Under the pieces are notes generated by a model, which saw only the letters and a program-made list of their open reading frames with translations, had not been told where the DNA came from and ran no database searches. A stretch of 64,000 bases of DNA from Deroplatys truncata (taxonomy: Eukaryota; Arthropoda; Insecta; Mantodea; Mantidae). This document shows, piece by piece, positions 1-64,000 of the stretch. The stretch covers positions 666,450,618 to 666,514,617 of the forward strand of contig CM060990.1 of NCBI GenBank assembly GCA_030765065.1, in the 5' to 3' direction. The position numbers were made by a program, and so were the translations under genes. Every line of letters begins with the position of its first letter. The first letter of the stretch is position 1.

Positions 1-80
1 TTCAAGATATGCATTTTATTTACCGTGTAAATGTATTTAATATTCCATGTTTTAATCATAATCACTTGAGCCATTTTTAG
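1..80 (+). repeat. Rep-A fragment, left part, interrupted by a solo LTR
   Basis: This is part of an interspersed repeat of about 0.9 kb that I call Rep-A and cannot classify. It aligns by eye with 39,910-39,990, sharing 'ttcaagatat', 'cattttattt', 'ttttaatcaa' and 'gccatttt'. It stops at position 80, where an LTR begins, and resumes at 1118. No coding capacity is visible. Confidence 0.75.
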
Positions 81-454
81 TGATGCAGTAATTTGTATCA
101 CAAATTATTTAAATGTAAAGAGTGATTATAGTATGAATATGCATTATTATGTGACATTGATTTGAGATGTTTGTTGATTGTAATTATTGTTGGGAAGTAA
201 GTTTATACTGCCTTACTGAAACTGACAATAATAGCGTGCAATAATGCAGCGAGGGGGTGAGCTGTTTATCATTATTGGAGACGAGGAAGTTACGTAATAT
301 TGGCGCGTTTTTCTTTTAGAATTTGCTGGAACATTTCCCTAGAGCATATGTATTCATAATTTTCATTGGATATAAAAATAGACGCTAATGTTGGCGCGTT
401 TTATTAGCCAATTGCAGCTCAGTTATAATCTTTAGGCATATCGGGGTGTATGAG

Positions 455-462
455 TATAAAAG
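455..462 (+). promoter_or_regulatory. TATA box of LTR copy J
   Basis: A perfect TATAAAAG lies inside the LTR, after a 'gccaatt' motif near 407-414. This is the expected order for a U3 promoter. Transcription would begin about 25-30 bp downstream, near the 'gatcacccacagttcatc' stretch at about 480-497. Activity is not shown by the sequence. Confidence 0.6.
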
Positions 463-1070
463 AGCCAAGTCAGAGGTAGATCACCCACAGTTCATCAAAA
501 TTCTTTGTACACTACACGTCGCATTTCCGTCAGTTCGTCGAAAATATTTTGTATGATACACGTCGCCTTCAGTCCAGCAGAAATATTACACGTCGGCTAT
601 CGATTCGCAAGTTACGCGTATAAGAGTTATGAAAAATCTCAAGTATGGTAAAGTTAATTATACAAAAGGTTGAAGTACGTGGATTAAAAGTGATCAGTAA
701 GAAGTTGTTATAACAGTTTCAGTTTGGCGAGTGTCAAGATCAATGTGTAAATGAGATAGTAAATGTGTTCGACAATAAAAGTGTAAAACAAATTCTTTCA
801 TCAGTGTTATCTTTGGATAAGAGACTCCCTTCCGTTTACACAACCTGTATAAAGAGAAGTGCTTGACCAAAAGATCATAGCTAGCCGGAGGACAGTGAAC
901 AAAAATTAAATAAAATAACAGTAGCATTCTTTCAAACGAACACTAATACTGCCGCAAATTGCTAACACCAGATGGAGCTACAAACCTAACAAAGAATCAC
1001 GTCACAAGATGGCTTCACCGCGTGAAGTAAACACACATACACAAATATTATAATAATACCACCTTCAAAT

Positions 1071-1090
1071 TGGCTCCCAAACGTGGGGCT
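1071..1090 (+). other. Primer-binding-site-like module in LTR J
   Basis: TGGCTCCCAAACGTGGGGCT differs by a substitution and one inserted A from the 18-nt sequence complementary to the 3' end of tRNA-Lys(CUU). It follows 'accttcaaat', the usual LTR-end-like lead-in, and is followed by a second 'cacttca' that is the true LTR end. The module therefore lies inside the LTR rather than downstream of it. Confidence 0.6.
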
Positions 1091-1117
1091 AACAAAACAA
1101 ACATAGATACCACTTCA

Positions 1118-1292
1118 TTAGAAAGTGAAAAATTCGAAAAGAAATGTTTTAAATAAAGCGTAGTTTGTGGTGGGGGATTTTCTTGAAAATCCTGGTGTCG
1201 CATCACAAAAATGTATCTCAACTTTGGCATTTGGGTGAAATACAATTCTCCCCCTGCATACTACCTACGTGATAAAGTAAAAATGTATTATG
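1118..1292 (+). repeat. Rep-A fragment, right part
   Basis: This continues Rep-A after the LTR insertion. It matches 39,990-40,320 through 'ggattttcttgaaaa', 'gtgtcgcat' and the terminal stretch with 'tgaaatacaattctccccc' and 'tagta'-type end sequences. Together with 1-80 it shows that the LTR landed in an existing Rep-A copy. Confidence 0.7.
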
Positions 1293-1389
1293 TGCTCTAA
1301 TAATCTTTTGGTAAATAGCCAACTTTGCAACTACCAATGAAATGGATTGTCTACAGATTTCCAATTTTGTCCCCAATCCTTCGGAATAT

Positions 1390-3385
1390 AAGGTAAGGTT
1401 AGAAGATACACTCTTGAACCTGAGCCCTTTGAATATTTTGATAAAGGGGGAGGCCAAAATGGCTTTGCACAGACGGCAATAAACCAGAACAACTAAGGTA
1501 CCTAGGACTGTATCCGGAATCTTGGCTAAAACAAAGGAGGTAGTAGATTCGATTTTCAGACTCAGGGACGGGTTCCTGGGTGTTTGGTTTAAGACCCAGG
1601 TGCAGCTTTATTAATACGCTGGACCTGGTAACCACGGTATTTCAAACTGAAGTATTTGCCATGCCCATGTTGAAGTAGGTTATTTTGTTTACGTAATTTA
1701 TTGGCCTCACGCTTGGGAAGCCAACTTGAAGTAGATATGTTCTATTGTTGAAGTTTGCACCACACTTTGGGCGTTAATTTGAAGAACATTGTTTGTTACG
1801 TAATATCTTACTACGTATGAAAAGCCGATTTGAAGATGTATTTTTGTTGTTACTCTCCAAGTTTTAAAAAAATGTTACTTAACTTTGTTATTAAACTGCT
1901 TCTATAGATAGTATTTATGTTTATGTTTGCCTCGGCTGCTTCAGTATTGTTTTAGAGACACGTTTCTCTTAATTAGGGCGTGGTACGACAAGAATGTAGG
2001 CTTACACAGATTTTAAGTTTAAATTCACTTCTTTTTATTAATCCTTGACACAAATTAAATAGCACTACACTGATATTAAGAGCTGTGAGATTCTTTAATT
2101 TAAAACTTGCACTTTGTTAACGCGTATACTTATTTTACGATTCACACTAATACGTAATATTTCTTTAGAGAACACATCTTCCATCCGGTCATTACCAAGG
2201 TCTGCAGGCAACTAAACATATTTCAACCGTCAAAATCCGTAAGCTTCTGTATTTGAAGTCTCTGGTTGGCTATTTTTAAACTGTCACAAAATTTACATTA
2301 TCGTTGCTCTAATCATGACTAGTAACATTCAAACTCTCAAACTCATTATTGCCTCAAGGTTACCTCATTATTACCTCATTGTTAGCAACGTTAAACTTAT
2401 TATTCTCACAACTCTTACATTATTAAATTAAATGTATTCACATAACATTATTAAACATGTTTACAATAATATAAGCATATGCAATGACTGTTACATACAT
2501 TTTTATAAATTATTACATACATATTGCTTCAAGGCGGGCTGTTATTGAATTTACATATAATATAATTTAATTGAAATTATTCAGGTGTTAAAAATACTGC
2601 CTCAATGTGCAAAAGAAAATCTTAGAAGACAGTATAAAAATAAACAGATCGTTTTATCAGACGGCCAGTTAGCACTAAAAGCTTTAAACAGTCCTTTAGT
2701 ATCATCTAGACCGGCAGGTAAATGTATTACTGCGTTATCCAACCTGGTAGAACATAAACAAGTTTGCTTGTCCTGGGTCCCAGGGCACAAAGGGAATTGA
2801 AGCCAATGAGAAAGCTGACGAACTTGCAAAGCAAGAATCGACACAGCTGAAACCCAAATCAGAGCCACCTCTAGGCACACCTAAGTGTTCCATTACAGAG
2901 GCTGGTGTAAACTGGTGTAAAAAAAACAACTTTCTTTGATCAGGAAGAGATTTTCAGGAATTCGGCATAGGAAATTGTTTATCAAAGAAGCATGCAAACC
3001 TTGAACTCACAGACTGCTTAAATGTAGTAAGTTTCCGTTAAAAACAATAGTAGCCTTTGCCATTGGGCATGCAGCAGTGAGAAAACACCCATACATGGTA
3101 GGAAGGTTTCAGGATAGCACAGACAGTAAATTGTGCGGCTCTGAAACTGAAACAGCCTACCACATATTATGCTCCTGTGAAGGTTTGCATCAAGGAGCTA
3201 CAAAATCTTTGGGAAACTTTTTGTGGAACCAGAGGATTACTACCCAACACACTACTGGGCCTGTGACTGCCAAGGAATACGGGACTAGTGTGAACGGATT
3301 GCAGCCGGAGCTTTTGCAGACGGGCCCAAGTCTTCAAATAAATAAAAAAATAAAGCTTAGAAGATTAAGAAACTGTGCAATTTAG
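1390..3385 (+). pseudogene. Non-LTR retrotransposon ORF2 C-terminal remnant (post-RT linker, RNase H, C-terminal zinc region), split by a solo LTR
   Basis: The 3' part of a LINE ORF2 is recognisable in several + strand frames. At about 1440-1660 I read 'KGEAKMALHRRQ' and then 'FQTEVFA', typical of the linker and of the RNase H start, with E as the likely catalytic glutamate. After the LTR the frame resumes at 2609 with 'CAKENLRRQ', 'IVLSDGQLALKALNS' (catalytic D) and 'SWVPGHKG'. A frameshift near 2797 leads into 'EANEKADELAK'. A third block at 3060-3190 reads 'AIGHAAVRKHPYMVGR' and 'KLCGSETETAYHILCSCEGL', the C-terminal Cys/His region. A tail of 'aaataaataaaaaaataaa' at 3338-3356 resembles the retroposon 3' end. 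Stops and frameshifts make it non-functional. The clade is Jockey- or I-like because RNase H is present, but this is not resolved. Confidence 0.8.
1671..2604 (-). mobile_element. Solo LTR (copy A) inserted in LINE RNase H
   Basis: Read on the minus strand the LTR starts TGAGGCAGTATTTTTAACAC at 2604 and ends CCTACTTCA at 1671. The 4-bp duplication ATGT lies at 1667-1670 and 2605-2608, and the flanking LINE protein continues across it. The LTR carries CCAAT boxes, an AATAAA-type signal and four or five degenerate primer-site modules at 1671-1860 ('ttgaagta' followed by inverted 'gggcg'-type cores). It is 934 bp long with no internal retrotransposon sequence. Confidence 0.9.
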
Positions 3386-3457
3386 TTATACCATGACGTG
3401 TTAATAATTTGAGGGGGTTACATTATTGTTCTATATTGTCATTACCAGACACATCGT

Positions 3458-4478
3458 TGTTTACGTTGAAGTAGACGGTTTGTTACATTATTTGCACCAC
3501 GTTTGGGCGCCAATTTGAAGTAGCTAGTTACTGCTACGTATTGAAGGAGTTGTATTATAGTTCAACTGTTGGGGAGCCGAACACTTGAAGTAGTTGCAAG
3601 CGCACGTATAGTAAACAGTTTCCGGTAGCCTTCGCCCCAAATGTACTTTCAAGTGGCCTTTGCCCCAAGTTTAAAAAAATATTAACTTTGTAATTTAACT
3701 GTTTCTTTAAATATTATATTTATGTTTGCCTCGGCTGCGTCAGTATTATTGTTTTAGAGACATGGATGTCTTAGCAGGGTTGTGGTACGACAAGAATGTA
3801 GCTTACAAAGATTATAATTTTACTTCACTCCTTTTATTACTGCTTGACACGATTTAGATAACACTTCACTGATATAGAGAACTGTGAGATTCTTTATTTA
3901 ATTAATTGCATTTTTTTAACACGTAAACTTATTTTTCGTCTCACACGAATACAATTAAATCTCTCGAGGACGCACAAGCAACGCATCCAGTTATGAGCAC
4001 TGTCTGCAGGCAACACGCCTGGTTATTAGCACTGAATTGATTTCAACCGTCTAAACTTGTAAATTTCTGTATTTCAAGTCTCTGATTGGCTAATCCTACT
4101 CCAATAGAAAACCTTCATTTAACTAAAACTTTTTTCTGGTTGTTGTTTGGCTATTTTTAAACTGTCTCAATATTTACATTTTTGCTGCTCTAATAATGAC
4201 TAGTAGCATTTAAACTTCCTTACTCATTATTGCCTCAAGGTTGCCTCATTGTTAGCAACTTTTAACTTATTATTCTCACAGCTCCTACATTATTAAATTA
4301 CGTAATACATTCACATAACATTATTACACATAGACACAATAATATAAGCATATGCAATGACTGTTGCATACATTTTACAAATTATTACATACATATATTG
4401 CTTCAAGGCGGGCTGTTATTGAATTTATGTTTTATATAATTTCACTGAAATTATTTAAGTGTTAAAAATACTGTCTCA
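3458..4478 (-). mobile_element. Solo LTR (copy B)
   Basis: The target duplication TCGT is at 3454-3457 and 4479-4482. On the minus strand the LTR begins TGAGACAGTATTTTTAACAC and ends ACGTAAACA, still TG...CA, but at a different point of the primer-site module from the CTACTTCA end of other copies. Tandem modules 'gggcgccaatttgaagtag', 'ggggagccgaacacttgaag' and 'cggtagccttcgcccc' occupy 3480-3670. It shares orientation with copy A, but their target duplications differ, so they are independent insertions and not the two LTRs of one element. Confidence 0.9.
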
Positions 4479-4485
4479 TCGTCAC

Positions 4486-4884
4486 TCTTGGCTGGTAGCT
4501 TTGCTAGCCACGAGTGGTGGGAGATAGTGTCTCTCTCAGGTTTCCGTGAGGAACGGATCGCGCGTGTAAGCCGGGCTTTGGATCAGTGGACATCTCCTCC
4601 CACCTTCCATTTTTAATAATGTAGAAACCCCAAATGGTTGGGAAATAAATCTAGGAATGTGTGAGTAGATATGCGTTATGGATTTTGTACAGTAAAAAAC
4701 CCACGCCTTCCTCTTAACCTCCACACCACGTTTCGGTCCTCCGCAGCCAAGTGAGTATACGTCCCCTCAATGTGCGTGCTGGGTATTAGAAATTAATTTT
4801 AATTTTTATGTGAACTTTTAGGCCATCTACCCAGGATGTAACAATACTAAACACTTTGCGTGAAATAGATGTATTTTCGCGGGC
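4486..4884. other. Unassigned sequence
   Basis: I see no coding region or repeat family shared with the rest of the window. The segment 4500-4620 is relatively GC-rich but has no supported function. Confidence 0.5.
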
Positions 4885-5236
4885 TGAGGTAGTGTATTTT
4901 CACTTTATCTACCACATATATGGTAGGTAGAGAAGGTATTGCAAATTAAATATCGATATTTCACAGGAAATACATGCTTTGAAGCCCTTGAATAAAAAAG
5001 GCATTTTTGGAAAAATGTCCTATGTGTATGTGCTCCTGGAAACAGTATTACTCAAAAACAAAATCTCGGAGAAATAGTAAACTTGGTGTTTAGGTTCAGT
5101 ACCTTCCAAAGGTGCGACACAAAGATTTTCAAGAAAATCCTCCCAACCCGAACTAGCCTCTGCGTGGAACATATTTCGAATCTTTTTATTTTCTGAAAAA
5201 AACGGCCTTAACAATAATTTTGATTAAAATACTATA
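4885..5236 (-). repeat. Rep-A, first part
   Basis: The terminal stretch 'ctttatctaccacatata' and 'ggaaatacatgcttt' match other Rep-A termini, for example 41,797-41,880, in the same minus orientation. It is interrupted by a Rep-B palindrome from 5237 and resumes at 5868. Confidence 0.75.
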
Positions 5237-5867
5237 CAGGTTGGACCATTTAAGCGGAGACTGTACAGTATCTCCAAAACTAAGCGTTGTAGAAAGAAAT
5301 GTCCTGAATAAAAGTTGCTTAATATTATAGGGGAAAGTAAATGCCATTAGTCGTGTTTTGTTTCGAGGATGTTATGGTGGTCATTTTAGGCTCAATTTAA
5401 AGTTTTTAAATGGGAACCTACCTTTTTATGTTGTTTTCTCACTCCTCTTAAAAAACTCCAAATTTGTATAAAGCACTTTGCAATTGTTCTTAACCAACGT
5501 AAATAACGTGTATACGAAAAGCGCAATGAATGGTTGAACCATCCAAGGATGGTTATTTGAGTGTCATGTTACGTTTCTAATTGGGAATCAACATTTTTTT
5601 ATTTTGTTTCCTTATTTCTCATCATAAAATAAACAGATTTTTATAAACCATTTTATAATGAGAAAACAACATACAAAATGTAGGTTTCAATTTTAAAAAA
5701 TTAAATTGGCCCTAAATTGACCATCACAACGTCCTCCAAATAAAACAAAACTAATGGCATTTACTTTTCCCTATAATATGAAGCAACTTTTATTAAAGAC
5801 ATTTCTTTCTACAACGCTTAGTTTTGGAGATACTGTACAGTCTCAGCTACTTAAATCGTCCACCCTA
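5237..5867. mobile_element. Rep-B palindromic MITE with TA target duplication
   Basis: The element is nearly a full inverted repeat. The left arm starts CAGGTTGGACCATTTAAG and runs through 'tactaagcgttgtagaaag'-type sequence to 'ggtcattttaggctcaat'. The right arm repeats it in reverse, ending 'ttaaatcgtccaccctata'. TA flanks both ends. A central loop of about 200 bp separates the arms. There is no ORF. The structure fits a Tc1/mariner-type MITE, though no transposase for it is present here. It sits inside Rep-A. Confidence 0.8.
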
Positions 5868-6345
5868 TATACTAAAGACATTTACATGACATAATGTACT
5901 TCTTGAATTTTCTGGGAATAGCTGTGAAGCCCTTTTCATTTGGGAGAAAATCGATATAATCTTGCATAACTGGTAAACTTAAGCAATCAACGAAGATGTA
6001 CTCTACAACAAATGTAGATCTCTTTAAAGTACACCATTTATTTCGAATAACTTGCCATTTCTGAGATATCTATTATTAATTGTTGTGATTGTTCATTACT
6101 TAGCCATTCTTTTGAAGTCCTGTCGATTTTCAGCTGTTTCTCGCAATGTCATAGAAAGACTATGGAATTTTTAAGGCTAGCATACAGCGTCCAGCGTTAT
6201 TCCCTTTGTGTCTATAAGAAAGTGTGTAATTCAGCTATTTCCGAAAACGCTTGTCTCGATTAAGGTGAAGTAGATAGGAAAATAAACTTTCATAAGAAGA
6301 ATTTGTATACCTACTAATAAGTAACAGGATGTCATGTGACTGTAA
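5868..6345 (-). repeat. Rep-A, second part
   Basis: This continues Rep-A beyond the Rep-B insertion, with 'ttgaattttctgggaatag', 'cataactggtaaac' and 'ctgtttctcgcaatgtca' matching 48,440-48,700. The distal end 'atgtcatgtgactgtaatac' matches 48,895-48,920. Confidence 0.75.
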
Positions 6346-6860
6346 TACATAAAATTTTAAACCTTAAGTGACGCGTATCGTGTTAACCTGGAGTGGATAA
6401 AAGTTAAGCCTTTTATATGAAGAAGTATTCTTAATGGGTACTCGCCCGAATGAACCTGTGCTTAGGGTTCTTTAACCCATACTAATGCACTGTGTACTTT
6501 GATTTCCCTCTTAGTTAACTATGTTACACTGTAGTTTCATGTATCTGTTGCACACAAAGCGCGGGTTACCACTAATAAACTAGCCTCAAAGGCAAGTCTG
6601 ACCCTGATAGTTGCTTTATGTTAGAGATACTATAGATTCAGAGAACTGTATGTCATTTTCATGCGATGGTATACAACGTAACTTCAGGGTTACCCATTGA
6701 CTTGAGTCTTGTTATGTTGCCACGTATGTGCGTATGTTCTCTGTACTATGTAGTGCTTTGAATAGGGAATCCCTTGTTATGGGGACAGTCTGCTAAAAGC
6801 TAATGATGGGAAACTAAATGGCGAAAATTTAAAAAAATGATATTTTTTGTGTAATAAATT
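6346..6860. other. Unassigned AT-rich sequence
   Basis: No ORF, RNA or shared repeat is recognised. Confidence 0.5.
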
Positions 6861-6861
6861 G

Positions 6862-7005
6862 TAAAAAGTAAAGATAAAGGTAAGGACGAACGTCCCCTTG
6901 TACTTTTACCCCGGGATGAAGGAATGAGAGGAGAGATCCAAGGGCGACCAGAACCGGATGATGACGGGCGCAAGCACAGACGGGGTCCCTAACGTTTCCA
7001 GATTG
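6862..7005 (-). mobile_element. SINE2 3' fragment
   Basis: Read on the minus strand, 'ctggaaacgttagggac' and 'tctgtg' parallel the SINE2 body at 22,790-22,830. The tail contains pentamer-like 'aaaggtaagg' on the plus strand, as in other SINE2 3' ends. The tRNA-like head is missing and SINE1 follows at once. Confidence 0.5.
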
Positions 7006-7252
7006 AAGGCCTCCAACGCCACCCGAGCATTCGGGGTCGCGGGTTCAAACCCGGCGGGGGTCGATGATATTTTTCGGCGTAAAAATCCTTAACATGGCTT
7101 CCTTCGGAAGGGAAGTAAAGCCGGTGTTCCCTGTCGTAAGATTTGCGGCACGTAAAAGAACCTCAAGTCTGATAACGAGTCTCTTAGTAAAATTTACGGT
7201 CTTTCACGCCCAATATAGAATGAGACCTTAAAAACTATTTTAATCGAGATAA
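7006..7252 (+). mobile_element. SINE1 copy a (tRNA-derived)
   Basis: The B box region 'gcgggttcaaacccggcg' is intact at 7039-7056, followed by the SINE1 body 'cttcggaagggaagtaaagc', 'cacgtaaaagaacctcaag' and 'tttcacgcccaatatagaat'. The A-box side is diverged. The 3' tail 'ataaataa' type is lost. Confidence 0.75.
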
Positions 7253-7254
7253 CC

Positions 7255-7386
7255 CTTTTCGAAAATAATTGCAATAAACATTTCGTTATAGATACAAAGG
7301 GAACAACGATAGTCAATGTTTGAAAACTGGACGCTATATGCTGGCCTTAAAATTCCATGTTTCCATGCAATCGCGAGAAACAACTG
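7255..7386 (+). repeat. Rep-A, part left of the SINE1/LINE insertion
   Basis: The stretch 'actggacgctatatgctggc' to 'tcgcgagaaacaactg' matches the minus strand of 48,670-48,760. The last 12 bases GAGAAACAACTG (7375-7386) are repeated at 9250-9261, where Rep-A continues, so 7387-9249 was inserted here. Confidence 0.8.
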
Positions 7387-7391
7387 GGGTC

Positions 7392-8948
7392 TTTTTTTTT
7401 TCTTTCTTTCTTTTCGAGTGGAGGAGAAAATGATTTAATCACTGACCCCAGCCCCGATGGGAGTCGGGACTGAGAGTGTGGGACTCACCGAGCGTCGGCA
7501 TACCCACTAAAAACTCCTCCACCGGTTAGGTCGTGGGTTTGAAAGGAAGTTCAAGGGAAAGGTAGCACGGTCCCGCATAGCACCCGTGTTAGTCAAACGA
7601 AAGATTCTATGCTGCCGCCCAATGGGCGGGAGCGGCGTGAAGTGCGGTCCTAGCCTACAGCCATGACAAATTGCCCTGACTGCAGCCTAGGGGTTAGGAA
7701 GTGGTAATAGAAAAGGGGGTTCAAAAGGAGATAATACGAAGGGATGGTGATGAAGGTGGACTTACTCTGGCGCTGGAGGCCGTCGTCGTTTGGACTGGTC
7801 TTGCACAAGCGCAGGGCATTGTGCAAGAATTCGCTGCTGGCTCTCGGAGATGACCAGCGGTGTCCTCTCTGGAGGTTGTGATGGTGGTGAAGGTCTTCCT
7901 TCCTCGAAGCTGGTCTCCAGGTTTTGCAGCCGTGCAGAGATGAGGTGCAGTTTAGCCAACAGGTCAGCGGCGGTGGTTTGTTGCTGAGTAGTACCAGCAG
8001 GATGGCGGACTGCAATTCCTGGAGCTTCTCGGTGGTGGTGGTGATGAAGTCGTCCAGAGCCGCGATGCGCACACCAATGTCCAGGACCTCCGCGTGGAGA
8101 TCCTGAACGGCGTCGCGCAAACCCTGGATTTCCTCGTGGATCTGCGTTGAGGATGCTGTTGTCGGCGCTGGTGATGGTTCTGGTGTCTGTGGAGGTGCTG
8201 ATGACTGCGATGTTGGTGCTGGTGGCTTCGGCGGTGCCTTCCTGCGGGGATGCAGGGAGCAGAGCGCCTGGCCAGTGAAGTGGGTCGTTCCTCCACAAGT
8301 TGCGCAGTAGCGGCGTCGGTGGCGCAGGTCGTGCTGCTGGCACGAAGCAGTGGTGCTGGAGGCGCCACAATAGTGGCACCTTGGCGGTGCTGTGCAGGAC
8401 GTCTCACAGTGCCCGTAGGCACAGCAGCGTCTGCAGGGAGCCTGACGTTCTACTCGGCTAGCCTCAATACGTAAGCACCGCCCTAATAAGGGCAGGCCCG
8501 CCTTCAAGGCCGCTCCGTAGTCGCCAGGGTCTGCAAACTCCATCCTGACGAGCGAAGTTGGTCCCTGTGCTCCGATGATCCTTGTGGCCTTCAAGGCAGA
8601 AGGCCACTGCTGGTGAGCTGCGGTGATGAGGAACCTGACTGGCAGGTCCCTCGGGACCCCTCTGATGACAGCGCTGTACCTCCCATGAGGCACAGGCTGA
8701 CACTGCGGTGACTGGGTAGCGCCCAGAATCGGCAGCGTGGGTGCCGGTGAGTGAGGCGGCGACTGCTGGCGCGGTCGCGGCGAAGCTGCGCTGGCGGGCG
8801 GCGAAGCTGCGGCCGAGGCGTAAGACGGCCGGGGCTGTGGCGACTGCGATGAGGTTCCCTCGGCAGAAGCCGAGGCAGAAGAGGAGGTTCCTGCCTTAGC
8901 AGGCTCGGCGACTCTCCGTTGTTTCCTCTTCGCCATCTCGAAAATGTA
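7392..8948 (-). mobile_element. ORF1-only non-LTR retrotransposon (half-LINE)
   Basis: The insertion is oriented to the left. Its poly(A) tail appears as the T-rich run at 7392-7416, and its 5' end is about 12 nt upstream of the ORF1 start codon at 8936. The flanks 'aactggggtc' (7382-7391) and 'aactgggtc' (8950-8958) are a plausible 9-10 bp target duplication. Between ORF1 and the tail there is about 350 bp of 3' UTR, including a 'ccgactcccatcggggctgg' hairpin. No endonuclease or RT is present. It is therefore either a deletion derivative or a HAL1-like element needing a partner LINE. Confidence 0.75.
7650..8936 (-). pseudogene. LINE ORF1 (Gag-like, CCHC zinc knuckles), frameshifted near its end
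   Basis: The open frame encodes 428 residues. Residues 1-95 are Pro/Ser/Ala-rich and low in complexity. Residues 100-175 form a compact segment starting near 'YSAVIRGVPRDLPV' that suits an RNA-binding or esterase-free ORF1 core. CCHC knuckles follow: 'CRRCCAYGHCETSC' (exact C-x2-C-x4-H-x4-C), a partial 'CHYCGASSTTASC', and 'CATCGGTTHFTGQALC'. A helical, coiled-coil-like stretch 'EEIQGLRDAVQDLHAEVLDI' comes next. After about residue 325 this frame looks random. The overlapping frame continues the helix ('LLAKLHLISARLQNLETSFE') and ends at 7762, so one frameshift near 7,960-7,985 probably truncated the true C terminus. Known role: ORF1 proteins bind LINE RNA and act as chaperones. High GC codon use contrasts with the AT-rich surroundings. 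Confidence 0.8.
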
Positions 8949-9249
8949 TGAACTGGGTCGTCCTCCGTGGTCCAGGGTACCATGCTAGCCTCTAGTACCC
9001 GAGGTCGCGGATTCAAACCCTGCGGAGGGCGATGGATTTTTTCCGGGGTAAAAATCCTTATCATGGCTTCCTTTAGAAGGGAAGTAAAGCCGGTTGATCC
9101 GTGTCTTAGATTTAGGGCACGTAAAAGAATCTCAATCCTGATAAATAGGCCTCTGAGTAACATTTCTGGGCTTTCACGTCCAGTATATGCAGAGTGGGAC
9201 GCTAGGCACAATAGTAGTTAAAGAGCGTACATAGAAACTCAATTTCTTT
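8949..9249 (+). mobile_element. SINE1 copy b, near full length
   Basis: The head reads 'gtcgtcctccgtggtc', an A-box-like region, then 'cgcggattcaaaccctgcgg' as the B box, then the SINE1 body. It ends 'gcgtacatagaaactcaat'. It lies between the 12-bp duplication GAGAAACAACTG (7375-7386, 9250-9261) together with the LINE, which entered later at its 5' junction. Confidence 0.8.
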
Positions 9250-9400
9250 GAGAAACAACTGAAAATCAACGAGACGGAAACGGAAATGGCTGATACCACA
9301 AAAAAAGTTATTTGAAATTAATTATGTGTTTTAAAGAGAGCTTCATTTTTTGTGCAGTTCATTTTCAACAATCTCTTAACAGTATAACTTAACCAGATGG
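9250..9400 (+). repeat. Rep-A, part right of the SINE1/LINE insertion
   Basis: Rep-A continues from the duplicated GAGAAACAACTG with 'tgctgataccacaaaaa'-like and 'gtgtttt...aaagag' segments that match the 48,540-48,660 minus strand. Confidence 0.65.
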
Positions 9401-9562
9401 TTACGAGCACAGGACCTGACTTCTGGTTCACTTCTGATACATCATCGTCACTGTGTTAAAGTGTTTACCTCCAAGGTGACCTTTGAGTCAGGGAACATGT
9501 GAAAACCACTTGGGAAAAGATCTGGTGAATATGGAGGATGCAAAAAGACTTCAGTTGAATCT

Positions 9563-10311
9563 TCTGTGAGAATAATAGTTTAAAAGTTGCTAACAATGAG
9601 GTAACCCTGAGGCAATAATGAGTAAGATAGTTTAATAATGCTATTAGTCATTATTGGAGCAACAATAATGTAATTTTTGTGACAATTTAAAAAAATAGCC
9701 AATCAACAACCAGAAAAAAAGCTTTAGTTAAATGAAGGTATTCTATTGGACTATGATTAGCTAATCAGAAACTAAAATATAGCAAAATTTACAAATTTAG
9801 AGCTCAGTTGCCTGCAGACAGCGTTATTAACCAGACGCAAAAAGTGTCCTCAAGAAATTTAATACGTATTCGTGTGAGACGAAAATAGTTTACGTGTTAA
9901 AAAGTGCAAGTAATTAATAAAAGAATCTCACAGCTCTTTATATCAGTGAAGTGTTAATTAAATCGTGTCAAGCATTAATAAAAGGAGTGAAGTAAAATTA
10001 TAATCCTTGTAAGCCTACATTCTTGTTGCACCACAACCCTGTCAAGACATCCATGTCTCTAACAACAAATACTGACGCAGCCGAGGCAAACATAAATATA
10101 TAATATTTAAAGAAACAGTCAAATTACAAAGTTAATATTTTTTTTTAAATTTGGGGCCAAGGCTACCGAAAACTGTTTACTATACGTGCGGTTACAACCA
10201 ACTTCAAGTTCGGCTCCCCAGCAGTTGAAATATAATACAACTCCTTCAATACTACCTACTTCAAATTGACGCCCAAAGTGTGGTGCAAATAACGTAACAA
10301 ACCATCTTCTC
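9563..10311 (+). mobile_element. LTR copy C, 5'-truncated
   Basis: Homology to copies D and I begins at 'tgtgagaataatag', about 200 bp inside the LTR. The stretch runs through the double CCAAT region, 'tgcctgcagacagcg', 'taataaaaggagtgaag', and the modules at 10,145-10,311 ('ggggccaaggctaccg', 'cttcaagttcggctcccc', 'cttcaaattgacgcccaaag'). The left end is missing, so no target duplication can be assigned. Confidence 0.8.
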
Positions 10312-12104
10312 AAATTCGAAGCCGCTATAATAAGGTAGATTTAAAATTTTCCTTAAATATGGTAATGTTATGAACGTCAGGCGTATTTATCCTTGCTATT
10401 TTTATTGATTCATGTCGTTTACGGTCACTTTCATTTTCCATTCACCCTCGACGAACACAAGTGTCAATGTAAAACGTTATCTTATTGATCTTTGCCTTCC
10501 ATATTTACCTTCGGGATATGTCTCATATTTTATCCATTGTTACGGTAGCTTCCACTTCTAGGCAAAGAATTGCGTTGGGAGCTTATCTGGATTAAGGCTA
10601 TTGCGCTAAATATGATTGATTTTGGAAACGTTTTAATTTCCAAACGTTGTAGGTCATATATATTTGAATCTTTTAATTCTAGCTGCCAAGATTCTGCTTG
10701 AAAGTCCATTGCTGTTTATAAAACAAAACTACAATATTAGCTATTTTACTTCGAAATTAGAGCACCTTAGAATCTGGATAGAAACTAATTTGAAACCTAC
10801 AAGTGGCAGAGTCTGTGCTAGTATAGGGTTATTCAATAAGGAGCAGAGTAGATATTTATTTCTAATGAACGATAATAGATAGCGAAAATTTATGGTTTCC
10901 ACTTGAAAACCATAAATCAATAAAGTGTGTTTTAGTTACAAATATTGCTATTTAGTGTTGAAACACACCGAAACATCTCTCTGTTCGAAATCTCGTATTT
11001 GAATTATTTTTTCGGAAGACTTTTTTTATTATAGTTGTGTTCCCCATTATAACTACTACAAGAATATACGCAATCGTTTGACCAAAACTGTCACGGAAGT
11101 ACCCAATTCGGCCAGTTTTAAATTCACCGACTACATACACTTCCATAAAGATATTAAATCAGTGTGATGCTATTTAGCGACAGACATTAAGAGGTTAAAT
11201 TCATTGAAAATTGTGCAATTCAGCATTTTCATCGGAGGGTTCAGTAAGTTTGTATACTAAAATCATTTCGCTTAGTTTCATGCATCATTCTTTTGTGCTG
11301 ACCCTAAATTCTTTTAAGTAGCTGTTTAAATACGCAATACCGAGCTTGAGCAGCGAAAGAAAGGGTGATAAATATTCATCTGAAAGGGAGAGATACGTTC
11401 AGGAAAGCGTTATCAAGGCTAAACTTCAGAGATCGTTCCCTCAGCCCACTGTTTAGGAGTTCACTCTGTCATTAAAATCTCCCTTCACCTGGGGTAGATG
11501 TAATGAAAGGTGATATCGAACAAACATGTTTACAACACTTTATGCAAATATTCCTGTCGTTACCTTAGAAGACATCTGAGAATGACCTCGCCGAAGCCTG
11601 CGCTAGAAACGTTTCGGCGGCGTTGTTACCAGGCCGAGCCCTTTAATTATTATGCCAGTGCATGCATAAGTTGTAATTAAGGCGTTGTGTCCCAAAGGAA
11701 GAGGATCTGTTCGGATACTTTTTTAATCAAAATTTGTAAATGACATACACACATAGCTTATAAAGACTTCAAAATATATCCGGTATTGCAACCAAAAAAT
11801 TGGTAAATATATACACGTTTTTACCTTCACAAATTAAGAGAGAAATTATATCTATAGTGGCTGAAGCATGCAGGATCGAAGAATCAGCAGAACAACCTTC
11901 ACAGTTTACATTGCATATGCAGCTTATGAATTTTCACCTGAAATATACTCTTGAAATCAGTAACGTATGTGGTTACTGCATCCCCGGCTAACCGCCAAGC
12001 GTCTATTCAGACGAGGTTACGAATTATAGAAAACCTCCAGCCACTAAAATTAAATAGTGGATGCATTACTCTTCCTCATTATACAGGGTGTAAGGTAATA
12101 TTAC
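10312..12104. other. Unassigned sequence
   Basis: Nothing is recognised as coding or as a family repeated in the window. A motif 'gctagaaacgtttcgg' near 11,602 recalls retroelement 3' regions but has no supporting context. Confidence 0.4.
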
Positions 12105-12108
12105 AACT

Positions 12109-13056
12109 TGAGGCAGTATTTTTAACACTTACATAATTTCAGTCTAATTATATAATATGTAAATTCAATAACAGCCCGCCTTGAAGCAGTATGTGTATGT
12201 AATAATTTGTAAAATGTATGTAACAGTCATTGCATATGCTTATATTATTGTATCCATGTGTAATAATGTTATGTGAATATATTACGTGATTTAATAATGT
12301 AGAAGCTGTGAGAATAATAAGTTAAAAGTTGCTAACAATGAGGTAACAATGACATAACCTTGAGTCAATTATGAGTAAGAAAGTTTAACAGTACTACTTG
12401 TGATTCTTGGAAGCAATAATGTAATTTTAGTGAGAGTTTATAAAATAGCCAATCAACAACCAGAAAAAGCTTTAGTTAAATGGAGTTATTCTATTGGAGT
12501 AGGATTAGCAAAATTTACAAATCTAGAAGTCAGTTGCCTGCAGACAGCGTTACCAACCAGAATCAAAAAGTGTCCTCAAGAAATATAACATGTATTCGTG
12601 CGAGACGAAAAATAGTTTTACGTGTTAAAAAGTGTAATTAATTCATAAAAGAATCTCACAGCTCTCTATATCAGTGAAGTGTTACTTAAATCGTATCAAG
12701 AATTAATAAAAGGAGTGAAGTAAAATAATAGTCCGTGTAAGCCTACATTCTCGTCGCATCACGCCCTGCTAGGAGAAACGTGTATCTAACAATAATACTG
12801 TCGCAGCCGAGGGAAACATAAATATTAAATATTTAAAGAAACAGTTGAATTACAAAGTTAATATTTTTTTAAACTTGGGGCAAAGGCCACCTGAAAATAC
12901 ATTTGGGCCTACCGGGAACTGTTTACTATACTTGCGGTTGCAACAAATTTCAAGTTCGGCTCCTCAACAGTTGAACTATAATTTGAAAAATACTCCTTTC
13001 TTCAAATTGACGCCCAAAGCGTGTTGCAAACCAGTTACAACAAAATATCTACTTCA
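12109..13056 (+). mobile_element. Solo LTR (copy D), reference copy
   Basis: The ends are TGAGGCAGTATTTTTAACAC and ATCTACTTCA, with target duplication AACT at 12,105-12,108 and 13,057-13,060. Inside are inverted and direct CCAAT boxes (about 12,450 and 12,490), a CATAAAAG motif near 12,645, AATAAA at 12,705-12,710, and the 'cgcagccgagg' stretch. The tail 12,865-13,056 is a row of diverged modules: 'cttggggcaaaggccacc', 'tttgggcctaccggg', 'ttcaagttcggctcctcaac', 'ttcaaattgacgcccaaagc'. Length is 948 bp and no internal region is attached. Confidence 0.92.
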
Positions 13057-13060
13057 AACT

Positions 13061-14265
13061 TAAGCCTTTGTTTTTTCATGCTACACTACTGTTTTCGTAA
13101 TGCCGATTTTCTTGTTGCCGTTTAGTGGGAGCAATAACTTAACCTTCGTCTCCATGTCACTGATGAAAGCTCTCAGATATGTAAAGCAGGCCTAGGTATC
13201 TTTAGTTTAAAAACCCTTCATGTTTCTTCACCCCTTCCTTTAGAATAAACTGTTTGTTTCATAAATAAAAACATTCAAAATTTTCCGATGAATAATACAG
13301 TACATGATCATAAAACACGGAACAGCAATAAAATACATTTACAAGGTTCCAGATTTACTAAAAGATTTCCTATGTGTACATAAAGGTGCAACTTAATCAC
13401 GAGAAAATAAAATGTAAGGATAACAAAACATTCAGAAGAGATGCAAAAGGATTTCTAATAAATCATAGTTTCTATAGTACACAAGATTTGTTTCAATATT
13501 TCGGATATGATTATTAGCTGCAAGATAGCAGATTTGTATTTAACCCTTTGTTATTATATGTGTATTTATATGAATAATATCTACAGATTTCACGTTTCAG
13601 TTGTATTTGTAGCAAAACTCTTCATTGCGTACTGTAGTAGCCATTATGATTGTATTTGTCCTGTAATTTTCTTTTTTTTTATTTTTACGTTTATATTTTG
13701 TGTTATTGTATTAATAGTCTTCAAATAATATTTGAAAAAATTCTTAATACAGAGTTTATTTATTCAGTGGAGGAATATCTAGAAATTAATTAGTTTATAA
13801 GCTTTCTTATGGAATATACTATGTTTTACAATTCCAAAATTTAGTTTAGGTACCTGCTCATGTAAGAAATTAGGATTTCTGTATTTGTGTATTACATCTA
13901 ATTAGACCTGTTCGTTTTGTATTAATAATTGTATTGTTGACGAAGCCAATATTTCTGTATTGAAGTCAAACGGTGAGTTTAAATAAATAAATAATTTGTA
14001 ATTGGTTTAGCCTTTCCTTGTGTGCCAATCGTAGAGAAACTCTTTCATAGAGGGGTATCCTAACCACCTCTCCATTTCACATATATTATAAACATCATTC
14101 GTTGATTAGTTTTTATTCCCTGAATTGTTCTTCAGGTCAGTCACATAGAGAACTGATACTGGACGGGCTGAGTCAAAAGAAACCTTACGAAAACAAAAAA
14201 CACTATGGCGATCTAGAGGAATAGGCCTCCTTTAATGCACAACATAAAAGATCTGAACGCACGCG

Positions 14266-14319
<54 letters not shown>

Positions 14320-16130
14320 ACTCTGTTGTGTGTCATGGAAGGAACACTACTGAGGGAGTCAAAGAAAAGAAACAAATAGATGTAATTTCACTTAAGTGCT
14401 CATAGACTCCTTAAAATCCTTTCCAAGATGTACCTACTTCAGTTTTTATTTCAGTGACTTGCCTTCCGACCCAACATTACCTTCCTAGCTTCCATTTTCT
14501 TGGATTTCTTTCTAAATTACCTCCCCTAACGTTCTCCAAATGTTTCCGCTACGACTATAGACGAGAAATTCAGCACATGCGTTGGCAGTGAAAGGATTGT
14601 GTCGATAGTTCCCTAAGCAAAGAAAATTTGCCGCGAAAGTCAAATTCATGCTTGCTAAGAAGGAAGACATTTCTGAAGCTTTTGTCACACTGCATTAAGG
14701 TTATCAAGCCTTGAAGTTTAGAAAACACCTTCAGAATATTTATGTCGAGATGTGCCGCTCAACGGGAAGGCCTACAGGAAGTTTCCTTTCAGGTTTTGCT
14801 TTTTGGAAAAAATATTAAATTCCCCTTCAGCAACGCAAAGATGTCGGAAATATCAGCTTTCCCTTAACGTTCATTTGTGTTATCTCTAAAGTTGTGTATC
14901 TTTGGGGAAATTGATTATTATTTGTGTATCGATGTTTTTGTATGCATTTATCTGTATGTTTGCATGTCGAACCAGTGTACCAACCATAATGGACAAACTA
15001 GAGAGAGAATAAATACTTTTATTTATTAACACCATTGTAATTATGCAAGAGTAGGGCGTATTTCGCTTCAGTACCCATCCTGCCAACGAAATTTATGTCA
15101 ACGGACATCACTGTCTGCTTTTGGTGCATGAATTTAAATTTGTTTTATAATTCCTCCCTGAGAAATTCATACACTATGACTTTAGAGCTGATTTATATTA
15201 TTTTATAACATCATACATATTGATAACACTAATACACTCTGCTTTTTCGTCCTTTAAGGAAGGAAAAAATAACATACGGGCAGAAATATAATTCAAAATG
15301 ATACGAAGGAAAACGTTCCCATTAAGTTGGACGCAAATCTATGAGAATTTTAATTAATCAGTTTTGCAAATCAAGTGTAAATACATAAACTATAAACAAG
15401 TATCCCTTCTTTGTGTATATTATTAGTTAATTATCCCAATACACAACAAACCTCAGATGGAATAACTTAATCGATTCCCAATTTCTTTTTCTATTGCACC
15501 TTCACATGTAGTATGTTCATTCTTAGAATAAACAAGACTGGTCAAGTTTCTTCATTTTCATTGTTCTGGTCGAAATCATAACAGAAGAAATTCAGCTAGA
15601 ATTTATTCAAGGCCAGTGAGATTCAGGCATTACGGAGGCTTTTAAATCTTCACCCTAACAGAAGCATATCTGAAATAAGCAGTAGTAGTAGTTGTGTTTA
15701 TTATGAGACGGTACATATTATGTACAGTCGATTGTAAAAAAACGTGCCGATGCTGTTGGTTACTTTAGTGTTTTCCATTCTTGAATGTTGGCGGAATCTC
15801 CTCATTTGTGTTCCGCGTCTGCCTTAGGTGAGTTACCCTCTGATTGGTTTTTAGCTGAAGTCCGATACATCAGCATTACCGTATGAAGAAAGGACAGCCA
15901 TAGCTGGGCGATGAAAGGGGTGGAGAATCGGTATATGTCACTGAATGGTTGAAACAAAATGCCTCCCAAAGACTGTCCATACTAGCCCCTGAATGAGTCC
16001 GGCTCTTATTGGTTCGGCATTCAAGCATTAACCTCTGTAACCGAATGAGGGATAGAAGTCGCGGCAGAGGCATGCTAATTATTGATTGACAACTTAAACC
16101 GTGGTTCCTCATGGCACGAGCTTTTACACA
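13061..16130. other. Unassigned sequence
   Basis: Apart from the dinucleotide repeat at 14,257-14,314 I find no supported gene or family repeat. The segment 15,860-16,080 is more GC-rich and abuts a SINE, but I cannot identify it. Confidence 0.4.
14257..14314. repeat. (CG)n(CA)n microsatellite
   Basis: A run of CG dinucleotides (about 14,261-14,274) passes directly into about 20 CA units. It is an alternating purine-pyrimidine tract that could adopt Z-DNA. Confidence 0.95.
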
Positions 16131-16133
16131 AAA

Positions 16134-16425
16134 AAAAATTGAGCTTTATTTATGGACGCTCTTTAACTGCTGTGGTTCTTAGCGTCCCATTCTATATTGT
16201 GCGTGAAATACCAGTGATTTTCTTCAGATGCATCTTTATCAGGCTTGAGGTACTTTTACGTGCCGTAAATCTACGACACGGGACCATCGGCTTTACTTCC
16301 CTTCCGAAAGAAGTCGTGCTAATTATTTTTACACCCGATAAAATCTATCGCCCTCCGCCGGGTTTGAACTCGCGACCTTGGGAACTAAAGCATGGTAACC
16401 ACTACACAACGGAGGACGACTGTTT
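16134..16425 (-). mobile_element. SINE1 copy c
   Basis: It runs on the minus strand from 'gtcgtcctccgttgtgtag' at 16,425 through the B-box 'gcgagttcaaacccggcgg' to the tail 'ccataaataaagctcaa' at 16,134. The plus-strand run 'cacaaaaaaaaa' lies just outside the tail. The body matches the other copies closely. Confidence 0.85.
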
Positions 16426-16607
16426 TCAACCCGGCTGTATACTGTCGTGCTTAAAAGGTGGCTCATTCCCTTAGCTCAACATGTTTTTCCCTCCATAAAG
16501 AGTTTACCTTTATGTAACAACGTTTGTCCTCACCCAGTCGGTATCAGTTCTTTATGTGACTGGCCTGAAAAACAATTTAGGGGAATAAAAATGAACCATT
16601 GAACGAT

Positions 16608-16973
16608 TATAACTAATATAATTTTCCGGGCTGTTATGCCGTGGTCTGCTGAAGAAAGATTTCCCATACATACAAAACCGCAAAACACTGGAGCCAATCA
16701 GAAGAGAGCAACAACACAGCCGGCGCCAGCCCCCTCATACCAGCGGGCCAATCAGCAGAGAGCGTCCACACTGTAAAGAGAGCGGCACTAACGGCCAACG
16801 CATCAGACGCTGCGATACTTTCACCGAGAAGACTTCGTCCGCGCCACTGAAGATGTCCACCGCAGTTGTGGACGAAACGTCTGGGAAATCTTTCTTCAGC
16901 AGACCACGGCATAACAGCCCGGAAAATTATATTAGTTATAATTGTGACACCGGCCGTGAAAACCTACGTTCTT
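16608..16973. mobile_element. Penelope-like (PLE) pseudo-LTR remnant with inverted ends
   Basis: Segments 16,606-16,666 and 16,882-16,942 are perfect inverted repeats of 61 bp by eye. The whole unit, with a 31-bp right extension ending 'aacctacgttctt', lies between 12-bp direct repeats CCATTGAACGAT (16,596-16,607 and 16,974-16,985). Retroposon-like target duplications with inverted terminal blocks fit Penelope-like elements, whose pseudo-LTRs may be inverted. The phrases 'gacgaaacgtctgggaaa' and 'ctgctgaagaaag' also recall PLE pseudo-LTRs. No RT or GIY-YIG domain is present. A plain MITE is the alternative, but a 12-bp duplication would be unusual for one. Confidence 0.65.
16831..16884 (+). 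ncRNA. Hammerhead-ribozyme-like core
   Basis: The order GTC (16,837-16,839), CTGAAGA (16,847-16,853), a hairpin GTCCAC/GTGGAC (16,855-16,860 with 16,868-16,873), then GAAA and CGTC matches the hammerhead core: cleavage triplet, CUGANGA, stem II, GAAA, stem III. Hammerheads are established parts of PLE pseudo-LTRs. Defects are visible: a bulged T after CTGAAGA, a stem III of only about 3 bp before mismatches, and almost no stem I. It is probably degenerate and inactive. Confidence 0.4.
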
Positions 16974-17239
16974 CCATTGAACGATGTTTATAATCTATGT
17001 GGAATTAAGGAAGGGCTAAACCAGTACAACATAACTCGGTCTTGTAGAGAAACGGGTGAAGAATTATTTGCATGTGAGGTTAAACTGAACGACATTTACA
17101 TATATGAGAGCTTTCATCAGCGACATGGAGACGAAGGTTGAAGCTGTTCCTGCTACTAAACGGCAATAAGAAAACGGAAGTGTAGCATGAAAATATAAGG
17201 TTTAAGTTGTAATGTCACCCTTCGGGCTAGATTTTGTCA

Positions 17240-17800
17240 GTACCGATAGGATAGGATAGAACTAGGCACGGAGGGGAACCTAGCACTTCGATCTACGCAG
17301 ATATTTTGTGCCTTTACCCCTGACATGGCGCTCCCGTGAGGGAGGGAGAGAGCGGCCGAACCAGGAGGCACGACAGGCAGAGGGCAGGGTCCCTACCATT
17401 ACACATTTGAACTCCACGGGTGCTGGCTGGTGCAGCCGACACCCCTAACTCCCTTAGGCTTACACATCACCTGGAGGGTCCGAGACCCGAGACCCTTCCG
17501 GAGGACGAAGGTTTCCTCGGAGCATCCTTTTCCCCCGCCATGCACACCCGAGACCTCCGCACGACACTTGCAACCCTGAGAGAGACCAAGCAGATGAAGG
17601 GTGAAGTGAAATGAGAATGGAGAATAAATGGAGAGAGAGGAAAATCGAGGAATGTGATGTTCCTTTGGCGACCCGGAGAAACCCAGAAAAAAACCCATGG
17701 GAAGATCGGCCACGGGAATTGAACCCATGACCTCCCGAATGCAGGCCACAGATGTAACTGTCTGATCCATCCCGCCAGGTCAGTATCAATATAAACAGCT
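17240..17800 (-). mobile_element. SINE2, near full length (tRNA-derived)
   Basis: On the minus strand the head at 17,780-17,715 reads 'ctggcgggatggatcagac', then 'gcattcgggaggtc' and a B box 'gggttcaattcccgtgg'. The body follows with 'tttttctgggtttctccggg', a T/C-rich stretch, and ends with repeated 'tatcctatcctatc' near 17,245. ORFs of 119-123 residues overlapping it are chance readings of the repeat. Confidence 0.85.
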
Positions 17801-17804
17801 CCGT

Positions 17805-18449
17805 TCCAATATGGGCCACATTTTATGCACCCCAATGCACATAGTAGTTAGTTAATAAATAATTTATATGTAGTTTGGTTTTTTATTATTTTAGTTATAA
17901 ATTGTTTAGATGTTTTAATTACAAGAAATTATTGAATGAAAACATACAACTGAAATTTAAGGAGACGCTACCTTAACTCAACAGAGTCAGCACAGACACA
18001 AAAGAGGGAAAAAGAAAGAAAGGTAACAAAGCAAGACGAAGATATAGGTGATACAACGGTTTTCCCAGATCAGTCAACAATCCGTTGAAGTAAGGTGCAG
18101 AACTGAAGTATTTTTCCAAAGATGCTCTTTGACTTAAGCCATTGAAGATAGCTGCAACAAATTTGAAAATATGAATGAAGAATGAGAATTTCTTTATCTA
18201 AAAGCCTGGTAAAAATTGGTTTATAGTGAAACCCATTGCACGTGTGAACCAAACTGTTATCTTCGTGTATTTCCGTAGGGATACTTCAAAGTTTTACAGC
18301 GCTCGATTTTTCCAGCACTGTACAAACCAGCGCGTGCGGTTCCTTTTCTAAAAGTAACTTTTGGGGGCAGGTTTTTGTCAATCTCAATGTCAATTTCAGC
18401 TGAAGTCTTGATGTCATACTTTTGGGTGCAATGCAATACGTAAGCGGTA
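17805..18449. other. Unassigned AT-rich sequence
   Basis: No gene or family repeat is recognised between the SINE2 head and the Rep-B end. Confidence 0.5.
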
Positions 18450-19868
18450 CACAAGGTGGACCATTTAAGTTGAGACTGTACAATATCTCCAAAACTAAGC
18501 GTTGTAGAAAGAAATGTCTTGGATAAAAGCTGCTTGATATTATGGGGGAAAGTAAATTCCATTAATGGTGTTTTGTTTCGAGGACTTATATAGTCATTTT
18601 AGGGTCAATTTAATTTTTTAAATAGGAATCTACAATTAGGGTTAATTTAAATTGACCCTAAGATGACCATCACAACATCCTCTAAATAAAACACGACTAA
18701 TGTGAAGAAAGGTTTTTTTGTCTTTACGTTGGAGTTGTTTATTTATTTAGCTCCACGTATGGACGCCAATTTGAAGAAGGTGGTTTTCTTTTACGTTGTC
18801 TGCAACATGCTTTGGGCGTCAATTTAAAGTAGGTTGTATTGAAGGAGTTGTATTATAGTTCAACTGTTGAGGAGCCGAATTTAAAACTCGTTGCAACCGC
18901 AAGTATAGTACCCGCTTTCCGGTAGCCTTCGGCCCAAATGTACTTTCAGGTGGCCTTTGCCCCAAGTTTAAAAAAATATTAACTTTGTAATTTAAACTGT
19001 TTCTTTAGATATTATATTTATGTTTGCCTCGGCTGCGTCAGTATTATTGTTAGAGACATGGAAGTCTTGGCAGGGCGTGATGCGACAAGAATGTAGGCGT
19101 ACGCAGATTTTAAGCTTTAATTCACTCCTTTTTATTAATCCTTGACACAAATTAAATAGCACTTCACTGATATAGAGAGCTGTGAGATTCTTTTTTTATT
19201 AATTAATTAATTACACTTTTTACCACGTAAAACTATTTTTCGTCTCACACGAATACATATTAAATCTCTCGAGGACGCATCTTGCATCCGGTTACTATCA
19301 CTGTCTGTAGGCAACTGACTTCTAGATTTGTAAATTTTGCTATCTTTCAGTTTCTGATTGGCTAATCCTACTCCAATAGAATACCTTCATTTAACTAAAG
19401 CTTTTCTGGTTGTTGATTGGCTATTTTTAAACTGTCTCAAAATTAACATTATTGCTGCTCTAATAATGACTAGTAGCATTTAAACTTCCTTACTCATTAT
19501 TGCCTCAAGGTTACCTCATTGTTATCTCATTGTTAGCAACTTTTAACTTATTATTCTCACAGCTCCTACATTATTAAATTACGTAATATATTCACGTAAC
19601 ATTATTGAACATGTTTACAATAATATAAGCATATGCAATGATTGTTACATACATTTTACGAATTATAACATACACATTGCTTCAAGGCGGGTTGTTATTG
19701 AATTTACATATTATATAATTTGACTGAAATCATTTATGTGTTAAAAATACTGCCTCAAATGGCATTTACTTTCCCCCAAAATATTAAGCAACTTATATTC
19801 AAGGTATTTCTTTCTACAACGCTTATGTTAGGAGATATTGTATAGTCTCAATTTAAATGATCCACTTG
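18450..19868. mobile_element. Rep-B palindromic MITE split by LTR copy E
   Basis: The left arm (18,450-18,702) starts 'cacaaggtggaccatttaag' after TA, and includes 'tccaaaactaagcgttgtag'. The remainder of the right arm (19,758-19,868) reads 'tttctttctacaacgcttat' and ends 'gatccacttg' before TA. The central loop and right arm were interrupted by the LTR at AATG. Confidence 0.85.
18703..19757 (-). mobile_element. Solo LTR (copy E) inside Rep-B
   Basis: On the minus strand it begins TGAGGCAGTATTTTTAACAC at 19,757 and ends CCTTTCTTCACA at 18,703. The duplication AATG is at 18,699-18,702 and 19,758-19,761. Primer-site modules fill 18,750-18,970: 'tggacgccaatttgaag', 'tgggcgtcaatttaaagtag', 'gaggagccgaatttaaaac', 'cggtagccttcggcccaaa'. 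Length is 1,055 bp. Confidence 0.9.
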
Positions 19869-20202
19869 TATAAATTAATAAAGCACAATTTCAATGAAAC
19901 ATTACTAACTTATCCAGTAAAATTTGGTACATACACAGGATAATCTATTTCTTCATGTTGCACAGCACTAGGCATGGAAGCATTCTTTTCATGCCACAAT
20001 GTTACATGAAAGCCATGTGGTAAAACTTCCAAACTACATGGCGGGATGCCTTCTGTGTTTCCCAAGGGGGTCGGCGGTGTACATACTCTGTGGTTTTGAA
20101 CACAACTTGCACACCCAAGTATGGTCTGGCAACTTTACTAAGTGGTAAACCTCTGAGGAGTAACATAATGTACGAGACCAGCACACATACGTACGTGCAC
20201 GG

Positions 20203-20204
20203 TA

Positions 20205-20236
<32 letters not shown>

Positions 20237-20262
20237 CATTATTATTATTATTATTATTATTA
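20203..20262. repeat. (AAT)n/(ATT)n inverted microsatellite
   Basis: About eleven AAT units are followed, after 'ccatt', by about eight ATT units. The two halves are complementary, so the tract is a near-perfect hairpin. Confidence 0.95.
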
Positions 20263-20284
20263 CTTTCATATAGCTATTACAAAC

Positions 20285-21055
20285 TATGTTTACGTAAGCT
20301 TATTTTTCAATCTGCTTCTTGTCATCGAGACAAACATTTGCAGATATAGTTTCATTACGTATTTCGTTGTAGGTTTAATAGGGACAGACGAAACGAATCG
20401 TAGTCAGATGTTCAAAGGCGGCTTGCTGTGGCTTTAAAATTTCATACACTTTCCATAAGCGACAAGCAGGAGAATAGTGACAGGAGTTGAAAAACGAAGT
20501 ACTGAACAACTGAAACGAATATTAACGGATATCTTAGAAATGGATAATGCCACAAAAGAGCTTAATTTTGCATTCTAAAGAGATCTACTTTTTTGTGTAG
20601 TATTATGTTTTTGTCTGTCTCTTAACGTACATCAGTTATAAAAAATTATACAAAACTCCTTCTGAATAAAGTGAACTTCACAGGCTATTTCCAGAAGAAT
20701 TCAAGATAAATATTTTATTTGTCATGTAAGATCTTAAATATACGATATTTTAATCAAAATTGTTAAAACTATTTTAGATGAAATACATTTCTAAAAATGT
20801 TCCATTAAAAGGCATTTAGAATTCAGGGAACTTTCTTGAAAAGCTTTGTGTCTTATCTTTGATAGTTACTGATTTTAAATACAAAATTTGGTATTTATCC
20901 GAGTTTTCGTTTTTGATTTATGCTGTTCAGAGTCATACACACAAATACGGACCATTTTCTGAAAAACGTATTACCGGTGAAATCTCGACATGAACTTTTA
21001 AGCTGGGATGCATTACTTCCCCTACTTACCGTGGGTATGTAGTAGAGCAAATAAA
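20285..21055 (+). repeat. Rep-A copy
   Basis: It shares 'tcgagacaaacatttgcaga', 'aattcaagataaatatttta', 'agcattt'-type and terminal 'cattacttcccctacttacc' with the 39.4-40.3 kb copy, in the same order. The first part is strongly diverged. No ORF is preserved. Confidence 0.75.
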
Positions 21056-21126
21056 AATGTAAAATCCGTTAAATATAGTATATATTCTTATAATCTAAGT
21101 ACAAACATATAAACGTAATATATATA

Positions 21127-22028
21127 CAGAGTGTTCGGAAATTCCCCTTACAAGCTTTCAGGGCTTGCAGAGGGGACTGAATAGATCAGGTTTTGAATAG
21201 GATTCCATGCCTGGAAACGTACCGTTTCCGTGCTACAACCATTCGGAAACAGGTGTTCAAAATGACCAGGTTTGCTTAAATACTAAGTTAGGCGTGACTC
21301 AGTACATCACTTTTCTTACAGTTCAACTTATTAAGTAATTCTACTAAAGAAATAAACAGGAAACTTAATCAATTTTCACAAACACTTTTGTTTACCGTTA
21401 AACTGAACAATGTGTATTTCTCTTCGTCACAGGCTGGTTGGCATTTTGATCCGCTACAACTCCGGTTCGACGTGACCACTACTAAAGTCGTTGCACACAT
21501 TGTACCTAAGAATGCCGGCCCTCGTAGCCGTGGTCGCTGGAGTGTATGGCTTCGGCGCTCCGCCCAAGCTGAGGGTCGCGGGTTCGAGTCCCGCCGTGGT
21601 CATGGGTGTTTGTGTTGTGTCTATGTGTTGTGTAGTGCTGATAATCGGTAACGAAAACAGTAAAAACACAGTATAAACTGGGTAAAACAAGGGACATTTA
21701 AAATAAAAATGAAAAAAAAGAAAAGAAAAAGTGATGCTCTGGTAAAGTCTCTCAATCACTCCTGTTTTTTCTGCAATTTGTTGTGCAGCGACCAGAATTC
21801 GTGCCAAAATTTCTTCCTCTGACTCTACAGAGCTGAAACCAGTTTACAGAGGTAGAGTAGAGGTCAAATGACATCAGTGACTAGCTGGTTGTATACCAGG
21901 CAAACCGACTTGATGGTTGTAGCACAGAAGTAGTACGTTTCTGGACATGGGTGCCTATTCAAAACATGATCCATTCAGTCACCTATACATGTCCTAAAAG
22001 TTTTTAAGGGGAATTTCCGAACAGCCTG
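21127..22028. mobile_element. Long-TIR DNA transposon, non-autonomous, TA target duplication
   Basis: The left arm starts 'cagagtgttcggaaattccc' and the right end is 'ggggaatttccgaacagcct' before TA. The similarity between arms extends about 85 bp: 'gactgaatagatcaggtttt' against reverse complement 'gactgaatggatcatgtttt'. Tc1-like termini and TA targets suggest the Tc1/mariner superfamily. No transposase is recognised. A SINE-like unit lies in the middle. Confidence 0.75.
21512..21722 (+). mobile_element. SINE4-like tRNA-derived unit
   Basis: The segment 'ggccctcgtagccgtggtcg' carries an A-box-like element and 'gcgggttcgagtcccgccg' is a near-consensus B box at 21,581-21,599. The 3' end is A-rich ('gaaaaaaaagaaaagaaaaa', 21,709-21,728). 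The extra bases between the boxes suggest a class II tRNA (Ser or Leu) ancestor. A tRNA gene is unlikely, since no acceptor stem closes. Confidence 0.6.
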
Positions 22029-22030
22029 TA

Positions 22031-22500
22031 TATAAGTACTTGCTGGTTTACCCGGCGTTTCACATGTGTTTATTTAACTAATGTTATTATAACATTATTT
22101 TTAAGCAGTGTTTTTCTTGTTTCTCCTCGGCTTTTTCCTTTAAATATTACACAAAATATTCATTTACCGCTTTTTCAAACGTCATTGACAAATTTATAGG
22201 ACTGAAACTAACTAGTATACTAATTAACCTCCTAGTTTCCATAACTTATATATCTATTATGTTGTATTTTTCAATTTCAGAAGGCTATAACCTACTTAGT
22301 AGAAATGTAAGAAAATTAAGTATATAAAGGCTATATTCTAATTTATGCTTTCTTTATTTTCTTTACAGGTAAGTTGTGAAATCTTACGAGGGAGTAATGT
22401 TTCCTAACTGTAAGTAGCACTGCAGAATTCTGAATAGAATAATAGTACATAAATTATAAGTAACGCAGCTTAGGCATTATTTTAGGCATGCATTGATTTT
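22031..22500. other. Unassigned AT-rich sequence
   Basis: No supported feature is seen. Confidence 0.5.
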
Positions 22501-22504
22501 GCAC

Positions 22505-22965
22505 TTACCGAGCAAGTGTAGCGTGTAAAGCTCGCATTCAGGAGGTTCCGGCTTCGATTACCATAGACCACTCATTCTGAACTTAGCTTTTTCGTGGTTT
22601 TCTCTTTCCGATAGGCAAATGCAAGGGTGGTTTCTCTTCTATTAAGATTTTCTTTTCCTCATTCACCGTTCATTTCGTTGCCTTCCCATGTTTCGTGTGT
22701 GCTTCCAGGTTTCGTGTTGTGTGGTGGTGCCGGCAGATGGTACTGAGGCTTCCTCCAAGGGAGTATTCCCCGGGTCGGGGCCTTCGGGCCTGGAAATGTT
22801 AGCTACCTCTGCGCGTCTCTGTGGCCCTGAGGCCTGTAGCCTTCTGTGGTTCCTTCACTTGATTCTCGTCCTCCTGGGAGTGGTAGCCGTAGGTCTATGT
22901 AGGTCGCGGTGCGCGAAGTGTGTCCCTCCTTAGCATATCCAACCAGGGCCAGTTTTTTTGTGTTT
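22505..22965 (+). mobile_element. SINE2 copy c
   Basis: The diverged head 'gcattcaggaggttccggc' and 'ttcgattacc' correspond to the anticodon/B-box region of SINE2. The body 'gtggttttctctttccgata' and 'ggtggtgccggcagatgg' match the other copies. It ends near 'gtccctccttagcatatcc'. An 81-residue ORF here is a chance reading. Confidence 0.75.
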
Positions 22966-23164
22966 ATTTATTAAAAAATTTTGTGAAAAATATATAAAAT
23001 CGTATTTATGGTTTAAAATATGGTAGAAATTTCGTGGTAATTTTTAATGTCATAGGCAATGTGTCTCATTGTCACAGCTGCGTCGTGTTGTTTTTTAAAT
23101 TCGGCTGGGGACAAGCTTTCAGTCGTTATCGATTGTTAATCACGTGCACTGCTTATGGTCGCAT

Positions 23165-24184
23165 TTGAAGTAGTTGCAACCACACGTATAGAAGCCAATT
23201 TCTTAGTAGTATTTATTGTAGGAGTTTGCACCACGCCTTGGGCGTCAATTTGAAGTAGGTCGTATTGTTCTTTACGTTGTTTGCTGCTACGTATGAAAAC
23301 TCAGTTTGTAGATGCTGTATTAAAGGAGTTGTATTATATTTCAGCTGTTGGGGAGCCGAGGTTGAAATTCGTTACAATCGCACATATAGTACCCGGTTTC
23401 CGGTAGCCTTCAACCCAAGTTTAAAAAAAATATTAACTTTGTAATTAAACTGTTTCTTTAAGTATTAAATATTTATGTTTGCCTCGGCTACATCAGTATT
23501 ATTGTTAGAGACATGGAAGTCTTGGCAGGGCGTGATGCGACAAGAATGTAGGCTTACACAGATTTTAAGTTTTAATTCACTCCTTTTTATTAATCTTTGA
23601 CACAAATTAAACAGCACTTCACTTATATCGAGAGCTGTGAGATTCTTTTATTTAATACTTCCAGTTTTTTTAACAGGTAAACTTATTTTTCGTTTTACAC
23701 GAATACGTATTAAATCTCTCGAGGACGCATCTTGCACCCGGTTACAAACACTGTCTGCAGGCAATTGACTAGATTTCAACCGTCTAAACTTGTAAATTTC
23801 TGTATTTTAAGTCTCTGATTGGCTATTTTTACTCCAATAGAATACCTGCATTTAACTAAAGCTTTTTCTGGTTGTTGATTGGCTATTTTTTATAAACTGT
23901 CACTAAAATTACATTAATGCTTCCAAGAATCACAAATAATATTTTAACTCTCAAACTCATTATTGCCTCAAATATCCTCATTGTTAGCAACTTTTGACCT
24001 ATTTCTCACAGCACCTACATTTATTACATTACGTAATGCATTCACATAACATTATTACACATGGATACAATAATATAAATATATACAATGACTGTAATAT
24101 ACTCTTTTTAGATATTGTTACCTACACATATTGCTTCAAGGTGGGCTGTTATTGAATTTATATATTATATAATTTGACTAGAAT
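23165..24184 (-). mobile_element. LTR copy F, lacking its first ~50 bp
   Basis: The modules at 23,165-23,410 ('gggcgtcaatttgaagtagg', 'ggggagccgaggttgaaat', 'cggtagccttcaaccc') and the CCAAT-rich part match copy E. Homology stops at 'aatttgactagaatcaa', so the TGAGGCAG terminus is lost and no target duplication is available. Confidence 0.8.
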
Positions 24185-27100
24185 CAACCCGGTCAATCAT
24201 TTTTTCACTGAAACAATTACTTCAAGAACTTCAAAACGAAAGTATATGTAACAGAATGTTCCAAAAGCTCAGGAAAACCCTATCAACTGTCATGGATAAT
24301 AGAGTAACAACATAGTCTAAATTTTCGGGTTAATCTACCTTTCCAAATGAATTCTCATTCCTTTATAGCCAACATCTTCAAAACGAATACTTTTTTTTAA
24401 ATGCCATTTTCTTCCCTTTTATAGTAACAATAACGATTTTTGCAGAAACGATCAATTTTCGCGAAAATTCTCGACAAAATTATAACCATAAATCGGTCAC
24501 ATTTGTCATAAATCGTGCATGTACTTCTTGCTGTAGCTCTCCGTTACATTTCGCGTTTATCGATAATAACAAAAATAAATAAAATAATAATAAAACCGGC
24601 CCTGCCTATAATATATTTCTCACTTATTTCACGCGAGAGAGTAAGGTTGTTAACCTCAAGCTTTGTAAGTTTCAAGCAGTTTCTTTTGCCTATTTTAAGA
24701 TTTTAATAATATAATATGTAGAACAGTAGTGTATGAGAAACCACACATTATTGGAAACACTTTTGGTGTAAGAGTCTTTCAACAATAGAGATAAGTGGAG
24801 TAGGAAGGATTCCAGCATGCATTTTAAAATAATCACTGAGAAAGCGAATATAATGTGAAAAATCTGATATCCTGAGTTTTACTTCTTAGATCTTAGCTTT
24901 CGTAAAAATGTCTCAGTTTTCGACCTACTACTGCTTGAAGGTAAAATTATTGATCTTAGAAATTTTACGACATGAGCTTTACATTCTTTGATATTCAGTT
25001 ATGATAAAATTTGTGTAACATTAACTTTAAATATGTTCCATATATTTTTCAAGCTGTAATGAATAAAGCGGAAAACTTTTACCTACTCTTTATATTTCAC
25101 AGTCAATAAGCTTGTGTAACAACTTTCCACATATGAGCAATCAGAATTCAAAAAGTGTTGATACCGCAATTATTGACGGGTATATACAAATAATTAAATA
25201 AGGGAATAATAGTAAGATAGAGAGATAATTGCAATAAATAATTTCTGTATACTAAATCAATGTATAACGTATGTAATAAGCTTGAGTTGAAATATTTGTC
25301 CGAGAAACAGGTCATTAGCACGTCATGTTAAAGTCATTAGCGACAGCCGAAGTAGTGAACTTATTAGTTTGAAGATTCTGGGAGTTAAATTCAGTACGGT
25401 TGCAGGGTCACTTATGCAGAATTCTGAAAAAGAGAAAGGCACTTAGATTCTGAGATTTTAACCAAGCTTTGCTACCAGGAAGGTAACAAAGTTAAGAGGC
25501 ATACATAGGATTTTAAGTATTGGCTGCCGTGAAAAATAACCTTGGTGGGGGGTAATGAAGTAGGCGGGGCTAAAAGTAATAAAGGGTGCAATTTTAGATC
25601 AGAGAGTTACTCTCTCTGGTACCGGCACTGGTACTTACATGTGTTTTTGCGCACCTTCGTGCACAAAGTTATACTTACATTCGCCACTCTGGATCTAGTG
25701 ACGCGCTTATGTGTGTAAGATTTCGCGGCTATTGCGAGAGGTCTCGTCGATAAGCATGTTAGCGACTCGCGGCAAGTTACGTTTCTACTTTTATTGCGGA
25801 AACAGTTATTTCCAAACTTTGATAGTGCAGAATTCAGCAGGTATAATAATTCAGTTGTTACAATTTCAGTGCTATGATTCATAATTAGTTTAGTTCTTTG
25901 TCGTCAAACGGTCTGAGAGAAAGATCTCGTAGCTTACCACTGGAGCAGCTGGCACACGAGACAACAGAACGGGGGACGAGATCACAGCAGCAGAATCAAC
26001 AACGAAGTAGGTAAAATAATCGGCTTCAAAAGTGGCGACCATCTTTACTGCTTCAAACTGACGACCCCATAGCAGTGTATAAGATTTTGAGTGCTGTAAT
26101 GATAAAGCTATCTTGCATTTAGAGGCTTGGCTTTTATCAGAATATTTTGTGAAATGATAAGTTTATAGAAATATAAAAAATTTCGTAGCTTATGGAACAC
26201 CAGAAGGTTCTATATAAGACAGAAGGTCCTAAATGGATGCTGTGGTTAATTATGTAGTTTTGGGTACGTGGCCAAAATTTTGTCTAATAGATTCTTCGTT
26301 TTTGTTTATCTTCAGAATTTAATAATATTTGTTACATACAATTAAAACACATATCTTGTAAATGCTTTAAATTATATTTTCTGATGGTCTTAATTTGCAC
26401 AAAAGGGAGTCATATATATAGGTGCTCAAATCCAAAAACCGAATGTTTTTTGGGGGTCTGATTGCATAAACCAACACATTTTTAAGGTTTTAACTTCTCG
26501 TATGACATCTCTTGCATATAGCAGATGACAAATTAATGATTATGACCTGCCTAAATGAGCCCGGATTCCAAAAAGCTGAACGTTACCTGATCCTTTTAGG
26601 ATAAGAGAAAACCTCGGAAAAATCTTATCCGCGCAAGTCGCCCCAATTAGGATTCAAATCCGTATAAGCGCTATGGGTTAATAATCAGACACACTATTGT
26701 CGACGCACTTACTAGGTTAACAAGCGGCATGACCTTGGTTCCTAGGCCGGTTAACACTCGGTTCTCGCATTCTATAAATAGAGATTTGCTGGGATTTAAG
26801 CTTATATTTACCAATGCTTGTCGGGCTCACCCTGATCTAAAGCTTGATAAGAGAAGCAAATTAGTTCTTACTGATGCCACAATTTTTTCTATCAGAGAGT
26901 TATAATTAACTTTCTAAAGCAGATAAGAGACTGTAGCTAGATTAATATCGTAGCTTCATGGTTTCTATGAAAACCTTTGAGCAAATGTGTCCAGACCGGG
27001 TGATAAACTTTGATTAATTCTCGGGGTAAATTGAGTTCTGGTGGGGCCGGTTCGGACCTCAGAATCTCAGCCCTTGCAGACTTCTGCTGTAGATAATTTT

Positions 27101-27354
27101 CCTCTAGTGAGCTGCTTCCCTTAGTCAACCGCTGCTCGCGCTTGTTGCAGTTCATGATTAGTACTTTATTTAGATTCGGGCGTCCACCGTTGCAACATTT
27201 TATTCCCGTGCTTTTTAGTAGCGCATTTCATTTCCTTGCACTGAGAGCAAAGGTAAAAGTTACAAAAGGCTACTCTCATTAACAAGACGAACAATTTAGA
27301 CACGAAGAGAAACAGTGTTGGAGGTGTAAATATTAGGGTTAACGGATGCGATTG
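24185..27354. other. Unassigned sequence, 3.2 kb
   Basis: I see no coding region, RNA or family repeat. The segment 25,600-26,010 is richer in GC and CpG than its surroundings ('ctggtaccggcactggtac' near 25,615), and 26,630-26,760 has weak tRNA-like boxes on the minus strand. Neither is enough for a call. Confidence 0.4.
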
Positions 27355-27358
27355 TAAT

Positions 27359-28402
27359 TGAGGTAGTATTTTTAACACTTGAATAATTTCAATTAAATTA
27401 TATAATATATAAATTCAATAACAGCCCGCCTTGAAGCAATATGTATGTAATAATTTGTAAAAATGTATGTAACAGTCATTGCATATGATTATACGTATTA
27501 TTGTAAACATGTTTAATAATGTTATGTGAATGCATTGGGTAATTTAATAATGTAAGAGCTTTGAAAATAATAAGTTTTAAGTTACTAATCATGAGGAAAC
27601 AATGAAGTAACCTTGAGGCAATAATGAGTTTGAGAGTTTAAATGTTACTAGTCATGATTAGAGCAACGATAATGTAAATTTTGTGACAGTTTAAAATTAG
27701 CCAATCAACAGCCAGAAAAAGCTTTAATTAAATGCAGGTATTCTATTGGACTAGGATTAGCCAATCAGAGACTTGAAATACAGAAGCTTACGGGTTTTGA
27801 CGGTTGAAATATTTTCAGTTGCCTGCAGACCTTGGTAGTGACTGGATGGAAGATGTGTTCTCTAAAGAAATAATACGTATTCGTGTGAATTGTAAATTAA
27901 GTATATGCGTTAACAAAGTGCAAGTTTTGAATTAAAGAATCTCACAGCTCTTAATATCAGTGTAGTGCTATTTAATTTGTGTCAAGGATTAATAAAAAGA
28001 AATGAATTTAAACTTAAAATCTGTGTAAGCCTACATTCATGTCGCACCACGCCCTGATTAAGAGAAACGTGTCTCTAAAGTAAGACTGACGCAGCCGAGG
28101 CAAACATAAACATAAATACTATCTATAGAAGCAGTTTAATAACAAAGTTAAAATATATTTTTTAAACTTGGAGTGTAACAACAAAAATACATCTTCAAAT
28201 CAGTTTCTCATACGTAGTAACTATTACGTAATCAGCAACTTCAAATTAATGCCCAAAGCGTGATGCAAAAACTCCAACAACAGTAAACCCTTCAACATCA
28301 ATAAACTACAACAGTCGAAAAACAGTACTACTTCAAGTTGGCTTCCCAAGCGTGAGGCTAATAACTTACGTAACAGGAAATTACGTAAACAAAACACCTT
28401 CA
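27359..28402 (+). mobile_element. Solo LTR (copy G)
   Basis: It starts TGAGGTAGTATTTTTAACAC and ends AACACCTTCA, with the duplication TAAT at 27,355-27,358 and 28,403-28,406. The module region 28,165-28,402 has 'cttcaaattaatgcccaaag', 'cttcaagttggcttcccaag' and 'aacgtg'-like parts. It is closest to copy A in sequence (both with 'ttggcttcccaagcgtgagg'), which hints at a shared sublineage. Confidence 0.92.
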
Positions 28403-28553
28403 TAATAAAGGATTATATATCTGAATTGTGCGACCGGCGTTAGGGGTCTGGTTTATAGTAAGTATTGGATCGGATGATCTCGCTCTGCAATAGCCTAACT
28501 TATGTGCCTACGGCGGGTAACGATGTTGTGTAGTTGAATGAAGCGTATTTGGC

Positions 28554-28736
28554 ATGGCGTTTACTATAAAACAGCCTGTATTTGTTGCGTTAAGATTTGC
28601 TCTAACGGAGTGGACTGTCACCTTGAAGTTATACAGAATTTCCGTTGTCACCGCTGCTAAAGGATCCACAATTTATATGTTAGAAAAATTTGAAGAGAGA
28701 GCATTCGTGTTAGACGAAAATAAAATAGACAGCTAA
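28554..28736 (+). pseudogene. N-terminal fragment of a DUF4817-type transposase (fragment a)
   Basis: The 60-residue frame starts 'MAFTIKQPVFVALRFALTEW' and ends with 'STIYMLEKFEERAFVLDENK'. This resembles the start and end of the helix-turn-helix DUF4817 domain found at the N terminus of insect Tc1/mariner-like transposases. The middle is decayed. A sister fragment at 60,842-61,110 shares the upstream 'gatctcgctc' stretch and the end 'gtgttagac'. A mariner follows at once, so the rest of the gene is missing or displaced. Confidence 0.6.
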
Positions 28737-28747
28737 CAGTTCTATTA

Positions 28748-30028
28748 GGGGCGTTCAAAAATGAATGACACTGCAATTTTTTGTGCTCACGTGAACCAAT
28801 TACAGAACAAAAGAATACAGATTATATTGCAGGTATTCCTCGTCAATGTCTATGAGCTTCTGCCATCGTTCTGGTAGCCTCCATATTTGCGTAGCAAACC
28901 ATTCTTTGGGGTTTCCGGCGCCCTTGGTGGACAACTGCATGAAGTTCGTCATGGGTAGTGAACTTCTTATCCCGCATGACCGCTTTCATTGCGTCGAATG
29001 ATCCAGATCCGGCGAATATGGAGGATGTGGTAGTGCAGTAAACCCTAGTTCACGTACGGTGGTAATGGTCTGGCGACTGGCCTGTGGCCGCGCATTGTCG
29101 TCTTGGAGAAGAACGCCACGGCTCCATTTTCCGTGGCGGCGACGTTAAATGCAGTACCGATCACTAGTGATGGTCGTATTGGGAGGGAGCCAATCTACCA
29201 GAATTATCCCTTCCTGATCCCAGAACACAGTCGCCATTTGTTTCTGCACGAATAGTCCCGGCCGTGACTTCTTGGGACGAGGGATCCCAGTATGCTTCCA
29301 CTCCATAGACTGGCGTTTATTTTCTGGAGTCTCGTGGAAGAACAATGACTCGTCGACGGTGACCAGATGCTAAAAGAACTCCGCTGGATCTGTACTGTAC
29401 TGTTGCACCAACGGTTGGCATATCTCCACACGTTTCTGTTTCTGCATAATGTTAGGATATGGGGCACACATTGTGCACACTTATTCTTCATCTTCAAATC
29501 CTCATGGATGATGGTGTGGAAGGTTCCCCGTGATAGACCTGTGGCCTTCTCTAGTTCATCAAACGTGATTGCCTGCTCTCCATTATCAAGACATTGACAC
29601 GCTGGGCACTGTTTGGTTTGCGTGCAGTTGCTGGACGCCCAGTACTTTTGCGTTTTTCATCACAGTCCTGCTGTCTGTGAACTGTGATACCCAACAAAAC
29701 ACGGATTTGCGACTTGGTGCTGTCTCCCCACAAATGGCTACTAACCTGTTGTGGATGTATGAAGCATTCACTCCTTCCCTCCAGAGAAACCACACTGTCC
29801 ACCGTTGCACATGCTTGTATGCTTCCATGTTGTCTATATCGATATCCACAGGTGTAATTGCAAGCCGGAATAATTGCTACTGCAATGCTCTACCTTTGGG
29901 AAGCAGCAACATCATCTGGTGGCAGTAGACAGTACTATAGTTTATCTTCATGCATACATCGAAATACATTTCAAGCTGCTACTTTGCAGGAGTTATAGGG
30001 GGAGTAACTATCAATATTGAACGAACTG
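28748..30028 (-). mobile_element. Mariner-like element 2
   Basis: The ends are 'cgttcaaaaatgaatgacac' at 28,752 and, inverted, 'cgttcaatattgatagttac' at about 30,023, an imperfect terminal repeat. TA dinucleotides lie just outside. The size of about 1.28 kb is typical for mariner. The exact ends are uncertain by a few bases. Confidence 0.75.
28800..29849 (-). pseudogene. Mariner transposase pseudogene (element 2)
   Basis: Read on the minus strand in several frames. The start 'MEAYKHVQRWTVWFLWREGV' is followed by 'GETAPSRKSVFCWVSQF', an HTH fragment. Then come 'PENKRQSMEWKHT' and 'MATVFWDQEGIILVDWL', the region after the first catalytic Asp. The second catalytic motif is 'LQDDNARPQ', and 'LPHPPYSPDL' precedes the third. 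After 'SPDL' the sequence changes to 'DHSTQ' and a stop, so the third catalytic Asp appears deleted. The C terminus 'RWQKLIDIDEEYLQ' survives. Multiple frameshifts make it dead. Confidence 0.85.
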
Positions 30029-30030
30029 AA

Positions 30031-31815
30031 TAAAATAGAGAATCAGACGAGGCAGGGACTATGGAGGAAAGAAGTCCAAGAAAATCACTACCTTGTATTA
30101 CAATACAATTTTAATGGCGAATAATTGACTGTCCGGGACCCTGTCCAAAACTAAACTCATGTGATTATAATCTGTGTTAAGTGTTTACAAATGAAGTTTA
30201 TGCAACAAATCCCCATACACTCGCCGAATTAGAAGATAGTATTCGGCGTATGTTATTCAATAATTCGTCTGTAAGAATTCATTGAATGTTCAACACGTGC
30301 CAGGCGACGCAGAAGGAACATCTTTTATAAAGAAAGGTAAGCATAACATATAATTTTTTCGCATCCTTAGCAATATCTAGGGGAGAAACAGTTGGCCATT
30401 ACACCGCTACTGCACGAACGATTCGTATAGTATTGTCTTGGGAGCGGCGGGCTGCCAGTTGCGTCATTCAAGAGAAACTCGTTACTATTGCACCATGCAG
30501 ATGGGCAGCAATGACCTTCTTGCGGTTGCAGCTTCGGTGAAATTTTGTTATCAGTTAATTGGAGATGACCTTGTCGTATTTACAATATCGAAAATACGAC
30601 TATTGGCACCAAAGTATTTACGACTTTCAGTTCTCATGAATTATTATAAATTGTATATTATTTGGGAGGAAAAAACATGATTCATCCAGCAAAGAACCTC
30701 AATAGATTTAGGGTTGAGCTGGGTTTATAAGGTGATATGTTTAATGATTTCTATACTAAACGTTGTGCCCATTTTGTAAAATAAAGAAAGTAAACCCAAA
30801 CTAACAAAACTGTATATTCATCGCCCCTTGGGTTACACGAACATTATACTTTAACAGGATCTTTTTCTGGAATGGATGTCTTCAGGATCACTGTTAAGAT
30901 TCACGCAGCGCCACAGTGTTATTCACCTTGATGGAAGGATAAGGAAACAAGGAATGCGATATTTACAAAGATAAAGAATTTGAATACGTTAACTCGAGGT
31001 TATAACATTGTTATGTGTTTGCCGCTGCAGCAGACCAAAACGTTTACATTTGTGCTTTATGTAAAGTCATAGCTCAGGGATTCTTGAGATATTCTCTGGA
31101 CTTAAATTTTGGTGAAACAGCTGTTGATTTTTAAAACCAAAGCTTTCTGTGCCTTTCTGTTTGATAAACCTCAATATAGACTAACTAATCCTCATAATTT
31201 CATCGGTTTCTAAGTAATCAACATTTCCAGTGCACCGGACCGAAACATTTACATAAAATACACTTCAGGCACATGAGTAAATCTAGCTAAATTTTCTGAA
31301 GGAGTGGTCGTTTCATGCTTGTACTTTGATGTGATTTAAGTAGCTATAAATCTAAGAACTAACTTGTTTATTGCTCCGCTGTAGAAGACAGTTAAACCTC
31401 AACAACACTGCCTCAAGCAGTTATCCACTCTGAATGAGATGTACCTGTTTGTAGCCCTTGAAGATTGCGCCACATTTCCATTTTCACGAGCTCCGAATGT
31501 ATCATTACTTTATCGGCTTCTGCCGGTTCTTTTCCTTTACAAAGTACAATTTAAATGTTACAGAACTGGTTACGGATAAATCAAGCATTGTATAGGCCTT
31601 TTTGCTAATTTAAACGGTCCAATGGAAGAAAAATTCTCAAACACCAAGCATCCACTTGCTTACAAGGTATTTGACCACTCGTGTGAGTTAGTTATAACAA
31701 CTTCAAGGCCGAATAGATACCGCAACATGGGGCGACTACCACAATGAACCAAAGTCACCTCACGTTAAGTTCTATTGTAGAGGGCACACGAGTCCAGGTT
31801 AAATATATACATACA
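30031..31815. other. Unassigned sequence
   Basis: No coding region, RNA or shared repeat is recognised. Confidence 0.45.
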
Positions 31816-31817
31816 TA

Positions 31818-33485
31818 CCAGGTGAGTCGGCTGCCCCTATTTATTTTTGAATTTATGCAACGTGCTAAGCTACATACTTGACTTACACCTTTCTTGTATG
31901 CCTTCTAATGGCTGATTTGCATAACACTTTATGGAGGAGGGATAGATAACTCAGTGCATAAGTGGGACAGAATCCAATCGCTATGTAAGTCGATGCAAAA
32001 AAAATCCCACCCTGACACTGGGAGTTACAATAGCACTTTTAGCCAATTTTACAAACTTTTATTATTTAGCATACATTCATGCACACCTTTGAAAACGTCC
32101 CTGAAGGAACAACCTATCACATGCATCGCTTGACAAACCATTAGAAAACAAAATGGCATATCTACGCAGTGCGACCAATTGGATTTAAGCCGTCAGTCAA
32201 CGTTGTACAGCCTTGTCAAAAAATGCCAAATATTAGGGAGATAATTTCTCTTATGACACAATCATGGCGTATTTCAAATCATACAGTAATTGTAATGACT
32301 GATGCAGTTTATTTATTTGAGTTAAAATAACAAATCGAGCCCAAAACACTGTATGAAACTGCAAAAATCGTGTAAAGATTCGAGGTGGGGACTAGTTCTA
32401 TGATTACTAATTCGTATAGGAACCTCAGCTCGCAAGGTAGCATTGGCCGAATGGTATTATCATGGTTGCTTTAATAGTGTGCCCCATCAGTTCGAGTTTA
32501 AATTCTTCGTGTTGAATTCAAAGCTTTTATTACCTTTTGTTTTATCTCCTTGGGCCTATAATTCGATATTATGATATAAATAACATTTTGGATAACATTA
32601 TAAGTGTGTGCAAAATAGTATAATTGCCATGTTTTCCACCGCAAAGCCCAAATCATCTACGGGCACTCATAAATGAAGAATGCAAGCAGATTACACCGCG
32701 CATGTTACAACATGCAAGGTCTCTCCGGCAAAGTACACAAATGTGCATTGATGAAGGGGGTCGTCATTTTGAACATTTACTTCGTTGATGAAGTTCACGC
32801 TCTTTAACAATTTATTATTCTACCCATGAACGTAGCACATTTACAACTCCTTTTTCAGTAGAAGAAGTGAAACATAAGGTTTAAACATGAAACAGAAGCT
32901 GTTAGATTTAATATCGTCGATATGCGCCCAAAAGAATAAAAGCTAACCACGTAACACGGTTTACAACAACAGATACGGTATGGATTATTACGGTAAGCAT
33001 GATACACAATTATCTGCTTGTAATTCCTATGTCTTTGGCTCACAGGAGAGCTAATAACAAAAGAAAATAAATTAGTATACTAAAATACAGCAAATGAACA
33101 CAAAACAGAAAGAAAAAAAAGAACCAAAGCAATTGGATGTTTGTATTAGATTCGAAAATCCGAAACTAACCTTTGCTTCACCACATTCCGGCAGCTAATC
33201 CACTCGGCCAGCACCCATGTATTCTATCCCGCTCTTCGGGAGAACATTGACCTCTACCTCCTTGCAAACTTTATATATTTATGAAAAAACGTCTTTTTTA
33301 AGGCTTTCGCAGCTCCTTGATTCTCAGTCAGACCTTTAAACATTAATGATGGTTGCGTATAGTATCGAATAGAAGGACAGAGCTACAATAATAGTTTGTT
33401 TCCTAAAACGCTCAATGTTTTCACATTAGACTGTAAAATGCGGGTTGCATAGATACAAATACATAGGGGCAGCTGACTCACCTGG
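31818..33485. mobile_element. Non-autonomous TIR element of 1.67 kb with TA target duplication
   Basis: The left end 'ccaggtgagtcggctgcccc' (31,818) is inverted at the right end as 'ggggcagctgactcacctgg' (ending 33,485). The inverted repeat runs about 46 bp with a few mismatches. TA flanks both ends (31,816-31,817 and 33,486-33,487). Inside there is no transposase-like frame. A decayed tRNA-like stretch 'tggccgaatggtatta' occurs at about 32,447, and another ('gctggccgagtggattagc' on the minus strand) near 33,205. Confidence 0.75.
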
Positions 33486-33494
33486 TAATATATG

Positions 33495-34292
33495 GTAGTT
33501 AAATTATATTCGAACCCACTCGCGGCCCCTCTCTACTGCGCGAGACGGCCGGCAGTCGCCGGGGAAATTACGCCAGCAGCGGCGGACCAAAGTCCTTACC
33601 TTATAATAGATGCTGGAAATATCGACCTTCTGTTCTCAAACAGGCAGCATATCTCGTGTAAACATTCTTGCTCACTCTCCGAAGCTCAGCAGCAGGAATT
33701 CTTGTGATTTCTTGCACAATGTTTTCTCTAAGTTCCTGTAGTGTGCGAGGATTGGAACGATACACTTTGTGTTTTAAAGAACCCCATAAATAAAAATCAC
33801 AACTCGTTAGGTCAGGAGAACGAGGGGGCCACAAATCAACACTAACTATTCTGTCATCAAACACCTCTCTTATTGCATGTAATGATTCGGCGGCCATGTG
33901 TGCTGTTGCAGAATCTTGCTGGAACCAACCATACGATTTCTCTTCTTCTGTCAAGCCATTGCAAAATGGCCTCGGAATTAACCTCTGATATCGCTCTGCA
34001 TTTATTGTTTCATAAAAAATTATGGGCCCTATTATTCTTCTAGCACTTATCGCACACCACACTCCAATTTTCTGATCATAATGAGGCGTTTCATCACAAG
34101 AATTCCTGCTGCTGAGCTTCGGAGAGTGAGCGAGAATATTTACGCGAGATATGCTACCTGTTTGAGAGCAGAAGATCAACATTTCCAGCATCTATTTTAG
34201 ATCGCCTCTGCCGGCGTAATTTCCCCGGCGACTGCCGGCTGTCTTGCGCAGTAGAGAGAGGCCGCGAGTGGGTTCGAATATAATTTAACTAC
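33495..34292 (-). mobile_element. Foldback Tc1/mariner-like element with ~200-bp inverted arms
   Basis: The left arm 33,495-33,708 and right arm 34,093-34,292 are inverted copies. Outer parts share 'gtagttaaattatattcgaa' and 'gccggcagtcgccggggaaa'. Inner parts share 'ccgaagctcagcagcaggaa'. The inner half of each arm encodes the last residues of a transposase, so the 3' coding end exists twice in opposite orientation. Only about 385 bp between the arms is single-copy, and it encodes the catalytic part. Confidence 0.85.
33605..34191 (-). pseudogene. Truncated Tc1/mariner-superfamily transposase (DUF4817-linked group), C-terminal half
   Basis: The frame is open for 196 residues, but only about residues 35-196 are genuine. 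'DQKIGVWCAISARRIIGPII' is the strand after the first catalytic Asp, which is missing. 'WFQQDSATAHMA' carries the second Asp. 'LWPPRSPDLTSCDFYLWG' carries the third acidic residue, about 38 residues on. The end is 'ELRRVSKNVYTRYAACLRTE' and 'GRYFQHLL'. The first ~34 residues (MLEMLIFCSQTG...) come from reading the duplicated 3' end backwards. Known relatives have an N-terminal DUF4817 domain, absent here. The product could not cleave DNA. Confidence 0.85.
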
Positions 34293-34399
34293 AAAGCTGT
34301 AGCTATAAAAAGAATTAAACTTTTGTGTACTTGTCTTTTATTTGTTCGTCTCTGTCATGTTAGAATCACTTGGTTTCTTTTTTTTGATCCGTACCAGTA

Positions 34400-34680
34400 A
34401 TTAGGTGTCTCCTGGCCACGTTACGAGCGCTGCACAGGTGAAAAAGTTAAGGCCTCTAAGTGGGTAGATATTTCAGCAAATATTCACCATTTCATCACTA
34501 CATTTCATTTCCTTCTTCACCACCATACCAGGCATTGGGCTGATCACCCATCCTGGATATGCTATGATCTAGAGTTTGCTTGCTCCTCGACAGGCTACTG
34601 ACCCAAGGCATTAGCTTGTAAGTCCTTGGGAATGTGAGTCCTATAAATACTTAATCCGTTAAGGAAGAAAAAGAAAAATA
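34400..34680 (+). mobile_element. SINE3 fragment (no tRNA head)
   Basis: The segments 'ccataccaggcattgggctg', 'atcacccatcctggat' and 'cattagcttgtaagtccttg' match the body of SINE3 at 36,490-36,610. It ends in A-rich 'gaagaaaaagaaaaa'. Confidence 0.75.
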
Positions 34681-35360
34681 ACAAAACCTGTAACGTTCTG
34701 TAATGAACCTTAGGGTTATATTTACCCCAACACATGCTGAGACTTCTCTGTTAAGCCTAAATTTTCACTAATTTTCCCATTATCTGAAAGGTAACCTCCT
34801 CTCTTGGTTATTGCCTGTTTACTATGTCAGTCTAGCCGCTCTGGAAAAATGAAACACAGAAACTATCTGTATACCCTTGTGTGTAAAACGGCCCCTCGCC
34901 ACACATAACCTTATTTGTCCAACGCTGCACGCAGTGACTACGAAATGCGCAGCAGTCTATTAAATACGTGAGAGTTTACAAGGAGCTGATTTTCTTTTCG
35001 AGAGCTTCAAGTGAAGGGCACTAAAAAGCAGCTAATTGCTAAACACTACAAGGCATCCTTCAGTCCTACTTGTATAAATATACAGTCCGTAGAACTAAGA
35101 TATCCAATCACTCAGCGGCCACCAAATTCAAGTGGAGAGATTTCTTTCTTTTTTTCGCTACGTCTGATTCGGTTTAAAACATACTGCGAGGCAAGGAAAA
35201 AACGATAAAACTTCTCCGCTCATTGCGTCTTTAGCAGTCTTTTGGTTGGATGTAAATGTACAAAAATCCAAGATGTGGTGGCTATAATAGAGGGTTTCTA
35301 AGGCATTTTGTTATTAATTTAATTTGAAATTATATTCTGTAAATTAAAATAGAGAGCAGT
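34681..35360. other. Unassigned sequence
   Basis: No supported feature is seen. Confidence 0.5.
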
Positions 35361-35364
35361 AGGC

Positions 35365-36660
35365 GGCGCCGTGGCCTAGTGGATCGAAACGAGGCGGCCT
35401 GGGTTCGATCCTAGGGAACCTTAAGCCCTGTCCACACTGGTTAACATTTAACAAAACTTGTCAAGTACAACATGTTATCAGTTTGCATGTTGGCCAAATT
35501 TCGATGGCAGAATTGACTTAACATGTTAACCGAAGTGCTTGACACTTTTAACATGTTGGATGTTTTCTGCTTTTAATGGAAAACTTGTTAAGGCAATTTG
35601 CTCTCTGTGTATGTGATTGGGTGAACTTCAGAAGTTTCCAGACTAACCATGGCAACGGTGTGCTTCTGATTCCATCAAGCTATTGTGTTCTATGGCTGTA
35701 TCCTTGATTTGGTTTGCTTCATGTGAAGTTATGGAATGGACGGAAGAAAAGACACTTTCATTAATAAAATCTTTGTTGAGGCTGTCATTATAGAACATTG
35801 TAATAAAAAGGATGGATAATTATTACCAAGATGTGTGCAATTTATTGTTGTTCCAGACGGAATATCAAAAAGAAAAATAACTTCACTTTATTGGACAGTT
35901 GCAAAAAAAGGCACAAGTCTGACAGCTGGAATGGCTGCTCTCAAATATGTGTCCTTTTTATGAATTATAGGTTAGAAACCTTGCTCAAAGCTAAGTTGAA
36001 GTCACCTTGACTGTTCTCAAGAAATTGAAGTCAAACCTGCTCCGAATTTTAAACTCATTAAAAATATTTCCACTCCTGTGCCGAATAACCAGATAGAGCC
36101 TCATCACCTTCTAGTTTCTTTTTATTACATACCAAGCACACATTAAAATAGCAATGGTCAAATCCTCATCACTGGAGTCTATTTTGCTTTTAGTTGAGAG
36201 ATTTTGTTGTCCCAACAAGTTAATTGGTGTGGACGGAACGTTAAAGGTTCACAGTTATAACATGTTGAAGGCATTTAACATGTTGAATGAAATATTTTGT
36301 TAATTGTTGAATGTTAACTGTTGATATATTGAACAGTGTGGACTCACCTTTATGTGGATTTGTGGTGGCGAAGCGCCGTCTGAGCGGGTTTTCTCCGGGT
36401 TCTCCGGTTTCCCCCGTATTCATTCCACCAACTGCTCATCATCTTTCCTTTCCTCCATTTCACCGTCATTTCATATATCTGCTACATCGCTCTCATACCA
36501 GGCTTCGGGCTGATGACCCATTCTGGTTCTTCTATCCGATCCATAGGTCTGTCTGCTCCCCGATAGGCGTTGGCCTCAGACATTGGCTTGTAAGTCCTCC
36601 AAACGGGGAGGTAAACCGAGAAAGAAGAAGAAGAGAACTAAGAAGTAATCACGGCAAGTG
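35365..36660 (+). mobile_element. SINE3, split by a Harbinger-like element
   Basis: The tRNA-like head 'cgccgtggcctagtggatcg' with B box 'gggttcgatcctagg' is at 35,369-35,415. The body resumes at 36,350 with 'tggtggcgaagcgccgtctg', 'tctccgggttctccggtt' and 'ccaggcttcgggctgatgac'. It ends with 'gaaagaagaagaagag'. A 926-bp element lies at TTA between the two parts. Confidence 0.85.
35424..36349. mobile_element. PIF/Harbinger-like non-autonomous element
   Basis: The terminal inverted repeats are AGCCCTGTCCACACTGG and, at the right end inverted, AGGTGAGTCCACACTGT. The 3-bp duplication TTA flanks it (35,421-35,423; 36,350-36,352), typical of PIF/Harbinger. The palindrome AACATGTT occurs five times near the ends (35,469; 35,520; 35,550; 36,259; 36,277), as expected of transposase-binding subterminal repeats. 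No transposase or Myb-like ORF is present. Confidence 0.75.
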
Positions 36661-37636
36661 CTTAAGGGACCCGAAGACTTAGATTTTCGCAAATAATTAA
36701 TAAACTATGATTTTAATACACAAAAACCCCACCACACACTTCGTGTGGGTATGTAGATTTTTTGAACATTTTTAAAGTTGTATTAACAATGTTGCAGTGG
36801 TCAGTGAGTGGGCATTTAAAAGCGTATATTATATATATTTTACGCTTTTCTCGAAAATGCATCAGTTGTAGCCGAATTTTAATAAAAAATTCTATGCTGA
36901 GCTGCATAAGCTTTTTTAAACTCCAGTTAGTTTTCTTTCTGTAATGCTACTAGTTTGAACAAAAAGAGTTATAATTCTAGGGAATTTAGGAAATATTATT
37001 ATGAAAACCCTGAAAAGGAAGAATTATTCATATCTCAATAAGTACATACATGATTTAAAATCTACTAAATATCCCTATTCATTTAAGTTTTGTTGGCCAA
37101 GAGCCTTCAGACTTCTAAATAGTCCTTTGTGTTGATTTGTTTTATGAAATATATCTTGGAAAGAAATTGTGGTATTAAAATGAAAGTTCATGTCATATTA
37201 CAAAATTTAAACTAAATGAACTTTCAAAATTACAGAATTTCCTAATTTGTCCTAGGAGCCCTTAAGTAAACGTTAGGTTTTCACGCCTTGTTTCTTTTTT
37301 CTTCCTTTCTTTCCTTCTTTTTCTGTATACAAATTTAACAGGCAGTTACAATAATGAAACACTCCAAGGTTCCTTCATTTATGACGTGTGTATTTTCATT
37401 GCCTCTGAATATAAAATGCTTTGCAATTTAACAATTTCGATAGAATGAATATTTTAGGAGCTAATACTAAAATTTGGCTACTATTCCCTATTGTAACAGC
37501 TCCATGATCGTAGAACAGGTATATGTTTACTAGTTTTCAAAATATGACATGGCATGTACACATTAAAAAACTAGTAATGGGCCGGATGAAATAAACAAGT
37601 CCTTGTTATAAAACACTGCCCATTCTCTGATGCAGG
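36661..37636. other. Unassigned AT-rich sequence
   Basis: No supported feature is seen. Confidence 0.5.
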
Positions 37637-37640
37637 ATGT

Positions 37641-38427
37641 TGTCGCAGTTCTCGATGGCTTCTGTTATCTTATTTGTTGGGCGCTTATTGTTTAATTATT
37701 CGTTTTTATATTTGGGTTCTGTGTCCTCCGGCTAGCTATTATAACTCAGTCGAGCATGTGTCTCTAAGCAGGGTGTGTAAACGGAAAGGAGTTGTTGCTA
37801 AAAGATAACACTGATAAAAAAAATTGAATCTAGACTTTTATTGCCGTCACACTTAATTAATAATTCACATATTTAATCTTTATACACGCCTGACTGAAAC
37901 TGTGATATTTCCGAATGTAACTACAGTCGTTTTAGTTGACGCGCACCAATTACTTCGCGTACTTTACATTTTTGTAACTAACTCTGCGACGTGCACCTCA
38001 TGAGAGATTCTTCAGAACTGTGCAACACTTCCTTATGGCTCGACAATATATACTCCTTCACTTCGAATTGCCTAAACATTATAATAGAGCTGCTATTGGT
38101 TACCAAATTGCGCCCACTTTAGCATCTGTTTTGGTCAGCCAATCATTACTACTAACATATATACTCTAGGGAAGATATTCCTTCCATTTCTAAAATAAGG
38201 CACGCTACCCTGACGTCATTTGTTATCTCTTCCTAGTGATAAACAACTCACCCCCTCGGTTTATTGTTACCCACTTCTATTGTCAGTTTCAGTGAGGCCG
38301 TGTAAACTTATTTCCTAACAATACTTATGGCTAACAAACATCTAAAATCCTGTACATACAATAATATTAATTTACACTACAATTACTCTGGCATTCACAA
38401 CATGTTATGATATAAAATATTGCCTCA
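37641..38427 (-). mobile_element. Solo LTR, older subfamily (copy K)
   Basis: On the minus strand it starts TGAGGCAATATTTTATATCA at 38,427 and ends with 'actgcgaca' at 37,641. The duplication ATGT is at 37,637-37,640 and 38,428-38,431. A primer-site-like 'ttgggcgc' lies at 37,677-37,684. It matches copy J through 'aaacaactcaccccctcg' and 'tattgtcagtttcagtgag'. Confidence 0.85.
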
Positions 38428-38444
38428 ATGTGTTCGTTGGAGGT

Positions 38445-39235
38445 GGGGCGCCTCGCGCACTGCGACCAGCTTGATCTATTGTGAATACACCCCCCGGGAG
38501 GCAGTAATGAGGAAGTCGCAGGTCCACAGGCAGACAGGCCCATAGAGACGCGCAGAAGTCCCTAATATTTCCACTTTGAATACCCACGCACCAGTAGAGG
38601 CGAAAAATCTCGAGAGAGGGGGCGTCGAAGCTACTCTAACGGGCGGGACAACGCACCCTGGCGTTCACGGGGGGAAATATTTCCAATGCACAAGCATCTA
38701 CGCCATCTGCCCGGCACCACCAGCACCGCAGGACCCCAAAACACACCTGAAACGTGAAAGGGAAAAATGAAATGAGAGGAAATGCAGGAAAGGAGAAGTC
38801 GTGGTAGAATACAGCTCCCCGGCATTCGCCTAGGTGACCAGAGAAAATCACGAAAAACCTCATGGACAGAGTGGGCGGTCACCGGGAATCGAACGTGTCG
38901 TGCTCCGTAGTGTAATAGTTACCATGCATGCCTCTAGTTCCCGAGATCGCGGGTTCAAGCCCGGCGGAGGGCGATGGATTTTTTTTCGGGCGTGAAGGGT
39001 GGTCCCGTATCGTACATTTACGGCAGGTAAAGGAACCTCAAGCCTGATAAAGAGGCCTCTGAGCAAAATTACCGTCTTTCACGTCCAATATTGAATGGGA
39101 CGCTAAGGACAACAGCAGATAAAGAGCGTCCATAAATAAAGCTCGATTTAATTTAATTTTAATTTAACTGGGAATCAAATACGGGACCTCCTGAATGCGT
39201 GCTACAGACGTGATCTCCTGAGCTATCCCGCTAGG
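38445..39235 (-). mobile_element. SINE2 copy d, split by SINE1
   Basis: On the minus strand the tRNA-like head is at 39,232-39,165 ('tagcgggatagctcagg', 'cattcaggaggtcccg'), and the body runs from 38,890 to 38,445 with 'gtgattttctctggtcacc' and 'ggtggtgccgggcagatgg'. A SINE1 lies between, flanked by the near repeat 'cgggaatcgaac' (38,883) and 'tgggaatcaaat' (39,171). Confidence 0.85.
38894..39157 (+). mobile_element. SINE1 copy d inside SINE2
   Basis: The head 'cgtgctccgtagtgtaatag' carries the A-box region and 'cgcgggttcaagcccggcgg' is a consensus B box (38,949-38,968). Part of the body is deleted after 'ttttttttcgggcgtgaag'. The tail 'gcgtccataaataaagctcg' and T/A-rich extension end the copy. 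Confidence 0.88.
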
Positions 39236-39394
39236 TGCCCATTTTCTGATGCCGTGCACTTTGTTAAGAAATCGACTGTAACTCGTTAGGAGGAAATAAA
39301 TATATTGCTTTTTTATCATTAGTAGCGCAAATCATAAAGATATTCTCAACAAATCATAAAGATATTGGAACATTATATTTTATTTTTGGTGCAT

Positions 39395-40322
39395 GGGCAA
39401 ATCTGATGTGTTACACTCACATGACTTTCTCTACTCTTGTACAAACTATTTATACAAACGCTTATTCTCCATCTACTTCATGTTAATCGAGATAAACATT
39501 TGCAGACTCTATCTTATTGCTAATTTTCTTGTAAATTTAAGGGGAATATATATTTACAAGGGCAATTTGGAAATACAGTAGTCTTTAAGCATAGACATAT
39601 CTCTTAATAGCTGGTTGCTATGTGCAGCACCATTCCCTTTCCCACAGATTAATACTCTTTGTATATCCAAGACAAAAAAATGAATAACGAATTCCCATTT
39701 GAGAAAATAAGTATTGAAAAATTTAAGGGAATAACAAGTAATATCTTGAAAATGGTTCACTCAACAAAAAAAAATGTATATGACATAAATTGTGTATTTC
39801 AACGCGATCTACATTTGTTGTGTAGTAAATTTTTGTCTATCTCTTATGGTTTACCAGTTATGCAAAAGTCGTTCACAATGAAGAATACTTTTGGAGACAT
39901 TCCCAGGAAATTCAAGATATACATTTTATTTTTCATGAAAATATCTTAAACATATGGTATTTTAATCAAATTCGTTAGCCATTTTTGAGAAAATTAAAAT
40001 TTTCGAAAAATCTTCCATGTAAAGGGTAATCTGGCGTGGGCGGATTTTCTTGAAAACCTTCGTGTCGCATCCTTGGAAGATACTGAACTTAAATACCAAG
40101 TTTGGTGTTTATCCGACTGCTCGTTTCTGAGTTATGCTGTTCACAGACACACAGACACACAGATAGACAGACACACAGACACACACACGGACATGTTTCC
40201 AAAAATGCTTTTTTTAGATTCAGGGGGTCTGAAAACATGTATTTCCGGTGAAATCTCGGTATCGAATTTTTGGGTGGAATACAATACTTCCCCTACTTAC
40301 TATACGTAGTAGAGAAAGTAAT
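39395..40322 (+). repeat. Rep-A, reference copy
   Basis: This is the most complete copy, from 'tgtgttacactcacatgac' to 'ctatacgtagtagagaaag'. It carries an internal (ACAG/ACAC)n microsatellite at 40,143-40,194 that also occurs, shorter, at the same place in other copies. Short ORFs inside it (for example 39,659-39,949) do not recur intact in other copies, so I do not call them genes. Confidence 0.85.
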
Positions 40323-40383
40323 TATACAATGGCCGCTCCACTGGTAAGTAATGCGTCTGTGGCGTGCTAGTAGAAGTGCATGG

Positions 40384-40436
40384 TCCTCGACGGTGTAATG
40401 GTTAGAAAGTCTGCTTGTCACTGTGACATAGGGATT
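40384..40436 (+). pseudogene. tRNA-Asp-like fragment
   Basis: The sequence tcctcgacggtgtaatggtt followed by 'agaaagtctgcttgtcac' resembles the 5' two thirds of tRNA-Asp(GUC), including the A box and the loop 'ttgtcac'. The anticodon stem does not pair well and the T arm is absent. It may be a dead tRNA or a SINE head. Confidence 0.4.
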
Positions 40437-40439
40437 CTT

Positions 40440-41784
40440 TTTATTATGGCAGGTAAACAGCTTTTATTCACTCTTAAATGTGCCCAACGTTTCCTAATTC
40501 TCTACAACTTAGCTGAAGCTGTTTCAGTTTTACGTTTATTGTTTTGATAAGGGATTTCTTTTACAAATTCAAGACGTGCTCACGGGAATACCATGTATTC
40601 CTTACAAACTTGTCTCAAATTAAAACAAAATAAACGCTACCGTTGAAAGTAACTAAAGGATTAAACACAGTGGAGACACTATGTTTGTGTAACTATTCAA
40701 TAGGTCCAGTTAGCGCTATGGTTTAGCATTTTTAACTCGTGGTTAAGTTTAGCTCGTGGAAATATTGTTCTCAAGTTATACTCGTAAAAAGTTAACCAAC
40801 GAATCGGCGCGAATATTACATCCGAGTTTAGCGCCACGCGTTTGTCAGCAGGACTTTAAGGGAAAGGAGGAATTGCGGCAAGTTAATATCTAGCCAGGTA
40901 GCCCTCCAGCCCGCATGGGTGTTAAAAATAGTAACCAGACAAGTGCATAACTCTAAAAATGTTACATGCTGGGGTGAAGGTCAAAAGGATTACCAGAAAA
41001 TGATCAATTTAGATCACCCCAACATGCACATGGGGGAGGCGCAACTCGCTAGCAGCTAGAAGTCTGGGGCTTTGGTGTGTAATTAAGGGGAAGGCGTGGT
41101 TTTTATATTACATAAAACACATTACCTGGGATTTATTCGCTAAAACGTTTGGCTTCCTTACATAGTTAATAAAAGAAACAGGATGAAGGTAGATGCCACA
41201 GACCGAAGACACACACGACTCGTTCCAACGACCAATTACTCTCGAGTGACGCTAACTTTTCTCCCACCAACCGTGTCTAGCCAAGCCAGACAGGGTTGAC
41301 GTCATACCAGACAATTTCAAACAGATCCCTCCCTGAGAGACCGATAAGCCGAAATATAACTAAGGAGACCTACGTCTGGTAGAAACAATATACAACACAA
41401 CGGTGCGTCTGGTGATTACAATGAGCTTACTGATACGCCACATCTCCCCCAGTTGCAAAAATGAGGGGTCCTCGCCAAAAAGAAAGAGAATGGAGAAAAA
41501 TGCAGAAGTAAAACTTGACTGAATACAAATGAATTGAATTGACAGTAAGCCTGTGATTATTTTCCACTTGACAATTTATAAATGGGTAATGTAGTCCCAC
41601 AGGAACCCCCCCCCCCAGCTCGTAAATCCTCTTCTGTACATAAACAGTTCGTGGTGCCAAGTGTTTGAGGCCAGCTATAATATTTTACATTTAGAACATA
41701 AATATCTTAAACTTTTCATCTCCAATTAGTCCGTGGAGTACGATCCTGGAAAATTATTGCGCGAATGTTCAAGGTATTAAGTAT
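40440..41784. other. Unassigned sequence
   Basis: No supported gene or family repeat. A run of about 11 C residues is at 41,605-41,617. Confidence 0.45.
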
Positions 41785-42645
41785 ACATTTTTACTTTCTC
41801 TACTACGTATAGTAAGTGGGGGAAGTATTGTATTCCACCCAAAAATTCGATACCGAGGTTTCACCGGAAATATATGTTTTGAGACCCCCTGAATCCAAAA
41901 AAGCATTTTTGGAAACATGTCCGTGTGTGTGTGTGTGTCTGTGAACAGCATAACTCAGAAACGAACATTTGGATAAAAACGAAACTTGGTATTTGGGTTC
42001 AGTATCTTCTAGAGATGCAACACGAAGGTTTTCAAGAATATCCTCTCAACCCGGATTACCCTTTACATGGAACATTTTTCGAAAATTTTAATTTTCTCAG
42101 AAATGGCTGTAACGATTTTGATTAAAATATCATATGTTTAAGATACTTTCATGAAAAATAAAATGTATATCTTGAATTTTCTGGGAATTTCTCCAAAAGT
42201 ATTCTTCATTGTGAACGACTTTTGCATAACTGGTAAATCATAAGAGATAGACAAAATTTTACTACACAAAAATGTAGAGCGCGTTAAAATACACAATTTA
42301 TGTGATATACATTTTTTGTTGTTGAGTAAACCATTTTCGAGATATTGCTTGTTATTCCCTTAAATGTTCCAATACTTATACTTTTTCTCAAATTCGTTAT
42401 TCATTTTTTTTGTCCTGGTAATGCAAAGAGAATGGAATACTCCACATAGCAACCAGCTCTTAAAATATTTGACTATCGCTTAATGCCTACCAATTCCCCT
42501 TGCATCTACAAGAAAATTAGCAATAAGATTAACATCTCGATATCTCGATTAACATGAAGCATATGGAGAATAAGCGTTTGTAAAACTAGTTTGTACAAGA
42601 GTAGAAAAAGTCATGTGAGTGTAACACATCAGATTTTTTGGTTTG
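41785..42645 (-). repeat. Rep-A copy
   Basis: It is an inverted partner of the 39.4-40.3 kb copy. Its ends are 'actttctctactacgtatag' and 'catgtgagtgtaacacatca'. Similarity is high throughout, including 'tattccctt' and 'gcataactggtaaat'. Confidence 0.85.
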
Positions 42646-43030
42646 TTTTCCCTTAGCTTTAATTTTTTGAAAATGTCAAACGCTTATCTTTAAGTTAAAA
42701 TATGTATGTTGGAGGCCAGATGAAGGCTCTCGATAGTTGCGTGTAATACCACCAGTTGCTTTTAAGTGACTATAGCCCTAGTTCTCTGATGCAATAAACT
42801 GTAATTCTTCTGAAGAAAAGGAAAGGTGAAAAACCGCTTGTAGACTTCAACCAAGTGCCTCAGGAATAACAGTCGTACGCTTAAACCATTCGGTTGGCAA
42901 ACGAATTAGAGTTTTTGCATCAACGCATCTACATGTACCTATCCCGACACGCCATTGCAAGTGGAACTACGTAAGAGGAAGGGAATGTTATCGTGCATAG
43001 GGTGCTCTCAAAGCGATTACATAGTGTCGG
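42646..43030. other. Unassigned sequence
   Basis: No supported feature is seen. Confidence 0.5.
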
Positions 43031-43176
43031 ATGTTCAGTTTTTCTTTATCTACCACTACCTAGTAGGTAGACGGAGCATTGCATTCCACCCAAAGCTTCG
43101 ATTGGATTTTACTATAAATACATACTTGGAGGACCGTTTTAGAAAAATGTTCGTGTGTGTGTATCTGTGAAGAGTA

Positions 43177-44466
43177 CGAGGGGCACTATTTATATTTTGA
43201 GCCTTGGCAACCCTGAATGTTGTAGGTGCCATCTGACGTTTCCAATGGAAAGTTTGACATTTTTGACCATAATCTACTTCAAACATTTTGTCAATAGAAC
43301 GTCATTTGTTTTGTTTACACTAACTTGAAAATTGTGTGTCAACAAAAATATGAAATTAACTCGTGACAATGTTCGTGCAACATTTATTACGACTTTCGAC
43401 GTGGATTATCAAGACGAGAGTGCATCGATCAACTGACCTCCACATTTGGCGACGAAGCTCCATCCTTTGCCACTGTGAAACGCTGGTATAACGAATTTAA
43501 TCATGGCAGCCGTTCGCTCAATGATGAAGTTCGTGAAGATCGTCCAAAATCAATTGTTGTGCCAGAAAACATTGATGCTGTGCAAAAACTAATAAAGAAA
43601 GATCGTCATGTGACATATTGTGAGATAGAGGTATCCCTAGGCATTAGTTCCACCAGCATATATAAAATATTGCATGATTATGCGCCGTGAAAAAGGTTTT
43701 CTCTCGTTGGATCCCACATGATACGACACAATCTCAAAAAGATACTCGTGCCGATTGGTGTACAAAAATGCTCAAGAAATACAATGGCGGTGCCTCAAAA
43801 GACGTATACAAGATTTTAACAGGTGACAAATAATGGATCTATGCGTATGAGTAGGAACGTAAACAGCAGTCGACTGTATGGGTGTTTCAAGATGAGGCAA
43901 ATCCAACAAAAGCTGTTCGCACTCGAAGCACTTCGAAGCAAATGGTCGCCTGCTTTTTCAGCAAAACTGGCCATTTGGCAACAGTACCTTTAGAGGGACG
44001 TAAAACGGCAAATGCCGAATGTTACACAACCATTTGTTTGCCGGAAGTATTCGGTGAAGTAAGGAAAACCAACAAGAACCGTAGGATCGTTCTTCATCAA
44101 GACAATGCGAGCGTACACACATCTCGTCTAACAACAGAGTATTTGAAGGCTCAAAAACTTGAATTGATAGGTCATACGTCACACAGTCCTGATGTGGCAC
44201 CCAATGACTTCTTTTTGTTCCCAAACATCAAGAATAAATTGCGTGGACAACGATTTTCGTTAGCAGAAGAAGCCGTTGATGCCTTCAAAAACCATGTTTT
44301 GGAGGTGTCTCAAGAAGACTGGAATAAATGCTTTGACAAATGGTTCAAACGGATGCAAAACTGTATTGATCATAAAGGAGAATATTTTTAAAAATAATAA
44401 AGCAGTTTTCAATCAGAAATTGCTTTGCTTTAATTATTAGGCTCAAAATATAAATATTGCCCCTCG
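43177..44466 (+). mobile_element. Mariner-like element 1, ends almost intact
   Basis: The 27-bp terminal inverted repeats, starting CGAGGGGCACTATTTATATT on the left, differ at one position by eye from the right end (inverted, CGAGGGGCAATATTTATATT). TA target duplications are at 43,175-43,176 and 44,467-44,468. The length of 1,290 bp is full size for mariner. Confidence 0.95.
43350..44391 (+). pseudogene. Mariner transposase pseudogene (element 1), DD34D
   Basis: A full-length transposase of about 347 codons is recognisable. The start 'MKLTRDNVRA' shifts frame near 43,380 into 'QLTSTFGDEAPSFATVKRWY', the first HTH. The second HTH is near 'VTYCEIEVSLGISSTSIYKI'. A stop follows at 43,688. 'ILTGDK' holds the first catalytic Asp, with stops just after (43,831 and 43,849). 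From 43,882 the frame is open: 'HQDNASVHTS' has the second Asp and 'HSPDVAPNDFF' the third, 34 residues apart. It ends 'RMQNCIDHKGEYF' at 44,391. At least three stops and one frameshift inactivate it. Confidence 0.93.
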
Positions 44467-44596
44467 TATAACTCAAAAACGAAATATCGAATAGTTACCA
44501 AACTTGGTATTTAAGTTCAATATCTTCCAAAGATACGACACGAGATTTTTCAAGGAATCCCTCCTAGACCAAACTGCCCTCCACGTGGAAAATTGT

Positions 44597-44820
44597 GCCA
44601 TGATAACCTCTAGTTCTCGAGCTTGCGGGTTGATACCCCGCGGAGGACGATTTTTGGTGTGTAATACTCCTTAGCATGGCTTCCTCAGGAAGGAAAATAA
44701 AGCCGGTGGTTCCGTGTCTGAGCAAAATTTCCGGTCTTTCAAGCCCAATATGGAATGGGATGCTAAGGACCATAGCAGTTAAGGAGGGCCCATAAATAAA
44801 CTCAATCTAAATTTTTTTTA
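44597..44820 (+). mobile_element. SINE1 copy e, 5'-truncated, in Rep-A
   Basis: It begins within the head at 'ccatgataacctctagttct', retains a damaged B box 'gcgggttgataccccgcgg', and ends 'ccataaataaactcaatc'. The flanks 'acgtggaaaattgt' (44,582) and 'acgtggaaaatttgt' (44,821) are its target duplication. Confidence 0.88.
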
Positions 44821-45237
44821 ACGTGGAAAATTTGTGGATTTTTTTTATTTTCTCAAAAGGCTCTTAACGATTTTAGTTCAAATAGCATGTTTGAATATTT
44901 ACATGATAAATAAAATGTATTTCTTAATTTTTCTGGGAATAGCCTGTGAAGCCCTCTTTTTTCGGAAATAATGTTGTATAATATTGTGTAACTGGTAAAT
45001 CACAAGAGGCAGATAAGAATTTACTACACAAAAAATGTAGGTCTCTTTAAATAGCACAGTTTATTCCACATTACTTTTTGTGGTAACAGTCATTTCAGGG
45101 ATGAATTTTTTAATACTTAATTTTAGGTACAGCTTTATTTAGTTATTTCTTGGGATTTCATGAAATGAGTATGTAACTTCAACGCCAGCATATAGCGAGC
45201 CGCTTTTAAACGTCTAACTATTAATTTGGTTCTGTAT

Positions 45238-45512
45238 GCGCCGTCCCCCATGGTCTAAGGGTACTTCCTCTAGTTCCCGAGGTCACGGGTTCAAGCCCGG
45301 CGGAGGGCGATGGATTTTTTCGGACGTAAAAATCCTTAGCATGGCTTCCTTCGGAAGGGAAGTAAAGCCGGTGGTCACATGTCGAAGATTCACGGCACAT
45401 AAAAGAGCCTCAAGCATGATAAAGAGGCCTCTGAGCAAAATTACCGGTGTTTCACGCCCAATATAGAATGTGACGCTAAGGGCCATAAATAGAAAAACTC
45501 CAATCTATCTCC
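45238..45512 (+). mobile_element. SINE1 copy f
   Basis: The head 'gccgtcccccatggtctaag' has a shortened A-box region. 'cacgggttcaagcccggcgg' is a strong B box (45,285-45,304). The body is well preserved and the tail reads 'gggccataaatagaaaaact'. Confidence 0.88.
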
Positions 45513-45949
45513 TTGTACCTATAACGAAACGTTTGTAGAAACCATATAAAAAGAAACGGTAGTGAGTGGGGAAATTCATGCGAATGTAACACGATTTATT
45601 CGCTTAGTGTACGTTAATGAGAAATAGATGGTTGAGGATTACAGGAGGGCAAATTGAGAGAAATATTGATAGGTGCAGGAAGAGAGTGAAACAGTTAGGT
45701 AGAGAGACTGGAGTGAGGAGAAAATGGAAACAGGAGGGGGGGAGAGTGAGAGTGAAGAATATCTAACGCACTAATTCCTTCAAAGTAATGTAAAACGTGT
45801 AATTATGTTATTATCCAATCTATTTACTAAGAAGTGATTGCTTTTTCGGTATGTTTCAGTAGGAATAAAACTTCCATCCATATTTCTTCAACATGGATTT
45901 TATTGTTTTAGACATTTCTTCCCCAAAACATTGCAATTCTTTGTGTTAC
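45513..45949. other. Unassigned sequence
   Basis: Purine-rich (45,640-45,760) with no supported gene. Confidence 0.5.
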
Positions 45950-46450
45950 ACGTTTAGGATAGGTTAGGATTAGTTAACGGAAGGGCACCTTTCACCTTGA
46001 CCCCAATGGATCTTTTGTGCGCACACCCCCGGGAGGAACGGATGTGATGAGGGAACCGCAGGAGACATGGGTTGCAGAGCGAGGCCGGCCTAAGTCGCCA
46101 AAGACGCGCAGAGGTCCCTAAAAGATCCAGGCTTGACCACCCGGCTACAGCAGGGTCGCTCGAAGACGTCCCTCTAGTGGGACCGGGGAAACGCGACCCA
46201 GCAGTGGAGACTCTACAGGCTTCTCTCTAGCAGGGCTGAGAAGAAGTTCCAAGTCGCAACCCTCTGTGCCATCTGCCCGACACCGATCTAACTAAAGCTG
46301 CGGAGTCAACCTGAAACATGAAAGGGAAATAAAAGGAGAGGAAATAGGGGAGGTAGGAAAGCCGTGGTAGAATACACCACTCCGCCTTTGTCAACCAAGG
46401 AAAACTATGAAAAAACAAAGGTCAGGGTGGGCGGCCACCGGGAATTTAAC
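45950..46450 (-). mobile_element. SINE2 copy e
   Basis: On the minus strand the body runs from 'attcccggtggccgccc' (46,445) through 'gtgtcgggcagatggcaca' to a tail whose plus strand reads 'aggataggttaggattag' (45,956-45,973). The extreme head is cut off. Short ORFs here are repeat readings. Confidence 0.8.
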
Positions 46451-47345
46451 CCGAAACCTTGTTCAAGTCCCCATTTTTTCAGAAATGCTCCTATATTTCA
46501 TATCCTTAAACTGAAGCAAGTTGTTAAGCTCAATGCTTCATGGGCCATCTCTGTTAAGATTATTGGAAAAACATTCTCATATGAAAAGCAGAACACTGTT
46601 GCTATGGAGTTAAAATGAATACAAGAAAAAACAAACATATTTCACGTTACTTCCATTCGACAGCTTGGAAAGACACATGTCAGGCTGCTTGTTGAGTTGT
46701 GTTGCATTCGTGGGAAAAAGAGAGAAATTGGTTCCCAAACATCAGTTAGGGATTTTTTTTCAACTTCTACCTGTCATCTTAACGTCCTGTGGATACACTA
46801 AGCAGCCACGTGTTTCTCGCGACAGGTTCCTAACAAGCAAGTTGACAAAGCTGTCTTCCTAATGCCAGTTTACATTTCTGCGAACATGAATGTTAAATAA
46901 ACCAGCACCTGCCTCGTGTTACACAGATATTCGGCTTCCGGAAGCCTTGTCCGTACAGAAATATTAGGAAACACCAGCCAAAGCCGGTTGATGTTCTTAT
47001 TCGTAAACTTGTAGCTGAAGGCAATACTGAAAATAATTTATTTTATTACTTTCGCTATCTTTCCGTATGCGCCAAGGATCCAACCCTCACGCAATTGAAT
47101 GCATCGGATCTTTTGAATGGACCTTTTATTTATAATGAATATTTTAACACACTTTTTAAACATTTCAACACACTTTAACACATTGCAATACAATAAAATC
47201 AACAGAAAACTCCACCATTGACGTCATACACCGCATTGCACCCAAGCCACTACGGGAGCTTTCCTTGTATTGCCAACTTTGTAAATCAAAAGACAGCCAA
47301 GGTACATATTCAAAGGGAGCAAACATCTGAAAGGGAAAAAAGTTA
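46451..47345. other. Unassigned sequence
   Basis: No supported coding region or repeat. Confidence 0.5.
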
Positions 47346-47349
47346 GCTT

Positions 47350-47695
47350 GGTTTATGATTCACGGTAGGTGAAGTTAGATTAGGTTTATTTTTTTTATGT
47401 AAGCATAGGTTAATTAGCAAACAGTGGTTAGACCAAAGCACGCGAGCGAAGCGAGTGTGCGCTTCTTAACGATGTTAATGATTTGGTACTTAGGTATGCT
47501 TTGGCTTCTGATTCACGGGCGGTTAGGTTAGATTTAGTTTTCTTTATATAAGCTTAGGTTAATTAGCCCAAAGCACGCGAACGAAGCGAGTGTGCGCTCC
47601 TTTATGATGTTTAAAATTCATTACTTATTTAAGCTTTTGTTTATGATTCGTGGAAGGTTAGTTTAGGTTTAGATTTTTTATATAAACTTTGTTTT
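47350..47695. repeat. Tandem repeat, ~140-155 bp unit, about 2.5 copies
   Basis: Each unit has 'tgattcacgg', 'ggttag(g)tta', 'aagcttaggttaattag' and 'gcacgcgaacgaagcgagtg' in the same order. Units begin near 47,352, 47,507 and 47,640; the last is partial. The GC-rich core 'gcgagcgaagcgagtg' is nearly self-complementary. Confidence 0.8.
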
Positions 47696-47699
47696 CCAA

Positions 47700-48115
47700 T
47701 CTCTAAAAGGGATTGGTTAGGTTGGATTAAGTTTTTTTTTTTAACGTGCCTGGTTTCCCCAATTTTGCAACGAATTGCTCTTCGGAGTACACTGTGTTGT
47801 ATTAATAGCTCCGCTATTTCATCTTCTTTTTCCCAAAGTCTGCGAGTAAACCCCAACATTTGGCCCTCACAGCCGTCACAATCCATTTTCTTAGTCAGCA
47901 TCTCTGCTTAAGGTGATTCACCCTTACGCTACACTTTGCCGCGTTTTTCTACCCTAATTTCGATACGTTTTCATACGCTGGCTGCATTACTTCGCCAAAT
48001 CTCGCGTTATTAAGTTGGCAGAACCTGCATCCAAATGTCGCCAGATTTGTCTATATAAACAAGGCAATTTATAGGGAGGTTCCGTAACTTATACATGTTA
48101 GATCTTTATTGAGGT
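47700..48115. other. Unassigned sequence
   Basis: No supported feature is seen; an 86-residue minus ORF at 47,641-47,901 has no recognisable motif. Confidence 0.5.
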
Positions 48116-48119
48116 ATAC

Positions 48120-48925
48120 GATACCTTATCCATTACTTTATCTATCACGTACATTAGGTAGAGAAGTTATTGCATTCCTCCCAAAAATTGATACCAAGAT
48201 TTAACCGGAAATACATGTTTTGAGGCCCCTAAATCAATAAGCATGTTTAGACAAATGTCCGCGAGCGCATCCAACGTTGCGACACAAAGATTTTCCATAA
48301 AATCCCCCACGTCCCAAACTACCCTTTACATTCAAGATTTTCCAGTTTTTTTTACTTTCTAAACAATGGCTCTAAGGATTTTGTTTCAAGTACCAGATAT
48401 TAAAAATATTTACATGACAAATATATATGAATGTCTTGAATTTTATGGGAATAGCCTGTGAAGTCCTGTTCATTTGGAAGGAATTTTGTATAATCTTGCA
48501 TAACTTGTAGACGTTAAGCCATAGACGAAAATGTACTACACAAAAGATGTAGATCTCTTTAAAACACGCATTGTATTTCGAATAAATTTTTGTGGTATAA
48601 GCCACTTCCATAATATGTCTTTTACTAATGTTTCGTTTTATTAAATACTTATTTTTAACCCCTGTCGACATTGAGGTGTTTCTCGCGATGTCGTGGAAAG
48701 AGTATGGAATTTTGAGACCAGCGTATAGCGTCAGTGCTAAAACATTTAAGTATTGCTGTTCCCTTTGTATCTGCAACGAAATGTGTAATGTAGCTATTTC
48801 TGTAAGTGTTTATCTTAATTAATATGAAGTAGACAGCGAAATGAACTTTCCTAAGAATAATTTGTGTACCTATTAATAAACGATAGAAGGCAGAGAAAGC
48901 CACGTGAGTGTAACTCATTAGAGTT
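48120..48925 (-). repeat. Rep-A copy
   Basis: It runs from 'tatctatcacgtacattagg' to 'cacgtgagtgtaactcatta', in the order of the other minus-strand copies. An internal deletion removes the microsatellite part. Confidence 0.8.
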
Positions 48926-49175
48926 TTAAAATCGTATTATGAATCTTACAATAGCACGCACGGAAGTGGGATGAATGTCTTTTTCCAAAGTAATCTAATT
49001 ATTCTGCTATCAAAACGTAATAGTATAAACGAGAAGAATTACGAAAATGTTTCCACCACGTTAAAAGATTATTCCAGAATTATGGTATGATGAATTACAC
49101 GGAACCTTATGTTTATATGACACATCTGCCCAGTAAATTGCCGACAAATATAACAAACAGACAAGGAAACCGGTA
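48926..49175. other. Unassigned sequence
   Basis: No supported feature. Confidence 0.4.
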
Positions 49176-49177
49176 TA

Positions 49178-49539
49178 CAGAGTGGACCATTTAAATTGAG
49201 ACTGTACAATATCTCCAAAACTAAGCGTTGTAGAAAGAAATGTCTTTGATAAACGTTGCTTGATGTTATGGGGTAAAGTAAATTCCATTAGTCATGTTTT
49301 GTTTGGAGGACGTTATGATAGTCATTTTAGGGTCAATTTAATTTTTTAAAATGGGAACCTACAATTAGGATCAAATTAAATTGACCCTAAAATGACCATC
49401 ATAACGTCCTCCAAATAAAACACGACTAATGGCATTTACTTTCTCCCATAATATCAAGCAAATTTTATTCAAGACATTTCTTTCTACAACGCTTAGTTTT
49501 GGAGAAATTGTGCAGTCTCAACTTAAATGGTCCACCCAG
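49178..49539. mobile_element. Rep-B palindromic MITE, compact complete copy
   Basis: This 362-bp copy is palindromic throughout. The left arm 'cagagtggaccatttaaatt' mirrors the right end 'aacttaaatggtccacccag'. TA flanks both ends. Centre: 'gggtcaatttaattttttaa' against 'aaattgaccctaaaatgacc'. The transcript would fold into a single long hairpin. Confidence 0.9.
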
Positions 49540-51095
49540 TATATGCAACAAATGTGTTTATTCTATGAATCTTTTATAGAAAATAGGAATAATATCGCCT
49601 CTAATGTAATCCTAAATGTTTCATATATTCTCAGTTTAGAACAACAGAATGGTGATGTTTACTGACCACAGATATCATCATAATAATCATTTCTGTGAGT
49701 TCAGAAATGTATCATCTCCCACTCCTGTTCTGACACAACTGATCTATAACTTGAAATTGGTTACGTACTAAAAAAAGAGAAAAAAGAGTTTTAGGCCTTT
49801 GAATTACATACAAATGTTCCTGTATTATATACTCTTGCATGCGCTTGTGGGCATAAGCAATTAACTTTTCAAATGAAAACATTTTAAAAACCAGCTAGAA
49901 TTGAATATTAATATGTTTTTCTTTCAGAAGAAGAAAACTTTGAACTTGGAAAGTTATCAGTAGAACTATCCAGATATTAGAGATTTATTTAGCATCATAA
50001 TGTGAATATTGGGAACAATTTTGAATGCCAAGATTTTAGCGCCGATCTTGTTTGATGTACGCTGAGTGCTTTCGAAATTATTTTAAATAGCAAGTGTGTG
50101 TTATTTGTTTATTTATACTTATCGAAAGCCTTTTAGCTGTGCTGTATGTTTACGTAATTCCTATTGATTTTCAGTGAATGTACGCTGTATTTATTCCAGC
50201 CTGCTTACTTATCGACAAACTTAATCACATTATCTGCATAAAATTAATTTAAAACACTGGCAAATAACATCCCAAAGCGTATCCTCATACGTAAATTGTG
50301 CCAAAGTGATAACATCTCAAGGCACACAGATGCCCTCACGAGTGTAGAACTAGCCTAACTTAATCGTAGATGGCGATCATAAATTAAGACAGCGCTCCGA
50401 CGGATATATACGCGGGTTGCAGCACAGATTTAGAAAACCGTAGAAGCTGTATAGACCATGCGCTATCTCTCAGCTCATAGATTGCTACAGGCAACTTAAT
50501 GTGGATGCTTTTATTGTATTAAAATACTTGTACAAGGCACTTGGTAAGTTCGGCACTTAGGTTGTGCAAAGCAATGAATGAGAAAGGAAGCCTTCTGCAT
50601 GTGATTCATCAGCTCTGTGCTGTATTGTAACAAACATAATACAAAATGTATAGAATAAAAGGAGTAATTATTTCACGAGGTGTGACACAAGCGTGTATTC
50701 TTACACCCACACATTTTAACCTTCAAATTGTAAAGGTCTCAAGACATGCATGTATAGATTACCTGCTAATTTTATTTCGTTTGCATACCACAAAAATATA
50801 ATTTAATAATCTCATCACGAAGCAAAAGATTAGTTTTCAGAGATCAAGAAAATTTACAATAAAATTGTTATACGAAATGATATTTCAGAGCAAGTCAAGA
50901 AAGTGAGTTGAAGTTTTATAACACAATGACAATATATATATAATATATTGATTTATGTTTCCGGAAACTGTGGTAGTCCGTTCAGTATTTGACTGCAACT
51001 GAAAATGAAATAAGTTAAGCTTCAGAGATGAGGGTCCTCAATTAGTATAGTAACATACGACATCATATCGATCTACACGATCATACACACATGCA
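49540..51095. other. Unassigned AT-rich sequence
   Basis: No supported gene or family repeat. Confidence 0.45.
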
Positions 51096-51791
51096 TCAGT
51101 GGTGTAAGACCAGAACTGGAAGTAAGGAATCTCAATAATGTAATACAAAAGTAGATATAAAAATAATTCACAACAAGATCCAAGAAATGCTAGTCAGTCA
51201 AACAGTAATCTACTGTGGAACTGAAACAAGTCTAATTTCGTGGTAAATGTTAATAGTGAACACAAACATTTCTCACTAAGTATAAAGCATGAGCGACGTT
51301 AAACGAGTCATTAGACACCCTGACGCATGTACCTATAAGACTATGATAAAGCTGATTTTGTTACATGGAAGCGAAATTTGGGAATGGGAAAGAGTGGAGC
51401 GTATAAATAAAACGCAGGTAGCATTTTGGAAAAGAGTTCCTTAAGTTTCATGAGTCGCATCAAATTCTGGGGTAACGAGGGAGGTGGGATGTTGTAAAGA
51501 CACAATACACAGTAAAATAAGAGCAGTGAAGTACTGGTTGAGACTGTGCAGCAAGATAATTCCACACTACGGTCCAAATGTTATAAATACCAGCGAGAAA
51601 ACCTGTCTTCTAAGCTATAGGCATTTGATTTGGAAAGACACCTGAGGAGAATAAGCATGGGGTCAGTGTGGCAAATATGTACAAAAATAACAAAAAATAT
51701 GGTAAGGTGTCAAGCGAAGACTATTAATCATCAGTCGACAGAAAATAGAATGGGATTGTAAAATTTAACCTTCTCCGAAGAGGCATATATA

Positions 51792-53047
51792 CGAGGGTTG
51801 TTCAATGAATACCAAGACTGATATTTATATATCGCGGGAACGTGATCAATCTGCTATCTATAGGAAATATCTATACTAGTACGTACCCTTAATTGTTGCT
51901 ATTAGCTACATTTTACTGAGCCAAACTTTTCTCCAACAATAGCAGTTTTAAGTTGGTAAGGAGTGAAGGCGCCTGTAAACTGCAAAATTTCTGAAATCAG
52001 AGAAGAACGTAATGCCATAAAGTTTTTTGTTTTGTTAAACAAAGTGCTACAGAAACGTTTGAAGATAGTCGTTGAGCCTATGGTAAGTCGACAGTGTCTC
52101 GTGCTGTATGTTTCTGTTGGTATAAGGCATTTAAAATGGAAGGGAAGGTTGTGAGCTGGAAGGAGGAGAGGAAGCCTCCACCGCCACCCTTGCAGAGGTC
52201 ACAATCAACACTGCTGCCATTATCGTGTAACGGTTAGGGAACTTGCAAATATGCTAGACATATCGGTGGGAAGCACTTGCACAATTTTAAGGGTTCACTT
52301 AAACACGTCAAGTATATGTGCTCGCTGGATTCAAAGTGCTAACTCCCGTTCAGAAGCAGATTCGAGTTGGTGTGTGCAAGCAATTAAAACAGTGTTTCCA
52401 AGAAGAAGGGGATGATTGGTGGAAAAACATTATCACTGCCGATGAATCATGAGTGTATGTACTGCTATGACCCAGAGACGAGGAGACAGAGCACAGAGTG
52501 GGTTGAAAAGGGGCAAACACATTCCAAAAAAACGCTCGTCCACAAATCAGCAAAGGCATTAGTGATCACAGTATACTCACATCAAGTTTCCAGAGGTCAG
52601 ACAGTCACTGTAGACTATTATCGTAGTGTTCCTAAAGATCACTCCCATAAAACGGAGAGATCTGGTTGGCAAGTGGAAGCTTCAGCACGACAGTGCTTGT
52701 CCTCGCGTAGCGACAGCTGTTACAACGTTTCTGTCCAAGAAAGGCATCTCCGCGGTTCTCCACTTACCCTATAGTCCAGATCTGGCACCGCGTGACTTTT
52801 TTGTTTCCAGTTGCCAAAAATATCTCAAAGGACGACGGTTTGACTCCGAGAATGAAGCAGTGAAGGCGTTAGAAGGGATTTTGAAGCGCTAATCAAAAAT
52901 GGATTTGAGGACGTCTTCCGAAAGCAGATGAGAAGGCGTATTGCACTTAATGGAGACTACATTGAAGGAGAAAAAATTGATTTTGATTGAATTCTTGATA
53001 ATAAAGTTTTTATAGCATCAGTCTCTGTCTTTATTGAACATACTAAG
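51792..53047 (+). mobile_element. Mariner-like element 3
   Basis: The left end 'cgagggttgttcaatgaata' matches the inverted right end 'cttagtatgttcaataaaga' in the 'tgttcaat' core and in 'gactgat' further in. TA target duplications are at 51,790-51,791 and 53,048-53,049. Length is 1,256 bp. Confidence 0.85.
51963..52990 (+). pseudogene. Mariner transposase pseudogene (element 3), DD34D
   Basis: N-terminal remnants 'EERNAIKFFVLLNKV' lie at 52,000. 'PVQKQIRVGVCKQL' (52,345) begins the linker, and 'IITADES' at 52,428 has the first catalytic Asp followed by a stop. 'YDPETRRQSTEWVEKG' continues. After a frameshift, 'LQHDSACPRVATA' has the second Asp and 'LPYSPDLAPRDFF' the third, 34 residues later. 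The C terminus is frameshifted after 'VKALEGILKR'. It is inactive. Confidence 0.9.
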
Positions 53048-53467
53048 TACTTAAGTTAAGGAAATGTCAGGAACGGTATGGTTTAGACTGGGAGGCTGAA
53101 GGGTACAGAATTTGACTGACGATTCTGACGGGAGAATTTGAACATTTTGTTGTTTGGATGAGGACTGGGTTTATATTTTGGCAGAATGCGCACAGTGGGA
53201 GAACCAGTGAACATTAAACTCAAAGAAAAATTCTTAACTCCTGCTAGAAGGAGATTGGCACGTTGGGATCTACCGGCTGACCAGAGTAATTGGCAAAACA
53301 TGGGCAACTTCCTGGCTAAAGTGCGAGAGACCAGGTTAAATTTGTTCAGTCAGTCAGAGGCAGATTATCCCTTTTTTCTTTTGTTGCTTATTGTCACTTA
53401 GCCATTCACTATATATTTGTGTAATAGCTTTAATCATTTTGAAACCAATAAAGGTTGAGAAAATCGT

Positions 53468-54496
53468 TTGTTGTATTGTTATTTTGCCCCACGTTGGGCG
53501 CCAATTTGCTTCACGTATGGAAAGCCGATTTGAAGTAGGAGTTGTATTGTAGTTCAACTGTTGGAGAGCCGAAATTGAAGTAGTTGCAACCGCACGTATG
53601 GTAAAAAGTTTCCGGTAACCTTCGCGCCAAATGTACTTTTCGGTGGCCTTTGCCCCCCAAAAAGTTTTAAAAAATATTAACTTTGTAATTTTTACTGTTT
53701 CTTTAAATATTATATATTTATGTTTGCATAGGCTGCGTCAGTATTTATATTTTTTTGAGACATGAATGTCTTAGCAGTGAGTGATGCGACTGAACAATGT
53801 AGGCTTACACGGATTATAATTTTACTTCACTACATTTATTAATGCTTGACACGATTTAAATAACACTTCACTGATATAGGGAGCTGTGAGATTCTTTTAT
53901 TAATTACTTGCACTTTTTAACACGTAAACTATTTTCGTCTCACACGAATACGTATTAAATTTCTCGAGGACGCATCTCGCGTCCGGTTAGGAACACTGTC
54001 TCCAAGCAACGCGTCCAGTTATGAGCGCTGTCTACAAGCAACTGACTTTATTTCTACCGCCTAAATTTGTAAATTTCTGTATTTCAAGTCTCTGATTGGC
54101 TAATCCTATTCCAATAGAATACCTTCATTTAACTAAAGCTTTTTCTGGTTGTTGATTGGCTATTTTATAAACTGTCAGAAAAATTACATTATTGCTTCCA
54201 AAAATTACAAGTAGTGTTGTTAAACTTTTAAAATCATTATTGCCTCAAGGTTACCTCATTGTTATCTCATTGTTAGCAAATTTAAACCTATTATTCTCAC
54301 AGCTCTACATTACTAAATTACGTAATACATTCACATAACATTATTACACATGTATACAGTAATATAAACATATACAATGACTTACATACATTTTACTAAT
54401 TATTACATACACATGTTGGTTTAAGGCGGGCTGTTATTATATTTATATATTATATAATTAGACTGAAATCATTTAAATGTTAAAAATACTACCTCA
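53468..54496 (-). mobile_element. LTR copy H with an exact tRNA-Lys primer-site module
   Basis: On the minus strand it starts TGAGGTAGTATTTTTAACAT at 54,496. The modules occupy 53,480-53,680. The 3' boundary is uncertain: the expected duplicate of AGAT (54,497-54,500) is not found on the left, so the left end is approximate. It lies directly 3' of the LINE remnant. Confidence 0.8.
53486..53503 (-). other. Exact 18-nt tRNA-Lys(CUU)-type primer-binding sequence
   Basis: The minus strand reads TGGCGCCCAACGTGGGGC, which I recognise as the complement of the 3' end of insect tRNA-Lys(CUU), including CCA. It is preceded by 'aagcaaat'. It is the least mutated of the modules in the window and reveals what they derive from. 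Confidence 0.8.
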
Positions 54497-54500
54497 AGAT

Positions 54501-55950
54501 ACTGAAAGGGGATATACTATATACATGTAAGAATTGTACATATCAAAGAGGCTATACCATACATATATAAGAATTGTACAGTAATAATATAATTAACCAA
54601 GAAACATGTTAAATATTCAGCATCCAACACTTGTACAGAGCAAATTGTAAGAAACGGGCGAGCTAGCAAAATTCCAGGTAAAACAGAATTCTAAGTAGAG
54701 CACACCTTTCACCAAGCCAACGAGCAGGGAACCGGTAACGGTTAGGAGAAATATAAAGAAACAGATAGAGAAAAGAAAGAGACGGAGATATGGAACCTGC
54801 TTCACGACGCGCCAGGATGACGCGTAAGCGCACGAATTTGGAGTAACATATTTTCATACATGTTAAGGTAACGCGGTCTGAGGACTCGTGAGAAACGTCG
54901 TCACATTTTTAAACGCAGAGGTGAGCGTCAGTAGGCTCAGGTATATAAGGGCAGACAAGGCACCAGAGCCCACTTTCTCTCTCTTCTACAATTTCATCGG
55001 TACGAAGTGTTACGCTCTTAGCGAAAGATTAACGTGTGTGCAAACGGGTGAGAGTGCGTGTGCAGATAGGCTCCTGACTTATTTAAAGTGGTGGGATTGG
55101 AATAATGGGAAAGCTAGCCGCCCATATATATTTAAATTGGTAATAAACTATACTGATTGAGGGGAAGTAAGTATATTTTTTAATTTGCCTCACCCACGAA
55201 AACCCTGAGAACCAAGAGTTAGATACATATAGGAAAAAGTTAGGAATGGAAAACTCAACAGCCAACGAGCATCCATAGCCGAGGAACAACACTGCAGTAG
55301 CGGTTACCCGCTACAAATACCGCCCCGCAACCGTTTCCCGCTACAATGCTTTATCTATCTACCTAACAAAAATAATGAACACGCATCCCATTATTGAAAC
55401 TGTCAACTCTCTCCTGCGCAGCAGCGTATGCTTGGAAAATATTTGTCAGATATTGCTTATCAGTAGAAACGATCCAGTTTAGTAGCAGGTAAAATACAAA
55501 ATGCATGCAATAGTTCTCTCCAAGCATACAAGCGGAAAATTCCGATAAAGGGATAGAAATCCTCTTGCCTTAACGTTTGGATACAAATTAATCAGCCTTC
55601 TACTAGAGCATTTTGTTTTTCCGCTTCAACGCATTTCTCTTCGGTATTTAATCACCCCGCAAGTCAAAAAGGGAGCTGCAATACTTTGTTGTTTTCATCA
55701 AACGCATGGTGACTTTTGCTCAAAACCCCTGCTATTGGTTTTAATGTAATTGTATTTCCAATGCTTCTTTTTTCACGGTATTACACACTGAATCGGTAAG
55801 CATTTTGTTTTCCTGGGCACCAAGCCAGGAAAAGATATATGGTTTTATTACGGCTTTAATGAGGCTGCAATATGTTCCTAACTTGAATCTATACCACTGT
55901 AAATACATACTAAAGGTGATCAAACAACTCTGAGAGCAATATGTTATCGT
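54501..55950. other. Unassigned sequence
   Basis: Between the LTR and the second LINE fragment I see no supported gene. The open frame at 54,888-55,160 has no recognisable motif. Confidence 0.45.
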
Positions 55951-55956
55951 CATCAA

Positions 55957-56496
55957 ATGAACAACATAGAGCATCCAAAATGGTGGGCGGCGGGGATGCA
56001 ACGCGAATTATCAAAAATTGGCTTAAATGATATCTGGCAAAGGTGTAATGAAAATACACACAGTGCCGTGAGAAAGGTCAAAAGACGACTATGCGATATA
56101 AACAGGCAGAAAATAGAATCTGAATGTATCCAAAGATCAACATTGGAGCTACAAAATGAAATAAAAATTAGGTGGGGTAAGGAAACATATATTTTGGAAT
56201 TGAGTATAAAACAGAGGACTGGAATAGCATGGCATAGGTTGGGAGGGTGGAAAGCTCGCAAGATTGTTGATGATGATGGCAGGAGGATTTGCCCATTATG
56301 CGGGGAACAAGAAGACTGGACGCATATTTTGGCAACAGAGGAGGGTATTAGGAAAAAACTATTACCGGAAGTATTTTTGGCTTCCAACAGATGGAGGACA
56401 GCATGCTGGGACTTGATTCTGAACAGTCCAAACTGGCCAAGCTTGGGCACATACTTAATGGAAGTACGTGCACTAAGAGATAAGGTGTTTATGTAA
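55957..56496 (+). pseudogene. Non-LTR retrotransposon ORF2 C-terminal fragment (copy b)
   Basis: The frame is open for 179 residues from an internal ATG. Basic segment 'VRKVKRRLCDINRQKIESEC' is followed by 'RTGIAWHRLGGWKAR' and a Cys-His cluster 'RICPLCGEQEDWTHIL', and then 'NSPNWPSLGTYLMEVRALRD' to the stop. This is the post-RT C-terminal region of a LINE, homologous to 53,060-53,400. RT and endonuclease domains are absent, so it is a 5'-truncated insertion. The open frame may simply be young. The 3' UTR runs into (GT)n and ends near 'taataaataccactac'. Confidence 0.75.
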
Positions 56497-56537
56497 ATTT
56501 TCTTTAAACATATGTGGTGCTTGAGTACTTGTGCGCG

Positions 56538-56540
<3 letters not shown>

Positions 56541-56586
<46 letters not shown>
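56541..56586. repeat. (GT)n microsatellite
   Basis: About 23 GT units lie 45 bp after the LINE ORF stop. Confidence 0.95.
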
Positions 56587-56589
<3 letters not shown>

Positions 56590-56781
56590 AGTGTGTGATT
56601 CAGAGTGTATTTTTCAATTTTATATGTATGTATATAGTGTGGTGATTATAAAAAATAGTTGTTTTCTGGTCGATACTGCAAGTCACGTATACAGTCCAGG
56701 TATTTTTCTAGAGAGCATGTACGGTCTTATGACCCATGTGACTGTGTTATGCAATTAATGTAATACTAAATACTTAATAAA

Positions 56782-56784
<3 letters not shown>

Positions 56785-56821
<37 letters not shown>
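56785..56821. repeat. (ACT)n microsatellite
   Basis: About 12 ACT units follow 'taataaatacc'. This may be the expanded 3' tail of LINE copy b. Confidence 0.9.
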
Positions 56822-56822
<1 letters not shown>

Positions 56823-56829
56823 TCTAATA

Positions 56830-57233
56830 CTTTTTTACTCTGGATATTATGGCACAAATTTTTGAGGCGAATTACGTGCTCTGCCATGTGGTGATTGCGG
56901 CAGAATTGAATCTGGATCCTCTGCCTCACGTCCTCTGTTGCTGAAGTCCGATTTCGAGGTCCCTTCACTGGCTGTGATGATCTACTCGTGCTCCCGCCAC
57001 GGCTAGCTAGATATGTTTAAAATGAGCACTATTTATTATGCGAGGACGACCAGTACCTTTTCGTTTGCATTCGCAACCATATTCTACGAATTTATTGTAT
57101 CAATTGTAAATTTTTTATGACGAGGCGACTTGTTGTTGGACTTACAACGAAAAAATGCACGCTGCAATGAAACAATAGATTCACTCTTTGCATAATGCAG
57201 CACAGAAAACGACTTTTCCTGTGGCGTCGCCAT
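56830..57233 (-). pseudogene. N-terminal fragment of a DUF4817-type transposase (fragment c)
   Basis: On the minus strand an ATG at 57,233 opens 'MATPQEKSFSVLHYAKSESI', then 'VSLQRAFFRCKSNNKSPRHK', closely resembling the DUF4817 helix-turn-helix start of insect transposases. Stops follow near 57,085. A later stretch 'NRTSATEDVRQRIQIQF' may be the linker after the HTH. The LTR copy I begins just 13 bp upstream of the ATG. Confidence 0.65.
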
Positions 57234-57249
57234 TTTCTCATAAACAAAC

Positions 57250-58259
57250 TAAGGCAGTATTTTTAACATTTAAATGATTTCAGTCAAATTATATAATATG
57301 TAAATTCAATAACAGCCCGGCTTGAAGCAAAATGTGTATGTAATAATTTGTAAAATGTATGTAACAGTCATTGCATATGCTTATATTATTGTAAACATGT
57401 TGAATAGTGTTATGTGAATGCATTACGTAATTTAATAATGTAGGAGCTGTGAGAAATAGGTTAAAACTTGCTAACCGTGAGGTAACAATGAGGTAACCAT
57501 GAGGCAATAATGAGTTTAAGATTTAAATGTTACTTGTGATTCTTGGAAGCATTAATGTAATTTTAATGACAGTTTATAAAAATAGCCAATCAACAACCAA
57601 AAAAAGCTTTAGTTAAATGTAGGTATTCTATTGGAGTAAAAATAGCCAATCAGAGACTTGAAATACAGAAATTTATAAGTTTAGACGGTTGAAATCAATT
57701 CAGTTGCCTCCAAACAGTGCTCATAACCAGACGTGTTGCTTCTAGACAGTGATCATAACCAGAAGCGAGATGTGTCCTCGAGAAATTAATTACGTATACG
57801 CGTGAGACGAAAATAGTATACTTGTTAAAAAGTGCAAGTAAAAGAATCTCACAGCTCTCGATATTAGTGAAGCGCTATTTAATTTGTGTCAAGGATTAAT
57901 AAAAAGGAGTGAATTAAAGCTTAAAATCTGTGTAAGCCTACATTCCTGTCGCATCACGCCCTGCAGGGACTTCCATGTCTCTAACAATAATATTGACGCA
58001 GCCGAGGCAAACATAAATATTTAATGCTTAAAGAAACAATAAAACTACAAAGTTAATTTTTTTTAAACTCTGGGCAAACGCCACCTGAAAGTACATTTGG
58101 GGCGAAGGCTACCGGAAACTGTTTACTATACGTGCGGTTGCAACTACTACAAGTTCGGCTACCTAACAGTTGAAATATAACAAAACTCTTTCAATACAAA
58201 CTACTTCAAATTGACGCCCAAAGCGTTGTGCAAACAACGTAAAGACAATATCTACTTCA
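57250..58259 (+). mobile_element. Solo LTR (copy I)
   Basis: The duplication AAAC is at 57,246-57,249 and 58,260-58,263. The start is TAAGGCAGTATTTTTAACAT (TG mutated to TA) and the end is ATCTACTTCA. The module row 58,065-58,259 includes 'ttggggcgaaggctaccgg', 'ctacaagttcggctaccta' and 'cttcaaattgacgcccaaag'. Length is 1,010 bp. Confidence 0.92.
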
Positions 58260-58263
58260 AAAC

Positions 58264-58718
58264 ACTGCGCCGCTGTAGGCACTGAATGGAACTAATATGT
58301 GGGGCTTAAAACTTTGAACTTTCCTCTATTCAATGATGTGTCGTATGTGTCGCTATCTATTGTCGTTCATTAGCAATAAATATGTAAAATCTGTTCATTC
58401 TTTTTGAATAACTATATTATTATACGGTTTTGGGTTATAGAATAAGCATGGACACTGGTTCCTTGGTAAAGGATGTTGTAGATGCACTAGACGTGTGATG
58501 GACCAACAACTTAGGCTTACTTAACTCGCTTTTATTCACACGGTCATTTCAAACACTGGAATTTTAATCCAGGCAAATATCTTCTCGCGCTTTATAATAC
58601 TACGTTTACTGTGCAAAGTTTTATTTCAGTCCTCGCGCACCTAGTCACGCGCTATTTAGCGTTCTTGACTTAAGCGGCGGAAATAATCTAGAATTCATAC
58701 TTCTAATACGTTGAAAAT
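58264..58718. other. Unassigned sequence
   Basis: It should be the 5' flank of the DUF4817 fragment before LTR I arrived. No terminal repeat is identified. Confidence 0.4.
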
Positions 58719-58721
58719 GTA

Positions 58722-59787
58722 CACCCGTGGACAAAAACATTAGTCACGTCTAGAACGCAAAATTTTTCTAAGTCCTACACGGCACAGCGCCTTGTTTACA
58801 CCATACGCAATACAGTTGTGTAGCCCGGCATTATTAAACATGTTATATTCCATGTGTATTCTCTGTAGCGCTGTGGTAAAGCCTAGGTACTTTTGTGGTT
58901 AAGACCGAGGTTTTTTTTTTCTTCAGTTAATAATGTTTAATCAACACATAGCGACTAACTATTCTCAATATACTGTACTTTATATGCGGTATTTGGTAAA
59001 TGGCTTCACAATTTCATCATGGTCGGACATCTGTATGTTGTTGGATATCAAGGGACGGTCTAGGTGTGTTGTGGCTGCTTGACGATACACTGAATAGTGT
59101 GCGATACACGGTAATACTTGAGAGTATTTGGATTCCCTCTGTAGGATAAGATATCCCGATGGAAGTTTTGAATTCATACAGGATTCTGGGTATAAATTCA
59201 AGAAGCCTGGGATGTTGTAGCTTCTCGTCCACGTTACTACAGGGATTTAATTGCATCTATAACCCGAAAAAGAGGGCAGTTATACGTGCTCAGAGTTCAT
59301 AGACCAGATAATTTTGTTTATATTTTATGTGTTTGTTAGAAGATAATGGTTTACTTGCATTTATTCCTTTAGTTATTTAAAAGGAGTCTTTTAGTAGAAT
59401 TATGCTTTTGTGCGCATAGATATGCCTGAGACTTAAAATGCTAAAGTTATATTAATGCAATATTATGTTCTACACATCCAGTCATAAAATTAACAGTATA
59501 AAGAATAACAATAACTAATGCGAGATTTGAACCGAGGAGCTTATGAGCGCAAGCGGTACCTTCTTAACCTCTCGGCCAACGAAACGTTTCTCCATGCTCT
59601 GTTTTCAGTAGCTTATATGCGTCACCACCAAGAAACACCGTTGTAAGGTGACCATTGCGCTCACGGGGCAGAGACCATTCTACAGTTCCTGCATGTGCGT
59701 TTTGAACATAGCTGTTACGATGGTACGCGAAGTCCTCCGATCGTCACATGGAATCTGGAGATGACACTTTTTTTTTGTCCACAGGTG
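58722..59787. mobile_element. Tc1-like relic with short TIRs
   Basis: The left end 'cacccgtggacaaaaacatt' is inverted at the right end as 'tttttttgtccacaggtg'. TA flanks each end (58,720-58,721 and 59,788-59,789). This terminus is typical of Tc1-like transposons. About 1.07 kb lies between, with no transposase recognised. Confidence 0.65.
59520..59592 (-). pseudogene. tRNA-like sequence inside the Tc1-like relic
   Basis: On the minus strand, 'ttggccgagaggttaagaag' is a near-consensus A box and 'ctcggttcaaatctcgc' a near-consensus B box, about 35 bp apart as in a tRNA. The acceptor stem does not pair, so it is a tRNA pseudogene or a SINE head (Ser/Leu-like D arm). Confidence 0.5.
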
Positions 59788-59789
59788 TA

Positions 59790-60448
59790 CAGAGTTTAAT
59801 GTTGTGCATGTTTTAGCTCTTAAAATCCCAGAGAGAGTAAAAGAAAGTGTGATGGAGGAAGGGGAGAGGGTGAAAAAGCATAGGAGATACTGAAGTGGGA
59901 GAGGGAGAGAGAGGAAGAGAAAAATGGTGACCGAAAGAGAGAGAAGGAGGTAGAAACAAATGGAGAAAGAAACATTTATTAGTTAACCAATATTTCTAGC
60001 GCAGCCGCGAGATCTGTTTCTTGTGTATGTTTGCTTCAGATACATACAGACCGCGTATTTTTGTTTTCTAAAGTAATAGGCGCTTTAGAGAAATAGATTT
60101 GCTATCCAAACCTCTGCTCTTTTCCCTTACTAATGACGCGTATGACATTGACCTATAGCTTTCACCTTCAGTAGACTGCATCTTCCCGCTGCATAGCTAA
60201 AGCAGAGAAGTTACCGATACATTAGGCAACACAACTAACTGAACTATACATATTTGCAGCATACTGTACAATAAAGTATTCCTATTTAGGGAGATACTTT
60301 TACTGCATCTCGTCACTCACTGTCCGTCCAGGAAACTTGGAATCAGCCCGCAATTACATAGCAAGGCAGCATTAAACAAAATTACAGCTTCTGTAGTATA
60401 ATTAAACATATAGTAAGTAGATGCATACAATCGGGAGTGATATAGATG
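59790..60448. other. Unassigned sequence
   Basis: A purine-rich tract (59,830-59,970) and otherwise nothing supported. Confidence 0.5.
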
Positions 60449-60450
60449 TA

Positions 60451-60630
60451 CAGGGTGGAACATTTAAGTTGAGACTGTACAATATCTCCAAAACTAAGCG
60501 TTGTAGAAGGAAATGTCTTGAATAAAAGTTGTTGGATATTATGGGGGAAAGTAAATGCTATTAGTCATGTTTTATTTGGAGGACGTTGTGATGGTCATTT
60601 TAAGGTCTACTTAATTTTTTAAATCAGCTC
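60451..60630 (+). mobile_element. Rep-B left half
   Basis: It starts 'cagggtggaacatttaagtt' after TA and runs to 'gtctacttaattttttaaat', the centre of the palindrome. The right arm is missing. Confidence 0.8.
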
Positions 60631-60841
60631 GTATGCCGGTTTTATCTTGAATAACGAGATTGGCGGCCATCGTGCCTGCCTCGCAGTAGGTATCGCGTTG
60701 AATGATCTCGCTCCACGGTAGCTAGCTCGCATGCTTCGAAGCTTAACGCTATTTGCAGTTGTGTCTAGCATTGGCGTGTGTATAGTGAAAATAACGTTTT
60801 TTGAAGCTATCTGTTGATTTTGTTTATTTATATGTAGATAT

Positions 60842-61110
60842 CATGGTATGTACTATAGAGCAGCGTGTATTTATTGTGTTGAATTTTGCGACGCAGCCAC
60901 ATGAGAACTGTCAGCTTGAATTTATACTGACATTCCGTGATATCACTGTTGCTAACAACGGAGTTACATGTGCACTGTCAGTTTGAATTTGTGCTGGTAT
61001 ACCCTAGTATTACCGTCACTATCAGGTCAACGTGTTATAAGTTGTTAGAAACATTGAAGCAATCCGTGTTAGACAAAAAGGAAATGTATATAGCTAACAA
61101 TTCTAACCTA
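60842..61110 (+). pseudogene. N-terminal fragment of a DUF4817-type transposase (fragment b)
   Basis: An ATG at 60,843 opens 'MVCTIEQRVFIVLNFATQ', the classic DUF4817 start. A small duplication follows: 'tgagaactgtcagcttgaat' is echoed by 'tgtgcactgtcagtttgaat' 68 bp later. The end 'LETLKQSVLDKKE' matches 'LEKFEERAFVLDENK' of fragment a. Upstream, 'gatctcgctc' at 60,703 also matches fragment a, so the two share 5' UTR. Confidence 0.65.
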
Positions 61111-61435
61111 GGAAACAGTAAAGATAGGCGCTGCGTGGAAAAGATTCCAGGAAAATGGCTGCCTGTTTTTTGAAGGCAGAAAAATAAACTGACCTCCTCA
61201 CTCTTCATTTCTAAATCTACTGATTATTATCTGTTGAAAATGTAATATATCAGCATGCACTTGAGCAATTAGCAAACAATACCCGTCGTGTTTTCCTAAT
61301 TTTTTATTATAACAATTCTGCAAGTCTTTAATGGTGTGTTCTACAGGTGCGAGGCTGTATTTATATTAGAGAATGTTGCTTTTAGCCTAATCTCAAAATA
61401 ATTCTATAACAAACATCGCAAACGGAGAGCAATAA

Positions 61436-61478
61436 ATTTAGTAATTATTTTTAGTAATTATTATTAGTAATTATTTAG
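61436..61478. repeat. Small tandem repeat, three units of ~14-15 bp
   Basis: 'ttagtaattatt' occurs three times in succession, with slight differences between units. Confidence 0.85.
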
Positions 61479-62769
61479 GCCTGCGACATCGGAGTCGTTA
61501 CGTGGAGGAAAGCGTATAGAGTAGGAAGGTAAGGGTGTATTGATAAGGGCTGAACATATACAGCTGACTTATATAACTGAAATTTCTTTATTTAATTATT
61601 AATGGTCACAATATGCACATGGATAAGATTTTGTCAATTCATTGCAATGAATCTTTCCTTTGGCATTTCGTCTACGTGAACACTGTGCGGCAATACACTT
61701 GATTCAACTGTACAGCTAACCCTCTCCCTGTAAACAGTCGATTACAGGACGCCTCTAAACAAGCTTAACAACACCGATGTCGCAACCTTACTAGTTATAA
61801 TATAACACCATAATTTTAACTTATATATTTTTAGCATTTTCGAAACCTCCTTTAGTTCACTCCATTACGGGGGGGTAGAGCACAGGACCGGGATCTAAAG
61901 CGACACATTTTCCTAACACGAGGTCCGACGGGAGCAAGCTAATAAAATTCCAAAAAATATCTGAAAACTACCAATATATTAATAAATCATCATGGGCTAG
62001 GAAGAAAGGGACGACCTACATAAATAATTCACATAGTATGAAGTTAGATGTCAAATATATTATGCCAAATAAAAGTGATACAGTTTACCATCTTGTTCGG
62101 CGAAGCACCATGCCTAACACACGTCTTGCTAGTCCCAAGGGCAAGACTCTAAGAGGCCTGGCTTCCTGCTACCACAAGATAAAATCAGTTTAACCCCTCC
62201 CCTTCTGCTACGTCACTACCTGCTCTCATTGCCAACCTAAGCGTTAACCATACAATGTCACCACACCACATACTACACTGTTACCAACCTCACATACCAC
62301 ATCTTCCCCTGGCTGGGATATTTATTTGTATAACAATTTCTTTAATTTAATTTAATCATTGTAACAATTTTAGAATTCTAAACAAAAAACAAATGATAAA
62401 AAAGTAAACATTTTTAAAAAATGTTGCTTCCCTAGATTACAATGAATTTGCTTCTTACTTATAATAGTAAGGAAAATCGATATTCAATACTTTTTCTAAG
62501 TCGACGTCCTCGTCGAAACAAGAAGGCACTGAAAAAAATGTATATAAACCAAATAAATGACATACTTCACACAATAATAACGTGTATAATGGAATATCCT
62601 GATATTACATATCAAACATGTTTGATTGTGCGCGCATGTTTGTGCGTGCTTGTGTCAGTGAGGTTCTTTTTTCTTTTTAATTTTTATTTTCACGCAAGAG
62701 TGGCGAAGATGATTGTTGGACAACTTTAAGGTATGTACTGCGTAACCTTAACTTACACTTAGATAATAC

Positions 62770-62770
62770 C

Positions 62771-62799
<29 letters not shown>
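62770..62799. repeat. (TA)n microsatellite
   Basis: About 14-15 TA units. Confidence 0.95.
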
Positions 62800-62803
<4 letters not shown>

Positions 62804-63733
62804 TTCATTACTTTACGCAAAGTAGGGGTTATAATGGAGCACGCGCTCAAAAAAATGAGGCATCTCACTTTTGATTTAGTGTTTTTTTTTTAAATATTAC
62901 ATAAAAGTTTCCTGGCGCAGTGTTAGTGATTTGTTATTTTGAAACCGTACACTATGTATACAATCAAATAATTGTGATAAATAATAATATTCGTATATAG
63001 GTTTAGTATTATACTCGCTGCCAAAGAAAAAAGGGATTGATATTTCGCGGAGAAAGAGAGACGACGTTGCCGCTTATCGCGACCATGTGGAGAACACGTT
63101 AGAATTGTGTACGAAGGCGACTGGGGAGGGGGGGTATTATTTATATTGGTATATGAAGACAATTATAAAATAATGAGCGTGCATGCAAAGGATAGAACAT
63201 GCAAGAACATATCAGTGTAAAGATCTGCGTTAACAAGAGAGACATACCTGTGAAATATTGATGCTTACTCTAATGGGAAAATGCCGCTGCTTCTCTCACA
63301 GAGCATATCATTTCCCATGCTTGTTCTTTAATTGGGATACCTTTACCAAATTCATTTTATTCAGTTACCGAGACGCTCTGTTTTTCGTTTGGCTCGCTGT
63401 CTTTGTCAGTATTTTTGGATATTGTTAAATATCCATTAAAAGTGTTAACACAATTGCAAATCTCACAACACGCGCACAGATACACGGACTCAAACACACG
63501 TAAACACAAAGCAAATAACCGTACAAATAGGATGATGCAAAATTACTTCTCAGTACACAAACAATCTGTAAACTCATGTAAATACATAAGCCGTGGGTAA
63601 AGGAAGCATTGTTTATAACTGCAGCGACAGCAGAAGATAAGACGTGCAGTTGATGTTATTGCAACGGTCGCTCGCCAGGTACGTCATGCTAAACACGTCT
63701 TACAGTATCGGCAACAAGGTTTTTGCGTCTATC

Positions 63734-63789
63734 GTTTCTATGGAAACGTCTTAGCTCTAATAGGTCCTTCTAATCGTTGCTATGACGAC
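63734..63789. promoter_or_regulatory. Pair of RFX X-box-like motifs
   Basis: GTTTCTATGGAAAC (63,734-63,747) fits the X-box consensus GTHNYYATRRNAAC exactly. GTTGCTATGACGAC (63,776-63,789) fits it except for one base in the last triplet. RFX factors bind such sites in promoters of ciliary genes. The flanks are more GC-rich than usual here and contain CACGTG at about 63,836. The gene would lie beyond the right edge or on the minus strand; none is visible in the window. Confidence 0.4.
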
Positions 63790-64000
63790 CGCTATAACGT
63801 ATCCATCCCCTCCCATTCATTTAAAGCTTTCCGCCACGTGGTTAGTAACTGTCAATCACCTTCTTGTTTGGCGCCGACTGTAGTTTAAAAGCGTATTCGT
63901 TGGGAAAAAGGTTTCGAGTGACATCATAGGAAGTTTACCGCGTATAGCATCACAAAATATTCCGATGACACGAGTCTATAAATGTTTGTGTGATCAGGAT
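63790..64000. other. Unassigned, possibly promoter-proximal, sequence
   Basis: It has a CACGTG, a 'ggcgccgac' stretch and 'gtcaatcacc', but no open frame or clear TATA box. Confidence 0.3.

Follow-up and report, generated by a model that had tools for sequence, protein, structure and literature searches.

A long terminal repeat (LTR) is usually taken to have its fixed origin at the border between U5 and the primer-binding site (PBS), and elements of the Ty3/Gypsy type as a rule have only one PBS and an LTR 3' end that does not vary. The locus studied here, an LTR copy on the minus strand at 53468..54496 of the window (i.e. the whole 64-kb stretch of mantid DNA that was analysed), raises the question of how PBS-like sequences can come to lie within an LTR and where such an LTR ends. 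Its exact 18-nt PBS, TGGCGCCCAACGTGGGGC, is located on the minus strand at 53486..53503, is preceded by GCA-AAT and is complementary to tRNA-Lys(CTT). The 19-mer TTGGCGCCCAACGTGGGGC, which includes this PBS (53486-53504, minus strand), lies inside the focal LTR or abuts it and is the sole match in the window at up to three mismatches, with 0 matches in 100 shuffles. The 5' end of the focal LTR at 54496 (TGAGGTAG) is sound; the 3' end near 53468 is unproven, no target site duplication (TSD) having been found, as the 4 bases flanking its 5' end, ATCT, reappear only at +1241, where the sequence is unrelated. The exact PBS may be an internal module, or it may belong to the junction of a 5' LTR that has degraded. 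Two more modules of the focal copy differ from the PBS by 7 edits, which by itself does not exceed chance (about 6 chance matches per 15 regions occur already at 6 edits). The sequence adjoining the focal LTR (window 52500-53000) is degraded and, judged by eye, resembles the 3' part of a Tc1/mariner transposase.

LTR copies in the window and the family to which they belong

The focal LTR has eight relatives within the 64-kb window. Seven LTR starts in the window were mapped against the full-length element L009, to which these diverged copies are 67-75% identical; an eighth start that was tried, 24186, is not at the start of an LTR. In five of the seven LTRs the 4 bases preceding the LTR are repeated directly behind a terminal CTTCA, which itself is situated past a PBS-like module. 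On the plus strand, solo LTRs are located at 27359..28402 (ending with ACCTTCA, TSD TAAT, PBS-like modules at 28250 with 6 edits and 28339 with 4 edits), at 12109..13056 (ending with CTACTTCA, TSD AACT, module at 13008 with 5 edits) and at 57250..58259 (ending with CTACTTCA, TSD AAAC, module at 58212 with 5 edits). The minus strand carries solo LTRs at 1671..2604 (ending with CTACTTCA, TSD ACAT, modules at 1776 with 5 edits and 1723 with 4 edits) and at 18703..19757 (ending with TTCTTCA, TSD CATT, modules at 18821 with 6 edits and 18768 with 3 edits). A further LTR copy on the minus strand, 3458..4478, has a module at 3512 (2 edits) and ends either with CTACTTCA, which is followed by ACGT (flank ACGA), or about 10 bases later, after ...GTAAACA, where the exact ACGA follows. 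The search for TSDs in the window also yielded other coincidences of CA plus a 4-mer at shifted starts, i.e. each case taken singly carries less weight than all of them together. Since the TSD follows a CTTCA end situated beyond the modules, the modules are inside the LTR in these solo LTRs. The preliminary description of this DNA had located the modules within the LTR in general, which is confirmed by the TSDs of the five solo LTRs and does not extend to the focal copy with its missing TSD.

In the host genome of the window (4.29 Gb) TTGGCGCCCAACGTGGGGC has 4,866 exact copies (0 for the reversed control), and the junction between the polypurine tract (PPT) and the 3' LTR has 9,746 exact matches (2 for the reversed control). 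From places with an exact PBS 20 stretches of about 10 kb were fetched and LTR pairs were taken from 15 of them; the interior is roughly 2.2-2.5 kb long in many, i.e. short, copies among these 15 loci. The LTRs have the form TGA...CA, and equal 4-bp target duplications are clean in 10 of the 14 full-length pairs tested, a set that left out L021; L009 is ambiguous, and in L012, L017 and L022 no TSD was found. At the two junctions of the element, CA, 3 nt and the PBS follow each other after the 5' LTR, and AGTGGGGCATA is followed by the TGA of the 3' LTR. Element L010 has uninterrupted ORFs of 727 aa at the gag position and of 1,120 aa for pol. The pol ORF (4001-7363) contains, in this order, the Pfam domains RVT_1, RT_RNaseH_2, RT_RNaseH, Integrase_H2C2 and rve, its N-terminus matches an aspartyl protease below the cut-off (20.9 of 26 bits), and its best match in the PDB is Ty3 (7q5b, E 2.5e-79). 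The domain order was examined in full in L010 and in the reverse transcriptase (RT) and integrase parts of a second element, L009. In L010, the sole element checked for an envelope gene, no ORF of at least 120 aa is present between pol and the 3' LTR.

Taken together, the order of the pol domains, the TG...CA ends, the 4-bp TSDs, the PBS and the PPT assign the LTRs to a very abundant Ty3/Gypsy (Metaviridae) retrotransposon. Instead of the single PBS and the fixed LTR 3' end that are usual in this group, arrays of PBS modules and shifted boundaries are found; these are a variant within Ty3/Gypsy and no ground for excluding the element from the family. At C6:92186984-92196712 four matches follow each other at 3.1-kb steps, as if elements had been fused head to tail via shared LTRs, and in L039 the internal sequence continues after the second LTR.

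The primer tRNA and the anatomy of the module array

Over its 18 nt the PBS is exactly complementary to the 3' end (last 18 nt with CCA) of tRNA-Lys(CTT) from the same genome. True genes for this tRNA are found at C9:191136600, and the members of the tRNA-Lys(CTT) gene cluster end with GTTCGAGCCCCACGTTGGGCG. This cluster (L031, C9:191136600-191138400) is a tandem tRNA cluster with a period of 144 bp, its 12 genes comprising nine for tRNA-Lys(CTT), one for tRNA-Lys(TTT) and two for tRNA-Asn, and the exact Lys 3' end is repeated along at least 41 kb there. L029, L030 and L032 also match the 3' end of the tRNA and were considered as tRNA genes, yet they are copies of the element, the PBS being matched for 24 nt. 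In the leaders of L029 and L030 the PBS matches tRNA-Lys over these 24 nt, i.e. past the 18-nt PBS; retroviral copying of the tRNA usually stops at 18 nt. The 5' ends of L029 and L030 resemble the LTR subfamily of the window.

The preliminary description had left it to full-length elements to reveal the position of the PBS relative to the LTR end. In these copies the basic plan is normal, i.e. the LTR ends with CA located 3 nt before the PBS and thus, as usual, right before a PBS. Additional modules of the same build are present upstream within U5 and often downstream in the leader. Around the 15 full-length junctions 55 modules are found at up to 4 edits as compared to 0 in 20 first-order Markov shuffles per region. 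All 48 named loci gave an array (12 of these arrays consist of a single module), and in 117 of the 132 modules of the 48 arrays CA is located at exactly -5/-4 from the PBS, i.e. 3 nt before it, whereas any other offset from -2 to -14 accounts for at most 21. Moreover, 79 of the 84 spacers between modules end with the same layout of CA and 3 nt. The conserved spacing of CA argues that each module is built as an LTR end plus a PBS, so that the initial reading of the modules as units of an LTR end and a tRNA-Lys PBS, the latter complementary to tRNA-Lys(CTT), holds.

The frequency of the modules was determined in two samples. Among 13 resolved elements selected for an exact PBS (L009 and L021 were left out of this count as ambiguous), a module is found within the LTR in 11 and downstream of the junction in 10. 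Among 13 resolved elements taken in the order of the PPT list, a module (up to 5 edits) is located within the LTR in 11 and downstream of the junction in 5. The latter sample is based on the first listed places, with 20 elements fetched as two short pieces each, ten of which were resolved: L042, L044, L048, L056, L060 and L062 have no LTR pair in the fetched stretches, and L052, L054, L074 and L080 were dropped for unlike 5' and 3' arrays or an unresolved end. It was completed by L013, L026 and L027 (two PPTs), which come from the same stretch of the list and had earlier been chosen for an exact PBS; the junction PBS is exact in all three. As modules downstream of the junction are missing from 8 of these 13 elements, the use of inner modules may be a minority choice. 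The claim that every young LTR copy carries modules is too strong, the copies in the window being diverged (67-75% identity to L009) and a module being present within the LTR in 11, not all, of the 13 resolved elements elsewhere.

Shifted LTR boundaries and shuffled cassettes

Colinear relatives were found by a genome search with the array of L013. L010, L013, L083, L085 and L087 have four homologous modules in common, which are colinear and 80-87% identical. The first module after the LTR end is the second of the array in L085, the third in L013 and the fourth in L010, L083 and L087. The boundaries of L010 (TTAC) and L013 (ATAT) are verified by TSDs, and the LTR pairs are 99.5% identical in both elements; the boundaries within L083-L096 rest on where the 5' and 3' copies part rather than on TSDs. 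The 3' LTR stretches contain one module in L086, L089 and L090 and three in L084 and L088, in agreement with the shifted boundaries. Judging from these sequences, the LTR of this family seems to have no single fixed 3' end. Different boundaries on homologous arrays fit the use of alternative priming sites better than an extension in one direction.

The arrays themselves are variable. Distinctive spacer cassettes between the PBS modules occupy different array positions in different elements; as single-linkage clustering of A+T-rich spacers may chain, only long distinctive cassettes were relied on. Five relatives of L078 are 95-97% identical to it up to the first L078 PBS and resume just before the third, the modules in between being absent, which may reflect either a gain in L078 or a loss in its five relatives. 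In L012 two modules recur as a pair, the spacers of the repeats being identical or nearly so, i.e. a tandem amplification, and in L080/L081/L097 (C1:18250612-18255020) a unit of PBS and spacer recurs at 71-bp steps, with 8 modules in the 5' array as compared to at least 11 in the 3' copy, the end of which was not reached.

Variation also affects the very ends of the LTRs. Some LTR copies are 99-100% identical over about 248 bp and then clearly differ in their last 13-19 bases, all ending with CA. The variable ends of L079, L091, L093, L095 and L096 fall into four clear kinds, L079 and L095 having the last 12 bases in common. The variable termini of L078/L079, L091, L093, L095 and L096 branch right after TTACGTAA(A/G)CA, a near-palindrome that is repeated in many spacers and is possibly a preferred switching point. 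Additionally, the two LTRs of one element may differ: 5' and 3' LTRs agree up to the array and diverge from there on in L009, L037, L052, L054, L074 and, if these are one element, L094/L095, and they differ in the last few bases in L085/86 and L087/88. Recombination between inserted copies could be an alternative source of the unlike ends in all these cases.

A proposed choice among priming sites and competing explanations

The observations comprise the arrays and their geometry, several boundaries on homologous arrays, the shuffling of cassettes and the differences between 5' and 3' LTR ends. As their cause we infer, from inserted DNA only, a choice of the priming site combined with strand transfer: several of the tandem PBS modules can probably prime, the primed module would set the LTR end, and strand transfer would shuffle the array. 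In this scheme the genomic RNA would start in R and would carry near its 5' end tandem cassettes, each consisting of an LTR-type end (CA), 3 nt, the tRNA-Lys(CUU) PBS and a spacer. tRNA-Lys would anneal at one of several modules, minus-strand strong-stop DNA would begin there, and the first bases of this DNA would define where the new LTR ends on its 3' side. All modules that precede the primed one would thus become part of U5, and those that follow it would stay in the leader. Since the RNA would begin in R and always contain the whole array, the choice of the module would be made anew at each insertion and not be inherited. Cassettes may be added, removed and shuffled when strand transfer or template switching takes place from one module to another or from one RNA to a co-packaged RNA whose array differs. 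Finally, if the strong-stop DNA and the remaining DNA derived from different RNAs, or if pairing occurred at another module, the two LTRs of an element might differ.

An unlikely alternative to priming at several modules is that the arrays are plain tandem repeats of U5 (VNTR), in which the extra modules have no role in priming, and that the differences arose by later unequal or ectopic recombination between inserted LTRs. Amplification of the kind seen in L080/L081/L097 with its 71-bp steps and in L012 is repeat-like, head-to-tail elements of the order LTR-internal-LTR exist (C6:92186984-92196712; L039), and the 5' and 3' LTR arrays are unlike in several elements. Tandem-repeat change and recombination indeed explain array length and some of the unlike LTR ends. 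However, a merely passive repeat has no need for a distance of exactly 3 nt between CA and the PBS, as found in 117/132 modules, and later recombination makes no new TSD-flanked LTR end, whereas L010 and L013, each with LTR pairs of 99.5% identity, have TSD-flanked junctions at different homologous modules.

The exactness of the PBS bears on both the choice of the priming site and the origin of the modules. In a set of 19 junctions, made up of the 13 PPT elements and six relatives of L013, the PBS is exact in 7 as compared to 2 of 32 other modules (Fisher p 0.009). Such an excess is expected if the junction PBSs are the sites used. It mostly stems from three close relatives, L036, L040 and L041, which are those with an exact junction among the six resolved relatives of L013, all six chosen by similarity of the array or leader (within L034-L041, L034, L035 and L038 have no full 3' LTR end, and the ends of L037 and L039 are unlike). 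In the PPT sample alone 4/13 junctions and 2/20 other modules are exact (p 0.18, not significant), and at the newly fetched PPT places 1/10 and 1/12, respectively. The view that the junction PBS is always an exact copy of the tRNA was suggested by 11/13 junctions of the first sample, but these loci had been picked for an exact PBS, and the wider count is 7/19. As 12/19 junction PBSs are imperfect, the pairing need not be perfect.

These numbers also speak to the second alternative, in which PBS renewal of the retroviral type would be the main driver and the modules would be a record of past priming, decaying once unused. This process is compatible with priming at several modules as an addition to it; as the main driver it is very unlikely. 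It would agree with the excess of exact junction PBSs and with the finding that, for 100 exact places among the matches listed, 13 of 86 groups contain two or three exact PBSs in a span of 300 bp. Against it stand, besides the 12/19 inexact junction PBSs and the selection of loci behind the 11/13, the bulged PBS variant CAAATTGGCACCCAGAACGTGGGGC, which has 3,271 exact copies in the genome (control 0) and is the junction PBS in five elements (L050, L064, L070, L072 and L076), and the precedent of Ty3, whose PBS, according to the part of the source available, is not renewed from the tRNA and whose plus-strand transfer is believed to rely on R/U5 (PMC5371799). This route, as the available part describes it, fits the many imperfect junction PBSs found here, which are expected if the PBS is largely inherited from the RNA as in Ty3. 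Routine renewal of the PBS from the tRNA thus finds no support in the junctions counted, and some renewal may occur.

A one-way growth of U5 in which DNA synthesis runs past the PBS or the tRNA primer is not fully removed, PBS copies being added either way, would agree with the PBS copies within U5, the varying LTR lengths and the 24-nt tRNA match in some leaders (L029, L030), which goes beyond the usual stop at 18 nt, but it is highly improbable, as the spacers between modules are cassettes of the element and not tRNA sequence, modules also occur downstream of the junction, and homologous arrays have both earlier and later boundaries. From the extension of U5 that the preliminary description had put forward there remains that U5 can differ between homologous elements by entire modules, being longer in one of them; the downstream modules and the shifting boundary speak against growth in one direction. 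Slippage or transfer between modules, which it had also considered, is supported by the changes in the arrays.

Going further than priming at several modules, we lean, if only slightly, towards a lineage without a fixed LTR 3' end, in which each integration would pick one cassette and the array would be shuffled at the PBS during strand transfer, redundancy and imperfect PBSs perhaps being selected as back-up priming sites or as decoys against 3' fragments of tRNA-Lys. The available part of the work on mouse elements reports that 3' tRNA fragments of 17-19 nt block priming, that those of 22 nt silence elements through the PBS and that successful mouse elements have imperfect PBSs (PMC7472051). 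In IAP, ETn and MusD elements common mismatch and indel variants of the PBS still prime, and an escape from silencing by 3' tRNA fragments has been argued in the same part of that source (PMC7472051). We hypothesize that, by analogy, the many imperfect PBSs of the mantid element could act as back-up sites or decoys; the mouse system differs in that the part of the source available describes variants of single PBSs and no arrays (PMC7472051).

Ty3 from Saccharomyces, the closest relative with a solved structure, resembles the mantid element in its pol with RT, RNase H and integrase in this order. The priming sites differ: the Ty3 PBS, as given in the available part of the source, is bipartite and pairs with tRNA-iMet, one segment being located at the 5' end and the second about 4.8 kb away in U3 (PMC5371799), whereas the mantid element has tandem PBS cassettes in U5 and the leader, tRNA-Lys as putative primer and a variable LTR end. 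Sireviruses (Ty1/copia) with multiple PPTs are alike in having clustered copies of a primer site for reverse transcription near an LTR junction. In the part of the source available, however, these are sites of the plus-strand primer, present as identical copies in the linker, and the LTR junctions are highly conserved (PMC2829016), whereas in the mantid element the minus-strand primer site is repeated, also inside the LTR, and the LTR end is variable. No description of a family with multiple, tandem or duplicated PBSs was found in the open-licence literature, which does not establish its absence from print.

With thousands of copies and an apparently varying LTR origin, the family lets one read from inserted DNA which primer site is chosen, how the PBS is inherited and what route plus-strand transfer takes. 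It may also serve as a concrete test case for whether an element gains protection against inhibitory tRNA fragments from duplicated, imperfect primer sites. Moreover, annotation that assumes one PBS directly after the LTR could misplace the LTR ends in this family.
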